Shown here piece by piece: positions 1 to 64,000 of a stretch of 64,000 bases of DNA. The stretch is from Alphaproteobacteria bacterium. GTDB lineage: Bacteria; Pseudomonadota; Alphaproteobacteria; Caulobacterales; Hyphomonadaceae. The notes beneath the pieces were generated by a model, which worked only from the letters and a program-made list of their open reading frames with translations, was not told the DNA's origin and did no database searches. Location of the stretch: positions 124,001 to 188,000 of the forward strand of contig WGLW01000010.1 in assembly GCA_016125405.1 (NCBI GenBank), read 5' to 3'. The first letter of the stretch is position 1; the number at the start of each line of letters is the position of its first letter. Position numbers and translations under genes: made by a program.

Positions 1-476
1 GCGGCTTTCGCTGCAGCGCGAACGGACAAACAGAAGATAGCGTCGCCAACCGCTTGGTCTGGAATCTATACAATCGACGCAGCCGCCCGGTCCGCGCGAT
101 TCTCTCCGGCACGCACCCTTGGTCGACGGCTAGCTGGCAGGAGATGGCCACCGCCTGCCGGGTCTCGATGTTTCGTGGTCTCGATGAGGATGGCGTCACT
201 GCCCATGCCAACCAGTCCGTCGTCAACTCGTCTGGCGCGGCTCAGGTTGGGCTTGGGATCGGGGTCGATTCGACAAGCGCCGTAGCGACGGGATGCGTTG
301 GAGATTTCGACGCGGCGACCAGCTCCGAATATCGGTCGTTGGGTGCACATTACGCTGGGTTACCTGGTCTCGGGTTTCACTACGTCGCTGGACTGGAGTT
401 GGGCGCCGGTTCTGGCACTCAAACCTGGGGCAACGCCAATGTGCCTTTCGGTCTCGTCGGCGAGGTCATGGCATGA
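1..476 (+). CDS. phage virion protein, C-terminal part (runs in from left edge)
   Basis: The frame is open from the first complete codon (base 3) to the TGA at 474-476, so the true start lies left of the window. About 157 residues are visible. They contain a stretch reading like a fibre or receptor-binding domain (GTHPWSTASW, rich in Ser/Gly/Ala) and end in a Gly-rich tail (GLVGEVMA). Tail-fibre and other surface virion proteins often finish with a short Gly-rich 'GLSGEI'-like tail. The function is inferred from this pattern and from the endolysin genes downstream, not from a recognised family. The last 58 bases overlap the end of the convergent gene on the minus strand. Confidence 0.5.
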   Translation, partial: GFRCSANGQTEDSVANRLVWNLYNRRSRPVRAILSGTHPWSTASWQEMATACRVSMFRGLDEDGVTAHANQSVVNSSGAAQVGLGIGVDSTSAVATGCVGDFDAATSSEYRSLGAHYAGLPGLGFHYVAGLELGAGSGTQTWGNANVPFGLVGEVMA

Positions 477-1204
477 CGCAAGAGTGCGCAGCCGGGAAGC
501 GTATATCGGATGATCAGCGCGCCGCGGCGAACGCTCGAGTGGGCCGGGAAATGCGTCCTGTGAATGGCCGCGTTCGTGAAAACGACGAGATCGCCTACGG
601 CCAGCTCCGGAGTTTCCAAGGGGCCAAACAAGGCGACGATGTTGTCGTCGGTTACACCAGGCCAGAAGACCGTGGTGTGGTCGCTCGCCAAGGGCGCGGT
701 GGACTGCGGCAGGGCGCCGAGCGTTGCCGACCGGAGCTGATTTTCATCGGCGCGAACGAGGGCGATTCCCGGCGCGTCCCCACCGCAGGCCCGCAGCGGA
801 ATCCACAGATTTATACCGACATCGTGCATGCCATCGAAGTGGCCGTCGCAGTGCCAGTGGAAAGCATTGGCGGCGGGCAGGGCGGGGTCGGCAAGAAATA
901 TCCCACCATAGGGAGACCGGGTGATTGGTCGGTCTCTGATCAGGGATTGCAAAACTGGTTCTGCGATAGTTTCGGCCAGCCGCCGTGCGCCGCAGGTGTC
1001 GATCGAAAGGGTATGCCGCCCGCGAAGACAGGGGGAGGCTTCGTTGGTGACGCCCTCAGAGGCCTGATCCAACAGGTCGTCGATGGCGGACTGCAGGTCC
1101 GAAAGTGCCGTCTTGTCATCATCGTCGACCGCGCCCCGAAGGACAAGAAAGCTCTGACTGACCAGCACGCCCAGCCGACTCTGGTCAGGGGTAAGTGAAT
1201 CCAT
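419..1204 (-). CDS. Fe(II)/2-oxoglutarate dioxygenase-like protein (phytanoyl-CoA dioxygenase type)
   Basis: 261 residues from the ATG at 1204; the frame is open further upstream, but that ATG gives the natural N-terminus. The double-stranded beta-helix signature is visible: HxD metal ligands at H118/D120 in FHWHCDGHF, then the core strand INLWIPL, a distal His at 215 or 218 in TNAAIHRTHF, and an Arg-rich strand (RRGALIIRY, 226-234) fitting the 2-oxoglutarate carboxylate. Such enzymes hydroxylate small molecules or side chains; the substrate cannot be told. The gene opposes the surrounding phage genes. Its ATG overlaps head to head with the start of the DUF1353 gene, and its 3' end overlaps the virion gene by 58 bases, so it looks like an inserted cargo ('moron') gene. 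The family assignment is moderately sure. Confidence 0.6.
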   Translation of the reverse strand: MDSLTPDQSRLGVLVSQSFLVLRGAVDDDDKTALSDLQSAIDDLLDQASEGVTNEASPCLRGRHTLSIDTCGARRLAETIAEPVLQSLIRDRPITRSPYGGIFLADPALPAANAFHWHCDGHFDGMHDVGINLWIPLRACGGDAPGIALVRADENQLRSATLGALPQSTAPLASDHTTVFWPGVTDDNIVALFGPLETPELAVGDLVVFTNAAIHRTHFPAHSSVRRGALIIRYTLPGCALLRHAMTSPTRPKGTLALPQV

Positions 1205-1682
1205 GGTTGATGCCTCCCAACGCGACGACCTAACCACGGCTTTCACTACCAGCAAATCAACGCTCCAGCTGCTGTGCGACGGGGACTTGACGCCAACCGG
1301 AACCTTCCGCGAGGGCCGCCCTGAGTTTCGGCTGACCCGGCCGCTGGTCTTCGAGGACATCGTCGTCCCGAAATTCTACGTAACCGATCGGTATTCCCTG
1401 CCCGGCCGGTTGATCCCGCTGCTCTGGGAACCCCATCACGCCCGCTATTCGACGCCGGCAGTCATCCACGACTGGCTGTTCGAGACCAAGCTGAAGCCCT
1501 TCGAGGACAGCAACGCCATTCTGATGCGGGCGATGCAGGCCGCTGGCGTGCGAGCGGACCAACGCTGGATCGTCTTTCTGGCGGTCTCGTTCTTCGGCCG
1601 CCGAGGCTATGGCGTCGTCGATCCGGACAATATCCCGCTGGTCCGGTCGGTGCGTCCTGACCTCAGGGGCGTGCTGGCATAA
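1203..1682 (+). CDS. DUF1353 family phage protein
   Basis: 159 residues starting at the ATG at 1203, which overlaps the divergent start codon of the dioxygenase-like gene. The family signature is clear: a central segment YSLPGRLIPLLW followed by TPAVIHDWLF (residues about 75-98) and a helical C-terminus. DUF1353 proteins are small phage proteins found next to endolysin and tail genes; their biochemical role is unknown. The stop lies 7 bases before the endolysin start, so the two are probably cotranscribed. It is cytoplasmic by sequence, with no signal peptide. Confidence 0.75.
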   Translation: MVDASQRDDLTTAFTTSKSTLQLLCDGDLTPTGTFREGRPEFRLTRPLVFEDIVVPKFYVTDRYSLPGRLIPLLWEPHHARYSTPAVIHDWLFETKLKPFEDSNAILMRAMQAAGVRADQRWIVFLAVSFFGRRGYGVVDPDNIPLVRSVRPDLRGVLA

Positions 1683-1689
1683 GGCCGCC

Positions 1690-2325
1690 ATGGCCGAATA
1701 TTCCGAAAGCTTCAAGCGCGCGATCGAGTTCGTCCTCTCCCAGGAGGGCGGCTGGGCCGATAACCCCAAGGACCCCGGCGGGGCGACCTTCAAGGGCGTG
1801 ACGCTGAAGCTGTTCCGGGCCTGGCGCAACAATCCCAACGTCTCGAAGCAGGATCTGCAGCAGGCTTCGATCGACGAGATCTTCGCGCTTTACCACCAGC
1901 TGTTCTGGAAACAGGTTCAGGGCGACAGCCTGCCGCCGGGCGTCGGCCTGATGGCCTTCGACGCTGCTGTCAATTCCGGTGTTCCAAATGCGGGCCTGGC
2001 ATTGCAGCGCGCGGTCAACACATTCGGCGTCCACAAGCTCGCCGAGGATGGAATCGTCGGCCACAAGACGGCGGCAGCCGTCGGCAACATCGATCTCCAC
2101 AAGCTGGTGGCCGAGTTCGCATCGCGCCGCATGGTGTTCTACGGCGCGCTTCAGACCTTCTCGATGTTCGGTTTCGGCTGGGCCCGCAGGCTCATGCTGG
2201 CGGTGCAGATCGCAACCGCCCTGGTCGAAGTCGGCAAGCAGGTTGTTTCCGCGGTGGAAGCCGCGAAGGCAGCAGACCAGCCGGCCGCGCCGGCGCTCCC
2301 CGCAGCTGAAGGACCGACGACATGA
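1690..2325 (+). CDS. GH108-type endolysin (N-acetylmuramidase)
   Basis: 211 residues. The N-terminal glycosyl hydrolase 108 motif EGGWADNPKDPGGATFKGVT (19-38) carries the catalytic Glu19. A predicted peptidoglycan-binding domain follows (about 95-175), and the C-terminus is an Ala-rich helix. GH108 enzymes cut the glycan chain of murein and serve as phage lysins. There is no cleavable signal peptide, so export would need a holin or another route; the C-terminal hydrophobic-amphipathic helix (about 170-200) could help membrane engagement. An upstream in-frame start exists, but the ATG at 1690 matches the family N-terminus (MAEYSESFKRAIEF). The stop overlaps the next gene by 4 bases (ATGA). Confidence 0.85.
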   Translation: MAEYSESFKRAIEFVLSQEGGWADNPKDPGGATFKGVTLKLFRAWRNNPNVSKQDLQQASIDEIFALYHQLFWKQVQGDSLPPGVGLMAFDAAVNSGVPNAGLALQRAVNTFGVHKLAEDGIVGHKTAAAVGNIDLHKLVAEFASRRMVFYGALQTFSMFGFGWARRLMLAVQIATALVEVGKQVVSAVEAAKAADQPAAPALPAAEGPTT

Positions 2326-2720
2326 GTTTCCAGATCTCGTTCTATGCGTCCTCCCGTGAAGACGCCGTCGCCAAGATGAAGGCGGTCGAGGATGCGTTCC
2401 AGCGCGCGCAACAGGACATCGCCCTGGCGCTCGACACCATGGAGTTCGCCGACGGCGCCAAGCTGGCGGCGTCGGCCAAGGCGGACTGGGATGGCGCGAG
2501 TTACACCAGCTCGTTCGATCTCGCCCTGACGCCGCCTCCTGCGACTCCGCAGGCTGCGGCAGCGCCGCCGGCTCCGGCCGCGGCCGCCGTGGCTGAACCC
2601 GCCGCGGCGCCCGCTTCTGCGCCCCCGGCGGCCGCTGCCGAACCGGACCCGCCGCAGTCTGACGCCCCGGCCGACCTCGTCGAACCGGCGACCGGCGATC
2701 CCGCTGACTCGGCCGCCTGA
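2322..2720 (+). CDS. prophage lysis-cassette protein with Ala/Pro-rich tail, unknown function
   Basis: 132 residues. The first 70 form a compact domain (MSFQISFYAS, then alternating charged helices). From about residue 71 the chain is almost entirely Ala, Pro, Glu and Asp, a low-complexity and probably disordered tail. There is no signal peptide or membrane segment. The start overlaps the endolysin stop (ATGA), so the two are translationally coupled and the protein should act in the same step. I do not recognise a family. The long Ala/Pro tail could span a distance, as linkers in envelope proteins do, but that is speculation. Confidence 0.6.
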   Translation: MSFQISFYASSREDAVAKMKAVEDAFQRAQQDIALALDTMEFADGAKLAASAKADWDGASYTSSFDLALTPPPATPQAAAAPPAPAAAAVAEPAAAPASAPPAAAAEPDPPQSDAPADLVEPATGDPADSAA

Positions 2721-2756
2721 TCGGCGGTCGTCCCTCCTCCCTTGAAAGGACGTGCC

Positions 2757-3371
2757 ATGAAACGGGTGTTTGTGTTTCTCGCCGCTGCTTTGATGCTCGC
2801 GCTCCCGGCGTGCTCAACGGTCGGCAACCTGACGCAGGGCCTCCCCTCCGTGAATGACAACGGGGCCAGTCCCCGGAAGACGACGATCCAGGCGGCCAAC
2901 CAGGCTATCGCGGTGATGGACGATCTCACCATCGCGGCCAATGCCGGCGCACTGCCTCACAACTTCCTGGACGACATCGTGCAGTTCGCCCCGGACGTCG
3001 AAACCAGGGTATCCGCCTATCTCGACAACACAGCCGCCTGTGTCGTCATCGATGGCAGCCTGCAGACCGACCCCGCCGTTGGCATCCCGTGCTCACAGTC
3101 GGCCTTCAGGCGGGCGTTTGACGACGTTTCAGGCCTTCTTCTCCAGGCGACCAAGCTGGTCGACCCTAAAACGGATGAGGGTCGGGCGGTTGTCCTGGCG
3201 GCTATCGTGCTGCAGACCCAGCTCAGGCCCGCTGCCGGCGGCGTCTGGGATGGCTACAGCAAGGATCCTGACATCACGCTCGATGTCTTCAACGGAATGC
3301 GGTCAAGCCTGAAGGCATCGAAGGACAGGCTTGTCGAGGCTGCGACAGCGGCGCTCGCAACCAAACCGTAG
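2757..3371 (+). CDS. phage-associated lipoprotein, unknown function
   Basis: 204 residues. A lipoprotein signal peptide ends in the lipobox LPAC with Cys19 as the lipidated residue. The mature part is helical with two possible disulfide Cys (in AACVVIDG and GIPCSQ). The start ATG at 2757 has AAAGGA six bases upstream, which selects it over an earlier TTG. It sits between the endolysin and a small membrane protein, where phage lysis cassettes place outer-membrane spanin components. The length is unusual for an o-spanin, so the role is open. Confidence 0.7.
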   Translation: MKRVFVFLAAALMLALPACSTVGNLTQGLPSVNDNGASPRKTTIQAANQAIAVMDDLTIAANAGALPHNFLDDIVQFAPDVETRVSAYLDNTAACVVIDGSLQTDPAVGIPCSQSAFRRAFDDVSGLLLQATKLVDPKTDEGRAVVLAAIVLQTQLRPAAGGVWDGYSKDPDITLDVFNGMRSSLKASKDRLVEAATAALATKP

Positions 3372-3396
3372 TCTACCCATTAGTCACCTGGGGGCG

Positions 3397-3678
3397 ATGA
3401 TGACGCCAGTAGAGACTCTGAATGCTGTTGGCGTCATCGTCGCCGTCCTCACCGCCCTGGGGACGCTGGCGACACTGATCTGGCATGGAGGCCGGGTTAT
3501 GCAGAGGATCGACGACCACGCCAAGGACATCGACGAGCACAAGGGCAGGCTCGATCAACATGGCGTGGAACTGGTTCGCGGAGCCGAACGGTTCTCGGTC
3601 GTCGAAACCAAGCTCGACGCCCTGATCAAGCAGGGCGAACGGATGCTGGCGAAGCTCGACAAAGACTCCCAGCACTAG
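3397..3678 (+). CDS. small membrane protein with coiled-coil tail, holin or i-spanin candidate
   Basis: 93 residues. One hydrophobic segment (about 8-29, VGVIVAVLTALGTLATLIW) is followed by a charged heptad-like helix (35-90, RIDDHAKDIDEHKGRLDQH...) typical of a coiled coil. A single N-terminal transmembrane segment with a coiled-coil periplasmic or cytoplasmic tail fits phage lysis accessories such as inner-membrane spanins, or DUF-type holin-associated proteins. Two adjacent ATGs (3397, 3400) follow GGGGGCG. It is the last gene before the tRNA and so the outermost gene of the prophage. Confidence 0.6.
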   Translation: MMTPVETLNAVGVIVAVLTALGTLATLIWHGGRVMQRIDDHAKDIDEHKGRLDQHGVELVRGAERFSVVETKLDALIKQGERMLAKLDKDSQH

Positions 3679-3784
3679 ACCATTCCGGGAACGCGGAGTC
3701 GGAACCAACGGTGATCCCGCCGATGCGCGGTTGGAACCTGTAACGCTCTGATCCCAGCAACAATCTGACATCTCAAATAAAATC

Positions 3785-3861
<77 letters not shown>

Positions 3862-4112
3862 GGCTGGCACGCTTATGCCCCATGATCCCGGTCGAGGCCA
3901 AGCCGCCGCGGGCTGGTGGGCTGCCGGGGCGGGAGGGGGCGAAAGATGGCGCGCGGGGCGAGGGGTTTTCCAGGGTTGGCGATCTGCGCCGGCGCCGTCA
4001 TCGCGCACACTTGGGCCCATACCCTACGGAAATGGCGGAGCCTCCTGTGCGAACCCCCGGCCCTCGTGCCTACGGCTCTGGCCAAGGCGCGCAAATCAGG
4101 ACGAGGCCACGC

Positions 4113-4904
4113 GTGACAGCCAGTCTGCGCTACACGCGGCGGCGATGGCTTGCGGCATGGGCGTCGCTCGGCGTCGCCGGTTGTGCGCGGGCGCCGGACC
4201 TGGTCCCCGGCGAGAGCGGCCGCGTCGCCCGCATTGTCGACGGCGACACGCTGACGCTCGACACCGGGCTACGCGTCCGGCTTGCAGAGATAGAGGCGCC
4301 AGCCGTGAGCTATGGCGACGCCTTTGCCGCCGAAGCCGCGCGCCTTCTGGAAGTGGCCGCCCTTGGACGTACGGCGAAGCTCTACTACGGCGGCCTCACC
4401 CGGGACCGTTATCAGCGTGCGCTCGCCCACGTGATCGTCAACGACGAGACCGGCGCCGATGTCTGGCTCAATGGCTACATGATCCGCCAAGGTGGCGCTC
4501 GGGTGCGGACCTATCCAGACAACGCCCGGCGCGTCCGCCGCCTCTATCCGCTTGAGGAGGAAGCGCGTGGCGCGAGGCGCGGCCTCTGGGCGTTGCCAGA
4601 CTACCGTGTCCGGGCAACCGGCGATCTGGATGGTGCTCCTGCTTTTGCGATCCTGCAGGGACCTCTGCTGGGCGCCTCGCCGGTCGCCGGCGACGGCTTT
4701 GCGCACCTGACGCCAGCTGGCGTGCGCCTCGGCATCGGCGACAGGCTTGGCGAGGCCGACAGCCTGTTGACATTGCTCGCCGGTCGCCCGCTTCGCGTGC
4801 GGGGACGCATACAGACAGGCGAGGACGATCCTGCAATCAGGATTACACACTGGGGGCAGGTGGAGACGCCAGGCGCTCCGTCAGATCGAGGGGATAAGAC
4901 CTGA
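4113..4904 (+). CDS. thermonuclease-like (SNase domain) lipoprotein
   Basis: 263 residues from a GTG preceded by a purine-rich stretch. The N-terminus has Arg-rich residues, a hydrophobic segment and a possible lipobox VAGC (Cys24), so the protein is probably exported. The staphylococcal-nuclease fold follows at about 38-165, with IVDGDTL (41-47), RLAEIEAP (56-63) and DRYQRALAHV, the usual Ca2+-site and catalytic-loop positions. The last ~95 residues form an extra domain without a recognised family. It may degrade extracellular or periplasmic nucleic acids. It converges on rpoH with a 24-base overlap of the 3' ends. Confidence 0.75.
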   Translation: MTASLRYTRRRWLAAWASLGVAGCARAPDLVPGESGRVARIVDGDTLTLDTGLRVRLAEIEAPAVSYGDAFAAEAARLLEVAALGRTAKLYYGGLTRDRYQRALAHVIVNDETGADVWLNGYMIRQGGARVRTYPDNARRVRRLYPLEEEARGARRGLWALPDYRVRATGDLDGAPAFAILQGPLLGASPVAGDGFAHLTPAGVRLGIGDRLGEADSLLTLLAGRPLRVRGRIQTGEDDPAIRITHWGQVETPGAPSDRGDKT

Positions 4905-5768
4905 GTCTTCCGGGTCGCCCACGATCCGCGTCAGCGAGCAGCGAAGCTTGCGCAGCGCCTGATGCTCGATCTGGCGGACGCGTTCCTTGGAGACGCCGAG
5001 TTTGCGGCCAAGCGTTTCCAGCGTAACGCCGTCTTCTACGAGGCGGCGTTCGCGGATGATCGTCAGTTCACGATCGGTCAGGTCTTCCAGCGCCTCGTGC
5101 AGCCAGACATGCCGGCGCTTGCGGTCGCGTTCCGCCATGGCTTCTTCTTCGGGTTGTTCGGATTCGTCCGGCAGAAGGTCTTGCCATTCGGCGTCGCCCG
5201 TTTCCCCGATCGGCGCATTCAGGGACCGGTCGGCGGCCGACAGCCGCGACGCCATGCGGTCAACATCCTGCTCGTGAACAGAGAGCGTCTTCGCCACAAA
5301 AGCACGGTTTTCCGGGCTCATGTGCGCGTCACCGGAATCGCCCAGCAAGGCCCGCAGGCGGCGCAGGTTGAAGAAGAGGGATTTTTGCGCGGCGGTCGTA
5401 CCCGTCCGCACGATCGACCAGTTGCGCAGGATGAAGTCCTGGATGCACGAGCGGATCCACCAGGCCGCGTAGGTCGAGAAGCGCACTTCGCGCTCCGGCT
5501 CGAAACGCGCAGCGGCCATCATCAGCCCCACATTGCCTTCCTGCACGAGATCAGACATGGGCAGCCCGTAATTGCGGAAGCGCGCCGCCATGGAAATGAC
5601 GAGCCGCATATAGGCGGTGGTCAGTTCGTGAAGGGCGTCCTCATCGCCGTCGTCGCGCCAGCGCGCCGCCAGCTCCTGCTCATGCTCCCGGTCCAGCAGG
5701 GGCGCCGTCATCGCGTGCTTGATGAACCGGCGATCCGCATTTTGGGTGTGAGCTTCGTTAGCGACCAT
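4881..5768 (-). CDS. rpoH: RNA polymerase heat-shock sigma factor RpoH (sigma-32)
   Basis: 295 residues, the normal RpoH length. Region 2 is intact (DLVQEGNVGLMMAAARF, then FSTYAAWWIRSCIQ). The RpoH box QKSLFFNLRR at 128-137 separates it from other sigma-70 proteins. Region 4.2 ends with LGVSKERVRQIEHQALRKLR. The ATG at 5768 has GGAG six bases upstream. It directs RNA polymerase to chaperone and protease promoters. The gene is followed on the same strand by no further gene and converges with the nuclease gene. The carD terminator lies upstream, so rpoH is transcribed on its own. Confidence 0.95.
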   Translation of the reverse strand: MVANEAHTQNADRRFIKHAMTAPLLDREHEQELAARWRDDGDEDALHELTTAYMRLVISMAARFRNYGLPMSDLVQEGNVGLMMAAARFEPEREVRFSTYAAWWIRSCIQDFILRNWSIVRTGTTAAQKSLFFNLRRLRALLGDSGDAHMSPENRAFVAKTLSVHEQDVDRMASRLSAADRSLNAPIGETGDAEWQDLLPDESEQPEEEAMAERDRKRRHVWLHEALEDLTDRELTIIRERRLVEDGVTLETLGRKLGVSKERVRQIEHQALRKLRCSLTRIVGDPEDSGLIPSI

Positions 5769-5895
5769 GGCGGACTCCGTGCGCGAAAGCCGAATTCATC
5801 CTCCTGCACGATGCACGAGGGATGACGGGGCGCAGGAATTCGGCGCCGGGTATGAGCTAAATGCCCTTGCCGGCCAGCGGTTCCGCACTAAGAGG

Positions 5896-5932
5896 AAAAA
5901 ATTAAGGGCGCCCGTTTCGGGGCGCCCTTTTC
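5896..5932 (-). terminator. Rho-independent terminator of carD
   Basis: A perfect 10-bp stem (5904-5913 with 5920-5929, AAGGGCGCCC/GGGCGCCCTT) and a 6-base loop, followed on the minus strand by a T-rich run (TTAATTTTTT). It lies just past the carD stop codon and separates carD from rpoH. Confidence 0.85.
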
Positions 5933-5952
5933 ATTTCAGCCACACGCTAGAT

Positions 5953-6477
5953 TCAGGCCGCGCGCTTGGCAAGCGACTTGGACAGTTTTTCGACCGCCTC
6001 GGCGTGCTTGATGTTCTCGACGGCCGCGAGTTCGCGCGCCATCCGGTCGAGCGCCGATTCATAGAGCTGGCGCTCGGAGTAGGATTGGTCCGGCTGGTCT
6101 TCGGCGCGGTGAAGGTCGCGAACGACTTCCGCGATCGAGATCAGGTTGCCAGAATTGATCTTCGCTTCGTATTCCTGCGCGCGGCGCGACCACATCGTGC
6201 GCTTGATGCGCGCGCGGCCGCCCAGCGTCTTGAGCGCGTCGCCGACGACGCGCGCAGAGGCGAGGGGACGCATGCCCGAAGACGCCGCCTTGGCGGTCGG
6301 CACGCGGAGGATCAGTTTGTCCTGCTCGAACGCGACGACATAGACTTCGAGCTTCATGCCGGCGACTTGCTGGGTTTCGACTCCCGTTACGCGGCCGACA
6401 CCATGCGCGGGATAAACCACGTGCTGGTTGACCGAGTAGGCCCCATCATCTTTTTTGACCGGCTGTTTTTTCGACAT
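5953..6477 (-). CDS. carD: CarD/CdnL-family transcription regulator
   Basis: 174 residues. The Tudor-like RNA-polymerase-interaction domain is at about 14-75 (VNQHVVYPAHGVGRVTGVE), and a helical DNA-contacting C-terminal domain follows with the conserved Trp in RIKRTMWSRRAQEYE. CarD proteins stabilise the RNA-polymerase open complex, particularly at rRNA and housekeeping promoters, by contacting the beta subunit. A GAGAGGA stretch precedes the ATG. The position between fdxA and rpoH is the common alphaproteobacterial order. Confidence 0.9.
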   Translation of the reverse strand: MSKKQPVKKDDGAYSVNQHVVYPAHGVGRVTGVETQQVAGMKLEVYVVAFEQDKLILRVPTAKAASSGMRPLASARVVGDALKTLGGRARIKRTMWSRRAQEYEAKINSGNLISIAEVVRDLHRAEDQPDQSYSERQLYESALDRMARELAAVENIKHAEAVEKLSKSLAKRAA

Positions 6478-6704
6478 GCTTTTTTTGTCCTCTCACTCAC
6501 GACGACAGCGGCAGCTACCAGATCAGGGTCACAAACCCAGGTCCGCCCACTCGTCCGTGCGCGACCTGTTCCCGACTGATTGCATTTGACGCTCGCCCGT
6601 CGGCGAAGTCAGAGCATTATCACAATTGTAAGAAATTTCAAGCCTTTGTCGCAGTGCTAGGGGCCAAATGGCCCGTATTTGCGGAGGCCTAGCGGCATTT
6701 CGCC

Positions 6705-7046
6705 TCAGTCCCGCTTGGGCGGATTGGGCGAAAACAACGACTCCAGCTTGCCCTTTACCTTGGCGTAATCGTCCGCATCTGCGGGCGGTTCGCCCTTGAC
6801 GGTAATGTTCGGCCAGATCTTGGAATATTCCGTATTCAGCTTCAGCCACTTCTTGTCCGGATCGTCCTCGGTATCGGGCACAATCGCCTCGACGGGGCAT
6901 TCCGGCTGGCAAACGCCGCAATCGATGCACTCCTCAGGATGGATAACGAGGAAATTTTCACCCTCGTAGAAGCAATCCACGGGGCAGACTTCCACGCAGT
7001 CCATGTATTTGCACCGGATGCAGGCGTCGGTGACGATATAGGTCAT
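6705..7046 (-). CDS. fdxA: ferredoxin FdxA (7Fe/8Fe type)
   Basis: 113 residues. Two clusters of Cys are visible: [17 protein letters not shown] (C9, C12, C17, C21, C25) and [12 protein letters not shown] (C40, C43, C46, C50), matching the Azotobacter ferredoxin I-like family that binds one [3Fe-4S] and one [4Fe-4S] cluster. The C-terminal extension [16 protein letters not shown] is typical of the family. A longer frame exists upstream, but the family start MTYIVTDAC is at 7046. It is an electron carrier in the cytoplasm. Bases 6478-6704 upstream of carD hold no gene. Confidence 0.95.
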
Positions 7047-7191
7047 GGGGTGTCTCGGGAGCGGTCTCGCGGGGTGGTTCGATCGGCTTACGCGGGCTGG
7101 TCGAGCCCAGAGCGGCGACATGCGGTCATCATGCCATGTTGTCAATTGATCCGGCCTGTCAGCCGGGCTCACAGCCGGCCGTCCGGGCGTC

Positions 7192-7692
7192 TCAACCGCC
7201 GAAAAGCGCCTTCCAGATGACCACGACCCCCCAATGGATCACGACGGACGGCCAGATCGAGCCCGAGCGCAGGCGGCTAATCGTGCAGCACAGGCCCAGG
7301 AGGGCGACGAGGGCGAGATAGCCCGGTTTCAGAAAGACCGGCTCGGCGAAAGGAGAGCCGATCAGCACCTGGAAGGGGTGCCAGGCGACAAACGCCGCCA
7401 GCGAGATCGCCGCAGCGGGAAGGTTTCCCTTCGGAAGCCAGCCCCGGAACGTCACTTCTTCGGACACGCCCGGAACGAAAAAAGCGACAACGGAGATGCT
7501 GGTCACGGCGGTCTGGTCAGCGAGCGGGTCGAAGACCAGGACGCCGGCCTGAGCGGCCCAGGCGCCTGCCAGCAGGACGACAATGAACAGGCCAAGGGCT
7601 TCGATGGCGCCGCGCAGGTCGGGCATCCGCGCAAGGCCGCCCAGCAGGTTCGCCAGAACCACGGCGACAGGGCTGGAGCGTTGCTCTGTCAT
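7192..7692 (-). CDS. CPBP-family intramembrane metalloprotease
   Basis: 166 residues with about four membrane segments. The CPBP (CAAX protease/bacteriocin-processing) motifs are present: EEVTFR with E78, E79 and R83, then AWHPFQ with H105, and VIHWGV with H153. These residues form the membrane-embedded metal site. The chosen ATG at 7692 has GAAGGA six bases upstream; a start ten codons earlier overlaps the S4 gene by 20 bases and lacks a ribosome site. Substrate unknown. It follows the S4 protein gene on the same strand. Confidence 0.85.
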
Positions 7693-7702
7693 GCAAAGTC
7701 CT

Positions 7703-8014
7703 TCATCGGCCAGGTCTGTCATCCGTTGCGGGCGAAGCCGTCACGCGTTCGTAGCAGAGCGCGGCCTCCGGCGCCGGTCCGCGTCTGGCGGGAAGGTCAA
7801 GCACGCGGAGCAGGTGCGGACCGCCAGCATTGGTGAAGCTGACGAGATCTCCTGACGCAACCGTCGTCGAGGGTTTGTCGATGCGTCTCACCTGCCCATC
7901 GCGCTCTATGCGGGCGCCGTGGGTTTCGATTTCCTCGCTTGCCGATGTGCGGGTCTTGAAGAAGCGCGCCCGCCACAGCCAGACGTCCAGACGCATCCGC
8001 GCAGGGTCGCTCAC
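7703..8014 (-). CDS. S4-domain RNA-binding protein (Hsp15-like)
   Basis: 103 residues. The S4 domain is at the N-terminus (MRLDVWLWRARFFKTRTSA...), ending in a strand SGDLVSFTN. Hsp15/HslR-like proteins bind 50S subunits carrying blocked nascent chains. The start is a GTG whose last bases overlap the stop of the upstream helicase gene (GTGA), so it is translationally coupled to it. The C-terminal 35 residues are basic and loosely conserved. The precise ribosomal role is inferred from the family. Confidence 0.85.
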   Translation of the reverse strand: MSDPARMRLDVWLWRARFFKTRTSASEEIETHGARIERDGQVRRIDKPSTTVASGDLVSFTNAGGPHLLRVLDLPARRGPAPEAALCYERVTASPATDDRPGR

Positions 8015-10614
8015 GATGTCGCCGTCTTGGGCTGGGGGCGGCGCTGACGGTTTCGGCGCTTGCGATGCGCCGGCGCCGGCTTGGCGGCAGGCGTGGTCAG
8101 GGCTGCGAGCGCCGCAAATGGTCCGCTGGCCGTCGCAACGTCGCGCTGGCGCTCGTTGCGTCGCTGGGCGGATCGTTGCGAGGCAAATCTCCAGCGTGTC
8201 ACTGCATTGGTGGCGGGGTCGCGCTCGGCGGGCTTGAGTCCGAGCGCCCGCAGGACGTCCGGAAAGTCCGCTATTGGGCAGCCGATCAGCGCGGCCAGCT
8301 CTGGCGGTGCTGTGAAAGCCGATGTCTCCGATCCGCGCCGCGTCCGGCCGAGCGCCCAGGATAGCCGTTCCGCCATGTCGGCCCGAACTGCGCGGGGTCC
8401 GAGACGGATGTAGCCGGCCGCGCGGAGCATCGCATCGGGCCAGGTTGCGCCTGCCAGCGGGAAGGAGGCGGAGGAGGGTGTCTTCATGGTCGCCAGGCCC
8501 GAATGCACGCCACGCAGCGTTATCGCCATCTGCGCGCCCGCGGGCTTCAGCAGACCCGGCAGCCAGATCGCGGTCCGTCCGGCCCGGACCCCGATTGCGT
8601 GCAGCGCCGCGCGGTCTCCGGCGCCGGGGCCATCGCCGTTGCGACCGCCCTCCCGGCGATCGAGTGCAGCGCCGCTTTCGAGAAGCTGATAGGCGGCGCC
8701 TCGAACGGCCCCGCTGAGGTCAGCCTCCTTGAGCGCGGTCCGGAGATCGAAAAGCGGCTTCAGTATCTCGCCACAACGCTCGCCCAGCCATCGCGCAACG
8801 CGCTCCCGCGCCGCTTCGCGCAAGGCGGGTTGGGCGTCGGGCGCGCCCATCAGCTCGACATTGGGGGTGAGCCAATCCGGGCCGGCGACCAGACGCGCCA
8901 CGGGCGCGCCGTCCATCTCAATTCGCGCCTCCCCGTGATCGAGCGACAGCGCCTCGTCAGGCGCCTCGATAATGGCGGCGAGCTTCCGTTCGATCACCGG
9001 GCGCAGGGCCTTGATCGCAGCGTTCCGCAGCGCGCGGCCTTCCAGCGTCTGGCCCGTTGCATCCGGAAGAAAGGCCAACCCGTCCAGCCGGCCGATATCA
9101 TGCCCGCCAACCATGACGCGTCCTTCGGCGTCGACCTCGGCGGCCACATCTTCCTCTGCATTCAGCGTTTTGAGCAGCGCCGAGGTGCGGCGGTCGACAA
9201 AGCGCTGCATCAGCCGTTCGTGCAGGGCGTCTGACAGGCGATCCTCGATCTCGCGCGCCCGGCCGCGCCATGTCCCGGCGTTTTCGACCCAGTCGGATCG
9301 GTTGGCGGCGTAGGTCCATGTCCGGATATGGGCGAGGCGCTGCTGAAGGATGTCTATGCCGCCTTCGGCGTTGTTGAGCCGCTCGACATGCTCGTACATC
9401 CATTCGTCCTTGAGGCGCGCGTCGGGCTCCGCCAGCTTTTCGAGAAAAGAGCCAACAAGTTTCAGGTGCGCGTCCGGGCCGTGCTTGCGGAAGTCGGGCA
9501 GGGTGCAGAGATCCCACAGCCGGCGCACATGAGCCGGCGAGCGAACGGGCGCTCGGATTGCGCCGTCCTCGCCCAGCGCCGCCAGCGTGGTTTCATCCAG
9601 GGCCTCCGGCGCCCGCCGGAGGATCACATCCGGCGGCGGGCGGCGCAGCGATGCCAGCAGCGCATCGATGCTGGTCCAGTCGAGGCTCGAATTGCGCCAG
9701 TTCAGCGTATCGGCCGGCTCGAACCGGTGGTCGACGATCCGTTCGATCATCTCTTCATCGAACCGCTCGCAGTCAGCCGTCTCGCCGAAGGTTCCGTCGT
9801 CGCGGAAGCGTCCGGCGCGTCCTGCAATCTGCGCGGCTTCATCGGCGCGCAACGGCCGGCGGCGCCGTCCATCGAACTTGCCGCGGCTGGCGAAGGCGAT
9901 GTGCTGCACGTCCAGGTTCAGGCCCATGCCGATGGCGTCGGTCGCGACGATGTAGTCGACCTCTCCCGACTGGTAGAGCGCGACCTGCGCGTTGCGCGTG
10001 CGTGGGCTCAGCGCGCCCATGATCACGGCGCAGCCGCCGCGCTGGCGCTTCAGCAGCTCGGCGATTGCGTAGACTTCCTCCGCCGAGAAGGCGACAACCG
10101 CGGACCGCTTGGGAAGCTTGGTGATCTTCACCGGACCGGCATAGCCAAGATGCGAAAAGCGCTCCCGGCGCTCGGCGTCGATGTCGAGATCGAGCGCCTG
10201 CAGGGCCGGGCGCATGGTGTCTGCACCCAGAAGCATGGTCTCGTGACGTCCGCGCGCGTGCAGGATGCGATCGGTGAAGACGTGGCCGCGATCGGGATCC
10301 GTGGCGAGCTGGATTTCGTCGATGGCGATGAAGTCGAACGGCGCTCCCGGCTCGAACGCCTGGGGCATCGCCTCGACCGTGCAGGCGAAATAGCGCGCTG
10401 TTTCCGGCCGGATCCGCTCTTCTCCGGTTATCAGCGCGCAGGCGCGTTCGCCCTTCAGCCGGACCATCCGGTCGTAGATTTCCCGCGCCAGCAGGCGCAG
10501 CGGCAGGCCGATCGCGCCCGTCCCATGCGCCAGCAGGCGTTCGACGGCCAGATGGGTCTTGCCGGTGTTGGTCGGGCCGAGAATGGCGCGGACAGACGAG
10601 CTGGATTGGGCCAG
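8011..10614 (-). CDS. SUV3-like superfamily-2 RNA helicase, apparent CTG start
   Basis: 867 residues when started at the CTG at 10614. Walker A GPTNTGKT is at 13-20, the DEIQ box at 99-102 and motif VI QIAGRAGRF at 262-270, as in the mitochondrial SUV3/alphaproteobacterial helicase group that unwinds RNA for degradation. The long C-terminal part ends in a very basic tail (HRKRRNRQRRPQ). Between the in-frame TGA at 10675-10677 and the Walker A motif there is no ATG, GTG or TTG. The CTG stands 8 bases behind AGGAG (10623-10627). The first ATG, at 10467, would delete the ATP-binding loop. It heads an S4–CPBP gene run. Confidence 0.85.
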   Translation of the reverse strand: MAQSSSSVRAILGPTNTGKTHLAVERLLAHGTGAIGLPLRLLAREIYDRMVRLKGERACALITGEERIRPETARYFACTVEAMPQAFEPGAPFDFIAIDEIQLATDPDRGHVFTDRILHARGRHETMLLGADTMRPALQALDLDIDAERRERFSHLGYAGPVKITKLPKRSAVVAFSAEEVYAIAELLKRQRGGCAVIMGALSPRTRNAQVALYQSGEVDYIVATDAIGMGLNLDVQHIAFASRGKFDGRRRRPLRADEAAQIAGRAGRFRDDGTFGETADCERFDEEMIERIVDHRFEPADTLNWRNSSLDWTSIDALLASLRRPPPDVILRRAPEALDETTLAALGEDGAIRAPVRSPAHVRRLWDLCTLPDFRKHGPDAHLKLVGSFLEKLAEPDARLKDEWMYEHVERLNNAEGGIDILQQRLAHIRTWTYAANRSDWVENAGTWRGRAREIEDRLSDALHERLMQRFVDRRTSALLKTLNAEEDVAAEVDAEGRVMVGGHDIGRLDGLAFLPDATGQTLEGRALRNAAIKALRPVIERKLAAIIEAPDEALSLDHGEARIEMDGAPVARLVAGPDWLTPNVELMGAPDAQPALREAARERVARWLGERCGEILKPLFDLRTALKEADLSGAVRGAAYQLLESGAALDRREGGRNGDGPGAGDRAALHAIGVRAGRTAIWLPGLLKPAGAQMAITLRGVHSGLATMKTPSSASFPLAGATWPDAMLRAAGYIRLGPRAVRADMAERLSWALGRTRRGSETSAFTAPPELAALIGCPIADFPDVLRALGLKPAERDPATNAVTRWRFASQRSAQRRNERQRDVATASGPFAALAALTTPAAKPAPAHRKRRNRQRRPQPKTATS

Positions 10615-10809
10615 GGCGGCTACTCCTGTGGGGCGGGCTCTGGACGGATGGAACGGATGATCGCGGCGACCCTTTCACTGAAAGGAGGCAAGAGGAAACG
10701 CGGGCGAACGAGCTGGCGTCGCTCAGCCGGATTGCCTGCCGTCCCGGTATGTGTGTGATCCACGAACACAGGATGGCGGCAGGCGCAGCCCGGCGTCAAC
10801 CGCGCCGCG

Positions 10810-11682
10810 TCACCCGCCATCTCGTGGCGGCGGCGCAGCCGGTTCGGCCGGACGCCAGCTCAGCCGCGTTGCCTCGATGCCGATCTTTCCGTGCGCCTTC
10901 GAGCGCGCCTCGATCTTCAGCGGCGGACGCACCCTGCCGCCATCGAGATCCGCAAGGATCATGTTGGTCCACAGCACGTCGGTCTTGTCCTTGGTCTTCT
11001 GGGCGTCGGATTTGTCCTTGAAGCCGGCGAGTTCGACGTATTGCACGTCGCATTTCAGCGCCGGCCCTGTATAGGCGTCCGACTTGTAGGTGAACCGTTC
11101 AACGAACTTCAGCCGCAGGTCATAGCGCTGCTTGCCGTCATAGGCGCGGATCGGTCCGCCGCAGGGATTTTCCGGCGTCGCCTGCGAGCCCAGCGTCAGA
11201 TCGACGATCGCCGTCAGGGGATCCATCGACTCCATCTTCTGTTCGTGACTGGCCGGCGGAAAGCCCATGTCGCCGAACCGGGGCGTCGCTGTCGTCGTCA
11301 CGTCGTCAGCGCCATAATCCACGATGACGTGGCGGTTCTTCTTCCCATCCTGGTTGAGGCTGTCGTAATGCAGCGGCTTGAGGCCGGACGACCCGACATA
11401 GCCCGTCGACGAGATGGTCAGGTTGTAGTCGACGAACCAGCCGACGATGCCCGCGGCCTCCGCGCGCGAGACGATGTTGTAGGCGGTCGGCCCGACCCAG
11501 GCCGACACGCTGGCGTTTGCGGCCTTGATCCGGGTCCCGATCACGGGCAGCGGCAGGTAGCCTTCATACCTGATGTCCAGCCGCTGCGGTCCGTTCGATT
11601 GGATGGCCGCGATGGCCCCGCTGAGCTCGAACGGCAGGACAGCGAGGCCTCCGGCGGCCAGGGCTGCGGTCAGGATCGGCAT
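10810..11682 (-). CDS. DUF3108 periplasmic protein
   Basis: 290 residues with a short N-terminal hydrophobic segment (signal-like, about 3-25). The DUF3108 beta-rich body is visible, including GWFVDYNLTISSTGYVGSSG and YDGKQRYDLRL. The function of DUF3108 is not known; it is commonly beside rpmB in alphaproteobacteria, as here, transcribed divergently. GGGAG lies 8 bases before the ATG. Two Cys (in NPCGG and LKCDV) could form a disulfide. The gap to the helicase (10615-10809) holds no clear gene. Confidence 0.85.
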   Translation of the reverse strand: MPILTAALAAGGLAVLPFELSGAIAAIQSNGPQRLDIRYEGYLPLPVIGTRIKAANASVSAWVGPTAYNIVSRAEAAGIVGWFVDYNLTISSTGYVGSSGLKPLHYDSLNQDGKKNRHVIVDYGADDVTTTATPRFGDMGFPPASHEQKMESMDPLTAIVDLTLGSQATPENPCGGPIRAYDGKQRYDLRLKFVERFTYKSDAYTGPALKCDVQYVELAGFKDKSDAQKTKDKTDVLWTNMILADLDGGRVRPPLKIEARSKAHGKIGIEATRLSWRPAEPAAPPPRDGG

Positions 11683-11908
11683 ACGTCAGGCTCCCTGTCT
11701 GGGCAGTCGAATCCCAGTTAATACGCCGAAAGGCGGCGAATTCTCGACGAGATAGGCCCATCCGCGGGGCGCGACGAGGGGCGCCTTTGTCTTGACAGGC
11801 GCGAGCCCGGCCCCTATCCACCCCGCTTCGTTTTCAGGACGCGCCCGCCTGCCGCCCCCCGTGATTACGGGCAATCGAGGCCGGCGCGCGACTTCAGGAG
11901 AGGCGACG

Positions 11909-12202
11909 ATGTCGCGCACGTGTGAACTCACCGGCTTGAAGCCGATGGTCGGCCACAAGGTCAGCCACTCGAACATCAAGACCAAGCGCCGCTTCCTGCC
12001 GAACCTGGTCACCGTGACCGTGCATTCGGATGCGCTCGGCCAGTCCTGGTCGGCCCGCATTTCGGCTTCGGCCCTGCGCACCATCGACAAGCGCGGCGGC
12101 CTCGACGGCTTTCTGGCCAAGGCCCGGGACGAGGATCTCTCGCCCAAGATGCTGAAAGCCAAGAAAGAGATCGCCAAGAAGCGCGCCGAAGCGGCGGCCT
12201 AG
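11909..12202 (+). CDS. rpmB: 50S ribosomal protein L28
   Basis: 97 residues, normal for alphaproteobacterial L28. It starts [22 protein letters not shown], with the family's basic RNA-binding segment TKRRFLPNL and the C-terminal [19 protein letters not shown] lies upstream of the ATG. An earlier in-frame start at 11792 is rejected because it would add non-conserved sequence. It is divergent from the DUF3108 gene, sharing the 11683-11908 promoter region. Confidence 0.97.
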
Positions 12203-12278
12203 GGCTCTCGGGCAGTTTTTCTTCCATCGACGACGTCACGCGGCTAGCGTCCTTCTGCGAAAAAGCACGGGAGACGGT

Positions 12279-13976
12279 ATGCGCACATCGATTGCTGCGG
12301 CGCTGACGGGTGTCGCCGTATTGCTGGCGGGATGCTCGCCCGGTCCCGGGAACGACGCCTCGGCGCCCGATCTCCTGATCTCCGGCGGAACCATCTACAC
12401 CGGCCTCGATGCAACTCCGACGGTGGGCGCAGTCAGCGTGAAGGATGGCCGCATCCTGGCGACGGGCGCCGCCGCAGACCTGATGAAGACCGCCGGACCG
12501 TCGACGCAGGTCATCGATCTCAAGGGCGCCGTTCTCTATCCGGGGTTCACCGACGCCCACGCCCACCTCTATGGCATCGGCGAACGGGAGCTGACGCTGA
12601 ACCTGGATCACGTCGCCTCGATCGCGGAACTGGTGAAGGTCGTCGGCGAAGCGGCTGAAAAGGCGCCGGCCGGACAGACGCTGCAGGGCCGGGGCTGGAT
12701 CGAAACGCACTGGCCCGAAGCGCGCTTCCCGACCCGACAGGACCTCGACCCCGTAACAGGCGACCGGCCGGTTGTGCTCACGCGGGCCGACGGCCACGCC
12801 CTTGTCGCCAACACCGCCGCGCTGAAGGCTGCGGGGATCGACGGCAAACCGACATCCCAACCTGATGGCGGTCGCATTGAGGTGGACAAGCAGGGCCTCC
12901 CCACCGGCATGCTGATCGACAACGCGATGGGCCTTCTCGCTTCGCTGTCGTCGAAGCCCAGCGACGCCTATATCGACCATGCCTATGAGGTCGGGGCGGT
13001 GCGCGAGGCGAAGCTCGGCTGGACCGGCGTTCACAACATGTCTGTGCCCGGTGCGGATATCGCCCGGCTCAAGGCCCTGTCGGCTGCAGGCAAGCTGCCG
13101 CTGCGTGTCTACAACGCGGTCGAGGGCACGGACGCCGGCGATTTCAGCCCCGACATGTTTTCCTATCCCGATGGCGCGCTCGTCACCACGCGGGCGATCA
13201 AGCTCTACATGGACGGCGCGCTGGGATCGCGCGGCGCGTTACTCGAAGCGCCCTATTCGGACCGACCGGACATCAGCGGACTGCAGCGCATGCACGAAGA
13301 GCCGACGCTGGCGCTGCTGAAGCGCGCATATGATGCCGGCATACAGGTCTGCATCCACGCCATCGGCGACAAGGGAAACCAGCTCGCGCTCGACTGGATG
13401 GAGAAGACGTTCGAGACGGTTCCGCCGGAAGAGCGCAAGGCGCGTGACCCGCGCTGGCGTATCGAACACTCCCAGATCCTGAGGCCGGAAGACATTCCAC
13501 GTTTCGCCCAGCTCGGCGTCATTCCCTCCATGCAGCCGAGTCACGCGATTGGCGATCTCTACTTTGCGCCCGCGCGGCTGGGCGAAGACAGGTTGAAGGG
13601 CGCCTATGCCTGGCGATCGCTGATCGACGCTGGCTCGATCATCCCGGGAGGGTCGGATGCGCCGGTCGAACAGGGCGATCCGCGCATCGAGTTCTACGCC
13701 GCGGTCGCCCGCAAGGACCTCAATGGCAATTCGGGTCCCGACTGGCATCCCGAGCAGAAGGTCACGCGCGCCGAGGCTCTGAAGATGTTCACCGCCTGGC
13801 CGGCCTACGCCTCATTTCGGGAAAAGGATCTTGGCGCGATCGAGCCCGGCAAGCTCGCGGACTTCACAGGCTTCTCGGCCGACATCATGACCATTCCCGA
13901 GGCCGAAATCCTGACCGTGCAGCCGGTGCTGACGGTGGTCGGGGGCAAGGTCACCTGGCAGGCGCCGGCCGCCTGA
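12279..13976 (+). CDS. amidohydrolase family 3 (YtcJ-like) lipoprotein
   Basis: 565 residues. A lipoprotein signal ends in LAGC (Cys19), so the enzyme is probably attached in the periplasm. The metal-dependent hydrolase core shows the HxH motif DAHAHLYG (H94, H96), a later IHAIGDKGNQLALDWM segment and a metal Asp in GGSDAPVEQGDP. Family members hydrolyse amides of varied substrates, which are not predictable here. GGGAG precedes the ATG. The gene is convergent with kynU, with 359 bases between them. Confidence 0.85.
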   Translation: MRTSIAAALTGVAVLLAGCSPGPGNDASAPDLLISGGTIYTGLDATPTVGAVSVKDGRILATGAAADLMKTAGPSTQVIDLKGAVLYPGFTDAHAHLYGIGERELTLNLDHVASIAELVKVVGEAAEKAPAGQTLQGRGWIETHWPEARFPTRQDLDPVTGDRPVVLTRADGHALVANTAALKAAGIDGKPTSQPDGGRIEVDKQGLPTGMLIDNAMGLLASLSSKPSDAYIDHAYEVGAVREAKLGWTGVHNMSVPGADIARLKALSAAGKLPLRVYNAVEGTDAGDFSPDMFSYPDGALVTTRAIKLYMDGALGSRGALLEAPYSDRPDISGLQRMHEEPTLALLKRAYDAGIQVCIHAIGDKGNQLALDWMEKTFETVPPEERKARDPRWRIEHSQILRPEDIPRFAQLGVIPSMQPSHAIGDLYFAPARLGEDRLKGAYAWRSLIDAGSIIPGGSDAPVEQGDPRIEFYAAVARKDLNGNSGPDWHPEQKVTRAEALKMFTAWPAYASFREKDLGAIEPGKLADFTGFSADIMTIPEAEILTVQPVLTVVGGKVTWQAPAA

Positions 13977-14335
13977 GGGGAGGAAGCGCGACGGCAAGCA
14001 GGCGGGGCCCTGGTCCAGAGGGCCCCGCGCCGCCGCCGGCGCGCAGTCTCGGGCAAAACCGCTGCGCCAGTTCCAGCTCATCCTTTTCCACCCTCGGAGG
14101 AGGCGGACGCCCCGAACCCCGTGGGGTGGGGTTCAGCTGGCAGACTCGGGGGGGAGTGGCCGCCAGGAAGGAGCGAACCCGCCGGGTCCGGAAAAATGCC
14201 GGCCGGGCGGAGGGGCGGGGCCGGTGGATGATCTGGTCTCAAGCTGGAACGGCTGCTCCGGCCAGCTATATTCTGCTAATAGCAAGTAAAATGCCAGATG
14301 AAGACGCTGAGGCCCCGGCGGGCTGGAAGGAGGCT
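13977..14335. other. convergent intergenic region with two GC-rich hairpins
   Basis: 359 bases between the amidohydrolase stop and the kynU stop. There is a 9-bp stem at 14002-14010/14020-14028 (GCGGGGCCC/GGGCCCCGC) and a 7-bp stem at 14114-14120/14128-14134. Neither has a T-run, so they are not convincing Rho-independent terminators. No coding sequence of believable composition is seen, although an AT-richer patch lies at about 14267-14295. Confidence 0.4.
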
Positions 14336-15502
14336 TCAGACCGGCATTTGGCGCGCGGCCGCGCAGAACAGCTGGATGTCCTCGGGGTCGTGGTAGAGGC
14401 CAAGTCCGATGCGCAGGATCTCGCCGCGCACATCGGTGGTCACGTCGGCGGCGGCCAGCGCGGCTTGCCAACGGGCGGCGTCCGGATGCCGGAGCGAGAG
14501 AAAGCGGGCGGCCGGGTTGCGCGTCTGCGACGCGACGAGCTTCGCCTCGCCAAGCGCGCCGGCCTCACCCCGCCCGATTCGGTCGGCCAGATCAACGCGG
14601 AGGGGCGCGATCCGCGCGGTGATGAGCCCAGTGTCGAGCCTCTCGCGATCCAGCAGGTCGAACACCGCGGCCAGCCGGTAGATGCCGCTTGGATCGAATG
14701 TCGATCCCATGAACCGGCGCGCGTCGTCAGCGTACACGACCTTGCCCGGCGGTCCCGAGAGCCCGGCAAATTCCGCATACCATCCCGTCGCTGCTGGCCG
14801 CGCGCCATAGCCGGGCGGAGCGTGCATGAATGCTGCGCCTTCGCCCGCCATCGCGTACTTGTAGCCGCCTGCGATGTAGAAGATCCGGTCCGCGACATCC
14901 GACAGATCGACGGGAAACGCCATGAAGGCGTGATAGCCGTCGATCGCCACCCAGGGCCCCGAGGGAGACGAAAGCGTCGCCAGGTCCCCAATGCGGTCAA
15001 GGATTTCGCCGGTGTCGAAGAACACATGGCTGACAAAGATCAGGTCATGACCGCCCGCCCGCGCGGCGGCGAGAAAGCGGTCGCCGAACGTGTCGAACGG
15101 CTCGACGTTCACAACATCCAGAACCACTTCGCCCGTCTCGCTCCACCGCGCCGCCTGGCGCCGGAAGGAATGGAACTCGCGGTCGCTCGTCAGGATGCGC
15201 GCGGGCCTGCGGGCGAGGGCCGACACGAGCCGAAGGATCAGATCGTGCGTGTTGGACGAGAAGACGATCGTATCGGGGGAGGGAAGGCAAAGCTGGCGCG
15301 CAACGCCCGCCTGCGCCCGCGGCCACACTTCACCGAGCACCTTGTCCCACTTCCTGTCCGCCAGCCGCGCCGCGTCGTCCCAGGCCTCGATGTGCGCAGC
15401 GCGCGTCGCATCCGGCCACAGGTGGTGGCTGTGCGCCGCCATGTGCAGCCGTTCCGGCGCTGCGGCCAGCGCACGGCTGAACAGCCGCTTGTAGGAGGTC
15501 AA
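14336..15502 (-). CDS. kynU: kynureninase
   Basis: 388 residues starting at a TTG that overlaps the kynA stop as TTGA; GAGGA lies 7 bases upstream. Kynureninase cleaves kynurenine or 3-hydroxykynurenine to (hydroxy)anthranilate and alanine with PLP. Visible family features are HSHHLWPD (24-31), WDDAARLADRKWD (41-53), the PLP-contacting Asp188 in IDGYH and the Schiff-base Lys215 in AGGYKYAMAGEG. It is directly downstream of tryptophan 2,3-dioxygenase. The formamidase that links the two steps is not in the window. The assignment is to the kynureninase/class V aminotransferase fold, with kynureninase favoured by context. Confidence 0.88.
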   Translation of the reverse strand: MTSYKRLFSRALAAAPERLHMAAHSHHLWPDATRAAHIEAWDDAARLADRKWDKVLGEVWPRAQAGVARQLCLPSPDTIVFSSNTHDLILRLVSALARRPARILTSDREFHSFRRQAARWSETGEVVLDVVNVEPFDTFGDRFLAAARAGGHDLIFVSHVFFDTGEILDRIGDLATLSSPSGPWVAIDGYHAFMAFPVDLSDVADRIFYIAGGYKYAMAGEGAAFMHAPPGYGARPAATGWYAEFAGLSGPPGKVVYADDARRFMGSTFDPSGIYRLAAVFDLLDRERLDTGLITARIAPLRVDLADRIGRGEAGALGEAKLVASQTRNPAARFLSLRHPDAARWQAALAAADVTTDVRGEILRIGLGLYHDPEDIQLFCAAARQMPV

Positions 15503-16284
15503 AGCCGCGTCCTCACCGACCACAGTTCCGGAAAGCAGCGCCGGGCGAACGTCGCCCTCAGATAGCCGACGCCCTCGGTGCCGCCAGTGCCGCGCTTCTG
15601 TCCGATGATGCGCTCGACGGTGGTTGCGTGTTTCTGCCGCCAGGTCAGCAGCGCGTCGTCGAGGTCCACGAGTTTTTCGGCCAGCTGGTAAAGCTCCCAC
15701 CACTGCGTCGTGTCGCGATAGACTTCGAGCCAGGCGTCCTCGACGTCTTTCGATGGCTGATAGGGTTCGGCGTAATCGCGCTCCAGCAATCCCGCGAGCA
15801 CCAGCCCGCTGGCGGCCAGCTGCGACAGCGCCGCATCGTAAAGGCTGGGTCCCTCGAGCGCCTTGCGCATACGCGCCTGCGCCTCGGGCCGGTCATCCTG
15901 GAACCGCAGGAAGTCGGCATCCTTGAGCCCCAGCCGGTATTCCAGCGTGCGGAACTGGTCCGACTGGAACCCCGAGCTTCCGCCCAGCACATGGCGGAAG
16001 CTCGAATAGTCCGCCGGCGTCATCGTCGCCAGCACGTCCCATTGCAGCGTCATCACTGCCTGGATGCGGGAAACGCGCGCGAGGTTCTTGTACGCCGGCG
16101 TCAGGTCGCCCGCGGCGATCAACGCCTGCGCCATGTCCAGCTCGTCGAGGATCTGGCGGAGCCACAGCTCCTTGGTCTGGTGCAGGATGATGAACAGCCG
16201 CTCGTCAGGATGATCGCTCAGCGGCCGCTGGCAGGCGAGCAGCTCGTCGAGGGCGAGATAGCCGGCATAGGTGATATCAGCCAT
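15499..16284 (-). CDS. kynA: tryptophan 2,3-dioxygenase
   Basis: 261 residues, the usual bacterial TDO length. It oxidises L-tryptophan to N-formylkynurenine using haem and O2. The substrate-binding FIILHQTKELW has His35, the middle helix reads GGSSGFQSDQFR, and the axial haem His219 lies in RQKHATTVERIIG with the conserved GTGGTEGV loop at 232-239. It precedes kynU with a 4-base overlap and follows the PQQ-type dehydrogenase by 42 bases on the same strand. It is the first committed step of the kynurenine route. Confidence 0.95.
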   Translation of the reverse strand: MADITYAGYLALDELLACQRPLSDHPDERLFIILHQTKELWLRQILDELDMAQALIAAGDLTPAYKNLARVSRIQAVMTLQWDVLATMTPADYSSFRHVLGGSSGFQSDQFRTLEYRLGLKDADFLRFQDDRPEAQARMRKALEGPSLYDAALSQLAASGLVLAGLLERDYAEPYQPSKDVEDAWLEVYRDTTQWWELYQLAEKLVDLDDALLTWRQKHATTVERIIGQKRGTGGTEGVGYLRATFARRCFPELWSVRTRL

Positions 16285-16326
16285 GCCGCCAGACTATCCT
16301 GCTCGCGACCCGGCGCCAGCCCGCCA

Positions 16327-17583
16327 TCAGCCCGGCGCCAGCTTCAGGATCTTGCCGTTCTCTTCCTCGGTCACCACGTAGATCAGCCCGTCCGGCCCCT
16401 GTTTCACGTCGCGATAGCGTTCGCACCGGTCGCGCAGCAGTTTCTCCTCGCCGACAATCCGGTCGCCCTTCAGCTTCAGCCGCATCAGCTGCATGCCCGA
16501 GAGGCCGCCGACGAACATGTCGCCCGTCCACCCCGGCAGCCCCTTGCCGGTGTAGAACAGAAGGCCCGAAACCGCGATCGACGGGTTCCAGAAATAGACC
16601 GGCTGCTCGAGCCCCTTGCCCGCGGTCTCGCCCGTGCCCAGCGGTTTGCCGTCATTGTCCCGGCCATAGCTGATCAGCGGGAAGCCATAGTTCTTGCCGG
16701 CCTTGACGATGTCGACCTCATCGCCGCCGCGCGGTTCGTTCTCCACCGTCCAGAGCTGGTTCGTGCCCGGCCGGAACGCCAGTCCCTGCGCATCGCGGAA
16801 ACCGACCGCGTAGATCGAGGGATCGGCGTCTGTCTTGCCGACATAGGGGTTGGACTTCGGGATCGAGCCGTCCGTGTTGATGCGCAGCACCTTGCCCTGC
16901 GGGCTCGCCAGCGACTGGGCGCTCTTGTAGGGCGTGATGATATCGGCGGTGATGGCCAGCAATGTGCCGTCCTTCGCCTGTGCGAGCCGGCGCGGCGTCA
17001 TCGCGCCTTCCTTCAGCACCTTGAAATCGGTGACGCTCAGGTCATCCGGGGCCAGTTTCGCGCTGGCGATGTAGCCGACGCTGGCGCGGCTTCCGTCCGG
17101 CGTGGTCGCATAGGCGAGATAGATCGTGCGGGTCTTCGCGAAGTCGCGGTCGAGGATGGCGTCGTGCATGCCGAACAGCGGCACGGCGTTCCTGATCGGC
17201 GGCGTGCCGGGCAGGATGTCGGAGACCGCGCCGTCCGTTCCGACTACGACCAGTCCTTTCCCGCGGATCGTCACCAGCATCTTCCCGTCCGGCAGGAAGG
17301 CCATCGACCAGGGATGCTCGAGACCTGAGGCGACCTCCTCCACCTTGAAGTTCTGCGCGGGCGTCATGCGCGGAGCGTGCGTTTGCCAGGCGTGCATCGG
17401 CTTGGGGCGATAGTCGTCGGCGGCGTTGCGCGGCACGCCGCATTTGGGATCGCTGAGCTGGTCCTCGCGGATCGTCCGTTCGAGCTGTTCAGCCGTCGGC
17501 TTGGGCGGCGCGAACTGGGCGATTGCCGGCGCGGCGATGGCCACGCTCGCAGCGAGCGCGAGAAACAACGGCGACGTCTTCAT
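16327..17583 (-). CDS. PQQ-dependent sugar dehydrogenase (soluble aldose dehydrogenase type)
   Basis: 418 residues with a Sec signal peptide (1-23, ending AAPAIAQ), so periplasmic. The six-bladed propeller pattern starts at VEEVASGLEHPWSMAFLPDGKMLVT and ends with GPDGLIYVVTEEENGKILKL. It resembles the glucose/sorbosone dehydrogenase family that uses pyrroloquinoline quinone. The substrate cannot be read. It lies 42 bases upstream of kynA and could be cotranscribed with it, though no functional link is evident. Confidence 0.85.
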   Translation of the reverse strand: MKTSPLFLALAASVAIAAPAIAQFAPPKPTAEQLERTIREDQLSDPKCGVPRNAADDYRPKPMHAWQTHAPRMTPAQNFKVEEVASGLEHPWSMAFLPDGKMLVTIRGKGLVVVGTDGAVSDILPGTPPIRNAVPLFGMHDAILDRDFAKTRTIYLAYATTPDGSRASVGYIASAKLAPDDLSVTDFKVLKEGAMTPRRLAQAKDGTLLAITADIITPYKSAQSLASPQGKVLRINTDGSIPKSNPYVGKTDADPSIYAVGFRDAQGLAFRPGTNQLWTVENEPRGGDEVDIVKAGKNYGFPLISYGRDNDGKPLGTGETAGKGLEQPVYFWNPSIAVSGLLFYTGKGLPGWTGDMFVGGLSGMQLMRLKLKGDRIVGEEKLLRDRCERYRDVKQGPDGLIYVVTEEENGKILKLAPG

Positions 17584-17760
17584 GTCGGAAACCCTCTATC
17601 GCCGGCCGGTTTGGCGGCGCGCGCAGGCTAGGGGGAATGTCGCCGGCAAGGCAACCGGCCCCCGGGGCGGCCGGGCGCCCTTCAATCCGCGCACGGAGGG
17701 GTCTAGAAGGGCGCCGACGCCAGCAGTCACGGATTCGTGCAACGGCGCGGAGACGGGACT

Positions 17761-19107
17761 TTGGACGAGATCGCCGAAACGGAAGCGGCAAACGCCGCAG
17801 CGGCCCGCGCCGAAATCGACGCGGCGGACGAGGCCTATGACCGCTTCGTCATGGACAATCTCAAGCGCAACTACGCCGGGCACTATATTCACGGCATGCT
17901 GGGGATGACCGGCTTTCGCCTGGTCAACACCCCTACATTCGTTCCGGCCTTTCTGAATTCTCTCGGCGCCTCGGATGCGGTGGTCGGCCTTGGCCTGTCG
18001 CTGCAGCAGCTCGGCAGCATCGTCTCGCCGATCGTCGGCGCCGCGCAGATGGAACACCGCAAGAAGATCCTGCCGATCTCGATCGCGCTTGGATCGGCCA
18101 TGCGCGTGCAGATCCTCGGCCTCGCCCTCGCCGGATGGTTTCTCACCGGATCATGGGCGCTGGCGGCGGCGCTGTTCTTCCTCTTCCTGCTTGGATTGTT
18201 CCAGGGGCCCCAGCGCGTGGCCTTCCAGTTCCTGCTCGCCAAGGTGATTCCGATTCGCCTGCGCGGGCGGCTCCAGGCGTTCCGCAACATCACCGGCGGA
18301 CTGATCGCCGCGACGCTGTCCTACTTCGCCGGCAACTGGCTGGTGGCCCACCACGTTCTCGGCAACGGCTACGCCACCACCTTCCTGATCGCCTTTATCC
18401 TCACCAGCCTCGGTCTCACTGCGCTGAACATCCTGATGCGCGAGCCCGAACCGCCCAGCGTGCGCCCACGCGTCGCCTTCCGCGAACGTCTCAAGGATTT
18501 TCCCGAGCTGATCCGCGGCGACAAGGGCTTCGCCTGGTTCATGGTGGCGCGCTCGTTCGCCATGGGCGTGCGGGTCGGCCAACCGTTCTACTTTCTCTTC
18601 GCCGCCAGCGTGCTCGGGCTTTCGTCCAACGGCGATCCGCACGCCTTCGGCGCCACGCTGGCCATCCTCTCCTTCGCCTACATGATCGCCGACACGGTCA
18701 CCAACCTGATCTGGGGCTATCTCTCGGACCACGGCGGCTTCAAATCCACCTTCGTCATCGCCATGGCCCTGAACCTCGTGGCTGTGGCGGCCCTCTTGGT
18801 CGCCCACAGCATGCCGGTGTTCGTCATCGCCTTCTTCTGTCTCGGCGCGGCCAATTCCGGCTACCAGATGTCGAGCACCAACATCGTCATCGAGTTCGGC
18901 CACCGGCACGACGTACCGATGCGCATGGCGCTGTCGAACACGGCGGAGGGCCTGATGGGGTCGCTGGCGCCGCTGCTGGGCGGTGTGCTGGCCGAGATCT
19001 GGGGCTATCCCGCGGCGTTCGTCGTCGCGATGGTCAGCGTCGCCGTTTCACTCGTCGTGCTGGTCTGGAAGGTCGACGAGCCCCGCCACCGCACCGCGTC
19101 CACCTGA
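17761..19107 (+). CDS. MFS transporter
   Basis: About 448 residues with twelve predicted membrane helices and a charged, Ala/Glu/Asp-rich N-terminal cytoplasmic tail (to about residue 38). The protein shows MFS-type loops (MEHRKKILPIS, RLRGRLQAFRNITGG) and a C-terminal half starting at FPELIRGDKGFAWFMVARSF. The substrate is not predictable. Two starts compete: GTG at 17737 with no ribosome site, and TTG at 17761 with GGAG 8 bases upstream; the second is chosen. It is divergent from the sugar dehydrogenase. Confidence 0.75.
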   Translation: MDEIAETEAANAAAARAEIDAADEAYDRFVMDNLKRNYAGHYIHGMLGMTGFRLVNTPTFVPAFLNSLGASDAVVGLGLSLQQLGSIVSPIVGAAQMEHRKKILPISIALGSAMRVQILGLALAGWFLTGSWALAAALFFLFLLGLFQGPQRVAFQFLLAKVIPIRLRGRLQAFRNITGGLIAATLSYFAGNWLVAHHVLGNGYATTFLIAFILTSLGLTALNILMREPEPPSVRPRVAFRERLKDFPELIRGDKGFAWFMVARSFAMGVRVGQPFYFLFAASVLGLSSNGDPHAFGATLAILSFAYMIADTVTNLIWGYLSDHGGFKSTFVIAMALNLVAVAALLVAHSMPVFVIAFFCLGAANSGYQMSSTNIVIEFGHRHDVPMRMALSNTAEGLMGSLAPLLGGVLAEIWGYPAAFVVAMVSVAVSLVVLVWKVDEPRHRTAST

Positions 19108-19138
19108 GGAAGTGCCTGATCGACGCCGTAACCTCCCG

Positions 19139-19324
19139 GTTGTCATCCCGGAAACGCGAAACATTATCCGGGATGACAACAACAGGGGGGGCCGCATCCC
19201 CGGCGAAGGCCGGGGTCCGCCGATCACGTCGAGGCTTGTCCCGGCTTGAGGCCTCGCGCCCGCGCAGCCCAAAGCCCGCGCATGTCTCCCGGTCCGTCCT
19301 GGATTCCGGCCTTCGCCGGAATGA
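19139..19324. repeat. intergenic palindromic repeat elements
   Basis: Two structures. The first is a perfect 13-bp inverted repeat (GTTGTCATCCCGG at 19139-19151, partner 19168-19180) with a 16-base spacer. The second is a longer element bounded by CCGGCGAAGGCCGG (19200-19213) and its inverse complement CCGGCCTTCGCCGG (19306-19319), flanked by GGATTCC/GGAATGA. The 'TGGATTCCGGCCTTCGCCGGAATGA' type of sequence is a familiar dispersed intergenic repeat of many alphaproteobacterial genomes. No reading frame of quality crosses it. Confidence 0.65.
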
Positions 19325-19371
19325 GCGGGGAAGGGAGGTGGCGGAGCCATCCACCCAGCCACGGATACGAA

Positions 19372-19402
19372 AACGGCGCGGCCCTTTCAGGCCGCGCCGC
19401 AA
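19372..19402 (-). terminator. Rho-independent terminator after the small secreted protein gene
   Basis: A 10-bp stem (19374-19383, CGGCGCGGCC; partner 19390-19399) with a 6-base loop, followed on the minus strand by GTTTTCG. It lies 25 bases past the stop codon of the gene ending at 19427. Confidence 0.7.
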
Positions 19403-19426
19403 TTCATCAGACGATCGCTTCAGGCG

Positions 19427-19711
19427 TTACTTCACCTTGGCGAGTTCTTCGTCCATCTGTTTCAGCTTCTCGGGCGTGAGGTCCGGAACGTACTGGACGA
19501 TGTCCGGGAATTTCATCTCATAGCCCTGCGACAGGTCCGGATTGTTGATCAGGTCGGGCATGACTTTCATCAGCGCGGCCTTGGTTTCCTCGTTCTGGAC
19601 CAGCTCGCCGATCGTGTTTTTCTCGACCGAGTATTTCGCATCGTCGGCGAACGCGACGGGCGCCGCCATGAAGGCCGTCGCGGCGGCGGCGGCGAGGAGC
19701 AGTTTGCGCAT
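19427..19711 (-). CDS. small secreted protein, paralog 1 (unknown function)
   Basis: 94 residues. A signal peptide (1-22, MRKLLLAAAAATAFMAAPVAFA) leaves a mature chain of about 72 residues. It carries a motif shared with its upstream neighbour: NTIGELVQNEETKAALMKVMPDL, then 'NPxLxQGxxMxxxDIxxYVPDxxTPEKLKxMxxE'. The same C-terminal pattern occurs as a module at the end of larger secreted enzymes in alphaproteobacteria, as far as I recall, but no biochemical function is known to me. It has its own terminator and lies 66 bases from paralog 2 on the same strand. Confidence 0.8.
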   Translation of the reverse strand: MRKLLLAAAAATAFMAAPVAFADDAKYSVEKNTIGELVQNEETKAALMKVMPDLINNPDLSQGYEMKFPDIVQYVPDLTPEKLKQMDEELAKVK

Positions 19712-19777
19712 TTCGTCTCTCCGTTTGGTGCGCCCCCGGGGAGGTCCGGGATTCGCGGATTTCGGGGGAAGGGAACT

Positions 19778-20068
19778 CTACTCTTCGATCTTGTCGAACT
19801 CGGCCTGCAGCTCCTTCAGCTTCTCAGGCGTGATCTGGTCAGGCACGTAGCCGGCGATATCGGCCAGCGTCATGCCGCGGCCCTGCTCGAGGGCAGGGTT
19901 CGCGGCGATGTCGGGGAAGATTTTCGTGAACGCGGCCCTGGCCGCGGGATTATCGAGGATGTCGCCGAGCAGGCTGGTCGTGGTGCTCAATTTCACGGTG
20001 TCGGCGACGGCGGCGGAGCCAAGCGCGAGGGCCGCTATTGCGGCGGCGGCGGCCAGTGTCCGGATCAT
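19778..20068 (-). CDS. small secreted protein, paralog 2 (unknown function)
   Basis: 96 residues from the ATG at 20068 (GGAGA five bases upstream). A signal peptide is at about 1-22. The mature region contains STTTSLLGDILDNPAARAAF, then IFPDIAANPALEQGRGMTLADIAGYVPDQITPEKLKEL, aligning with paralog 1 through the last 60 residues. The two lie side by side in tandem, which points to duplication. Neighbours mlaC and mlaA act at the outer membrane, but nothing in the sequence links the four genes. Confidence 0.8.
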   Translation of the reverse strand: MIRTLAAAAAIAALALGSAAVADTVKLSTTTSLLGDILDNPAARAAFTKIFPDIAANPALEQGRGMTLADIAGYVPDQITPEKLKELQAEFDKIEE

Positions 20069-20269
20069 CACGCTCTCTCCCAACCCATCCCCGGTCCCGG
20101 CCCGGTCCCGGCGCTGGTCTTGCCGCCAGCTCCGTAATTCTTGTTACCTGACGCGTCCGGGCACGTCGATCCGGGCGTTGCAGCTCATCAGATGAATTAA
20201 GGGTAATCCAGAGTTTCCCCGGTGGGAAGATGGACTCTTCCGGTAGGCCGGCCTTGCGTCAGGGCCAGA

Positions 20270-20944
20270 TTAGCCCGGGTTTTTCGAAGTGCTCTTGGCC
20301 AGCGTCGAGGCCGCGCCTGCCTTTGCCCGTTCCCGCATGTCGGCGATCATCTGCTTGATGCGGTCGATCAGCTTGTCGATGTCGCCGTTATTGCGGTCGA
20401 GGAAGGACTCGAACTGCGCCTGCTGGTCCTGGGCGAGCCAGATCACCGATCCGTCGAGATTGATGCCGACGTCGCGGACCCGGTAAGTCTGGCCGTCCTT
20501 CGATTGCAGCACGTCCCAGACGACCTGGATGTCCTTGCCGCTCTCGGTGCTCTTGATCAGGGTGTTCACCTGGCTCCGGCGCGGCGCCGGGTCGGTCGAG
20601 CCCACCACCTTGATGGATTCGCCGCGGAACTCGTCGAGCTGGGCCTGGTAGACCTCGGTCGCGTATTCCTCGAACGTCTTGTAGTAGCGGTCGAACTGGG
20701 CCTCGCTCAGCGAGCGGCCCTGCGCGCCCAGCACGCGGCGGGCGATGTCGGGCATGTAGGCGAACTTGTGCATGTAGTCCGCGAATTTCGCGGAGCGTTC
20801 GTCCGATGTCAGGGTCTTGTCGTTGAGAACCTTCAGCACGGCGTTGGCCTGGGCCTCGACATAGGCCTCGGATTTCTTGTCCGCCAGGGCGGCCGGCGCG
20901 GTGAGCACGATCGCGCCAACGGCCAGGAGCTGCATCAATTTCAT
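20270..20944 (-). CDS. mlaC: MlaC-type phospholipid-binding periplasmic protein
   Basis: 224 residues with a signal peptide (1-21, ending APAALA). The Ttg2D/MlaC family pattern is clear: FADYMHKFAYMPDIARRVLG, then FDRYYKTFEEYATEVYQAQLDEF, and WLAQDQQAQFESFL. MlaC carries phospholipids between the outer-membrane MlaA complex and the inner-membrane MlaFEDB transporter. GGAGG lies 5 bases before the ATG, and the mlaA stop is 24 bases upstream. The C-terminal 25 residues are Lys/Ala/Ser-rich and variable. Confidence 0.92.
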   Translation of the reverse strand: MKLMQLLAVGAIVLTAPAALADKKSEAYVEAQANAVLKVLNDKTLTSDERSAKFADYMHKFAYMPDIARRVLGAQGRSLSEAQFDRYYKTFEEYATEVYQAQLDEFRGESIKVVGSTDPAPRRSQVNTLIKSTESGKDIQVVWDVLQSKDGQTYRVRDVGINLDGSVIWLAQDQQAQFESFLDRNNGDIDKLIDRIKQMIADMRERAKAGAASTLAKSTSKNPG

Positions 20945-20968
20945 GGAAGCCTCCAGAATGCCCGAGTC

Positions 20969-21706
20969 TCAGAAATTCATTTCGTAATCGGGCACTTCTT
21001 CGACCGGTTTGGACGATGGCGCCGAGTTTCGCACCTGCGCGGCCCTGTTGCGGACATAGAACCGTCTAAGTGTCGTATAGGGATCCAGCTGCGTCTGGCG
21101 CACGTCGTCGATGGTCTCGATGGCGCTTTCGCGCGCCGACAGGCCGCCCAGCACAAAGTTGCTGACCCGTAATGTGTCGGCCCCGTCGAACTGCACATAG
21201 TTGACCGGGTTGAGGCCGAAATCGGCGCCCCAGCCGACAAAGTCGCGCGGGTCGCTCGATCCCAGGAAGGGCAGGACGAGATAGGGCCCGGGCTTTACGC
21301 CCCAGCGTCCCAGCGTCTGGCCGAAGTCTTCATCCGTGCGCTTGATGCCGAACGAGGTCGCCGGATCGAACAGGCCGGCGATGCCGATCGTTGAATTGAT
21401 GACGAACCGTCCGAACGTGCCGGCCGCATGCGGCACATTGAATTGCAGAAGTTCGTTGGTGAACGTCAGCGGTTCGCCCAGGTTGTTGGTGAAGTTCGTA
21501 ACGCCCTTCCGAACCGGTTCGTTCGTAACCGCTCGATACCCTTTCGCCACAGGTTCCAGCACCGCTTTGTCCAGCGCATTGTTGAACCCATACATTTTGC
21601 GATTGAACCCCTCATAGGGATCGTCGGGATTTCTCGCCCCGGTACTTGCGCATGCTCCCAGCGCAAGTGCGGACCCGAGCAGGAGCGCGGCGGACTGTGT
21701 CTTCAT
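20969..21706 (-). CDS. mlaA: MlaA (VacJ) outer-membrane lipoprotein
   Basis: 245 residues. The lipobox LGAC (Cys19) follows a hydrophobic signal. The VacJ signature is intact: DPYEGFNRKMYGFNNALDK, FGQTLGRWGVKPGPYLVLPFLGSSDPRDFVG and the C-terminal TTLRRFYVRNRAA. It takes misplaced phospholipids out of the outer leaflet of the outer membrane and passes them to MlaC. The start at 21706 is chosen over an earlier in-frame ATG because it begins the lipoprotein signal. It forms a two-gene unit with mlaC; the inner-membrane mlaFED genes are not in the window. Confidence 0.93.
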   Translation of the reverse strand: MKTQSAALLLGSALALGACASTGARNPDDPYEGFNRKMYGFNNALDKAVLEPVAKGYRAVTNEPVRKGVTNFTNNLGEPLTFTNELLQFNVPHAAGTFGRFVINSTIGIAGLFDPATSFGIKRTDEDFGQTLGRWGVKPGPYLVLPFLGSSDPRDFVGWGADFGLNPVNYVQFDGADTLRVSNFVLGGLSARESAIETIDDVRQTQLDPYTTLRRFYVRNRAAQVRNSAPSSKPVEEVPDYEMNF

Positions 21707-21838
21707 TGGTGACGCTCTCCCGCTTCGGCGGTCCATATGAGGCTGACCCAACGTCCGATCAACACCTCGGGTCTTCACCCACAATGGCCAAAAACCGCAA
21801 AGAGCTTGTTATTTTGGGAAGCGTGACGTGTGCGCCAC

Positions 21839-21868
21839 TTGAAATGCCATATAAAGATATGTTTATAT
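21839..21868 (+). promoter_or_regulatory. promoter with overlapping 20-bp palindromic operator of the met operon
   Basis: TTGAAA (21839-21844), a 17-base spacer and TTTATA (21862-21867) form a sigma-70-type promoter whose start point would fall at about 21874-21875, on the A of the downstream ATG. The palindrome ATATAAA-N6-TTTATAT (21849-21868) covers the -10 region. ArsR-type SahR regulators bind palindromes upstream of methionine-cycle operons, so autorepression is likely; this is an inference. Confidence 0.6.
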
Positions 21869-21874
21869 CCTGAA

Positions 21875-22855
21875 ATGGAATCGTTAGGCCTGCCCACGCT
21901 GGTTCAGCAACTTCGTGCAGCTGGAGAGCTGACGCGGGCGCGGATTCTTGCGTTGCTGGCGCGGGGCGAACTTTCTGTTGGCGAACTGGCGCAAGTTCTC
22001 GGCCAAAGCCAACCGCGGTTGTCGCGGCATATGAAGTTTCTCACCACTGCGGGACTTGTCGACAGACTTCCGGAAGGTGCGTGGGTTTTCTATCGACTTC
22101 CGTTCGACGGACAGGCGCGAACGCTGGTTGATACGTTGATTGCATCGCTTGATGCCGACGATGCAACGGTTCGGCGCGACGTCGACAGACTTCACGAAGT
22201 GCGTGCAACGCGAACGGCGTCCGCGCAGGATTATTTTTCGCGAATTGCCGGCGACTGGGACGCCATCCGGGCGCTGCACTATTCCGAAACGGACATCGAG
22301 GACGCCATTCTCGCCGCCGCCGGTCCCGGCCCGTTCGACCTGGTGCTGGATTTCGGCACCGGCACCGGGCGGATGCTGACGCTGTTCGCCCCCCGCGCCC
22401 AGCGCGTCGAGGGCATCGACCTCAGCCACCAGATGCTGACCGTGGCGCGATCCAACCTGCTCGCGGCCGGCGCCGCCAACGCCTCCGTGCGCCACGGCGA
22501 CGCCAGCGCCACACCCTATCCGGACGCGTGCGCCAGTCTCGTCATCATCCACCAGGTGCTGCACTTCCTCGACGATCCGGGCCGCGCGCTGTCGGAAGCC
22601 GCGCGGGTGCTGAAGCCGGGCGGCCGCCTCGTCGTGGCGGATTTCGCCCCGCACACGCTTGAGCATTTCCGCAATGAGCACGCCCACCGCCATCTCGGCG
22701 TCTCGGAAGAGGATTTCAGCCGCTGGGCCACGGCGGCGAAGCTCGCGCCCGGCCCGGTCCGGCGTTTCAGCGCACCGGCGCACGGCAAGGGCGTTGCGGT
22801 GACAATCTGGACCGCTGAACGCGAGCCGGTCCGCAAGGCGGGGAGGGCGGCATGA
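21875..22855 (+). CDS. ArsR-type regulator fused to SAM-dependent methyltransferase domain (SahR-like)
   Basis: 326 residues. The winged helix ArsR domain is at about 7-75 (SVGELAQVLGQSQPRLSRHMKFLTTAGLV), with no metal-binding Cys pair in the recognition helix. A class I methyltransferase fold follows, with LDFGTGTGR (158-166) as the SAM/SAH site. Alphaproteobacterial SahR regulators combine these domains and sense S-adenosylhomocysteine to control methionine recycling. The ATG has no ribosome-binding site and sits where the promoter predicts the transcript start. Its stop overlaps metF by 4 bases (ATGA). Confidence 0.8.
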   Translation: MESLGLPTLVQQLRAAGELTRARILALLARGELSVGELAQVLGQSQPRLSRHMKFLTTAGLVDRLPEGAWVFYRLPFDGQARTLVDTLIASLDADDATVRRDVDRLHEVRATRTASAQDYFSRIAGDWDAIRALHYSETDIEDAILAAAGPGPFDLVLDFGTGTGRMLTLFAPRAQRVEGIDLSHQMLTVARSNLLAAGAANASVRHGDASATPYPDACASLVIIHQVLHFLDDPGRALSEAARVLKPGGRLVVADFAPHTLEHFRNEHAHRHLGVSEEDFSRWATAAKLAPGPVRRFSAPAHGKGVAVTIWTAEREPVRKAGRAA

Positions 22856-23715
22856 CATCCGCGCCAGAGGTCAGTTTCGAATTCTTTCCGCCCAAGACGC
22901 CGGAGATGGAGGAAAAACTCTGGGATTCGGTAAGGCGCCTCGCGCCCGTCCGCCCGCGCTTCGTCTCCGTCACCTATGGCGCCGGCGGCTCCACCCGCAC
23001 GCGCACCCACGACATCGTGCGCCGCATGGCGGAGGAGACCGACCTCAAACCCGCGGGCCACATCACCTGTGTTGCCGCGACCCGCACCGAGATCGACCAG
23101 GTGCTGACGGATTACTGGACCGCCGGCGTCAAGCGCATCGTCGCGCTGCGCGGCGACCCCACGGCCGGCATCGGCACGAAATACTCGCCCCATCCGGGCG
23201 GCTACGCCTACGCGTCAGACCTGATCGCTGGCGCGAGGAACATCGCCGACTTCGATATTTCGGTTGGCTGCTATCCCGAAGTTCATCCCGAGGCCGGATC
23301 GCTCTCTGCAGAGATCGACAACCTCAAGCGCAAGTTCGATGCGGGCGCCACGCGCGCCATCACCCAGTTCTTTTTCTATCCCGACGTCTATCTGCGATTT
23401 CTCGACGCCGCGCGCGCGGCGGGGATCGCCCAGCCGATCGTCCCGGGCATCATGCTGCAGTCCAACTTCAAGGGCCTCAAGCGCATGGCGGGCCTCTGCA
23501 ACACGTCGATCCCCTCGCGTATCGCGGACCTTTATGACGGCCTCGACAACGATCCGGAAACCCGCGACCTCGTCACCGCGCATGTGGCGGCCGATCTCTG
23601 CAACCGGCTGGTCGAGCAGGGCGTGGACCAGCTGCACTTCTACACGATGAACCGCGCGGGCCTGTCGCTGTCGACCTGCCGGCTGCTGGGTTTGAAACCG
23701 CAGGCGCAGGCGTGA
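22852..23715 (+). CDS. metF: 5,10-methylenetetrahydrofolate reductase
   Basis: 287 residues, the bacterial MetF length. It reduces methylene-THF to methyl-THF, the methyl donor for MetH. The TIM barrel begins SFEFFPPKTPEMEEKLW (Glu for catalysis), with VSVTYGAGGSTRTRT, ALRGDP and the flavin/folate-site QFFFYPDVYLRF. Overlaps of 4 bases at both ends (ATGA upstream, GTGA downstream) place it inside a tightly coupled operon. Confidence 0.96.
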   Translation: MTSAPEVSFEFFPPKTPEMEEKLWDSVRRLAPVRPRFVSVTYGAGGSTRTRTHDIVRRMAEETDLKPAGHITCVAATRTEIDQVLTDYWTAGVKRIVALRGDPTAGIGTKYSPHPGGYAYASDLIAGARNIADFDISVGCYPEVHPEAGSLSAEIDNLKRKFDAGATRAITQFFFYPDVYLRFLDAARAAGIAQPIVPGIMLQSNFKGLKRMAGLCNTSIPSRIADLYDGLDNDPETRDLVTAHVAADLCNRLVEQGVDQLHFYTMNRAGLSLSTCRLLGLKPQAQA

Positions 23716-24182
23716 GCGCGCGGCCGCACATATCGCTCGTCACCCTTGGGGTGCGCGACCTTGGCAAGGCGATCGCCTTCTATGAAGGGCTGGGCCTCGA
23801 GAAGGCCGGGTTCGACAATGACGACGTGGCTTTCTTCGACATGGGCGGCCTCGCGCTTGGCCTGTTCGTCTGGGACGAGCTGGCGAAGGACGCGAAACAG
23901 TCGCCCGAGGCCAGCGGGTTTCGTGGCCTGTCGCTGGCCTGGAACCGCAACAGCGAGGAAGAGGTCGACGCCGTGTTCGCCCGTGCGGAGGAACTGGGCG
24001 CGACCGTGACCAAGGCGCCGGAGCATGTCTTCTGGGGCGGCTATTCCGGCTATTTCACCGATCTCGACGGCCATTTGTGGGAGATCGCCTACAACCCCAC
24101 ATGGCCGCTGCGCGCCAATGGCGCGATGGAGTTGCCGCCTCCTGTCAAAAAGCCGGCCTCTGGCAAGGGAGCCTCCTCATGA
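23712..24182 (+). CDS. VOC (glyoxalase/bleomycin-resistance) family protein
   Basis: 156 residues from a GTG overlapping the metF stop. A VOC betaalphabetabetabeta pair is visible: ISLVTLGVRDLGKAIAFYEGLGLE and GYFTDLDGHLWEIAYNP. The Glu in the last strand (LWEIAY) and the early His (PHIS) are positioned as metal ligands. The substrate is unknown. It is translationally coupled on both sides (GTGA with metF, ATGA with metH), so it is likely to serve the methionine or folate step, perhaps clearing a side product; this is an inference. Confidence 0.85.
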   Translation: MSARPHISLVTLGVRDLGKAIAFYEGLGLEKAGFDNDDVAFFDMGGLALGLFVWDELAKDAKQSPEASGFRGLSLAWNRNSEEEVDAVFARAEELGATVTKAPEHVFWGGYSGYFTDLDGHLWEIAYNPTWPLRANGAMELPPPVKKPASGKGASS

Positions 24183-25243
24183 CCCGCGCAGACCGCATCG
24201 CCGCCCTGAAAAAAGCCGCGAAAGAGCGCATCCTCATCCTCGACGGATCGTGGGGCGTGATGATCCAGCGGCGCGGCCTCGATGAAGCCGACTTCCGCGC
24301 CGAGCGCTTCAAGGATCATCCCGGCCAGCTCAAGGGCAACAACGACATCCTCTGCCTGACGCGCCCGGATATCATCGAGGACCTGCACAACCGGTATTTC
24401 GCGGCCGGCGCCGACATTTCGGAGACCAACACGTTTTCCGCCACGGTGATCGCGCAGGACGATTATCATCTCGACGCCGAAGCCGTGCGCGACATCAACC
24501 TCGCGGGCGCGCGCATTGCGCGGAAGGTCGCGGACGAATGGACGGCGAAGGAGCCAGACAAGCCGCGCTTCGCCGCCGGCTCGATCGGGCCGCTCAACAA
24601 GATGCTGTCGATGTCGTCGGACGTGAACGATCCCGGCGCGCGACTGGTCGATTTCGACCAGGTGTATCAGGCCTATCGCGACCAGATCCGCGCCCTCAAT
24701 GAAGGCGGCGTCGACCTCTACCTGATCGAGACGATCACCGACACGCTGAACTGCAAGGCGGCGATCAAGGCGATCATGGACCTTGAGGCCGAAGGCCTTG
24801 AGAAGCTGCCGATCTGGATTTCCGGCACCATCACCGACCGGTCGGGCCGCACGCTCTCCGGCCAGACGGCCGAAGCGTTCTGGAACTCGGTGAAGCACGC
24901 CAAGCCCTTCGCCATCGGCTTCAACTGCGCTTTGGGCGCCGACCTGATGCGGCCGCACATCGCCGAAATGGCGCGCGTCGCCGACACGCTGGTGGCGGCC
25001 TATCCCAACGCCGGACTGCCCAACGAGATGGGCCAGTATGACGAGCAGCCGCACGAAACCGCGCACGCGGTCGAGGGCTGGGCGAAGGAAGGTCTGGTCA
25101 ACATTCTCGGCGGCTGCTGCGGCACGACGCCGGAGCACATTCGCTGCATTGCCGACGGCGTGAAGTCGGTGAAGCCGCGCGTGGCGGGCGAGCGGGCGAA
25201 AGCGTTGCGTCTCTCCGGGCTCGAGCCGTTCGAACTCGCATGA
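24179..25243 (+). CDS. metH: methionine synthase, homocysteine-binding half (split MetH N-terminus)
   Basis: 354 residues, matching only the first ~350 of the 1,200-residue MetH. It is the homocysteine S-methyltransferase barrel with the Zn-binding Cys250 (GFNCALG) and Cys313-Cys314 (GGCCGTTPEH) and the start ILILDGSWGVMIQRRGLDE. The protein ends cleanly after the Cys pair, and the partner half is 1.27 kb downstream in the same operon, so this is a genuine split enzyme and not a frameshift. The start overlaps the VOC stop (ATGA). Confidence 0.93.
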   Translation: MTRADRIAALKKAAKERILILDGSWGVMIQRRGLDEADFRAERFKDHPGQLKGNNDILCLTRPDIIEDLHNRYFAAGADISETNTFSATVIAQDDYHLDAEAVRDINLAGARIARKVADEWTAKEPDKPRFAAGSIGPLNKMLSMSSDVNDPGARLVDFDQVYQAYRDQIRALNEGGVDLYLIETITDTLNCKAAIKAIMDLEAEGLEKLPIWISGTITDRSGRTLSGQTAEAFWNSVKHAKPFAIGFNCALGADLMRPHIAEMARVADTLVAAYPNAGLPNEMGQYDEQPHETAHAVEGWAKEGLVNILGGCCGTTPEHIRCIADGVKSVKPRVAGERAKALRLSGLEPFELA

Positions 25244-25932
25244 GCGCCGTTCCGTCCTTCAGCTTCAACGACCGCGACAACGCCCGCAATTATTGCGCGG
25301 GCGGGCCCGCGAACTTCATGCCGGGGTTTTTCCTGATGCACCGGCTGGCGGTTCAGCTCCTGTCGGAACGGGCGGCGGATGGCGCGCGCGTGCTCGTGCT
25401 GGGCGCGGGCGGCGGGTTCGAGCTGAAGGCGTTCTGCGAGGCGCGGCCGGGCTGGCGCTATGTGGCGGTGGATCCCGCCGGCGCGATGCTCGACCAGGCG
25501 AAGGAAGAGATCGGCACGGCGGCATCGCGCGTCGAGTGGATCGAGGGCTATATCGATGATGCGCCCGCCGGCCCCTTCGATGCGGCGACCTGCCTGCTCA
25601 CGCTGCACATGATGAAGGACGACGGAACCAAGCTGGCCGCTCTGAAGGAGACGCGGGCGCGGCTGAAGCCGGGCGCGCCCTTCATTCTGGTGGACAATTG
25701 CGTCGATGCGGCCGCGCCGGATTTCAGGCGGCAGATGGACCGCTATTCGCAGTTTGCGCAGGACTCCGGCGTCGCGCCGGATTTTGTCGCCCGGGCGCGC
25801 GAATCCGTGGAATCTGCTGGCACCTGCGTTTCCGGCGCCCGCAACGAAGAGCTGCTGCGCGAAGCAGGCTTTGGGACTATTGAAGGCTTCTACACCGCAT
25901 TGTCCTGGCGCGGCTGGGTCGCGACGGCTTAG
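25240..25932 (+). CDS. class I SAM-dependent methyltransferase
   Basis: 230 residues, overlapping the stop of the metH N-half by 4 bases. Motif I LVLGAGGGFELKAF is at about 47-60, followed by an acidic strand end VDPAGAML and post-I CLLTLHMM. Substrate unknown; the neighbours suggest it uses SAM from this pathway or consumes an operon product. It belongs to the broad small-molecule methyltransferase fold. It lies between the two metH halves, with the PPOX-like gene 12 bases downstream. Confidence 0.85.
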   Translation: MSAVPSFSFNDRDNARNYCAGGPANFMPGFFLMHRLAVQLLSERAADGARVLVLGAGGGFELKAFCEARPGWRYVAVDPAGAMLDQAKEEIGTAASRVEWIEGYIDDAPAGPFDAATCLLTLHMMKDDGTKLAALKETRARLKPGAPFILVDNCVDAAAPDFRRQMDRYSQFAQDSGVAPDFVARARESVESAGTCVSGARNEELLREAGFGTIEGFYTALSWRGWVATA

Positions 25933-25944
25933 GGAGGAGGGGAC

Positions 25945-26508
25945 ATGGCCAAGTTCTACGACCGGCTGGAAGACAAGCACCTCGCCTTCATCCAGGCGCA
26001 GAAGATGTTCTTCGTGGCGACGGCGCCCCTGTCGGATGCGGGCCGCGTCAATTTGAGCCCCAAGGGCTATGACAGCTTTCGCGTGATCGGCCCTAACCGC
26101 GTCGCCTACGCCGATCTGGGCGGCTCGGGCGCCGAGACGCTGGCGCATGTGCGCGAGAACGGACGCATCACCTTCATGTTCTGCTCGTATGAAGGCCCGG
26201 CCAACATCATGCGGCTTTATGGCCGCGGCGAGGTCATGCAGTTCAACGATCCGGGCTTCGCCGAAGAGATCGCGAAATTCCCGCCCGGCCATGAGCGCGC
26301 GCGCGACATTATCTTCGCGGACATCACGCAGGTGCAGGACAGCTGCGGCTGGGGCGTGCCCTTCTACGAGTTCAAGGGCCAGCGCGACCAGCTCACGCGA
26401 TATATCGACCACCAGGACATCGAAGCCTGGCGCGAGAGCCGTCTGGAACGGAACGCGACCAGCATCGACGGATTGCCCGGCCTGATCCGGCCCAAGGCCG
26501 CGGAGTAG
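25945..26508 (+). CDS. pyridoxamine 5'-phosphate oxidase-like (split-barrel flavin) protein
   Basis: 187 residues behind a strong GGAGG. The PPOX split-barrel starts [26 protein letters not shown], with [13 protein letters not shown] and [21 protein letters not shown] as typical strands of the subfamily that binds FMN or F420. No catalytic specificity can be read. Its position inside the MetH operon may reflect a redox-linked support role for the cobalamin enzyme; this is speculative. Confidence 0.8.
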
Positions 26509-26512
26509 AGTT

Positions 26513-29161
<2,649 letters not shown>

Positions 29162-29316
29162 TCACGTACGGCCTTCGACAGCCGGACTACCTCGCGGCGC
29201 GCCTGCCGCAAGATCGCCCGATTCCGTCTCTTACCTGCAGTCGGGACCACCGGTCAGTCTTCGACGCGGCTGGCGGACGACAACCGGATACCGGGTGATC
29301 GGCTTAGGGGGACAGG

Positions 29317-31452
29317 ATGGCGGGCGCAGGGAAGTGGGCGGCGCTGGTCGCTGCGGGCGCGATGGCTGGCCTGGCGGCGTTCTCCGGTCCGGCGCTGGCG
29401 CAGCTTCCTTCGCAGACTCAGTCTACGCCTCCCGCGAATGGATCGGCCCTCACCCAGGAAGATGTGAGGACGTTCGATCCGGCCTTCTTTGACCGATACA
29501 CGCCGGTCACCGCCTATGACATGGCGCGCCAGCTTCCCGGCTTCATCATCGACGACGGCCTCAGCCTGCGCGGCTTCGGCGCGACGGCGGGCAACGTGCT
29601 GATCGATGGCCAGCGCCCCAGCTCCAAGACCAGCGTTTCCGACGAACTGAAGCGCATCAGCGCGGGGGACGTTGCGCGGATCGAGCTGATCGGCGCCGCC
29701 GCCGCCGGTAATATCGACGTGCGCGGCTATACCGAAATCGCCAACGTGGTGCTGAAGCCGGCGACAGGCGTGAAGGCCAGCTCCACCTATTCCGGCCTCG
29801 TGGGATTTCAGGATCAGGGTCACGCTTCAGGCCGCGCCGGAATTACCCGCTCGTGGAAGGGCGATGATTTCGGCCTGAGACTCAATGCGCAGGTCACGGA
29901 TTCGCAGCAGCATCAGCAAACCGTGATTTCCTTTTCGGATGTCGGAGGCGCAGCGACCGGCTCGCGAGACGAGTTCACCACCAGCTATCTGGGCGAGCTT
30001 CTGCTCAACGGTACGTTCAACTGGTCGCCGACCGCGCGGGACGCCATCAGCATCACCAGCCGCGTCATGCCGCGCTCGTACAATCTCCAGTCAGGGGCGA
30101 CGGTGCGTGCGACGTCTGGTGAACCAACCGAGTATGTCGCCGACGACTATACCGAGAAAGACATCATCTATCTCGATCTCGGCGGCGACTGGGAGCACAG
30201 GTTTTCGCCGACGAATTCGGTCAAGCTGACCTCGGTGAACTCCTTCGTCGGCTGGCGGCCTCAGGAATTCTACCAGGACTATCCGGCATCGGGCCCGCGC
30301 GACCTCGCCACACGGATCAACGCCGACAACAAGAAGGGCGAGCACGTGCTGCGCGCCGTCTGGACGACGAAACCGGGCGCCAGCCATACGCTAGAGCTTG
30401 GGCTGGAAGGCGCGTTCAACTACCGCGATACGGATCTGAGCATCGCCAACGCCAAGGACGCCGAGGATTTCATGCCGGCGGCGCTTCCGGTTGCTTCGAC
30501 GCGGGTCGAGGAAACGCGCGGAGAGGCGTCGATCAACGATACCTGGCTTCTCGATCCCAGGCTGACGCTTGAGCTGGGATTTACATACGAGGCCTCGAAG
30601 ATCTCGCAGTCGGGCGATGCGGTACAGTCACGAGAATTCAGATATCCGAAGCCACGCTTCGTTGCGACATGGCTTCCGACCAAACGCGACCAGTTCCGCC
30701 TCTCGGTCGAACGCACGCTTGCGCAGCTGGACTTCAGCGAATTCGCCAGCGTCGTCCAGCTCGTCGAAAACCAGCTGACGGTTGGAAACCCGGACCTGAA
30801 GCCGGAGCAGACCTGGGCCTCCAGCCTCCAGTGGAAGCGGCCGATCGGCAAGCGCGGCTCGATCTCGCTTACCGGCAGTTATGACCGCATCAACGATGTG
30901 GAGGACCTGGTTGTTCTGCAGAACGGCGATACGCAGTTTACGGGCGCGGGCAATATCGGCGACGGCGAGCGCTGGGGCGCAGAATTGAACCTTCAGCTTC
31001 CGCTCGACAGCATCGGCGTCAAGGGCGGTATGCTGAAGTTTATTGGAAGCGCCAGCGACAGCCGGGTCACCGATCCGATCTCGCATGAGAGCCGGCGGAT
31101 CACCAACGATCTCAATTACCAGTGGAACCTGGATTTCCGTCAGGATCTTCCGGGCCTCAAGATGGCGTGGGGCGGCGACTACAACGATCTCGGCGACTAT
31201 GAGGCCTACCGTCTGACGGAGGTGCAGCGGCTGTCATGGGGACCGGGAGATTTCGATCTCTTCGTCGAGACGACGCGGGTCAAGGGCATGACCATCACGC
31301 TCGCCGTCGAGAACATCTTCAACCAACCGCGAAATTTCGCGCGCCGCTTCTATAAGCCCTCGCGCATTCCGCCGGGCGCGTTTTCCGGATCAGAGTTTCG
31401 CGAATCGACAACCGGATATCTGACGACGCTGCGCGTATCCGGCAAATTCTGA
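29317..31452 (+). CDS. TonB-dependent outer-membrane receptor
   Basis: 711 residues with a signal peptide (about 1-28, ending GPALAQ). The plug domain shows DMARQLPGFIIDDGLSLRGFG, NVLIDGQRPSSKT and DVARIELIGAAAAG, and the barrel ends with a terminal aromatic strand (TTLRVSGKF). The ligand is not predictable. It is single, in front of an MscS channel gene, with no TonB or ABC genes near, so it probably relies on chromosomal TonB. GGGGGACAGG precedes the ATG. Confidence 0.88.
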   Translation: MAGAGKWAALVAAGAMAGLAAFSGPALAQLPSQTQSTPPANGSALTQEDVRTFDPAFFDRYTPVTAYDMARQLPGFIIDDGLSLRGFGATAGNVLIDGQRPSSKTSVSDELKRISAGDVARIELIGAAAAGNIDVRGYTEIANVVLKPATGVKASSTYSGLVGFQDQGHASGRAGITRSWKGDDFGLRLNAQVTDSQQHQQTVISFSDVGGAATGSRDEFTTSYLGELLLNGTFNWSPTARDAISITSRVMPRSYNLQSGATVRATSGEPTEYVADDYTEKDIIYLDLGGDWEHRFSPTNSVKLTSVNSFVGWRPQEFYQDYPASGPRDLATRINADNKKGEHVLRAVWTTKPGASHTLELGLEGAFNYRDTDLSIANAKDAEDFMPAALPVASTRVEETRGEASINDTWLLDPRLTLELGFTYEASKISQSGDAVQSREFRYPKPRFVATWLPTKRDQFRLSVERTLAQLDFSEFASVVQLVENQLTVGNPDLKPEQTWASSLQWKRPIGKRGSISLTGSYDRINDVEDLVVLQNGDTQFTGAGNIGDGERWGAELNLQLPLDSIGVKGGMLKFIGSASDSRVTDPISHESRRITNDLNYQWNLDFRQDLPGLKMAWGGDYNDLGDYEAYRLTEVQRLSWGPGDFDLFVETTRVKGMTITLAVENIFNQPRNFARRFYKPSRIPPGAFSGSEFRESTTGYLTTLRVSGKF

Positions 31453-31631
31453 GACACCGGCGGAGGCGTCAGCCTCCGGTCGGGTCGCGTTCCGATACCC
31501 AATTATTGTGCAGGCGGGACCAGGCGGCGTCCGCTCACGCGCAAAGTGAAGAGAATGGATGCGCGTTGGGTTTCCATCGCGGCTCTGCGCACTAGGGTTT
31601 TCCTGTCCGCCCACCGGGAAAGGAGACGCCT

Positions 31632-32606
31632 TTGACCGGCGCAACGGTCATCCGCAAGAGCATGGGCCGTGTCGCTGCGCCGATCGTGCTGGCGGTTCTG
31701 GGGCTCACGCTGATTCTGGGAACGCCGGCGCTTGACATCCCGGCCGATCTCGAAGCCTGGCTCTATCCGATCGGGCGCGTCCTGCTGATCGTCGCCGTCG
31801 GCTGGGCCGGCATGATCCTGCTGGACTGGCGCCTCGCGCGCGAACTGCGCCGCGCGGACCTCAAGGCGGAAGACAATCTCGCCGCGCGCAAGATCGCAAC
31901 ACGCATCAATGTTCTTCGCCGCGTGGCGTCCGTGCTGATCGCCATCATCACGCTGTCTGTGGCGCTGCTCGCGATCCCGTCCGCGCGGGCGGTGGGCGTG
32001 TCGCTGTTCGCCTCGGCGGGGGTTGCGGGTCTTGTCGTCGGCATCGCCGCAAGGCCGGTGCTCTCGAACCTGATCGCCGGCCTGCAGGTCGCCTTCACCC
32101 AGCCCATCCGGATCGATGACGCGGTCGTGCTCGAAGGCGAGTGGGGCTGGATCGAGGAAGTTGCGCTCTTCTACGTGACGGTGCGTCTCTGGGACGAGCG
32201 CCGCCTTGTCGTGCCGCTGACCTATTTTATCGAAAAGCCGTTCCAGAACTGGACGCGGGAATCCGCCGCCATCATCGGCTCGATTTTCTGGTCGGTGGAT
32301 TACCGCGCGCCCATCGCCGAGATACGCACGAAACTGGAAGCGCTGTGCAAGGCCAGCAAGAACTGGGACGGTCGCGTCTGCGTGCTGCAGGTGACGGAAG
32401 CCAAGGGCGACAGCCTCGAAATCCGCGCCCTCGCCAGCGCGCGGAATTCGTCGGTCGCCTGGGACCTTCGGTGCGAGCTGCGCGAAAAGATGATCCTGTG
32501 GCTGCAGTCCGAACATCCTGAAAGCCTGCCGCGCCGCCGCGCCGAGGCCGAGGTCCGCAGCGCGCCGGATGCAGGCGACCAGACGCGCCGGCTTGCTGCG
32601 GAATAG
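31632..32606 (+). CDS. small-conductance mechanosensitive channel (MscS family)
   Basis: 324 residues starting at TTG, with AGGAG seven bases upstream. About four N-terminal membrane helices lead to the MscS pore helix ASAGVAGLVVGIAARPVLSN and the beta domain VVLEGEWGWIEEVALFYVTVRLWDERRLVVPLTYF. These channels release solutes on hypo-osmotic shock. The C-terminal cytoplasmic vestibule is short and ends in a charged tail. It is followed by a convergent flavoprotein gene. Confidence 0.88.
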   Translation: MTGATVIRKSMGRVAAPIVLAVLGLTLILGTPALDIPADLEAWLYPIGRVLLIVAVGWAGMILLDWRLARELRRADLKAEDNLAARKIATRINVLRRVASVLIAIITLSVALLAIPSARAVGVSLFASAGVAGLVVGIAARPVLSNLIAGLQVAFTQPIRIDDAVVLEGEWGWIEEVALFYVTVRLWDERRLVVPLTYFIEKPFQNWTRESAAIIGSIFWSVDYRAPIAEIRTKLEALCKASKNWDGRVCVLQVTEAKGDSLEIRALASARNSSVAWDLRCELREKMILWLQSEHPESLPRRRAEAEVRSAPDAGDQTRRLAAE

Positions 32607-32615
32607 CCAGGCCCG

Positions 32616-33851
32616 TCACGGCGATGTGGCGGCCAGCCTTTTGAGAACGCCCTCGGCCGCGGCCCGTCCCGTGGCGAAGCAGGCTTGCAGCAGGTAGCCG
32701 CCGGTTGGCGCCTCCCAGTCCAGCATTTCCCCGCAGGCGAATGTCGCCGGGTCGGCGCGCAGCGAATAATCGGTGGCGAGGCTCTCCCAGCCGATTCCGC
32801 CCGCGGTGGAAATGGCCCGGCCAATATCGGCGGCGCCGTCGAGGCGGACCTCGCAAGCCTTGATGGCTGCAGCGAGTTGGGCCGGCGAGGGCGGCAGGCC
32901 GGGCCCGCCCATGCGCTCCCGCAACAGGCTTGCAGCCAGTGGAGACAGACCGGCGCGGCGCAGACGGTTGGCGGCCGACAGTCCCTTGGCCGCGTCGTCC
33001 GCCAGGCGCGACGCGAGAGCTGTCTCGCTTGCGTCCGGCCGCAGGTCGATGAGGAGACGCGCCTCGCCATGTGCGTCGATCGCCGACCTCAGCCTGCTGG
33101 AGAGCGCATAGATGGCGCCGCCCTCGATGCCGTCGCCGGTGATCATCGCTTCGCCGCGCAGGCTCTCGTCTCCGAACGTAAAGACTGCGGATTTCAGCGG
33201 TTCGCCCGCAAAGCGCTCGCGGAAGGTATCTGACCATGCGACGTGAAAGCCGCTGTTGGCCGGGCGCAGCGGCGCAATCCGTGCGCCATGCGATGCGAAG
33301 GCCTCCTGCCAGCTCCCGTCCGATCCCAGCCGAGGCCAGCTGGCGCCGCCGAGCGCGAAGATCGCCGCGTCGGGGCGTTCGGTGGACAGTCCATCGGGGG
33401 TCTCGAAGCGCAATCCGCCATTGGCATCCCAGCCGAGCCAGCGCGACCGGGTTTGAAGCTGCACGCCCATCTCGCCCAGCCGCCGCAACCAGGCGCGCAG
33501 CACCGGCGAGGCTTTCATCGTCTTCGGGAAAATCCGTCCGCTCGATCCGACAAATGTTGGAACGCCCAGCTCCTCGCACCAGGCGCGCAGGGCGTCGGGC
33601 GAGAAGGCGCGCAGGGCGTGTTCCAGATGCGGACGCGCGAGGCCGTAGCGGTCAAGAAAGGCGTCGAGCGGTTCGGAGTGGGTGAGGTTGAGCCCGCCAC
33701 GCCCGGCCAGCAGGAATTTCCGCGCCGGGTTGGGCATCCGCTCGTGAATCGTGACTGCGACGCCATGCGAGGCGAGCCGTTCCGCAGCAGCCAGGCCAGC
33801 CGGTCCGGCGCCGACCACGATCACGCGCCCGCCAATGGTGTTTTCGGGCAT
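32616..33851 (-). CDS. flavoprotein, HI0933-like NAD(P)/FAD-dependent oxidoreductase
   Basis: 411 residues from the ATG at 33851; nine more codons upstream are possible. The N-terminal FAD fingerprint RVIVVGAGPAGLAAAERL is followed by MPNPARKFLLAGRGGLNLTHSEP, the hallmark of the HI0933/TIGR03862 flavoprotein group. It ends GGYLLQACFATGRAAAEGVL. Family members reduce unknown substrates; function not established. The 3' end converges on the mscS gene, 9 bases apart. Confidence 0.85.
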   Translation of the reverse strand: MPENTIGGRVIVVGAGPAGLAAAERLASHGVAVTIHERMPNPARKFLLAGRGGLNLTHSEPLDAFLDRYGLARPHLEHALRAFSPDALRAWCEELGVPTFVGSSGRIFPKTMKASPVLRAWLRRLGEMGVQLQTRSRWLGWDANGGLRFETPDGLSTERPDAAIFALGGASWPRLGSDGSWQEAFASHGARIAPLRPANSGFHVAWSDTFRERFAGEPLKSAVFTFGDESLRGEAMITGDGIEGGAIYALSSRLRSAIDAHGEARLLIDLRPDASETALASRLADDAAKGLSAANRLRRAGLSPLAASLLRERMGGPGLPPSPAQLAAAIKACEVRLDGAADIGRAISTAGGIGWESLATDYSLRADPATFACGEMLDWEAPTGGYLLQACFATGRAAAEGVLKRLAATSP

Positions 33852-34061
33852 TGCCGCCGTCCCAATACCGATCCGCACGAATGGCCACGTCGCCTCTCGC
33901 CCCCACGGAGATAGGCGTTGCGACGCGCTGCGCCGGGCCTACGCTTTTTATATGACAGCAAGCCCGACGGCACGTTCGATACTCCAGCGCCTCGGCCGCG
34001 TGAACCTCTCGTGGATCCGCATCGAGATCGCGCTGCTCACCGCTGCGGTGATTCTCGCGGG

Positions 34062-34793
34062 CTAGCGAGTCTGCGGGCGCATCGTTCCGTCTACCTTCGC
34101 CCATTTCGCCCGCTCGGCTTCCATCTTGGCCCGCCAGCGCGCCCGCATCACGGCGGGCCGCTCGGGATAGCGCTCGTCCAGGAAGGTGGCGCTCACGATC
34201 CGATCGGCGCGGAATGAGCGAAAGTCCTGCCGCGTCTCGCACCAGGCGCCGATCAGCCGGGTCGTCTCGAAATAGCCCAGCAGGATCGGCCAGATCACGC
34301 GCTGGCTCGCCCGGCTGTCCTTGTCGCGGTAGTCGAGCGCAATTTTGCGTCCGCCGTGAATGGCCGCCCGCACGCGGCCGAGATCGATGCTGTCGGGCTC
34401 GACGCGCCGGGTCTGCGGAACGCGCCCCGCCGGCTCTTCGATGTAAGGCCGCAGGCGTTCCGGCACCGAGGCCTCAATCTTGGCCATCAGGTCGCGCGCC
34501 GCTTTCGCCAACTGCGGGTCGCCGCGATTCATCACCCACTGCGCGCCAAGCACGGCCGCCTCGATCTCGTCGGTGGTCAGCATGAGAGGCGGCATGTCCA
34601 GCCCGCGCTCCAGCACGTAGCCGAGACCGGCCTCTCCCCGGACCGGCACGCGCTGCGCCATCAGGGCTGCGATATCGCGATAAACCGAGCGCTTCGACGT
34701 CTCGAGTTCCTCAGCGATCGCATCGGCGGTCACCGGCTTTTTGGAACGGCGGAGGATCTGGATGATCTCGAAGAGGCGGTCTGCTTTTCTCAT
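34062..34793 (-). CDS. WYL-domain transcriptional regulator (YafY-like)
   Basis: 243 residues from the ATG at 34793, which matches the usual start MRKADRLFEIIQILRRSKKPVTA. The N-terminal helix-turn-helix contains ETSKRSVYRDIAAL (DeoR-like) and the WYL domain occupies the C-terminal half (LIGAWCETRQDFRSFRADRI). WYL regulators bind nucleic-acid-like or small-molecule ligands. It is divergent from the GST-like gene starting at 34878 and probably regulates it, as yafY-type genes often control their neighbour; this is an inference. Confidence 0.88.
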   Translation of the reverse strand: MRKADRLFEIIQILRRSKKPVTADAIAEELETSKRSVYRDIAALMAQRVPVRGEAGLGYVLERGLDMPPLMLTTDEIEAAVLGAQWVMNRGDPQLAKAARDLMAKIEASVPERLRPYIEEPAGRVPQTRRVEPDSIDLGRVRAAIHGGRKIALDYRDKDSRASQRVIWPILLGYFETTRLIGAWCETRQDFRSFRADRIVSATFLDERYPERPAVMRARWRAKMEAERAKWAKVDGTMRPQTR

Positions 34794-34877
34794 GTCCGGA
34801 CCGTCGGCGAATGCTGCTGACACCATGCTGTCAGCAGCCCTCTGGCAGGTATCGGTCATCGGATCAGGAGATACAAG

Positions 34878-35618
34878 ATGATCGTTCTGAAGGGTTCCGC
34901 CGAACAGTTCGGACTGCCGGAAGGCAGCCCCTATGTGACGAAGACCGAAATCCAGCTGAAAATGGCCGGACTGACCTATACGAAGGAGCCGGCGCTGCCG
35001 ATGGCTTCGCCCAAGGGCACCATCCCATTCATCGAATATGACGGGCAGGTGCTGGCGGACTCGACCTTCATCCGGTTTCACATCGAGCAGGAATACGGTG
35101 TCGATCTTGACGAGGGCCTCTCGCCGGTCGAGCGGGCGACCGCTCTGGCGGTCGAGATGATGTGCGAGCACCAGCTCATCCCCGCCGCCGGTTACTTCCG
35201 GTGGCTGATTCCCGCCAATTTCGAGAAGGGTCCGGCCCACTTCTTCGACGGCATGCCTGATGGCGAGCGCCAGGCTTTTCTGTCGACGGTGCAGGAGCGG
35301 GTGAGGGCGGCGATGATGGCGCGGGGTATCGCGCGCCATTCCGAGCCGGAGATCGTGGCGCTGGGCGTCCGGTGCATGAAGGCGATCGACACGCTTCTTG
35401 GCGATAAGCCATACCTGATGCGCGACACGCCCTGCGCGGCCGACGCCATCGTGTTTGCAACCCTGGCGGAATGCATGACGCCTTTCTTTCCCTCGCCGCT
35501 GCGCGATGCGGCGATCCGTTTCCCAAGGCTGGTCGCCTATGTGTCCCGGATGATGGACCGCTTCTATCCGGACTTCGAATGGGACGCCGGCGTCGGCGCG
35601 GCCCAGAAGGCGGCGTAA
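34878..35618 (+). CDS. glutathione S-transferase family protein
   Basis: 246 residues. The thioredoxin-like N-terminus (GSPYVTKTEIQLKMAGLTYTKEPA, then GTIPFIEYDGQVLADSTFI with the glutathione-binding Asp-Ser) and an all-helical C-terminal domain fit the GST superfamily, nearest to the failed-axon-connection type. Cytoplasmic; substrate unknown. The 84-base gap to the divergent WYL regulator is a shared promoter region. Confidence 0.85.
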   Translation: MIVLKGSAEQFGLPEGSPYVTKTEIQLKMAGLTYTKEPALPMASPKGTIPFIEYDGQVLADSTFIRFHIEQEYGVDLDEGLSPVERATALAVEMMCEHQLIPAAGYFRWLIPANFEKGPAHFFDGMPDGERQAFLSTVQERVRAAMMARGIARHSEPEIVALGVRCMKAIDTLLGDKPYLMRDTPCAADAIVFATLAECMTPFFPSPLRDAAIRFPRLVAYVSRMMDRFYPDFEWDAGVGAAQKAA

Positions 35619-35703
35619 GACCGCCCGTCCTCCCCAAAGCCGCCGGCAGCCGGGACGCATCCGCAAGAGATGCGCCCGGCCGCATGGCTTGCTGCAGCCA
35701 GCG

Positions 35704-36642
35704 CTATTTCAGGTGCTGCTCGAACCAGGCCGCCATGTCGTTCATGGCTTCGGTGCAATAGGCGTCGGTCATCACCGGATCGCCTTTGACGTAGAAATCA
35801 TGGTCGGCGCCTGCGAATGTCTTGAGGCTGTTCTCGACGCCTGCCTTGTCGAACGCCGCATGCATGGCCTCGGCCTGCGCCAGCGGAACCGTACGGTCGG
35901 CGTCGCCCTGAAGGATGAGCGTCGGCGCATCCTTGCTGTCGACAAAGAGGATGGGCGAGATCGCAGGCAGCAGGCTGTCGTCGAAGTCGATCGCGCCGGA
36001 CTTTGGCCGTCCCTTCAGCAGCAGGCTGAGGTCGGCCGGCGGATAATAGGCGACGACCGCGCGTACCCGGTTGCCCGAGCGCTCGAGCGGGTTGGCGGCG
36101 GCGGGATCGCCGTCGTCGGCCATGGTGGCCGCGACCAGCGCGAGATGTCCGCCGGCGCTCGCGCCCCACACACCGATGCGGTTGGGATCGGCGCCATATT
36201 CCTTCGCATGCAGCTTGATGTGCCGCAGCCCGAGACGAACGTCGTTGACCGCATCCGGAACTTTGAAGCGCGGCGCGGAGCCGTGATAGAGCGCCACCAC
36301 GGTGAAGCCCTTGTCGATCAGGAGCTGGTAGCGCGCCTGGCGTGTTTCGGGCGCTCCCCAGTCCGAATGCCAGCCGGCCGACACCATGTTCACCACCAGC
36401 GCGCCGTTCGGCTTCTTCGGCTTGAAGACGTCGTAGGTGAGGGCCATCCCGTCATGGTGGCCGTAGACGACATCGCGCACATAGGTTGCGGTTTTCAGTT
36501 CTGCGGGCGTTGGCGGGCGAAGCGCGTTTCGCGGATAGCCACTGAGCGTCGGGCCTGGATCGGCGGGCGGCGGCGCCTGCGCGAACGACGTCGCCGCAAG
36601 CAGACCAGCGGTAATCGCGAGGACCAGTGCTCTCAGCTTCAT
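35704..36642 (-). CDS. secreted alpha/beta hydrolase (dienelactone/esterase type)
   Basis: 312 residues from the ATG at 36642 (GGAGG seven bases upstream), with a signal peptide of about 20 residues ending ATSFAQA. The nucleophile elbow GASAGG is in IGVWGASAGGHLAL, with a late Asp (DADRTVP) and the catalytic His in GADHDFYV. An esterase or peptidase with unknown substrate, likely periplasmic. The gene is tandem with the hypothetical gene upstream at 93 bases. Confidence 0.85.
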   Translation of the reverse strand: MKLRALVLAITAGLLAATSFAQAPPPADPGPTLSGYPRNALRPPTPAELKTATYVRDVVYGHHDGMALTYDVFKPKKPNGALVVNMVSAGWHSDWGAPETRQARYQLLIDKGFTVVALYHGSAPRFKVPDAVNDVRLGLRHIKLHAKEYGADPNRIGVWGASAGGHLALVAATMADDGDPAAANPLERSGNRVRAVVAYYPPADLSLLLKGRPKSGAIDFDDSLLPAISPILFVDSKDAPTLILQGDADRTVPLAQAEAMHAAFDKAGVENSLKTFAGADHDFYVKGDPVMTDAYCTEAMNDMAAWFEQHLK

Positions 36643-36735
36643 GTCATTCCTCCACACGCAGGAGGAATGATTAGCGGATAGCGGGAAGCTGCGCCACCCA
36701 AGGCTCAAGGTGAGTTGGTTCGACGGTGGTTGGCT

Positions 36736-37593
36736 TTACGCTTTCAGGCGGTCTGCGCGCTGCGGATTGTTGGCGTTGAGCCACGCATCCGTCATTGGAG
36801 TCAGCCAGCGGCAGGCGTTGTCGATGAATGTCAGCACTTTCATCGCATCGCTCGCCGGACGCGTCGCCATCGCATAGGCCTCGCGCAGTTCGTCTGTGCG
36901 CGAAGGATAGTTGAGGGCGAACAGATCCCGCCGCAGATCGAGATCCTCGGTGTAGATCTGCTCACGCTCAAGCACGAGGGCGAACGCCGCGGAAAGAACC
37001 GCATGGCCGGCGTCGGTCGCGGCCGCACGGATGCGCTCTGGTCCCTGCGCCGCGCTGATGCGCGCCGTGGCGTTCAGCATTCGGTTGCGGAAGGCGAGGA
37101 TATCGCCATTGGCCACCGCCGCGTCGAGGCGCTGGGGCGCCAGCATGCGGTTCATGTTGCGGCCGGCCACGCAGATCGAATTGACCGCGAGGCGAAACCG
37201 CGCCGGCGAGAACACGCTGTCCGTCGTGAAGACATCTTTCCAGGAGAACACCGCAAAGGCGATGCGGCCCAGCCTTGGATGCCGGCGGCGAAGCCGCAGC
37301 GAGGCGGCGTGCTCCCAGCTGTCGCTCGAGCGTTCTTCCGGCGAGGAGAGCGGCGGGCCCATCCGCAGCAGGGCGAAAAAGGCGGCGCCGCCGGGGCGGC
37401 CGCGCGCGGCGGGCCCCGAGAGATAGACGGAATGCAGCCGGTCGCCAAAACGCTCCAGCGCCAGGTCGGCGGCTTCTTCCGAGGCGTCGAGTACGTGCGA
37501 GGAAATCCCTTCCCGCGACAGGGCGGCGTTCGTAACCCGGCCCCAGCTGTCCTGCGGCCAGAATGACCCCCGCAACCGAACTGTGTTTGCCAT
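36736..37593 (-). CDS. nucleotidyltransferase-fold-like protein lacking catalytic acids, unknown function
   Basis: 285 residues. Near residues 56-66 the sequence SVYLSGPAARGRPG resembles the GS/T-x-A-R-G loop that opens minimal nucleotidyltransferases. The expected Asp-x-Asp downstream is absent, replaced by GGAAFFALL. The C-terminal half is helical (IYTEDLDLRRDLFALN), and it recalls DUF-type pseudo-transferases. No signal peptide. Function not assigned. The gap 37594-37821 between it and mrp has no gene. Confidence 0.6.
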   Translation of the reverse strand: MANTVRLRGSFWPQDSWGRVTNAALSREGISSHVLDASEEAADLALERFGDRLHSVYLSGPAARGRPGGAAFFALLRMGPPLSSPEERSSDSWEHAASLRLRRRHPRLGRIAFAVFSWKDVFTTDSVFSPARFRLAVNSICVAGRNMNRMLAPQRLDAAVANGDILAFRNRMLNATARISAAQGPERIRAAATDAGHAVLSAAFALVLEREQIYTEDLDLRRDLFALNYPSRTDELREAYAMATRPASDAMKVLTFIDNACRWLTPMTDAWLNANNPQRADRLKA

Positions 37594-37821
37594 ACGCCTA
37601 CTCCCGTCCACCCCCCAGGGTGTTCAAGTCGGTCCCCGGCTGGACGAGCCCAAAAAGGCGGACCCGACAACGCGGATGTCGTAAATGAAACGTTAAGTCG
37701 GCCACACCGGCTTGCAAGTGGAATCCTCTGTTCTTCGCAGACGAATCTGCTCTTGACCGAAGGCGTTGCAGCCGCGCGGGCGTTAATCTTTCCTAACGCC
37801 GCACGCGCCCGGCGAAGCCTT

Positions 37822-38955
37822 CTATTCGAACAGCAAGACCGGCGCCGGTTTGCCGGGAGCGGACGCCACCGCGTCGAGCACGGCGTCGTTCAGCAGCGCG
37901 AATGCGGTGCTGGCGACGCCATCACCGCCCGCTGCGGGCGCGCCGGCATCGCCGCCCTTGCGCAGCTCCGACAGGATCGGCAATGCGCCGAGGAACGGCG
38001 TGGAGAGTTCGTTCGCGGTGCGCTGCGCGCCCCCTTCGCCGAACACATGGTCCCGTGTTCCATCGGGAAGTTCGTACCACGCCATGTTCTCGATGACGCC
38101 AAGTACGGGAACGGCGGTCTTGCGGAACATGCCCACGCCGCGCCGCACATCCGCCAGCGCCACTTCCTGCGGCGTCGACACGATAATGACGCCATCGAGG
38201 GGCAAGTGCTGGACAAGGGTCAACTGCACCTCGCCCGTGCCCGGCGGCGTATCGATGTAGAGGATGTCCAGGTCCTCGGGCCATGCCGTGTCGGAGATCA
38301 TCTGCGTCACGGCCGACACCACCATCGGACCGCGCCACACGACGGGGTTGTCCGGGCTGACGAGATAGCCGAGCGACATGGTGGTCACGCCGTGCGCGGT
38401 CAGCGGTTCGAGTTTTTTCGCCGGCGTCAGCTCCGGCTTGCGGCCAACGGTGCCCATCATGGTCGGCAGTGACGGCCCGAACACATCGGCGTCGAGCAGG
38501 CCCGCGCGCAGGCCGGCGCGGGCCGCCGCAACCGCGAGGTTCACAGCGACGGTCGATTTGCCGACGCCGCCCTTTGCGGACGCCACGGCCACGATGTGGC
38601 GGGCGGGCCGCCGGGGCGGGGCAGGGACGCCGCGAGGGCTGCCTGATGGTTGGATGGAAGACGGCGCTGCGGACGGCCTTTGCGATGCGCCGGGCGGTGT
38701 GTCGGAATGAGCGGTGAGGACGGCGGTGACGGCGGACGCGCCCGGCACGGCGGCGACGGCGGCTTCCGCAGCCTGACGCAGTGGCTCGTCCGCCGCGCCC
38801 GCGCTGGTTTCCAGCACGAAGCCGATGCGGCCATCCTCACGCACCACCAGTCCGGATATGCGGCCGGATGCGAGAAGACCCTTGCCGGTTGCCGGGTCGG
38901 AAACCGTGTCGAGAGCGGCGCGCACCCTGGATGTCAGATCGACGGAGCCACTCAT
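37822..38955 (-). CDS. mrp: Mrp/ApbC family P-loop ATPase, cysteine-free
   Basis: 377 residues. A DUF59-like N-terminal domain (about 1-85), an Ala/Pro/Ser-rich linker and the deviant Walker A SAKGGVGKS (126-134) are visible, with DADVFGPSLPTMMG and DTPPGTG switch motifs. ApbC/Mrp proteins load [4Fe-4S] clusters and normally carry a C-terminal CxxC. Here the corresponding loop reads MAWYELPDGTRDHVFGEGG (291-309) with no Cys, and I find none in the entire protein. It sits near hflKC–degP, as in related genomes. The function may be altered; see findings. Confidence 0.88.
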   Translation of the reverse strand: MSGSVDLTSRVRAALDTVSDPATGKGLLASGRISGLVVREDGRIGFVLETSAGAADEPLRQAAEAAVAAVPGASAVTAVLTAHSDTPPGASQRPSAAPSSIQPSGSPRGVPAPPRRPARHIVAVASAKGGVGKSTVAVNLAVAAARAGLRAGLLDADVFGPSLPTMMGTVGRKPELTPAKKLEPLTAHGVTTMSLGYLVSPDNPVVWRGPMVVSAVTQMISDTAWPEDLDILYIDTPPGTGEVQLTLVQHLPLDGVIIVSTPQEVALADVRRGVGMFRKTAVPVLGVIENMAWYELPDGTRDHVFGEGGAQRTANELSTPFLGALPILSELRKGGDAGAPAAGGDGVASTAFALLNDAVLDAVASAPGKPAPVLLFE

Positions 38956-38986
38956 CTATACGAACGTTTCCGCTGCCAGCGGCGCG

Positions 38987-39976
38987 TCAGCTTCGCGAAA
39001 CTCCAAGTCGCCGCCCGGCGATCTTCATGAGTCCCGAGGCCAGATGAGGCGCCAGTCGCGGGTCTCTTAGCACGATGGCGCCCGCCCCGGCCAAGCGCTT
39101 CGACTTGAGCCGCTCCATGAAGTCGATCCAGGCGATGCGCTTCTGCGTGGAGAGGCGGTGGGCGCGAAGCAGGCGCAGGTCCGCCTCGGCCAGGCCAGGC
39201 GTCGCCAGCAGACGGTCGTCGGCGGCCTCGAAGGCGGCGAGATCTGAGCGGCTGTGGCGGGCCGAAAGGCTGTCGCCGCGCATGACGCTGACATACCCCG
39301 AGGCCGGTATCAGGCGAAGCCGCGCCCCGGCGGCCATGGCCCTTGCGTAGAAATCATAGTCCTCGCCGAGCCGCATCGTTTCGTCATATCGCAGCCCATG
39401 CCGGTCGAGGAACTCGCGGCGCATCATCGGCTTCAGAAAGCCCAGCTCGCGGCGATAGCGGGAGGGGTGCGGAATGTTGCTTTCGACGAAGTCGCGAAAG
39501 CTGATGTCGCTCACCTCGCCATATCCGTCGGAGAACCACATCGGGCGGGCCGTGGAGCGGTCGGCGCCCTCGGTCACCTGCAGCAGGTCGTCGGCGATGA
39601 GTTCATGACCCTCGCGGGACTTCGCGAGCAGCGCGCCGAGCCGGCCGGGTTCGAAATAGTCGTCGCTGTCCAGGATCGCGATCCAGGGCGCAGACGAGGC
39701 GGCGATCGCCGCATTGCGCGCGCGGGCAGGGCCCCCGTTCACGGGGAGGCCGATCACTTTCAGCCGGCCGCTGCCGTCGTCGACCTTCAGCGCTGCGTCA
39801 AGCGTGGCGCAGCTGTCTCCCGAGGCGTCATCAACGACGAGGACTTCGCTGGCCTCGGTCTGGGCGAGCGCCGAAGTGACGGCGCGCCCGATGGTGGACG
39901 CCGCGCGCCAGGCCGCGACGATCACGGCGACGCCCTCGGGTGGCGGAGCACTGATTGTCGCAGGGAGCGAAGTCAC
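38987..39976 (-). CDS. family 2 glycosyltransferase
   Basis: 329 residues from a GTG at 39976; a TTG 14 codons earlier is the alternative. GT-A fold: VAVIVAAWRAASTIGRAVTSALAQ, VVDDASGD, GPARARNAAI and the DSDD metal motif (103-106), with a later LGEDYDFYARAMAAG. It transfers a sugar from a nucleotide donor, probably for surface polysaccharide or glycolipid. It is 31 bases upstream of mrp on the same strand; no other sugar genes surround it. Confidence 0.85.
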   Translation of the reverse strand: MTSLPATISAPPPEGVAVIVAAWRAASTIGRAVTSALAQTEASEVLVVDDASGDSCATLDAALKVDDGSGRLKVIGLPVNGGPARARNAAIAASSAPWIAILDSDDYFEPGRLGALLAKSREGHELIADDLLQVTEGADRSTARPMWFSDGYGEVSDISFRDFVESNIPHPSRYRRELGFLKPMMRREFLDRHGLRYDETMRLGEDYDFYARAMAAGARLRLIPASGYVSVMRGDSLSARHSRSDLAAFEAADDRLLATPGLAEADLRLLRAHRLSTQKRIAWIDFMERLKSKRLAGAGAIVLRDPRLAPHLASGLMKIAGRRLGVSRS

Positions 39977-40441
39977 GGGCGGGCGGGGTCCTTGGCGTAA
40001 ACAGGATGCGGCGTGCAAGACTTCCGCCAGATCGTCCCGTCTTTACTGTATCGCGGTTAACGATGGCCACAGCGCTGGTTTGTCGACGAGCGCCACGACA
40101 CTGGTTTGAGGCCGCTTAACGCCGGCGTTGGCCCGGTAATTCAAGACTTCGGCGTCAGAACTCCGCTGGCGTCGTAATAAAGTCGCCCCGGAGTTCTATG
40201 ATCTTGGGCCACAGGTCTTGTCCGGGATTTTCTCCAAATCACCCTTGGGGAGAAACAGACTTACGCCTGAGACTTGAAGTCGCTTTAATGTGGCCGCAAC
40301 TACTGGAAGTCACAACAGCAGCAGATGCTGCGGCGGCGCTCGTAGGCCATGCGCCGCGCCGCAAGGCCGGCCAGGCGCCGGCGAGACGCTGGATCGAGGG
40401 CCAGGACGGCCTGACCAGCGCGACCAAGAGGGAGACGATCC
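39977..40441. other. divergent intergenic region upstream of hflK
   Basis: 465 bases between the glycosyltransferase start and hflK. Short frames exist (for example at 40288-40515), but they overlap hflK or have Arg-rich low-quality translations, so I see no gene. Two TTAAC-containing sites (about 40057 and 40118) are present. GGGAG sits seven bases before hflK. Promoters for both sides must be here, but none stands out. Confidence 0.4.
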
Positions 40442-41581
40442 ATGCCGTGGAACGACCAGAAAGGCGGCGGCGGCGGCCCCTGGGGCGGCGGAAGCGGCGG
40501 CAGCGGCGGCGGTGACGGCGAGAGCCCGTGGGGCCGCCCGAGCCGGCCTGGCCCGCGCCCGAGCGACAACAAGCCAGACCTTGAGGAAAGCCTGCGTCGT
40601 ATGCAGGAGCGTTTCCGGCGCCGCGGCGGCGGCAATGGCGGATCGTCCGGCGGTTCCGGCGGAGGCCGCGGCCGCACATTCGGCGCGGCGGGTCTGCTCA
40701 TCCTTCTGGTCATCGCTGTCGTGGGCTGGCTGATGACGGGCGTCTACCAGGTCAACGAACAGCAGGTCGCCGTCGTGCTCCGCTTCGGCAAGCCGGTGCG
40801 CACCGAAGGCCCCGGCTTCCATATCCGCCTTCCCAATCCGATCGAGGATGCGCGTGTGGTGCCGATCAACACCATCACGGAAACCAAGATCGGCGAGCGC
40901 GGCGAGGAAGAGAGCCTGATGCTGACGGGCGATGAAAACATCGTCGACATCAATTTCTCGATCAACTGGAAGATCAATTCGCCCCAGCTCTATCTGTTCA
41001 ACATCGCCGACCCGACTGAACTGATCCGCCAGATCGGTGAAAGCGCCATGCGCGAAGTCGTCGGCACCAGCCAGTTCGAACCCATCACCGCGGGCGACCG
41101 GACGGGCGTTGAATCGCGCGTGCGCGACCTGATGCAGCAGACGCTGAATTCCTACCAGTCGGGCGTGGAGATCGTCTCGATCTCGCTGAAGCAGGCGCAG
41201 GCGCCCGCCGAGGTGCTTGACCAGCAGCGTGACGTGTCGGCCGCCGAACAGGACAAGGTGAAGCGCGAAAACGAAGCCAAGGCCTACCGCAACGACGTGG
41301 TGCCGCGCGCCCGAGGCCAGGCCCAGAAGATCATCCAGGATGCGGAAGCCTACAAGGCGGCGTCGGTCGCCATCGCGCAGGGCGACGCGGAACGCTTCAA
41401 CCTCATCTACGACCAGTACCAGAAGGCCCCGAAGGTCACGCGCGAACGCATGTACCTCGAAACCATGGAGCGGGTGCTCGGCCGCAGCAACAAGGTTGTC
41501 ATCGATTCCAAGAACGGGACGGTGCCGGTGCTGCCGCTAGACATGTTCCGCAACGCCCCGGCTGAAAAGGCGGCCCAGTGA
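40442..41581 (+). CDS. hflK: HflK, SPFH-family membrane protease modulator
   Basis: 379 residues. A Gly-rich cytoplasmic N-terminus (1-80), one membrane anchor (about 82-100, LLILLVIAVVGWLMTGVYQV) and the SPFH/band-7 domain (NEQQVAVVLRFGKPVRTEGPGFHIRLPNPIED) place the body in the periplasm. It forms a ring complex with HflC that controls FtsH. The stop codon overlaps the hflC ATG by one base (TGATG), so the pair is translationally coupled. Confidence 0.95.
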   Translation: MPWNDQKGGGGGPWGGGSGGSGGGDGESPWGRPSRPGPRPSDNKPDLEESLRRMQERFRRRGGGNGGSSGGSGGGRGRTFGAAGLLILLVIAVVGWLMTGVYQVNEQQVAVVLRFGKPVRTEGPGFHIRLPNPIEDARVVPINTITETKIGERGEEESLMLTGDENIVDINFSINWKINSPQLYLFNIADPTELIRQIGESAMREVVGTSQFEPITAGDRTGVESRVRDLMQQTLNSYQSGVEIVSISLKQAQAPAEVLDQQRDVSAAEQDKVKRENEAKAYRNDVVPRARGQAQKIIQDAEAYKAASVAIAQGDAERFNLIYDQYQKAPKVTRERMYLETMERVLGRSNKVVIDSKNGTVPVLPLDMFRNAPAEKAAQ

Positions 41582-42456
41582 TGCAGAGATTTATCATCAT
41601 CGGCGGTATTGCGGCGGCCCTGATCCTGGTCGTTCTCGCCAACTGCTTCTACATCGTGCGCATCGACCAGCAGGCCATCGTCCTGCAATTCGGTCAGGCC
41701 AAGGCGATCGTCAACGCGGGCGACAGCCAGCAGGACGGGCTGCATTTCAAGTGGCCGATGGTCCAGAACGTGATCACCTACGACAAGCGCAACCTGGGCT
41801 ATGATCTCCAGGCGCAGGAAGTGATCGGCGCCGACCAGCAACGCCTCATCGTCGACGCCGTCGCGCGCTACCGGATCCGCGATCCGCTGCAATTCTTCCG
41901 TGCGGCGCAGACCGAGACCAATGGCGAGCAGCAGCTCAGCCAGCGCATGGTCGCGGCCCTGCGCGGCGAACTCGGGAAGGTGGCGACGCCGGATATCGTG
42001 TCCGGCCAGCGCGCCGAGCTGATGCAGCGGATCAAGACGACGCTGGGCGCCACCATGGCCAGCTTCGGGGTCCAGATCATCGACGTGCGCATCCGTCGCG
42101 CAGACCTGCCCAAGCAGAACGCCGAGAAGGTGTTCGACCGGATGAAATCCGAGCTGCAGCAGAAGGCGAAACTCTACCGCGCCGAGGGCGAGGAACAGTA
42201 CCAGACCATCGTGGGCGACGCCGACCGGCAGACCCAGGTGATCGTCGCCGAAGCCAACGAGCAATCACAGAAGCTGCGCGGCGAGGGCGACGCCCAGCGG
42301 AACGCGATCTACGCGCTGGCCTACAACCGGGATCCGGAATTCTTCTCCTTCTACCGGTCCATGCAGGCCTACGAAAACGCGATCAAGGAAGGAACGCCGC
42401 TGGTGATCTCGCCGGATTCGGATTTCTTCCGTTATTTCAACCAGCCGCCGAAATAG
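41581..42456 (+). CDS. hflC: HflC, SPFH-family membrane protease modulator
   Basis: 291 residues: an N-terminal anchor (3-24, RFIIIGGIAAALILVVLANCFY), then the SPFH domain from RIDQQAIVLQFGQAK and a C-terminal coiled-coil with EGDAQRNAIYALAYNRDPEFFSFYRSMQAYE. It partners HflK. The ATG at 41581 shares its first base with the hflK stop; a GTG just before it is possible but unneeded. The DegP protease gene follows after 187 bases with no terminator seen. Confidence 0.95.
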   Translation: MQRFIIIGGIAAALILVVLANCFYIVRIDQQAIVLQFGQAKAIVNAGDSQQDGLHFKWPMVQNVITYDKRNLGYDLQAQEVIGADQQRLIVDAVARYRIRDPLQFFRAAQTETNGEQQLSQRMVAALRGELGKVATPDIVSGQRAELMQRIKTTLGATMASFGVQIIDVRIRRADLPKQNAEKVFDRMKSELQQKAKLYRAEGEEQYQTIVGDADRQTQVIVAEANEQSQKLRGEGDAQRNAIYALAYNRDPEFFSFYRSMQAYENAIKEGTPLVISPDSDFFRYFNQPPK

Positions 42457-42643
42457 GGCAGGTGGGCGTTACAGCGGGGGGCGAACGCGCTGCGCACGCC
42501 GCCGTGATCAGCTCCGCCATGACCTGACCGCATTCGCGCGCCAGTCTGTGTTCCGGGCGCGCCACGTTCTTGCGGAATTGTCCCGCCGGGGCCAGTGTGT
42601 GCGCTGGTTCGGGAATGCCCCAAGGGGCGGGAGTTTTGGTCGC

Positions 42644-44104
42644 ATGATGGCTCGTTTTCCAGCCCTGGCGCGTCTGGCGGTCGCGGCCCTTGGCGGGCTT
42701 GCGCTGGTCGCCGGCGCGCCGGCGATGGCCCAGCGCACGCAAGGCCAGGCGATCGACCGCCCGGGTTTCGCCGGATCGGACTTTTCCGCGCTGGCCAAGC
42801 GGCTGATGCCGTCGGTCGTCAACATCTCGACCCGCCAGACGGTGGCGCGCAGCGGCGGCCTGCCGGCCTTTCCGCCGGGATCGCCGCTCAACGAGTTCAA
42901 TGACTTCTTCGGGCGCGGCGAGCAGGGCTTCCGCCGCCAGGGGTCGCTCGGCTCGGGCTTCATCATCGACCCCGCCGGCTATGTCGTCACCAACAACCAC
43001 GTGATCGAGGATTCCGACGAGATCGACGTGATCCTGTCGGACGGAACCTCGATCCCGGCCAAGCTGATCGGCCGCGACACCGATGTTGACCTCGCGCTGC
43101 TCAAGATCGACACGAAGACGCCGCTTCAGGCTGTGCCGTGGGGCAACTCCGACGACGCCAATGTCGGCGAGTGGGTGATGGCGATCGGCAACCCGTTCGG
43201 CCTCGGCGGCACGGTGACCGCGGGCATCATCTCGGCCCGCAACCGCGACATCAGCGCCGGCTCGTTCGACGATTTCATCCAGACCGACGCCGCTATCAAC
43301 CGCGGCAACTCGGGCGGCCCTCTCTTCAATCTCAACGGCGAGGTGGTCGGCATCAACACCGCCATCTATTCGCCGGGCGACAGCGGCGGTTCGGTCGGCG
43401 TTGGATTTTCCCTCCCGTCCAACCTGGCCAAGACGGTGATTGCGCAGATCAAGCAGTATGGCGCGGCGCGGCGCGGCACGATGGGCGCAACCATCCGTCC
43501 GGTCGATCAGCAGGTCGCAGAAAGCTACGGCCTCAAACGGCCGGAAGGCGGGCTGGTGACGGCGCTCGTCAAGGGCGGCCCGGCCGAGACGGCGGGGCTT
43601 CGCGTGGGCGACCTGATCACCTCGTTCAACAACCAGGAGATCAAGGAAAGCCGCGATCTCGCCCGCATCATCGGCGTCGCGCAGGTCGGCGCGCAGATCA
43701 GCGTGCGCTATCTGCGCGGCGGCAAGAGCCTCACGACGTCGCTGAAGCTGGCGCCGGCGGCTGAGGAGAAACCGGAAAAGCCCGAGTCTGTCGCTGACAA
43801 GGGCGCCAAGCAGCTGTCCAATCTTCTCGGCGTCAATTTCAAGGTGATCGACGATGTCGATCGCCGCCGGCTGGGCATTCCGAATTCGGTGCGCGGCGTG
43901 ATCGTCCAGGACATCCAGCGCGCGTCCGATGCGGTGGGCAAGCTCCGCATCGGTGCGGTGGTCACCGAGGTCAACTTCCAGCCCGTCTCATCACCCGATC
44001 AGGCGATCGCGGCGGCCGAAGCCGCCGCCCGGGCCAACAAGCCGGTGCTGTTGCAGGTCTGGGGCCCGACCGAGGTCAGCTTCGTCTCGGTCAGGACCAA
44101 GTAG
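42644..44104 (+). CDS. degP: periplasmic serine protease/chaperone, Do/DegP family
   Basis: 486 residues. A signal peptide (about 1-30, ending GAPAMAQ) is followed by the trypsin-like domain with catalytic His119 (VVTNNHVIED), Asp149 (DVDLALLKI) and Ser223 (RGNSGGP). Two PDZ domains follow (from GGLVTALVKGGPAETAGL and VRGVIVQDIQRASDAVGKL). It degrades misfolded envelope proteins. GGGAG is about 10 bases upstream of the ATG; an upstream extension to 42548 is rejected because the signal peptide would be buried. The 3' end is 5 bases from the convergent receptor gene. Confidence 0.94.
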   Translation: MMARFPALARLAVAALGGLALVAGAPAMAQRTQGQAIDRPGFAGSDFSALAKRLMPSVVNISTRQTVARSGGLPAFPPGSPLNEFNDFFGRGEQGFRRQGSLGSGFIIDPAGYVVTNNHVIEDSDEIDVILSDGTSIPAKLIGRDTDVDLALLKIDTKTPLQAVPWGNSDDANVGEWVMAIGNPFGLGGTVTAGIISARNRDISAGSFDDFIQTDAAINRGNSGGPLFNLNGEVVGINTAIYSPGDSGGSVGVGFSLPSNLAKTVIAQIKQYGAARRGTMGATIRPVDQQVAESYGLKRPEGGLVTALVKGGPAETAGLRVGDLITSFNNQEIKESRDLARIIGVAQVGAQISVRYLRGGKSLTTSLKLAPAAEEKPEKPESVADKGAKQLSNLLGVNFKVIDDVDRRRLGIPNSVRGVIVQDIQRASDAVGKLRIGAVVTEVNFQPVSSPDQAIAAAEAAARANKPVLLQVWGPTEVSFVSVRTK

Positions 44105-44109
44105 ACCCC

Positions 44110-46311
44110 TCAGTACTTCACGTTCAGCGAAACGCCGATCACACGCGGATCGTTCACGAACGCCGTGTTGTTGTTGAAGTCGATCGCGCCCTTGATGTTG
44201 TCCTCGTCCGTGATGTTGCGGACAAAGACGGCGGCTTCCCACAGGCCGTTGGTTCGCGCGTATCCCAGCTTCAGGCCGCCCTCGAACTGGTGGTCGGTGT
44301 GGAACTCGACCGACTCGTAGAGGAAGATGTTCGTCTTGCCCTGATACGACCAGTCGGTGAAGGCGAAGAGTTCGCCACCCGCGCCCATCGGAATGCTGTA
44401 TCGGGCGGTAAAGTCCGCCGTCGTTTCGGGCGCGTTGGGGAAGGGGTTTCCGTCGATGTTGGCGTAGGTCGTGGCGCCTGACATGACCGTCGGATCGGTG
44501 ATCGTGCACTGGGCGCAGATGCCGACCAGAAGGCCCGGATCGTCGATCTTTGTATGGTTGTAGCTGAAACCGCCGGTGAAGATCAGGTTCGGCATCGGCA
44601 CGTATTCGATGTCGGTCTCGAACCCGTAGGCCTTGCCCTTGTTGGCGTTGATCAGCTGCACGAGGTTGCCCGCGCCGCCGACCGCCGTGAGCTGGATATG
44701 ATCGACCGTGTACTGGAACACGGCGCCGTTGAAACGCAGCGTGTCGTTCAGCAGTTCGGTCTTCCAGCCGGCCTCGAACGAGAGGTTGGTTTCAGACTGC
44801 GCAACTGAAGGCGGCGAACCAAAGGCGATGTTGCGGCCCTGGATCGAGGGACCGCGGAAGCCGTCCGCCACGCGCGCATAGACGCTGACCGCCGGCGTGA
44901 ACTTGTACATCGCGCTGAGGTCCCAGCTCACCTTGTCGTCTGACACGGAGCGGTTGTTGGAGGGCGCGGATGCGACGATCAGATCCTTGTCGTCGTTCGT
45001 GTAGCGCAGGCCGGCGGTGACGCTGAACTGGTCGGTGAAGGCGTAGCTGCCCTGTCCGAAGATGGCCCAGCTGTCGTTCTTCTGGCGCACGGAAGTCGAC
45101 GGCGGGAAGCCGGTCGGTCCAACCGTCGTGTCGACATAGTCCGTGTGGAAATAGAATGCACCCGTCTGCCAGGTCAGGGGGCCGGCGCTCGTGCTGGCGA
45201 GGCGCACTTCCTCGGTGAACTGGTTGAGGCTGTCGAGCCCGTCCTGCGTATCGGAATCGAAGGGGATGAAGCCCGGGCCGACGCCAGCGACGCCGCCGTC
45301 GATATCGCCGCGGCTGAAGCCGTGGGTTTCCTCGTAGCCGGTGATCGATGTCAGCTTCACAGGCCCGAAATCGTAGCCGACATTGGCCGACGTGCCCCAG
45401 CCCTTGTATTTCTGCGGGTTGCCGCCGCCTTGGTCGTAGCTCACACGGTCGCGGTCGTAATTGCTGTTCAGACCGTTGGTTCCCGTCGTGATGACGTTGG
45501 CGCGGAAGATGGCGGAGGTGCCGTCGAGATCGCGTCCGTGGACGTTCAGCAGTACGTTGAGGCGGTCGGTGGGCGTGTATAGCAGCTGGAAGCGGGCCGC
45601 CCGCTCGTCATAGCCGCCGAGATTCTTGTCGCCGGGAACAGTGGTGTTGTCGATCCAGTCGTCGCGATGCTGGTAAAGCATGGAGGCGCGCGCCGACAGC
45701 ACGCCGGCGACAAGCGGTCCGCCGACGCCGCCCTCAAGGTTGACGGTGTTGAACGAGCCGTACGAGGCCGAACCGTCCGCCGAGAACGTGTCCGACGGCC
45801 GCACCGATTTGAAGCGGATGATGCCAGCGGTCGTGTTGCGCCCAAAGAGCGAACCTTGCGGCCCGCGATAGACCTCGACCTGGTCCTGGTCGAACAGCGG
45901 GAATGATTTCAGGACGACGTTTTCCTGCACCACGTCGTCCATGATGATCGAGACGGGCTGGGAGGCGGCGAGGTCGAAGTCGATGTTGCCGAGGCCGCGA
46001 ATATAGAAGCGCGGCGCCACGCGCCCGTTCGACGATTCCGCATAGACGCCGGGCACGCGGGCCGAGAGGGCCAGGACGTCCGATCCGTCTGCAAACATCG
46101 AATTCAGCAGGTCCTTCGGCACGGTCGCGACCGAAACCGGCACGTCCTGCAGGTTCTCCTCGCGCTGCTGGGCGGTGACGATGATCGTGTCCACCTTGGT
46201 GTCGTCGCCAGCCGCCTGGGCCATGGCCGGACCGGACAGGGCGCCGATCGCCAAGGCAAGAGCAGTCAGTCCCACGGACATCCGCAGGCGTTTCAGGTTT
46301 TGCTTGGTCAT
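44110..46311 (-). CDS. TonB-dependent outer-membrane receptor
   Basis: 733 residues with a signal peptide (about 1-32, ending SGPAMAQA). A TonB box-like start (VDTIIVTAQQREENLQDVPVSV) leads into the plug PRFYIRGLGNIDFDLAASQPVSI and ends in the C-terminal barrel strand GVSLNVKY. The N-terminal plug pattern and the 'AxQREExLQDVPxSV' start are typical of sphingomonad/caulobacterial receptors for large substrates. Substrate unknown. It is inserted between degP and serB, genes that are neighbours in related genomes. Confidence 0.9.
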   Translation of the reverse strand: MTKQNLKRLRMSVGLTALALAIGALSGPAMAQAAGDDTKVDTIIVTAQQREENLQDVPVSVATVPKDLLNSMFADGSDVLALSARVPGVYAESSNGRVAPRFYIRGLGNIDFDLAASQPVSIIMDDVVQENVVLKSFPLFDQDQVEVYRGPQGSLFGRNTTAGIIRFKSVRPSDTFSADGSASYGSFNTVNLEGGVGGPLVAGVLSARASMLYQHRDDWIDNTTVPGDKNLGGYDERAARFQLLYTPTDRLNVLLNVHGRDLDGTSAIFRANVITTGTNGLNSNYDRDRVSYDQGGGNPQKYKGWGTSANVGYDFGPVKLTSITGYEETHGFSRGDIDGGVAGVGPGFIPFDSDTQDGLDSLNQFTEEVRLASTSAGPLTWQTGAFYFHTDYVDTTVGPTGFPPSTSVRQKNDSWAIFGQGSYAFTDQFSVTAGLRYTNDDKDLIVASAPSNNRSVSDDKVSWDLSAMYKFTPAVSVYARVADGFRGPSIQGRNIAFGSPPSVAQSETNLSFEAGWKTELLNDTLRFNGAVFQYTVDHIQLTAVGGAGNLVQLINANKGKAYGFETDIEYVPMPNLIFTGGFSYNHTKIDDPGLLVGICAQCTITDPTVMSGATTYANIDGNPFPNAPETTADFTARYSIPMGAGGELFAFTDWSYQGKTNIFLYESVEFHTDHQFEGGLKLGYARTNGLWEAAVFVRNITDEDNIKGAIDFNNNTAFVNDPRVIGVSLNVKY

Positions 46312-46533
46312 TATCCCCACCATGTGGCGCAGCTTCAGGAAGCAATCTCGTGCGTCGGCCGGCGCGCGTCACGCCGCCGGGCCAAACCCGGTGATATTCG
46401 TGACAGTAAGGTGACAATTCCAAGCAGCGTTCGCCCGCCGCGTGCAGATTATGCACAGGCAAAGGGCAGATTCCCCCGCATACGGTCGCTCTGTCCGTGG
46501 GCGTTGCAGGGCGGACACGGCCGCAAGCGGCGC

Positions 46534-47418
46534 CTAGCCGGAGACGAATTCGTCTTCGCTGAAGCCCTGAAAGAACAGCGCGGCCGTCAGGTCCGTGTGC
46601 TCGATCCGGGCCATGGTTTCCGCGGCAACGATCGGTTTGGCGCGATAGGCGACGCCTAGCCCCGCCGCCTTGATCATGGCGAGGTCATTTGCGCCGTCGC
46701 CCATGGCAAGGGCGCTTTCCGGTCCAAGGCCGAGCGCCCGGCTTTCCTCGATCAGCGCGGCAAGCTTGGCTTCCCGGCCGAGGATGGGCTGCAAGACTTC
46801 GCCCGTGAGCGCTGAGCCATCGTCGAGCAGTTCGTTGGCGCGGTCAGCGTCGAAGCCGCAGGCGGCCGCCACGCGCGACGTGAAGAAGTTGAACCCTCCC
46901 GAGACCAGCACGCAGCGAGCGCCAGACGCCTTCATGGTCGCCACCAGCGTTCGCGCGCCGGGGTTCAGGGAGACGCGGCTGGCGTAACAGTCGTCCAGCG
47001 CCGAGAGTTTCAGGCCCTTCAACATCGCGACGCGGGTCGTCAGGGCCGACTCGAAGTTCAGTTCGCCGCGCATCGCCCGCTCGGTTATCGCCGATACCTG
47101 CGCTTTCAGCCCGGCGAAATCGGCCAGCTCATCGAGGCACTCCTGCCCGATAATGGTGGAATCCATGTCCGAGATGAGCAGCCGCTTGCGGCGGTCGCGG
47201 TCCGGCGTTATCGCCCAGTCGGCTGCTGCAGCGGCGCACGCCGCCTCGACATATTCAACTAGATCGCCCTGCGCCGACGGGTCTATGGTCCGCTCGGATG
47301 CGGACCAGTTCGTTCCGCCCAGGTCTTTCGGCTTCCCGACGCCGCCGGGGGCTTTTTCCGCAAGACCGGACGCGGAAGCAGCATCGGGGCGGCATACGAT
47401 GGTGAGAGTCAGGAGCAT
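46534..47418 (-). CDS. serB: phosphoserine phosphatase
   Basis: 294 residues. The HAD motif I is DMDSTII with Asp84 and Asp86 at the active site, and motif III/IV MGDGANDLAMI. The SerB-specific segment is AMRGELNFESALTTRVAMLKGL. It hydrolyses O-phosphoserine to serine, the last step of serine synthesis. An N-terminal ACT-like region (1-75) is weakly preserved. The start region lacks a good ribosome site, so a shorter start is possible. Divergent from miaA. Confidence 0.92.
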   Translation of the reverse strand: MLLTLTIVCRPDAASASGLAEKAPGGVGKPKDLGGTNWSASERTIDPSAQGDLVEYVEAACAAAAADWAITPDRDRRKRLLISDMDSTIIGQECLDELADFAGLKAQVSAITERAMRGELNFESALTTRVAMLKGLKLSALDDCYASRVSLNPGARTLVATMKASGARCVLVSGGFNFFTSRVAAACGFDADRANELLDDGSALTGEVLQPILGREAKLAALIEESRALGLGPESALAMGDGANDLAMIKAAGLGVAYRAKPIVAAETMARIEHTDLTAALFFQGFSEDEFVSG

Positions 47419-47541
47419 ACGTGAGCGGGGCGTTGGGGCCTGTCCTTGGGGGCGAGTCTCGGGGCCAATTCTGCGGGGGGAGGGCGGAATGCGCCGGAAC
47501 AGGCGTAACGCCGGAGGAAACGGAACGTCTGTAGAAGCGTG

Positions 47542-48468
47542 ATGCGGCCAGCTATCCTAATTCACGGGCCGACGGCAAGCGGCAAGACCGGGCTCGCCAT
47601 CGCCCTTGCAAAGCGGCTCGGCGGCGAAATCGTCAATGCGGACGCCATGCAGGTCTACGCTGACCTGGACGTATTGACCGCCCGGCCCACAGCTGCGGAG
47701 CTGGCTGAAGCGCCGCATCATCTCTTCGGTCATGTCGATGCGGCGACGCGCTATTCGGCCGGCGCGTGGGTCAAGCAGGCGGCGGAAAGGATCGGCGCCC
47801 TGCAGTCGCAGCAGAAGGTTCCTGTCGTCGTTGGCGGCACCGGGCTCTATTTGATGGCGCTTACGGAAGGGCTGAGCGACATCCCCGAAATTCCGGAGGT
47901 TGCGCGCCGCGACGCCCGCGCCCGCGTTGCCGCCGACGCGCGCGGGGCCCATGCTGAACTGGCGCTGGCCGATCCCGTAACCGCGGCTCGCATCGGTCCG
48001 GAAGATCGCCAGCGCGTCGCCCGGGCTCTTGAAGTCTGGCTCGCCACGGCGCGCCCGATCTCCGATTATCGCGGCGCCGCGGCGCCGGTGCTCAGGCGGG
48101 GCGAGTGGCTCGGCGTCGCCTTTACGCCGCAGCGCGAGCCTCTTTATGCACGCATCAACGCCCGCGTTGACGCCATGATGCGGGCGGGCGCCCTCGAAGA
48201 GGCGCGCAGGCTTTGGGACAGGCGACTCGATCGCGATCTGCCGGCCATGCGCGCGCACGGCATGCCGGGTTTCTCAGACTATTTCGACGGGAAGACATCG
48301 CTCGATGAGGCGGTCGAACGCTGCAAACGCGATACGCGCCGCTACGCCAAGCGGCAGTTTACCTGGATCGCTCACCAGTTCACGCTGTGGACGCGCGTTC
48401 CCGCAGAAGCGCTTGACGTCCGCGCGCGCGTCGTCGCCGCGATGTGGAACGAGTTGCAGGCCGCCTAG
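47542..48468 (+). CDS. miaA: tRNA dimethylallyltransferase
   Basis: 308 residues. The P-loop GPTASGKT is at 9-16 and NADAMQVYADLDVLTARPT marks the substrate Asp/Gln region. MiaA adds dimethylallyl to A37 of tRNAs reading UNN codons. A GTG directly upstream (47539) is an alternative start. The divergence from serB and the following ilv operon match a common alphaproteobacterial order. Downstream 48469-48710 has no clear gene. Confidence 0.95.
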   Translation: MRPAILIHGPTASGKTGLAIALAKRLGGEIVNADAMQVYADLDVLTARPTAAELAEAPHHLFGHVDAATRYSAGAWVKQAAERIGALQSQQKVPVVVGGTGLYLMALTEGLSDIPEIPEVARRDARARVAADARGAHAELALADPVTAARIGPEDRQRVARALEVWLATARPISDYRGAAAPVLRRGEWLGVAFTPQREPLYARINARVDAMMRAGALEEARRLWDRRLDRDLPAMRAHGMPGFSDYFDGKTSLDEAVERCKRDTRRYAKRQFTWIAHQFTLWTRVPAEALDVRARVVAAMWNELQAA

Positions 48469-48710
48469 CCTGGGCGGCCGGGCGGCGCCTTCGCCTTCCC
48501 TTTGGTCCGATTCCGGATGCGGTCGCCCCCCCGTGCGGGCGAGTCGGCCGGGAAGCGCCTCGCCACCGCACCGCACGGAATGGTGATCGGATCCGCTGTG
48601 ATTATGCCGTCGCCGCACCGTCAGAAGGAAAAGAGACGCAGGTTCAAGCCATTGCCGGAAAGCGCGCGTGGTCGTAGGGTAAACTCAACCCAGCAGACCG
48701 GAGTCCGACT

Positions 48711-49820
48711 GTGAAACTGCTATCGAAACTCGCCCTTGGAACCGCCTTGTGTCTCACGCCGGTTGCGGCGTCAGGCCTCTATCAGGCGATCGCCCAGGCG
48801 GCCCCAGCGCCCTACACGCCGCCGATGACCAAGTTTGGCCAGCCCGACATTGGCGGCTACTGGGCCAACTCGACGCTCACGCCGATCACGCGCGCGGCGA
48901 AGTACAAGGATGAAAAGGTCTTCACGCCTGAGCAGGTGAAGCAGCTCGAGGGCGCGGCTGCGACCGAGTTCCAGGAAGGCCAGGAACGCACCGACCCGAA
49001 TGGCGGTGCGGAATACAAAAACCCGACGACAGTCGAGCGTCCGGAATTCAAGGCGGCCGGCGGCGCTGTGGGCGGCTACAACACGTTCTGGCTCGATCCG
49101 GGCAACCAGATCATGCGCGTCAAGGGTGAGCCACGCACGTCGCTGATCACCACGCCGGACGGTCAGGTGCCCAAAACCATCAGCGGGAAGCGCCCGAGCC
49201 AGTACGGCGGCTATGGCCGCGGCGGCTCCAAGGACCATCCGTACGCCAACCTCGATTATGAAACCCGTTCGATGGGCGAACGCTGCATCATCGGTTTCGG
49301 TCGCAATGGTGGACCGCCGATGTTCCCGAACGGCTTCTACAACAACGACTACCAGATCATTCAGACGCCGAAAAACGTCATGATCGAAGTCGAAATGAAC
49401 CACGACACGCGGATCATCCGTCTCGACGCGAAGCACCGCACCGACGATGTGCGCCCCTATTTCGGCGACTCGATCGGTCACTGGGAAGGCAACACGCTGG
49501 TGGTCGAAACCAACCACATTCCGGAAAGCCAGGCGTTCATGGGCTCCTGGAAGGACCTTACGGTCACGGAGCGCTTTACCCGCACGGCGCCAGACCGGCT
49601 CTACTATCAGTTCACAGTCAGCGACCCGACCATGTGGGCCGAACCCTGGGGCGGCGAGTACGAGTTCCACCCGATGAAGGGCGTGATCTACGAATACGCC
49701 TGCCACGAAGGAAACTACGCTCTGCCGGGCATCCTCTCGGGCAACAAGTCGGACTACGAAAAGGCCGAAGCCGCCGATAAGGACAAAGCCAAGGCCAAGC
49801 CGGTTTCGGCCAAGCACTAG
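48711..49820 (+). CDS. secreted protein of a widespread uncharacterised family
   Basis: 369 residues from a GTG (GGAG seven bases upstream) with a signal peptide (about 1-30). The conserved C-terminal half is recognisable: YNNDYQIIQTPKNVMIEVEM, DSIGHWEGNTLVVETNHI and YEYACHEGNYALPGILSG, a pattern common in secreted proteins of soil and marine bacteria whose role is unknown. The body is beta-rich with many Tyr/Trp. It has its own terminator and does not look linked to the neighbouring miaA or ilv genes. Confidence 0.8.
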   Translation: MKLLSKLALGTALCLTPVAASGLYQAIAQAAPAPYTPPMTKFGQPDIGGYWANSTLTPITRAAKYKDEKVFTPEQVKQLEGAAATEFQEGQERTDPNGGAEYKNPTTVERPEFKAAGGAVGGYNTFWLDPGNQIMRVKGEPRTSLITTPDGQVPKTISGKRPSQYGGYGRGGSKDHPYANLDYETRSMGERCIIGFGRNGGPPMFPNGFYNNDYQIIQTPKNVMIEVEMNHDTRIIRLDAKHRTDDVRPYFGDSIGHWEGNTLVVETNHIPESQAFMGSWKDLTVTERFTRTAPDRLYYQFTVSDPTMWAEPWGGEYEFHPMKGVIYEYACHEGNYALPGILSGNKSDYEKAEAADKDKAKAKPVSAKH

Positions 49821-49847
49821 GCCCGAACAGCGAAGCTGGAAGACACC

Positions 49848-49883
49848 GCGGCGGGACCCGAAAAGGTCCCGCCGCTTCTTTTT
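49848..49883 (+). terminator. Rho-independent terminator of the secreted protein gene
   Basis: An 11-bp stem (GCGGCGGGACC at 49848-49858 with 49865-49875), a six-base loop and a T-rich run (TTCTTTTTGG). It isolates the gene from the ilv operon that begins about 300 bases later. Confidence 0.9.
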
Positions 49884-49934
49884 GGCGCTGACCGGACGAA
49901 AGGCGGCATGGCGTTGGAGAATGGGCCGCCATCA

Positions 49935-49990
49935 GGGTCAATTCTGCCCGATTCGCGGAGATTGACCCCGTCGTCGCGAAACGCTAAGTC
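49935..49990 (+). promoter_or_regulatory. candidate promoter and inverted repeat ahead of the ilv leader
   Basis: An 8-bp inverted repeat GGGTCAAT (49935-49942)/ATTGACCC (49961-49968) overlaps a TTGACC -35 box (49962-49967); a weak -10 TAAGTC (49985-49990) lies at a 17-base spacing. Transcription from here would begin about 20 bases before the leader peptide. The -10 match is poor, so confidence is low. Confidence 0.35.
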
Positions 49991-50016
49991 CCTATTCCGT
50001 CGCCTTAAGGGGATCC

Positions 50017-50079
50017 ATGCCCATGACGCCGCGCAGCCTGCGCCTCGTACTCGTAATCGGCTCGCCGCCGGCCTCCTGA
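50017..50079 (+). CDS. ilv leader peptide (attenuation control)
   Basis: A 20-codon frame starting at ATG (or at the ATG two codons on) with AAGGGG upstream, ending TGA at 50077-50079. Codons 8-14 read Leu-Arg-Leu-Val-Leu-Val-Ile, and both Val codons are GTA, which is uncommon in this high-GC genome. A stalled ribosome at this Leu/Val/Ile run would respond to branched-chain aminoacyl-tRNA. A GGCCTC in its end (50070-50075) can pair with GAGGCC inside the downstream terminator stem (50122-50127), which would provide a simple antiterminator. Structural interpretation is inferred. Confidence 0.65.
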   Translation: MPMTPRSLRLVLVIGSPPAS

Positions 50080-50110
50080 CACGGGAGACCGAACGGCGAG
50101 TTACGCATGA

Positions 50111-50139
50111 AAGGGCCCCGCGAGGCCCTTTTTCTTTTC
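50111..50139 (+). terminator. attenuator-type terminator upstream of ilvI
   Basis: A 7-bp stem (AAGGGCC at 50111-50117 with GGCCCTT at 50124-50130) followed by a run TTTCTTTT. It sits 32 bases past the leader peptide stop and 43 bases before ilvI, in the classical attenuator position. It may also simply terminate incoming transcripts. Confidence 0.75.
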
Positions 50140-50181
50140 CTGCCTGCCGCTGACACGTGACTAGACTTCAGGAAGACCAAA

Positions 50182-51972
50182 ATGGACGGAAATTCCGCGA
50201 TGGACGCGAAGACGCCAGCCGACGCCACAGAGATCATGACCGGCGCGGAGATCGTACTTCGCGCGCTTGCTGATCAAGGCGTCGACACGATCTTCGGTTA
50301 CCCGGGCGGGGCCGTGCTTCCCATCTACGACGCCATCTACGCCCAGCAGCGCGTGCGCCACATACTGGTGCGGCACGAGCAGGGCGCCGGCCACATGGCC
50401 GAGGGCTACGCCCGCTCGACCGGCAAGTGCGGCGTGGCGCTGGCGACGTCCGGTCCGGGCGCCACCAACATGGTCACGCCAATCGCCGATGCGCTGATGG
50501 ACTCGATTCCGATGGTGGTGATCACCGGTCAGGTGCCGACGCACCTGATCGGATCGGACGCCTTTCAGGAAGCCGACACGGTCGGCATCACGCGCGCCTG
50601 CACCAAGCACAACTATCTTGTTCGCGACGTGAATGATCTGGCGCGCATCATCCATGAGGCGTTCTATATCGCCACGCATGGCCGTCCGGGTCCGGTGGTG
50701 ATCGACATTCCCAAGAACGTGCAGTTCGCGAAGGGACGTTATATCGGCCCGGATGCGATCGAGCACCGGACCTACCGTCCCCGCACCGAGCCGGTGTCGG
50801 GCCGCATCGAGGAGGCCGTCGCGCTGATGGCGCGGGCCGAGCGGCCAGTGATCTATTCGGGCGGCGGGGTGATCAATTCAGGTCCCAAGGCCGCCAAGGC
50901 TCTGCGCGCGCTCGCCAAGGCGACCGGATTTCCGGTGACGTCCACGCTGATGGGGCTCGGCGCCTTTCCGGCGTCCGACAAGCAGTGGCTGGGCATGGTG
51001 GGCATGCACGGCTCGTTCGAGTCCAACAACGCCATGCACGATTGCGACGTCATGCTGTGCATCGGCGCGCGCTTCGACGACCGCGTCACGGGCCGGCTCG
51101 ACGCGTTCTCGCCGCGCAGCCGGAAGATCCACATCGACGTCGATCCGTCGTCGATCAACAAGAACGTCCGGGTCGACGTGCCGATCGTGGCTGACGCCGG
51201 CAAGGCGATGGAAGCCCTGACCGAGACGTGGGCGAAGCGCTCGCCGCGCCGCACGCCCGATCTCGCTCCCTGGTGGGAACAGATCGACCAGTGGCGCGCC
51301 CGCAAGAGTTTCGCGTACCCCGCATCCAAAGCGGTTATCAAGCCGCAGCACGCCATCGAGCGGCTCTATGCGCTGACCCGCGACCGCGATGTCTACATCA
51401 CCACGGAAGTCGGTCAGCACCAGATGTGGGCGGCGCAGTTCTTCCACTTCGACGAGCCGAACCGCTGGATGACGTCTGGCGGCCTCGGAACGATGGGTTA
51501 CGGCCTGCCGGCTGCTGTGGGCGTCCAGGCGGCGCATCCCAAATCGCTGGTCATCGACATCGCCGGCGACGCCTCCGTCCAGATGACGATGCAGGAAATG
51601 TCGACGGCGGTTCAGCACGAGCTGCCGGTCAAGATCTTCATCCTCAACAATTCCTGGATGGGCATGGTCCGGCAGTGGCAGCAGCTGCTGCACGGCGAGC
51701 GCTACTCGCATTCCTATTCCGACAGCCTGCCGGACTTCGTGAAACTGGCGGAGGCCTATGGCGGCCATGGCGTGATGTGCGAGGATCCGGCGCAGCTTGA
51801 CGCGGCGATCATGGAGATGATCGACACGCCCAGGCCGGTTCTGTTCGACTGCCGCGTGGAAAAGGCCGAAAACTGCTTCCCGATGATCCCGTCGGGAGCG
51901 GCGCACAACGAGATGATCCTCGGCAAGATCACAGGCGACGAAATTGGCGACGCCGGCAAGATGCTGGTTTAG
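50182..51972 (+). CDS. ilvI: acetolactate synthase, catalytic (large) subunit
   Basis: 596 residues with the ThDP-enzyme fold. Catalytic Glu66 is in LVRHEQGAGHMAEGYAR, with the N-terminal GYPGGAVLPIYDA. The ThDP pyrophosphate-binding motif is GDASVQMTMQEM...NNSWMGMVRQWQ. It condenses pyruvate with pyruvate or 2-ketobutyrate, the first common step of valine, leucine and isoleucine synthesis. AGGA stands 8 bases before the ATG. It heads the operon with the regulatory subunit gene 12 bases downstream. Annotation as ilvB would be equally acceptable. Confidence 0.95.
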   Translation: MDGNSAMDAKTPADATEIMTGAEIVLRALADQGVDTIFGYPGGAVLPIYDAIYAQQRVRHILVRHEQGAGHMAEGYARSTGKCGVALATSGPGATNMVTPIADALMDSIPMVVITGQVPTHLIGSDAFQEADTVGITRACTKHNYLVRDVNDLARIIHEAFYIATHGRPGPVVIDIPKNVQFAKGRYIGPDAIEHRTYRPRTEPVSGRIEEAVALMARAERPVIYSGGGVINSGPKAAKALRALAKATGFPVTSTLMGLGAFPASDKQWLGMVGMHGSFESNNAMHDCDVMLCIGARFDDRVTGRLDAFSPRSRKIHIDVDPSSINKNVRVDVPIVADAGKAMEALTETWAKRSPRRTPDLAPWWEQIDQWRARKSFAYPASKAVIKPQHAIERLYALTRDRDVYITTEVGQHQMWAAQFFHFDEPNRWMTSGGLGTMGYGLPAAVGVQAAHPKSLVIDIAGDASVQMTMQEMSTAVQHELPVKIFILNNSWMGMVRQWQQLLHGERYSHSYSDSLPDFVKLAEAYGGHGVMCEDPAQLDAAIMEMIDTPRPVLFDCRVEKAENCFPMIPSGAAHNEMILGKITGDEIGDAGKMLV

Positions 51973-51984
51973 AAGGCCCGGACG

Positions 51985-52584
51985 ATGACCCGCACACCAC
52001 GCACCCGCACCGCAGCCAGACCGGGCGCCCGCAACGGCGTCCGCGAGGATCCCGCCTCGGCCTACGACATGACGCAGACCGAAGAGGCGGTGGAGCGGCG
52101 CACGCTGGCGTGCATCGTCGACAACGAACCGGGCGTTCTCGGCCGCGTCGTCGGTCTGTTCTCGGCGCGCGGATACAACATCGAATCCCTCACCGTGGCG
52201 GAGATCGACCGCAACGCCCGCCAGTCGCGCATCACCATCGTCACGTCCGGCACCAACCATGTGCTCGAGCAGATCGAGCAGCAGCTTCTTCGGCTCGTTC
52301 CGGTCGCCAAGGTGATCGACGTCACTCAGTCCGGCGGGATCGAGCGCGAGCTCGCGCTGGTGAAGGTGGCCGGTACGGGCGAAAAACGCGTCGAGGCGCT
52401 GCGCATCGCGGAAATCTTCCGGGCCCGCGTCATCGACACCACCAATGAGAGTTTCATCTTCGAGGTCACCGGCGCCTCGGCCAAGATCGACCAGTTCATC
52501 GAACTCATGCGCCCCCTCGGCCTTGTCGAGGTTTCGCGCACCGGCGTGCTTTCCATCCAGCGCGGCAAGGAGAAGGCGGGATGA
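51985..52584 (+). CDS. ilvH: acetolactate synthase, regulatory (small) subunit
   Basis: 199 residues. The ACT domain starts RTLACIVDNEPGVLGRVVGLFSARGYNIESLTVAEID, the valine-sensing region, followed by the conserved small-subunit C-terminal domain ending GVLSIQRGKEKAG. An N-terminal extension of about 28 residues is Arg-rich. The AAGG before the ATG is weak. The stop overlaps the next gene by 4 bases (ATGA). Confidence 0.95.
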   Translation: MTRTPRTRTAARPGARNGVREDPASAYDMTQTEEAVERRTLACIVDNEPGVLGRVVGLFSARGYNIESLTVAEIDRNARQSRITIVTSGTNHVLEQIEQQLLRLVPVAKVIDVTQSGGIERELALVKVAGTGEKRVEALRIAEIFRARVIDTTNESFIFEVTGASAKIDQFIELMRPLGLVEVSRTGVLSIQRGKEKAG

Positions 52585-53156
52585 CATCCCTGGCTTCGCG
52601 TACTCCGTTCATCGCGGCCTTCGCCGCCATGACGCTCTGTCTCGCCATCGCAGCCTGCTCGCCCAAAGCGGCGACACCGGCAGGGGAGGACAGCGCGCCA
52701 GCGACGGCCGACCGCAACGAGGCGATCGTCAAGGACGTGATGAAGGTCGACCAGGCTTTCTCGGACATGGCGCAGAAGGACGGCGTTGGCGCGGCTTTCC
52801 TCGCCTACATGGACCCGATGGAGGGCGAGATGATCCAGCCCGGCGAGATCGTCAACGGCTCGGACGCCATCCGCAAGGCCTTCGCCAACTGGCCCGCCAA
52901 CCAGACGCTGGTCTGGTCGCCGGATGATGGCTACGCCTCGCAGTCCGGAGACCTTGCCGTCACCACCGGCCCCTATCAGCAGAAAGTCGATGGCGTGACG
53001 CGCGGCACGGGCCGCTATGTCACGGTCTGGCGCAAGGATGCGGCGGGCGAGTGGAAAGGCCTGATGGATCTGGGCGTGCCCGATCCCGGCCTCGCGGTTC
53101 CGCCCGGCCAGCAATCGTCCCCCGCCACCTCGCCGGCGGAGCCAAAGCCGCAGTGA
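52581..53156 (+). CDS. lipoprotein with SnoaL/DUF4440-like domain in the ilv operon
   Basis: 191 residues. The start ATG overlaps the ilvH stop. A signal with lipobox IAAC (Cys26) is followed by a Ser/Ala linker and a SnoaL-like sequence (KDVMKVDQAFSDMAQKDGVGAAFLAYMDPM, then GTGRYVTVWRKDAAGEWKGLMDLG), the DUF4440 pattern. Members of this fold are diverse, and no catalytic role is inferred. A Pro/Ser-rich tail closes the protein. Its stop overlaps the next gene (GTGA), so both are translated with the ilv operon. Confidence 0.75.
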   Translation: MTSLASRTPFIAAFAAMTLCLAIAACSPKAATPAGEDSAPATADRNEAIVKDVMKVDQAFSDMAQKDGVGAAFLAYMDPMEGEMIQPGEIVNGSDAIRKAFANWPANQTLVWSPDDGYASQSGDLAVTTGPYQQKVDGVTRGTGRYVTVWRKDAAGEWKGLMDLGVPDPGLAVPPGQQSSPATSPAEPKPQ

Positions 53157-53656
53157 GTGACCTTCTCGCCTTCCTGCGCGACAACGCGCTGTCGGCGGCA
53201 AGCCTTGCGGTTTCGTCGCTCGTCGCGATTTCGCTGGCCCTGTTTGCAGCGCAGTCCAGCCGGCGCGACAGCGAAAGCCGGATCTGGCGCGAGATGGTCG
53301 TGCCCCAGCTGGCCGAATTCCTGGCCGTCAACGAACGTATTATCTCGATGGAGTCCGAGCTGTGGGCCCATCGCGATGCGCACGGCGTCACGTCGCAGGC
53401 CGCGATCATGAGCGACATCAAGTCAGCCCATCTCGATCTCTTGAGGCGAACCTACGCCATCGAACTCCTGCTTGACCCGAAGAAGCCGCTGCACGCGAAG
53501 CTGATGCAGGCGCTCAATGGCGTTCGTTCGACGTCCTACCTCAACGAGAGCACGCGGCTGGTGATGCCGGGAGAAGCCGAAAAACAGCTTCGCCAGAGCC
53601 GCAATCCCGAGCCGATCTTTGAAACCGCCCGTGCGATCGCACGGCGCATAGGCTAG
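53153..53656 (+). CDS. single-pass membrane protein in the ilv operon, unknown function
   Basis: 167 residues from a GTG overlapping the lipoprotein stop (GTGA). One N-terminal membrane segment (about 10-32, [24 protein letters not shown]) leads to a long helical charged domain with no recognised motif ([23 protein letters not shown]). I do not recognise a family. It is 22 bases before ilvC. Its placement suggests coexpression with branched-chain amino-acid synthesis, but its role cannot be stated. Confidence 0.65.
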
Positions 53657-53678
53657 TCTGAGACCAGGAAAGAGTAAG

Positions 53679-54698
<1,020 letters not shown>

Positions 54699-54714
54699 AC
54701 GGTCCTGATCGTTG

Positions 54715-54756
54715 AAACAAAAAGGGCCCCGGTGAAAACCGGGGCCCTTTCATTTT
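54715..54756. terminator. bidirectional terminator between ilvC and hppA
   Basis: A perfect 12-bp stem (AAAGGGCCCCGG at 54721-54732 with 54739-54750) and six-base loop, with T-rich sequence on both sides: TTTCATTTTG on the plus strand and TTTTTGTTTC on the minus strand. Both convergent genes can end here. Confidence 0.9.
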
Positions 54757-54772
54757 GTCGATCAGGTCCGCC

Positions 54773-56950
54773 TCAGCCGGCGGCCGCCATGGCGGCGAGC
54801 ATCAGCAGCGCCACGATGTTGGTGATCTTGATCATCGGGTTCACGGCGGGGCCCGCCGTGTCCTTGTAGGGGTCGCCGACGGTGTCGCCGGTCACGGCCG
54901 CCTTGTGGGCTTCCGATCCCTTCTTGTGCGTGACGCCGTCCTTGTCGGTGAAGCCGTCCTCGAACGACTTCTTGGCGTTGTCCCAGGCGCCGCCGCCCGC
55001 CGTCATCGAGACGGCGACGAAGAGGCCGGTGACGATCACGCCCAGCAGCATCGCGCCCAGCGCCGAGAGCGCCTGGCCCTTGGCGACGTCGGTGAAGCCG
55101 CCGATGGCCCAGATTGCAAGGAACAGCACGATCGGGGAAAGAACCGGCAGCAGCGAGGGCACAACCATTTCCTTGATCGCGGCCCGGGTCAGCATGTCCA
55201 CGGCGCGGCCATAGTTGGGCTTAGCGGCGAACTCCATGATGCCGGGGATTTCCTTGAACTGCTTGCGCACTTCCTCGACCACCGACTGCGCCGCGCGTCC
55301 CACGGCCATCATCGACATGCCGCCGAAGAGGAAGGGCAGGAGACCGCCGAACAGCAGGCCGACCACCACATAGGGGTTCGACAGGTCGAAGTTGGCGTGC
55401 ACGTTGTCGAAGAACGAACCCGGGGCGGCGTTCTTCGAGAAGAAGTCGAGGTCCGAGGTGAACGCTGCGAACAGCACCACGGCGCCCAGCGCCGCCGAAC
55501 CGATCGCATAGCCTTTGGTGACGGCCTTGGTGGTGTTGCCCACCGCGTCCAGCGTATCGGTGGTCTCGCGCACCTTGTCGTCCAGCGACGACATTTCGGC
55601 GATGCCGCCGGCGTTGTCGGTCACCGGTCCGAAGGCGTCGAGCGCCACGACCATGCCGGCGAGGGCCAGCATCGTGGTGACGGCGATGGCCACGCCGATG
55701 AGGTGGCCCAGCGTGTAGGTGAAGATGATGCCGGCGATGATGATCAGCGCCGGAATGGCGGTCGCCTCGAGCGAGACGGCGAGGCCCTGGATCACGTTTG
55801 TGCCGTGTCCCGAAACCGAAGCCTGCGCGATCGATCGCACAGGGCGGTAGCCGACGCCGGTATAGTATTCGGTGACCCAGATGATCAGGCCGGTGACGAC
55901 CAGGCCCGCGACGCCGCACAGGAAGATGTTGATGCCGGTGAGCGAGAAGCCGTCCGTGGCCGTGGTCAGCGACACCGTGGTGGGATCGCCAAGCACGAGG
56001 TAGATCGCGCCGTAGAGCGCCGGGATCGACAGCACGGCGGATGCGATGAAGCCCTTGTAGAGGGCGCCCATCACGTTGCGCGAGTCCTTGCCCAGCTGCA
56101 CGAAGAACGTGCCGATGATCGAGGTGACGATGCAGACGCCGGCGATCACCAGCGGCAGCAGCATCATCTTGCCGATCGAATCGAGGTCGCCAGCGAAGGC
56201 GATCGAGGAGAGCACCATGGTGGCGACGATGGTCACCGCATAGGTCTCGAAGAGGTCAGCGGCCATGCCGGCGCAGTCGCCGACGTTGTCGCCCACGTTG
56301 TCGGCGATGGTGGCCGGGTTGCGCGGATCATCCTCCGGGATGCCGGCTTCCACCTTGCCCACCATGTCGCCGCCCACGTCGGCGCCCTTGGTGAAGATGC
56401 CGCCGCCGAGACGGGCGAAGATCGAGATCAGCGAGGCGCCGAAGCCGAGAGCGACGAGCGCGTCGACCACTGTGCGGTCGGACGGATCGAGGCCGAGGCC
56501 CACCGTGAGCACGATGTAGTATCCGGCGAGGCCGAGCAGGGCGAGGCCCACCACGAACATGCCGGTCACCGCGCCTGACTGGAACGCCACGTTGAGACCC
56601 TGGCCGAGGCCCTTGGACGAGGCCTCGGTGGTCCGAACGTTGGCGCGGACCGAAACGATCATGCCGATAAAGCCGGCCGCGCCGGAAAGCACCGCGCCGA
56701 GCACGAAGCCCACCGGCGATTCCCAGTTCTTGAAGAAGAAGGCGATGGCGATGGTGACGACGACGCCGACCATGGCGATGGTCTGGTACTGGCGCTTCAG
56801 GTAGGCGTCAGCGCCTTCCTGGATGGCGGCGGCGATCTCCTGCATCTTGGCGTTGCCCGAGGGCATGGCCATCAGCCGCTGGATTGTGAGAACGCCGTAG
56901 ATAACGGCGATAGCGCCCGCAATAAGGGGCAGCCACAACTGCAAGCTCAT
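54773..56950 (-). CDS. hppA: K+-independent proton-translocating pyrophosphatase
   Basis: 725 residues with about 16 membrane segments. The pyrophosphate site carries [35 protein letters not shown]. The GNTTKA motif has Lys in the place that marks the potassium-independent class (an Ala there marks K+-dependent ones). It hydrolyses PPi and pumps protons across the cytoplasmic membrane. AGGG lies 7 bases before the ATG. The C-terminus is Ala/Gly-rich. Divergent from the outer-membrane protein gene at 57246. Confidence 0.96.
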
Positions 56951-57146
56951 GAACGATCCCTCTCAACCGCCAAGACACGAGGGTACGGGCGCAGCCGCTC
57001 TTCGACGGACCTTGAAAGCCCCGCCCCTCAAAAGTGGCGGGACCATGCCAACAATGGCGGCGGCGCGCAATACGCGGAATTGAGGCGGGTTTTACCGAAT
57101 TTCAATGCTTGGCGGACGTCGCGTCGCGCGTCGTCGAAGGATTCGG

Positions 57147-57154
57147 TTAACCAT
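57147..57154 (+). promoter_or_regulatory. possible CtrA half-site (TTAACCAT)
   Basis: A perfect TTAACCAT octamer at 57147-57154, about 92 bases before the outer-membrane protein gene. It matches the CtrA half-site found in Caulobacter-type cell-cycle promoters. The second TTAA at N7 spacing is absent, so binding is doubtful. Confidence 0.25.
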
Positions 57155-57245
57155 AACGGGCGAGCCTTTGGCGTTCTCGCATACCCACGGCGACACCGGG
57201 CTTGCCTCTGCATCCCCGCCGGTCTCCAGCCCCGACGAGGACCAG

Positions 57246-57914
57246 ATGAAGCGGATTCTCACCCTGGCGGCCCCGGCCGCCCTTGCCTTCCTCCTGCCGG
57301 CGGCAGCACAGGCTGCTCCGCCGATCGCCGTAAGCGGCGGCGTTGGAACCACCGGCGGCATCGTCGAATTGCAGACGCGGCTGACGCGGCATGTGCAGCT
57401 GCGAGGCGGCTACAACTATCTGAGTTTCAGCCACGGCGAGACGTATGACGGCATCCCCTATGATGGCGACGTCAAGTTTTCCACAGGCGGGGCCTTCATC
57501 GATTTTCACCCGTTCGGCGGCAGCTTCCTGGTGACGGGCGGGGCCTATTTCGGGCCGAAGAGCGTCGATCTCCACGCTCAGCCGGACCAGAATGTCGAGA
57601 TCGGCAGCCAGACCTTCACGCCGGCGGAAACCGGCGCACTCGACGGCAAAGCGAAGCTGAACGACACGGCGCCCTTCCTGGGTCTCGGCTGGGACACGAC
57701 CTTCCAGGGCGGGGGGCATCTTGGTTTCAAGTTCGTCGCCGGCGCCATGTATACCGGCCAGCCCGATGTGACGCTCAAGGCCACGGGCGGGACGCTGTCG
57801 AACGATCCCAACTTCCAGCAGCAGGTCATGCAGGAACAGCAGAAGCTTCAGGGCGACGTCGACAACTTCAAGGTCTATCCGGTCATCCAGGCCGGCCTCA
57901 CCGTCCGCTTCTAG
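57246..57914 (+). CDS. outer-membrane beta-barrel protein, unknown function
   Basis: 222 residues from the ATG at 57246 with a signal peptide (1-23, ending AAAQA). The mature chain has alternating amphipathic strands (GGIVELQTRLTRHVQLRGGYNYLSF, FSTGGAFIDFHPFGGSFLVTGGAYFGP) and ends with an aromatic strand VYPVIQAGLTVRF, the OMP C-terminal signature. The length suggests an 8-stranded barrel. GAGGA precedes the ATG; a longer frame exists but lacks a signal at its start. Function not assignable. Confidence 0.8.
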   Translation: MKRILTLAAPAALAFLLPAAAQAAPPIAVSGGVGTTGGIVELQTRLTRHVQLRGGYNYLSFSHGETYDGIPYDGDVKFSTGGAFIDFHPFGGSFLVTGGAYFGPKSVDLHAQPDQNVEIGSQTFTPAETGALDGKAKLNDTAPFLGLGWDTTFQGGGHLGFKFVAGAMYTGQPDVTLKATGGTLSNDPNFQQQVMQEQQKLQGDVDNFKVYPVIQAGLTVRF

Positions 57915-57948
57915 ATCCGGATCTGGTCAGGCATCCGGGCAGGGCGGC

Positions 57949-58446
57949 TCAACCGCCCTTGGCGGCTTCCTTCGCCTCCTTCTCGGCGGCGTGCGCCAGC
58001 TGATCCGGCGTGCAGGCGCCGACATAGGTGGCGTCGGCCTTCACCGAGAAGCCCGCAGGAATTCCCAGCACCTTGGCGTTGCCCTTGGCCGTGATGGTCA
58101 TGGACCGGTCGGAATGGACCAGCTGCGCGCGCGCCGTGCCGGGGATCTTGCCGGTGCAGATCAGCTTGAACGTGTAGCCGTCGGCGGTTTGCGCCACCTC
58201 GTCGACCGTGCAGCTCTTGTCGAGATCGCGGGCGAGGCCCGACAGGGTCATGCTGGCCTTCTTCTCGGTCAGGCATTCAGTGTTGTCTTCAGAGATCGGA
58301 ATGCCGGCGACCGAGGTGTTCTGCTGCCAGTGATACTGGCCCGGCGTCACCTCGAAGCTGGCGTCTTTCATGGAATCGGCCCAGGCGGCGGCCGCAAGGG
58401 CGGCTGCTGTGGCGGCGCATGCGGCGGCGAACAGAACTGGCTTCAC
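57949..58446 (-). CDS. DUF3617 periplasmic protein
   Basis: 165 residues from a GTG with AAGGAGA 6 bases upstream. Signal peptide about 1-24. The DUF3617 pattern is PGQYHWQQNTSVAGIPISEDNTECLTEKKA, and it carries several Cys (CLTEKK, SCTVDEV, LICTGK, GACTPDQ) likely to form disulfides in the periplasm. The family is unstudied. Convergent with the outer-membrane protein gene, 34 bases apart. Confidence 0.85.
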   Translation of the reverse strand: MKPVLFAAACAATAAALAAAAWADSMKDASFEVTPGQYHWQQNTSVAGIPISEDNTECLTEKKASMTLSGLARDLDKSCTVDEVAQTADGYTFKLICTGKIPGTARAQLVHSDRSMTITAKGNAKVLGIPAGFSVKADATYVGACTPDQLAHAAEKEAKEAAKGG

Positions 58447-58536
58447 GAGCGGTCTCCTTCGCGCCCCCCGTCGTCATCTAGGTCATTAACGCATGACCGA
58501 CATGAATAGCGCCCGAACAGGTCGCCGGGTAGGCTG

Positions 58537-59193
58537 TTACACAGCGTCTTCCGGCGCCGCCGCCCGCGGCATCAGCAGCAGCATCAGCAGCGCCCCGGCC
58601 ACGTAACCGCCCAGATGGGCCTGCCAGGCGATGCCGGAGCCGACCAGCGACGGCCCGGCAAACGCCAGCAAGGCGTTGGATCCGATGAAAGCCGCCGTCA
58701 TCAGCAGGAAAGAGCGGGATACCAGCGACCGCCCCCGGCCATCGAACCCGGCAAGGAAGGCGGCGCCGATCAGGCCGCTGACCCCGCCGGAGGCGCCGAC
58801 CGCCGCCCCGCCGCTGGCGCCCGCTGCGGCGAGATAGACCGCCGAGCCGGCAGCGGTCGATCCGAGGAACACCAGCAGCCAAAGTCCCGCGCCCCGCCAG
58901 CCGAGGCCAAGAATCCGGGCGACCTGCGCGCCGAACGCCAGCAGCATTCCCGCGTTGACCAGCACATGCAGCCATCCGGTATGGAGCAGGGCGGTCGACA
59001 CCAGCGTGAGCCCTGCCGCGAAGATGTTGGGATAGGCATCCTCCGACCCGGGCGGGGCGAAGAAGCGGCGCGGCACGACGGCGTAGTCGTAAACCAGCCG
59101 CGTGTAGTCCTTGTCGGTGAGAAAATACGTCAGCCCGTGCAGCGCCACGATGGCGATAACGGCGACAAGCACCACCGCTGGCGCATTGAACAT
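58537..59193 (-). CDS. rhomboid-family intramembrane serine protease
   Basis: 218 residues, six membrane helices. The catalytic Ser135 is in GASGGVSG and the catalytic His193 in AWQAHLGGYVAG; the HxxxN motif HVLVN (76-80) is also present. Rhomboids cut transmembrane helices; the substrate is unknown. A longer frame upstream overlaps the monooxygenase gene and has no signal of coding, so the ATG at 59193 is used. Confidence 0.88.
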   Translation of the reverse strand: MFNAPAVVLVAVIAIVALHGLTYFLTDKDYTRLVYDYAVVPRRFFAPPGSEDAYPNIFAAGLTLVSTALLHTGWLHVLVNAGMLLAFGAQVARILGLGWRGAGLWLLVFLGSTAAGSAVYLAAAGASGGAAVGASGGVSGLIGAAFLAGFDGRGRSLVSRSFLLMTAAFIGSNALLAFAGPSLVGSGIAWQAHLGGYVAGALLMLLLMPRAAAPEDAV

Positions 59194-59266
59194 CGGTTCC
59201 GTTCGGTGGCCCTGATGGTGATCGTCTCTTGGCATCGACCGAACATGGCGGGCGGCGCGCTGTGGT

Positions 59267-60523
59267 TCAACTGGCGATCTGCGCCGCAGGCCGGGCGGCG
59301 CCGGGCCGTTCCGGCGTATGCACGTGCTCTGGCCGCACGCCAAGGCCGACCACGCGTGCCGGAAACCCCTGAAGGACCGGGAAGGCCCCGAGCAGCCGGA
59401 TCGGGAACGGCGCGTGCAGCGGTTTGCCGGATTTCAGCGCGGGGCCAATCACCCCGTTCTGCACGCCGACCTGAATGAACTGCGTCGCCACCGTCGGCCA
59501 CATGCGTCGCTTCTGGATGCGCTGCAGATAGCGTGGCTCGGGCGTCACCCCGGCGGACAGCGGCTCGCAAAGGATGTTCGCCGCCGCCACCGCGTCCTGA
59601 ACCGCAAGGTTGATGCCGACACCGCCAATCGGCGACATGGCGTGCGCCGCATCCCCTATGCAGATCAGGCCCGGCTTCCACCATTGCTGCAGCCGGTCGA
59701 CGCTGACGGTCAGCAGCTTGATCTGCTTGTCCCAGTCGGTGAGCGTGTCGACCCGGTCCGATAGCTCGGGCGCCACTCGCGACACGCGCTCGCGAAAGCT
59801 CGGCAAGCCCTCGGCGCGCACCTTGTCTGCGCTGCCTTTGGCGATCACGTACGCGCACTGCCAGTAATCGCCGCGGAAAATCTGCACCAGGATGGCGCCG
59901 GCGGCGAAGGTGCCCATCGTCTGGTCCTCGCCTTTTCGGGTTGGCAGGCGGAACCACAAGACATCCAGCGGCGCGCCGAGGTCCTTCACCTTGAAACCGG
60001 CGCGGGCGCGCAAGGTGGAGCTGCGCCCGTCGCATCCCACCGTCAGTGCGGCGCGCACCTCGATTTCGCCGTCCGGCGTCTTTGCCCGGACGCCGGCGAC
60101 GCGGCCGTCTTCCTCGACCAGATCAGTCGCCTCGGTCAGCATGTGGACGTTGAAGCTAGGATACTGTGCGCCGTGCTCCTTCAGGAAATCGAGCAGGTCC
60201 CATTGCGGCACCAGCGCGATGTATTTGCAGCGCGTCGGCAGGCGGGTGAAATCGGCGATCCGGTACACGTCCCCACCGATCCGTCCCGCCAGTGTGGGCG
60301 CCTCTTCGTGCGGAAGCTTCAGGAAGGCGTCCAGCAGTCCCAGCTCGTGGAACAGTTGAAGCGTCGAGGGGTGGACTGTATCGCCGCGAAAGTCGCGCAG
60401 GAAATCGGCGTGCTTCTCCAGCACCGTTACATCGATCCCGGCCCGCGCCAGCAGGAAGCCCAGCATCATCCCTGCCGGCCCGCCGCCCGAGATGCAGCAC
60501 GTGGTCTCGATCGTTTGCGGCAT
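59267..60523 (-). CDS. FAD-dependent monooxygenase (UbiH/PHBH-like)
   Basis: 418 residues from the ATG at 60523 with AAGG 4 bases upstream. The FAD-binding GGGPAG motif is at 13-18, the DG motif in LTVGCDGRSSTLRA and the ring GDAAHAMSPIGGVGINLAVQDA. These match the aromatic-hydroxylase fold. The substrate is uncertain; ubiquinone or phenolic hydroxylation is possible. The C-terminal 30 residues, Pro/Arg-rich, extend past the fold. Confidence 0.88.
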   Translation of the reverse strand: MPQTIETTCCISGGGPAGMMLGFLLARAGIDVTVLEKHADFLRDFRGDTVHPSTLQLFHELGLLDAFLKLPHEEAPTLAGRIGGDVYRIADFTRLPTRCKYIALVPQWDLLDFLKEHGAQYPSFNVHMLTEATDLVEEDGRVAGVRAKTPDGEIEVRAALTVGCDGRSSTLRARAGFKVKDLGAPLDVLWFRLPTRKGEDQTMGTFAAGAILVQIFRGDYWQCAYVIAKGSADKVRAEGLPSFRERVSRVAPELSDRVDTLTDWDKQIKLLTVSVDRLQQWWKPGLICIGDAAHAMSPIGGVGINLAVQDAVAAANILCEPLSAGVTPEPRYLQRIQKRRMWPTVATQFIQVGVQNGVIGPALKSGKPLHAPFPIRLLGAFPVLQGFPARVVGLGVRPEHVHTPERPGAARPAAQIAS

Positions 60524-60743
60524 TACGCCTTCCGATGCTGTTCGAGAGCGCCGGCCGGACCTTAGGCGATCAGCCTCCGGCTCGCCACACAATCAGGCTG
60601 GCAGGCATGTTTTTGGCGGTGGACGCATATGCGTCGTCACGCCAGAGTGTTTCTGCGACGGCCCGCAAGTGGACGCGCTTGGCGGGGGACGGGCCGAATA
60701 ACCTCAACGGACGCGACCGGATCGGCAAACGCCGTCAGCGCGC

Positions 60744-61760
60744 CTATTTCCCGGCGCCGAAATCGTCGATCGACTTGCGTCCGGTCGCCGGGAAGTCGGT
60801 GAAGAAGCCGTCGACGCCCAGCGCCAGCGCCTGTTTCTCCGCATCCTGCGCAGACTGCGGCGGATAGGGCGGCGCGTCATTGCGATAGGTCCAAAGGTGC
60901 ACCAGCTCGCCCCGCTTGTGCGCCGCTTCAAGCACGCCGGTCGACGATCCGTCCTTGTTCAGCACCAGCTGATGCGTGCCGCCAATGCCGTCCCAGAAGG
61001 GCGCGCCCGGATAGGCCAGGGCCGCGTCCAGCGCCGCCTTGTTGGCGACCAGCATGATCACCGGCAGTTTGGTGCGCGGCTTCACCGCCTTCACCCAGGC
61101 CGGTTCGAAGCACTGCAGGAAGATCGGCGAATCCGCCTTGTCGAGGTTGAACTTGTGCAACTCGCCGAGAATCGCGTCGGTCAGGTCGAGGCCGATCGAT
61201 GTGTGATAGGCGGGCGACTTGGCTTCGGGATAAACGCACACCGCATGGCCCGATTTCGTCTTCGACGTTGTGGCGAGCTGGAGAACTTCCTCGAAGGTCG
61301 CGATCTGGAGCTGGCTGTCATACGCCTTCGAGCGCCCCGGGAAGGCCTGCTTCGCGTGCAGCGTCTTCAGTTCCGCCAGCGTGAAGTCCGCCACCCACCA
61401 GTCTTCGCGGTTGGGAAATTCGGCGTCCTTCGACAGATGCTTGCGGTCAGCGAATTCGGGGTGATCGGCCACATCGGTTGTCAGCGACAGGTAGGTGTCG
61501 TGCCGCGCGACCAGAACATGGTCCTTGGTCATCACCAGGTCGGGCTCGATGCAGTCGGCGCCTTCCTCCAGCGCCAGCTTGTAGGCGGCCAGCGTTTCCT
61601 CGGGGCGTTCGCCCGAGGCGCCGCGGTGCGCGATCAAAAGCGGTTTCTGGTGATGCAGCGTCGGCGCCGGCCAGCTGCCTGCGGTCTCCTGTTGCGGTGT
61701 GGCGCATCCGCCGAGAGCCAGCAGGACGGGAAGGGCGAGGCCGAGAATCTGTGTGCGCAT
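60744..61760 (-). CDS. glycerophosphodiester phosphodiesterase lipoprotein
   Basis: 338 residues with a signal and lipobox LGGC (Cys19), so anchored in the periplasm like GlpQ. The catalytic pattern AHRGASGERPEET (His45, Glu50, Glu54 region), IEPDL (Glu72, Asp74) and ARHD (His87) is intact. It splits glycerophosphodiesters into glycerol-3-phosphate and an alcohol. There is no associated glp transporter nearby. Confidence 0.9.
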   Translation of the reverse strand: MRTQILGLALPVLLALGGCATPQQETAGSWPAPTLHHQKPLLIAHRGASGERPEETLAAYKLALEEGADCIEPDLVMTKDHVLVARHDTYLSLTTDVADHPEFADRKHLSKDAEFPNREDWWVADFTLAELKTLHAKQAFPGRSKAYDSQLQIATFEEVLQLATTSKTKSGHAVCVYPEAKSPAYHTSIGLDLTDAILGELHKFNLDKADSPIFLQCFEPAWVKAVKPRTKLPVIMLVANKAALDAALAYPGAPFWDGIGGTHQLVLNKDGSSTGVLEAAHKRGELVHLWTYRNDAPPYPPQSAQDAEKQALALGVDGFFTDFPATGRKSIDDFGAGK

Positions 61761-61872
61761 GATGTCTTGGAGCATGGCCAGATGACAGTTGCATGTCGAG
61801 CGCCCGCGAAACCCGGCGGCGCCGGGGAAGGCCGGGATGGATGAGGGGGAAAATGCGCCCTAGTCTCCCTCC

Positions 61873-64000
61873 ATGACCACGAAACCGGCCATCGGCGGCG
61901 GCGCCAAGAAAGTCCTTTATACGCTGGCCACCGTGCAGCGCATCGGGGTGGGCAAGGCGGCCAAGGCGCTGACGTCGCACAATACCTGCAAGGCATGCGG
62001 CCTCGGCATGGGCGGCCAGCGCGGCGGCATGACGGACGAGCTGGGCGAGTTTCCCGCCGTCTGCAACAAGAGCGTCCAGGCGCAATCGACGGATATCCAG
62101 CCGCCCATCCCCCGCGAAGTGTTCGAACACTCTCTCGCCGACCTGCGCGACCTGTCCGGCCGCGAACTGGAACAGCTCGGCCGGCTGAATTTTCCGCTTC
62201 ACAAGGCGAAGGGCTCGGATCGCTATGAGCCAATCGGCTGGGACAGGGCGATGGAGATCGCCGGCGACCGTTTCTCCGGGGCAAAACCCGACCGCACCTT
62301 TTTCTATTCCTCCGGCCGCTCGTCCAACGAGGCGGGCTTCCTGCTGCAGCTGCTGGCACGGGTCTACGGCACCAACAATGTGCACAATTGCTCGTACTAT
62401 TGCCATCAGGCCACCAGCGTCGCGCTGGCGGGAACCATCGGCACGGGCACGGCGACCGTCGAACTCGAGGATCTCACCGGCTGTGACCTGATCTTCGTCG
62501 TCGGCGCCAATCCGGCGTCCAATCATCCGCGCTTCATTCACAAGCTGAAGGCATGTCGCGACCGCGGCGGGCAGGTGATCGTCATCAACCCCGCGAAAGA
62601 GCCGGGCCTGGTGAAGTTCGCCCTGCCGAAAAATCCGGCCTCGATGCTCTCCGGCGGTTCGGAGATCGCATCCGACTATCTCCAGCCGCGCATCGGCGGC
62701 GACATCGCGCTGTTCAAGGGTCTCGCCAAGGCCGTGATGGCGCAGGGCGGCGTAGCGATGGACTTTGTCTCGGCCCACACCGAAGGGTTCGAGGCGTACG
62801 CGCGCGACATCCAGGAAACGGGTTGGGACGCCATCGTCGCCGCCTCGGGCGTCGCGCAGCGAGACGTCGAACGGGTCGCCGCCGAATATATCCGGTCCAA
62901 ATCAGCGATCTTCGCCTGGGGCATGGGCATGACCCATCATCTCCATGGCGTCGCCAACATAGAATCCCTCGTCAACCTCGCCTTGCTGCGCGGCATGATC
63001 GGTCGGCGCCATGCCGGCTTGCTGCCGCTGCGCGGTCATTCCAACGTCCAGGGCGTCGGCACCATCGGCGTCAAACCCGTCCTCGCCGCTGACGTGATGG
63101 CCCGAATGGAAAGCGAACTGGGCGTCACGTTGCCGACGACGCCGGGCCTCGACACCATGGCTTCAATGCAGGCCGCCCATCGCGGGGACATTGACGCCGC
63201 GCTGATGATGGGCGGCAATCTCTACGCTTCCAATCCAGACGCAGCCTGGGCGGAGGCTGCGCTGGCGAAGATCGGTTTCAAGCTCTTTCTCACCACGACG
63301 CTCAACCGCGGCCATGTCTGCGGCCTTGGTGACGGCGAGGCGCTGGTTCTGCCGGTGACCGCGCGCGACGAGGAATGGGAGCCGACGACACAGGAATCGA
63401 TGTTCAACTATGTCCGCCTCAGCGACGGCGGCGTCCATCGATTGAGCAGCGTCCGGCCCGAGACGATGATCCTTGCGGATCTCGGCGTCCGCATCGCTCC
63501 GGATCGCGGCGTTGATTTCAGCGCGTTCGGCAAGCATTCGAACTTGCGCCGTGCGATCGCTGCGATCGTTCCGGGCATGGAGGCGCTTGCGGATATCGAC
63601 GTGGCGAAGCGCGAGTTCCACATCCGCAACCGGCTGATGCACACGCCAGTCTTTCAGACGCCCACCGGCAAAGCCGCGTTCATCGTGCGCGCCATTCCGG
63701 CCCACGAGGAAAAGGCGCCTTTCATGCTTTCGACCGTGCGCAGCGAAGGGCAGTTCAATTCCATCGTCTATCAGGAGACCGACGCCTATCGCCGGACGGC
63801 GACCCGCTGGTGCGTGATGATGAACGCGGACGACATGGCGGAACTGGGAATTCCCCAGGGCGCCCATGCCGATGTGCGATCGCCGCAGGGTGAAATGGCC
63901 GGGGTAGTGGTCTATGCCTTCGATCTGCCGCACGGAAACCTTCTGGCCTATTTCCCTGAAGCCAATGTGCTGACCGGCGCAGCGGTCGACCCGCGCAGCC
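61873..64000 (+). CDS. molybdopterin oxidoreductase, FdhF/YdeP family (C-terminus beyond window)
   Basis: 709 codons are visible and the gene runs off the right edge. The N-terminus carries CKACGLGMGG (C39, C42) and a further Cys64; the position four residues after C42, where FdhF-type proteins often have a third cluster Cys, is Met46. The molybdenum ligand site is Cys177 in SYYCHQATSVAL, aligning with the selenocysteine of E. coli FdhF, so this is a Cys-type enzyme. Later motifs include FVVGANPASNHP and LRGHSNVQGVGT. It most resembles the FdhF/YdeP group. The substrate is unknown. Confidence 0.85.
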   Translation, partial: MTTKPAIGGGAKKVLYTLATVQRIGVGKAAKALTSHNTCKACGLGMGGQRGGMTDELGEFPAVCNKSVQAQSTDIQPPIPREVFEHSLADLRDLSGRELEQLGRLNFPLHKAKGSDRYEPIGWDRAMEIAGDRFSGAKPDRTFFYSSGRSSNEAGFLLQLLARVYGTNNVHNCSYYCHQATSVALAGTIGTGTATVELEDLTGCDLIFVVGANPASNHPRFIHKLKACRDRGGQVIVINPAKEPGLVKFALPKNPASMLSGGSEIASDYLQPRIGGDIALFKGLAKAVMAQGGVAMDFVSAHTEGFEAYARDIQETGWDAIVAASGVAQRDVERVAAEYIRSKSAIFAWGMGMTHHLHGVANIESLVNLALLRGMIGRRHAGLLPLRGHSNVQGVGTIGVKPVLAADVMARMESELGVTLPTTPGLDTMASMQAAHRGDIDAALMMGGNLYASNPDAAWAEAALAKIGFKLFLTTTLNRGHVCGLGDGEALVLPVTARDEEWEPTTQESMFNYVRLSDGGVHRLSSVRPETMILADLGVRIAPDRGVDFSAFGKHSNLRRAIAAIVPGMEALADIDVAKREFHIRNRLMHTPVFQTPTGKAAFIVRAIPAHEEKAPFMLSTVRSEGQFNSIVYQETDAYRRTATRWCVMMNADDMAELGIPQGAHADVRSPQGEMAGVVVYAFDLPHGNLLAYFPEANVLTGAAVDPRS

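Follow-up and report, generated by a model that had tools for sequence, protein, structure and literature searches.

Organization of the ilv locus

The analysed stretch of DNA, hereafter the window, comprises 64,000 nucleotides from a member of the Hyphomonadaceae with an assembly size of 3.86 Mb. Its plus strand carries at 50182..51972 the gene ilvB (also named ilvI) for the large subunit of acetolactate synthase, which is the putative controlled gene and matches PRK09107 and TIGR00118 above the cut-off. It is followed by the ORF for the small subunit, ilvN/ilvH (51985..52584), in which PRK11895 was found above the cut-off at 52060-52581; the actual start of this gene may be the in-frame ATG at 52069. 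Further downstream on the same strand, ilvC coding for ketol-acid reductoisomerase (53679..54698, TIGR00465 above the cut-off) possibly belongs to the same operon. The gap between the small subunit gene and ilvC contains two ORFs (52581-53656) with an overlap of about 100 bases between them; one is a weak match to DUF4440 and the other has no family.

Upstream of the ilv genes, a gene on the same strand (48711-49820) encodes a protein of 369 residues, for which no NCBIfam or Pfam family match was found. It is followed by a strong terminator-like site at 49848-49875, GC-richer than the terminator at 50109-50138 described below, which would therefore be superfluous for this upstream gene. An intact miaA is found at 47539-48468 and is separated from the ilv leader by the gene 48711-49820. 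The short frame at 49934-49987 reads RVNSARFAEIDPVVAKR before its stop codon and resembles the C-terminus of MiaA in relatives, for example RVKVISALVAEIDAVSLKR directly before the stop in locus L015; in several relatives the MiaA C-terminus overlaps the ilv promoter. Because the intact miaA lies elsewhere with another gene in between, the frame looks like a miaA remnant, perhaps retained as holder of the promoter boxes.

Leader ORF, hairpin and terminator upstream of ilvB

A promoter-like site is present on the plus strand at 49962..49990, consisting of TTGACCC (49962-49968) and GCTAAGTC (49983-49990) with a spacing of 14 bp. It fits the Caulobacter RpoD consensus TTGNCNS / GCTANAWC given in PMC8144410, with seven of eight matching positions in the -10 box. 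TTGAC occurs at the equivalent place in all 35 printed rows, i.e. the window and 34 relatives; this conservation is possibly coding in part, because the box sits within the last miaA codons in some rows. The box also precedes ilvB in all 12 printed loci of the class-wide sample, leaderless ones included. A scan for E. coli-type promoters found none.

The leader ORF (50017..50079, plus strand) encodes MPMTPRSLRLVLVIGSPPAS and runs over 20 codons from the ATG at 50017 to the TGA at 50077-50079. An earlier note on this DNA, made from the letters of the sequence, had proposed a 20-codon frame behind AAGGGG with Leu-Arg-Leu-Val-Leu-Val-Ile at codons 8-14, two of them GTA, and all of this can be read directly: the Shine-Dalgarno-like AAGGGG lies at 50007..50012 on the plus strand and codons 8-14 are CTG CGC CTC GTA CTC GTA ATC. 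We regard CTC GTA CTC GTA ATC (50044..50058, plus strand) as the control codons, with an additional CTG at 50038, so that successive codons of this short ORF specify the very amino acids that the operon serves to produce. A second in-frame ATG is situated at 50023. Since the leader of the genus relatives has 18 codons and places the codon run identically to the window ORF when read from 50023, this position is probably the homologous start and may be the real one. In most printed relatives the leader start is preceded by a purine-rich stretch, for instance GGGAG or GGAGG, and the Shine-Dalgarno-like site together with the conserved open frame is an indirect hint that the leader may be translated.

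The end of the leader is embedded in a hairpin of the protector type (1:2; 50059..50102, plus strand), which is absent from the earlier note. With its arms at 50059-50078 and 50082-50102 it contains the leader stop codon, and its foot directly adjoins the last control codon on the 3' side, hence the hairpin overlaps the leader end and is reachable by a ribosome standing on the control codons. The fold of 50050-50106 has a z of -3.91, and none of 200 shuffles was equally good. The GC stem with T-run that the earlier note had placed soon after the leader and before ilvI corresponds to an intrinsic terminator (3:4) at 50109..50138 on the plus strand, i.e. between the leader ORF and ilvB. Its hairpin (50109-50132) has the sequence GAAAGGGCC-CCGCGA-GGCCCTTTT and is followed by a T-rich tail to 50138; the stem starts 29 bases past the leader stop. 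The hairpin has an energy of -14.1 kcal/mol, which was equalled by two of 200 shuffles.

Both strands of the window were scanned for ORFs of 7-40 codons with at least six Leu/Ile/Val in seven codons that end 15-50 nt before a terminator, and the leader ORF 50017-50079 was the sole match. At five in seven, one extra case appeared on the minus strand, where it forms the C-terminal end of a long gene (54773-56950). Dinucleotide shuffles of the intergenic stretch 49821-50181 gave such a case in 0 of 2000 trials at either level. A chance origin of the leader-terminator configuration is excluded.

Occurrence of the leader in related genomes

Relatives were sought with the ilvB protein at E 1e-200 or better, which gave matches in 13 of the 15 genus genomes and in 98 of the 101 family genomes. 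The family genomes G031 and G045 were left out as the ilvB match begins within the gene, L016, L047, L107 and L130 as the upstream sequence is too short, and L002-L005 as paralogues. A terminator precedes ilvB in all 12 usable genus regions, in all 84 family regions from other genera and in 74 of 78 named GTDB loci, a set that partly overlaps the genus and family sets. When a leader with at least four Leu/Ile/Val in eight residues and a distance of 20-52 nt between its stop and the terminator was demanded as well, the combination was found in 11/12, 78/84 and 61/78 regions, respectively; the comparative look at relatives that the earlier note had suggested thus speaks for its attenuator reading. 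Controls at this level of four in eight returned 0/174 on reverse complements, 2/174 on shuffles and 0/327 inside genes. Relaxing to three of eight raised the numbers of regions with a leader to 12, 84 and 72. In L110, L170 and L173 no leader lies in range of the chosen terminator, whilst L118, L124, L128 and L172 have no terminator. The named members comprise loci of Caulobacter, Phenylobacterium, Hirschia, Hyphomonas, Henriciella, Maritalea and Devosia. Like the Caulobacter-type ilvB leaders, the window combines leader, hairpin, terminator and TTGAC box at the homologous position upstream of ilvB.

Within the genus, LVLVIGSPP is largely retained, with the variants LVLVFGSPP, LVRVTGSPP, LVNVIGSPR and LVLVSGSPR, and the N-terminal residues of the leader vary while the frame stays open. 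The pattern CTYGTAYTYGTANT was found once in the whole assembly, and among 150 genomes of the order the exact genus-type leader pattern matched in its own genome only, a result that reflects drift of the sequence rather than absence of the element.

From 163 usable leaders, 54 representatives of less than 80% similarity were selected. The 1:2 hairpin is the strongest co-varying element: its sequence varies across relatives while the pairing persists, the stretch has a median z of -4.5 in 131 distinct sequences (94% below -2), and in the representatives an arm pairs with its own partner 12.6 kcal/mol better than with the partner from another species, which indicates co-variation. The corresponding value for the terminator arms is 3.6 kcal/mol. 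As a side observation, L007, L009, L011, L012 and L017 have GCGGCGA(G) before the ilvB start, a second copy of the leader hairpin's 3' foot that could pair with the 5' foot CTCGCCGC of this hairpin; the window does not have this repeat.

A sample of the class contained 44 genomes with a match and 30 loci, one being the window; the other 29, from other families, were examined. The standard scan gave three candidates among these 29, none convincing (0 in the reverse-complement control), and 4/29 against 3/29 in the reverse-complement control when the demand for a T-run was dropped. The only class-wide locus resembling a member is L229 (MTTQLVLIRQPLSGRD, weak T-run), which is absent from the standard-scan candidates. 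The same script with a T-run of three recovered 89 of 96 genus and family loci. Because nearly all 29 class-wide loci are without leader, the element, as judged from these sequences, is not general in Alphaproteobacteria.

Choice of control codons

The control codons differ clearly from those used in the genes. In the 54 representatives, valine is specified by GTA in 61 of 98 cases, compared with 1.9% in 44 ilvB genes, leucine by CTT or CTC in 65 of 80 (28% in ilvB), and isoleucine by ATT in 25 of 52 (14% in ilvB); at least one GTA is present in 49 of the 54. The third-position GC rises from 0.45 in the control codons to 0.72 in the remaining leader codons and 0.83 in ilvB. Low GC alone is insufficient to explain the choice, because GTA (61) is preferred over GTT (9) and CTC (39) over CTA or TTA (3) in the control segment. 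Such a deviation from gene codons is expected if the control codons sense tRNA charging. In E. coli leaders, a biased choice of control codons has been reported and selective charging of tRNA isoacceptors proposed (PMC1183508).

The genome has one tRNA-Val gene each for the anticodons GAC, TAC and CAC, and one tRNA-Leu gene each for TAA, CAA, TAG, CAG and GAG. Hence, the attenuator may listen to tRNA-Val(UAC) and tRNA-Leu(GAG). No tRNA-Ile with the anticodon GAT was found among the 39 tRNA matches of this genome, which is possibly an assembly gap, the gene being lost together with a ribosomal RNA operon.

Search for an antiterminator

In a test of the nascent stage, a ribosome was placed on the control codons with the terminator 3' arm still unmade, and the gain of the 5' arm from upstream pairing was calculated. 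For the E. coli thr, leu, trp, his and phe leaders this gain amounts to -13.7, -8.4, -9.3, -6.0 and -14.9 kcal/mol with shuffle p of 0.02, 0.08, 0.05, 0.25 and 0.02, i.e. three of the five beat their shuffles; E. coli ilvL and ivbL were left out as controls since the strict terminator search gave none there. None of the 54 representatives reached p 0.05 in 30 shuffles each, and their median gain was -3.75 against -5.19 kcal/mol in shuffles, which form a hard null here as they destroy the 1:2 hairpin as well. The window gains -0.9 kcal/mol, where its shuffles have a mean of -5.9, and the Caulobacter homologues are equally weak (-0.1 to -0.6 in L121-L132, -1.9 in L138, -1.1 in L153 and -3.1 kcal/mol in L179). 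With footprints of 8 or 14 nt the medians of -2.7 and -4.15 were again weaker than shuffles. Full-length equilibrium folding with stalled ribosomes did not discriminate; 5 of 54 representatives fell below a terminator probability of 0.5 and among the five E. coli controls only pheL did. A strong classical antiterminator is not visible, which does not mean that the element fails to work.

Several specific candidates were considered. The earlier note had proposed an antiterminator between GGCCTC near the leader stop and GAGGCC in the terminator. These motifs (50070-50075 and 50122-50127) are indeed complementary, but the antiterminator role found no support, as pairing with the terminator 3' arm would come late and region 1 with this arm shows no co-variation (no cognate excess, +0.59 kcal/mol, 54 representatives). 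In the stall model, the Shine-Dalgarno and start region GGGGATCCATGC could pair with GCATGAAAGGGCCCC, which in the window lowers the equilibrium terminator probability to about 0.2-0.4 at the last control codons, but the value is already 0.30 without a ribosome; among 13 other sequences from the genus and its nearest neighbours, L013 is the only one with a drop at a control codon, and this pairing in the 5' UTR was treated as chance. No co-variation with the terminator was seen for sequence lying upstream of the control codons. Column covariation in Hyphomonas and Henriciella gave a mixed picture without a null, with 1:2 and a few 2:3 pairs among many non-helix pairs, and was not used.

Proposed mechanism and alternative explanations

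The ORF, codon run, hairpin and terminator, their spacing and their conservation are read from the sequences; from them we infer that the leader would be transcribed and translated and that stalling on it would lead to read-through. Very probably, the element attenuates transcription of the ilvBN(C) operon in a ribosome-dependent manner. The claim of the earlier note that a branched-chain amino acid attenuator precedes ilvB/I hence gains substance, since leader, Leu/Val/Ile run, terminator and position are all conserved. Transcription would begin just upstream of the leader, and a ribosome would translate its 18-20 codons. When charged Leu-, Val- and Ile-tRNAs are plentiful, the ribosome would reach the stop codon and the terminator 50109-50138 would end transcription. 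A ribosome stalled on CTC GTA CTC GTA ATC, by contrast, would cover the 5' foot of the hairpin 50059-50102, and RNA polymerase would read through into ilvB.

Two explanations that dispense with translational control are very hard to reconcile with these data. The terminator might simply end transcripts from upstream and the leader ORF be a chance frame; a gene on the same strand does end at 49820, yet it has its own, GC-richer terminator at 49848-49875, the choice of leader codons is specific, and leader and terminator are retained together with or without miaA in the fetched upstream stretch (miaA is present in 12 of 18 loci), hence we give this explanation hardly any credence. Similarly improbable appears a riboswitch or a protein-bound leader for which translation is unnecessary. 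The strong conserved hairpin would suit it, but what is conserved is an open reading frame that contains the control codons in phase, and the hairpin changes its sequence while keeping its pairing. Moreover, no Rfam family reached its gathering score at the element, where the sub-threshold hits contain only an unrelated plasmid antisense RNA (E 0.13); across the whole window only a tRNA at 3788-3861 was found at the gathering score, with nothing relevant at a relaxed threshold.

Within the preferred attenuator reading, it has to be considered how a stalled ribosome would permit read-through. An ordinary 2:3 antiterminator might be so short and tolerant of mismatches that it escapes energy tests, as could be the case in L071 with region 2 AGGTGCTTG and CAAGGGTCT. 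Local 2:3 helices do form in L071, L029, L032 and L088 when the late control codons are occupied, and the accepted E. coli his attenuator also fails the shuffle test (0.25), leu nearly so (0.08). On the other hand, nothing convincing is found for 2:3 pairing in the window or most of the genus, where L011, L012, L014 and L015 reach -4.7 to -6.1, and region 2 with the terminator 5' arm (2:T5) has no cognate excess, its median of +0.42 being no better than shuffles; together with the terminator 3' arm, region 2 gives a cognate difference of -0.33 kcal/mol in the 54 representatives. We therefore regard a hidden 2:3 helix as possible but rather doubtful. Alternatively, stalling might be sensed and read-through achieved without a classical 2:3 helix, which was found in none of the 54 representatives, if the outcome depends on region 1, which is complementary to the terminator 5' arm and loop, or on another kinetic feature. 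The pairing of region 1 is better with its own terminator 5' arm and loop than with those of other representatives (mean cognate excess -1.13 kcal/mol, 54 representatives; 0 of 5000 permutations as good), its foot alone shows -0.69 kcal/mol with a permutation value of 0.0015 in 53 sequences, and region 2 shows the opposite (+0.82 kcal/mol, 54 representatives). These permutations ignore kinship, and the related sequences being non-independent, the values are not true probabilities. Furthermore, the median duplex energies of region 1 or region 2 with each of the terminator arms show no excess over shuffles (-0.01 for region 1 with the 5' arm, 1:T5, against dinucleotide shuffles), region 1 is held in the far stronger 1:2 hairpin (means of -29.8 vs -9.4 kcal/mol) and would lie partly beneath a stalled ribosome, and the switching logic is not obvious. 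A decision by region 1 or by kinetics hence seems unlikely to us. It would be a correspondingly speculative step, and one we would not bet on, to view the ilvB leaders of Caulobacterales and Hyphomicrobiales as a lineage that senses GUA and CUU/CUC stalls without a classical 2:3 helix and in which the segment after the control codons co-evolves with the terminator 5' arm.

Comparison with known attenuators

The closest precedent is the ilvBN operon of Caulobacter crescentus, for which attenuation has been described according to PMC4117421, citing Tarleton, Malakooti and Ely 1994; the earlier note had referred to such a precedent and it is real. Both systems share the same operon start, a short Ile/Val/Leu leader and a hairpin around the stop codon. 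In loci labelled C. vibrioides the leader reads MRKTMIVLMERPFAG in two of three cases and MRTTMIVLMERPFTA in the third, with the terminator 34-35 nt after the stop. The window leader (LVLVIGSPP) and its codon run differ from those of Caulobacter, as does the terminator sequence (AAGGGCC in the window against AAAGGTCC), and attenuation, which has been reported for Caulobacter, is predicted for the window. An alphaproteobacterial ilvB leader peptide was already called previously described in 2005 with reference to Vitreschak et al. 2004 (PMC1273637); these leaders are, as far as given there, comparative predictions of a like element in front of ilvB. Leader ORFs and hairpins also precede the ilvBNC operon of Corynebacterium (PMC11857589, PMC10272879), which belongs to another phylum than the window host. 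Our literature search on leader peptides and attenuation in Hyphomonadaceae found no paper.

The E. coli thr, leu, trp, his and phe operons likewise have a leader with control codons and a terminator before the first gene. They differ in the pairing of the terminator 5' arm under a stalled ribosome, which reaches -8.4 to -14.9 kcal/mol in thr, leu, trp and phe and -6.0 in his, compared with -0.9 kcal/mol in the window. Collectively, the attenuator design is already known and the window element is a new example in another genus. The comparison makes it testable why the leaders use GTA and CTT/CTC, codons which are avoided or rarer in the ilvB genes, and by which route read-through is achieved in a family without a visible classical antiterminator.
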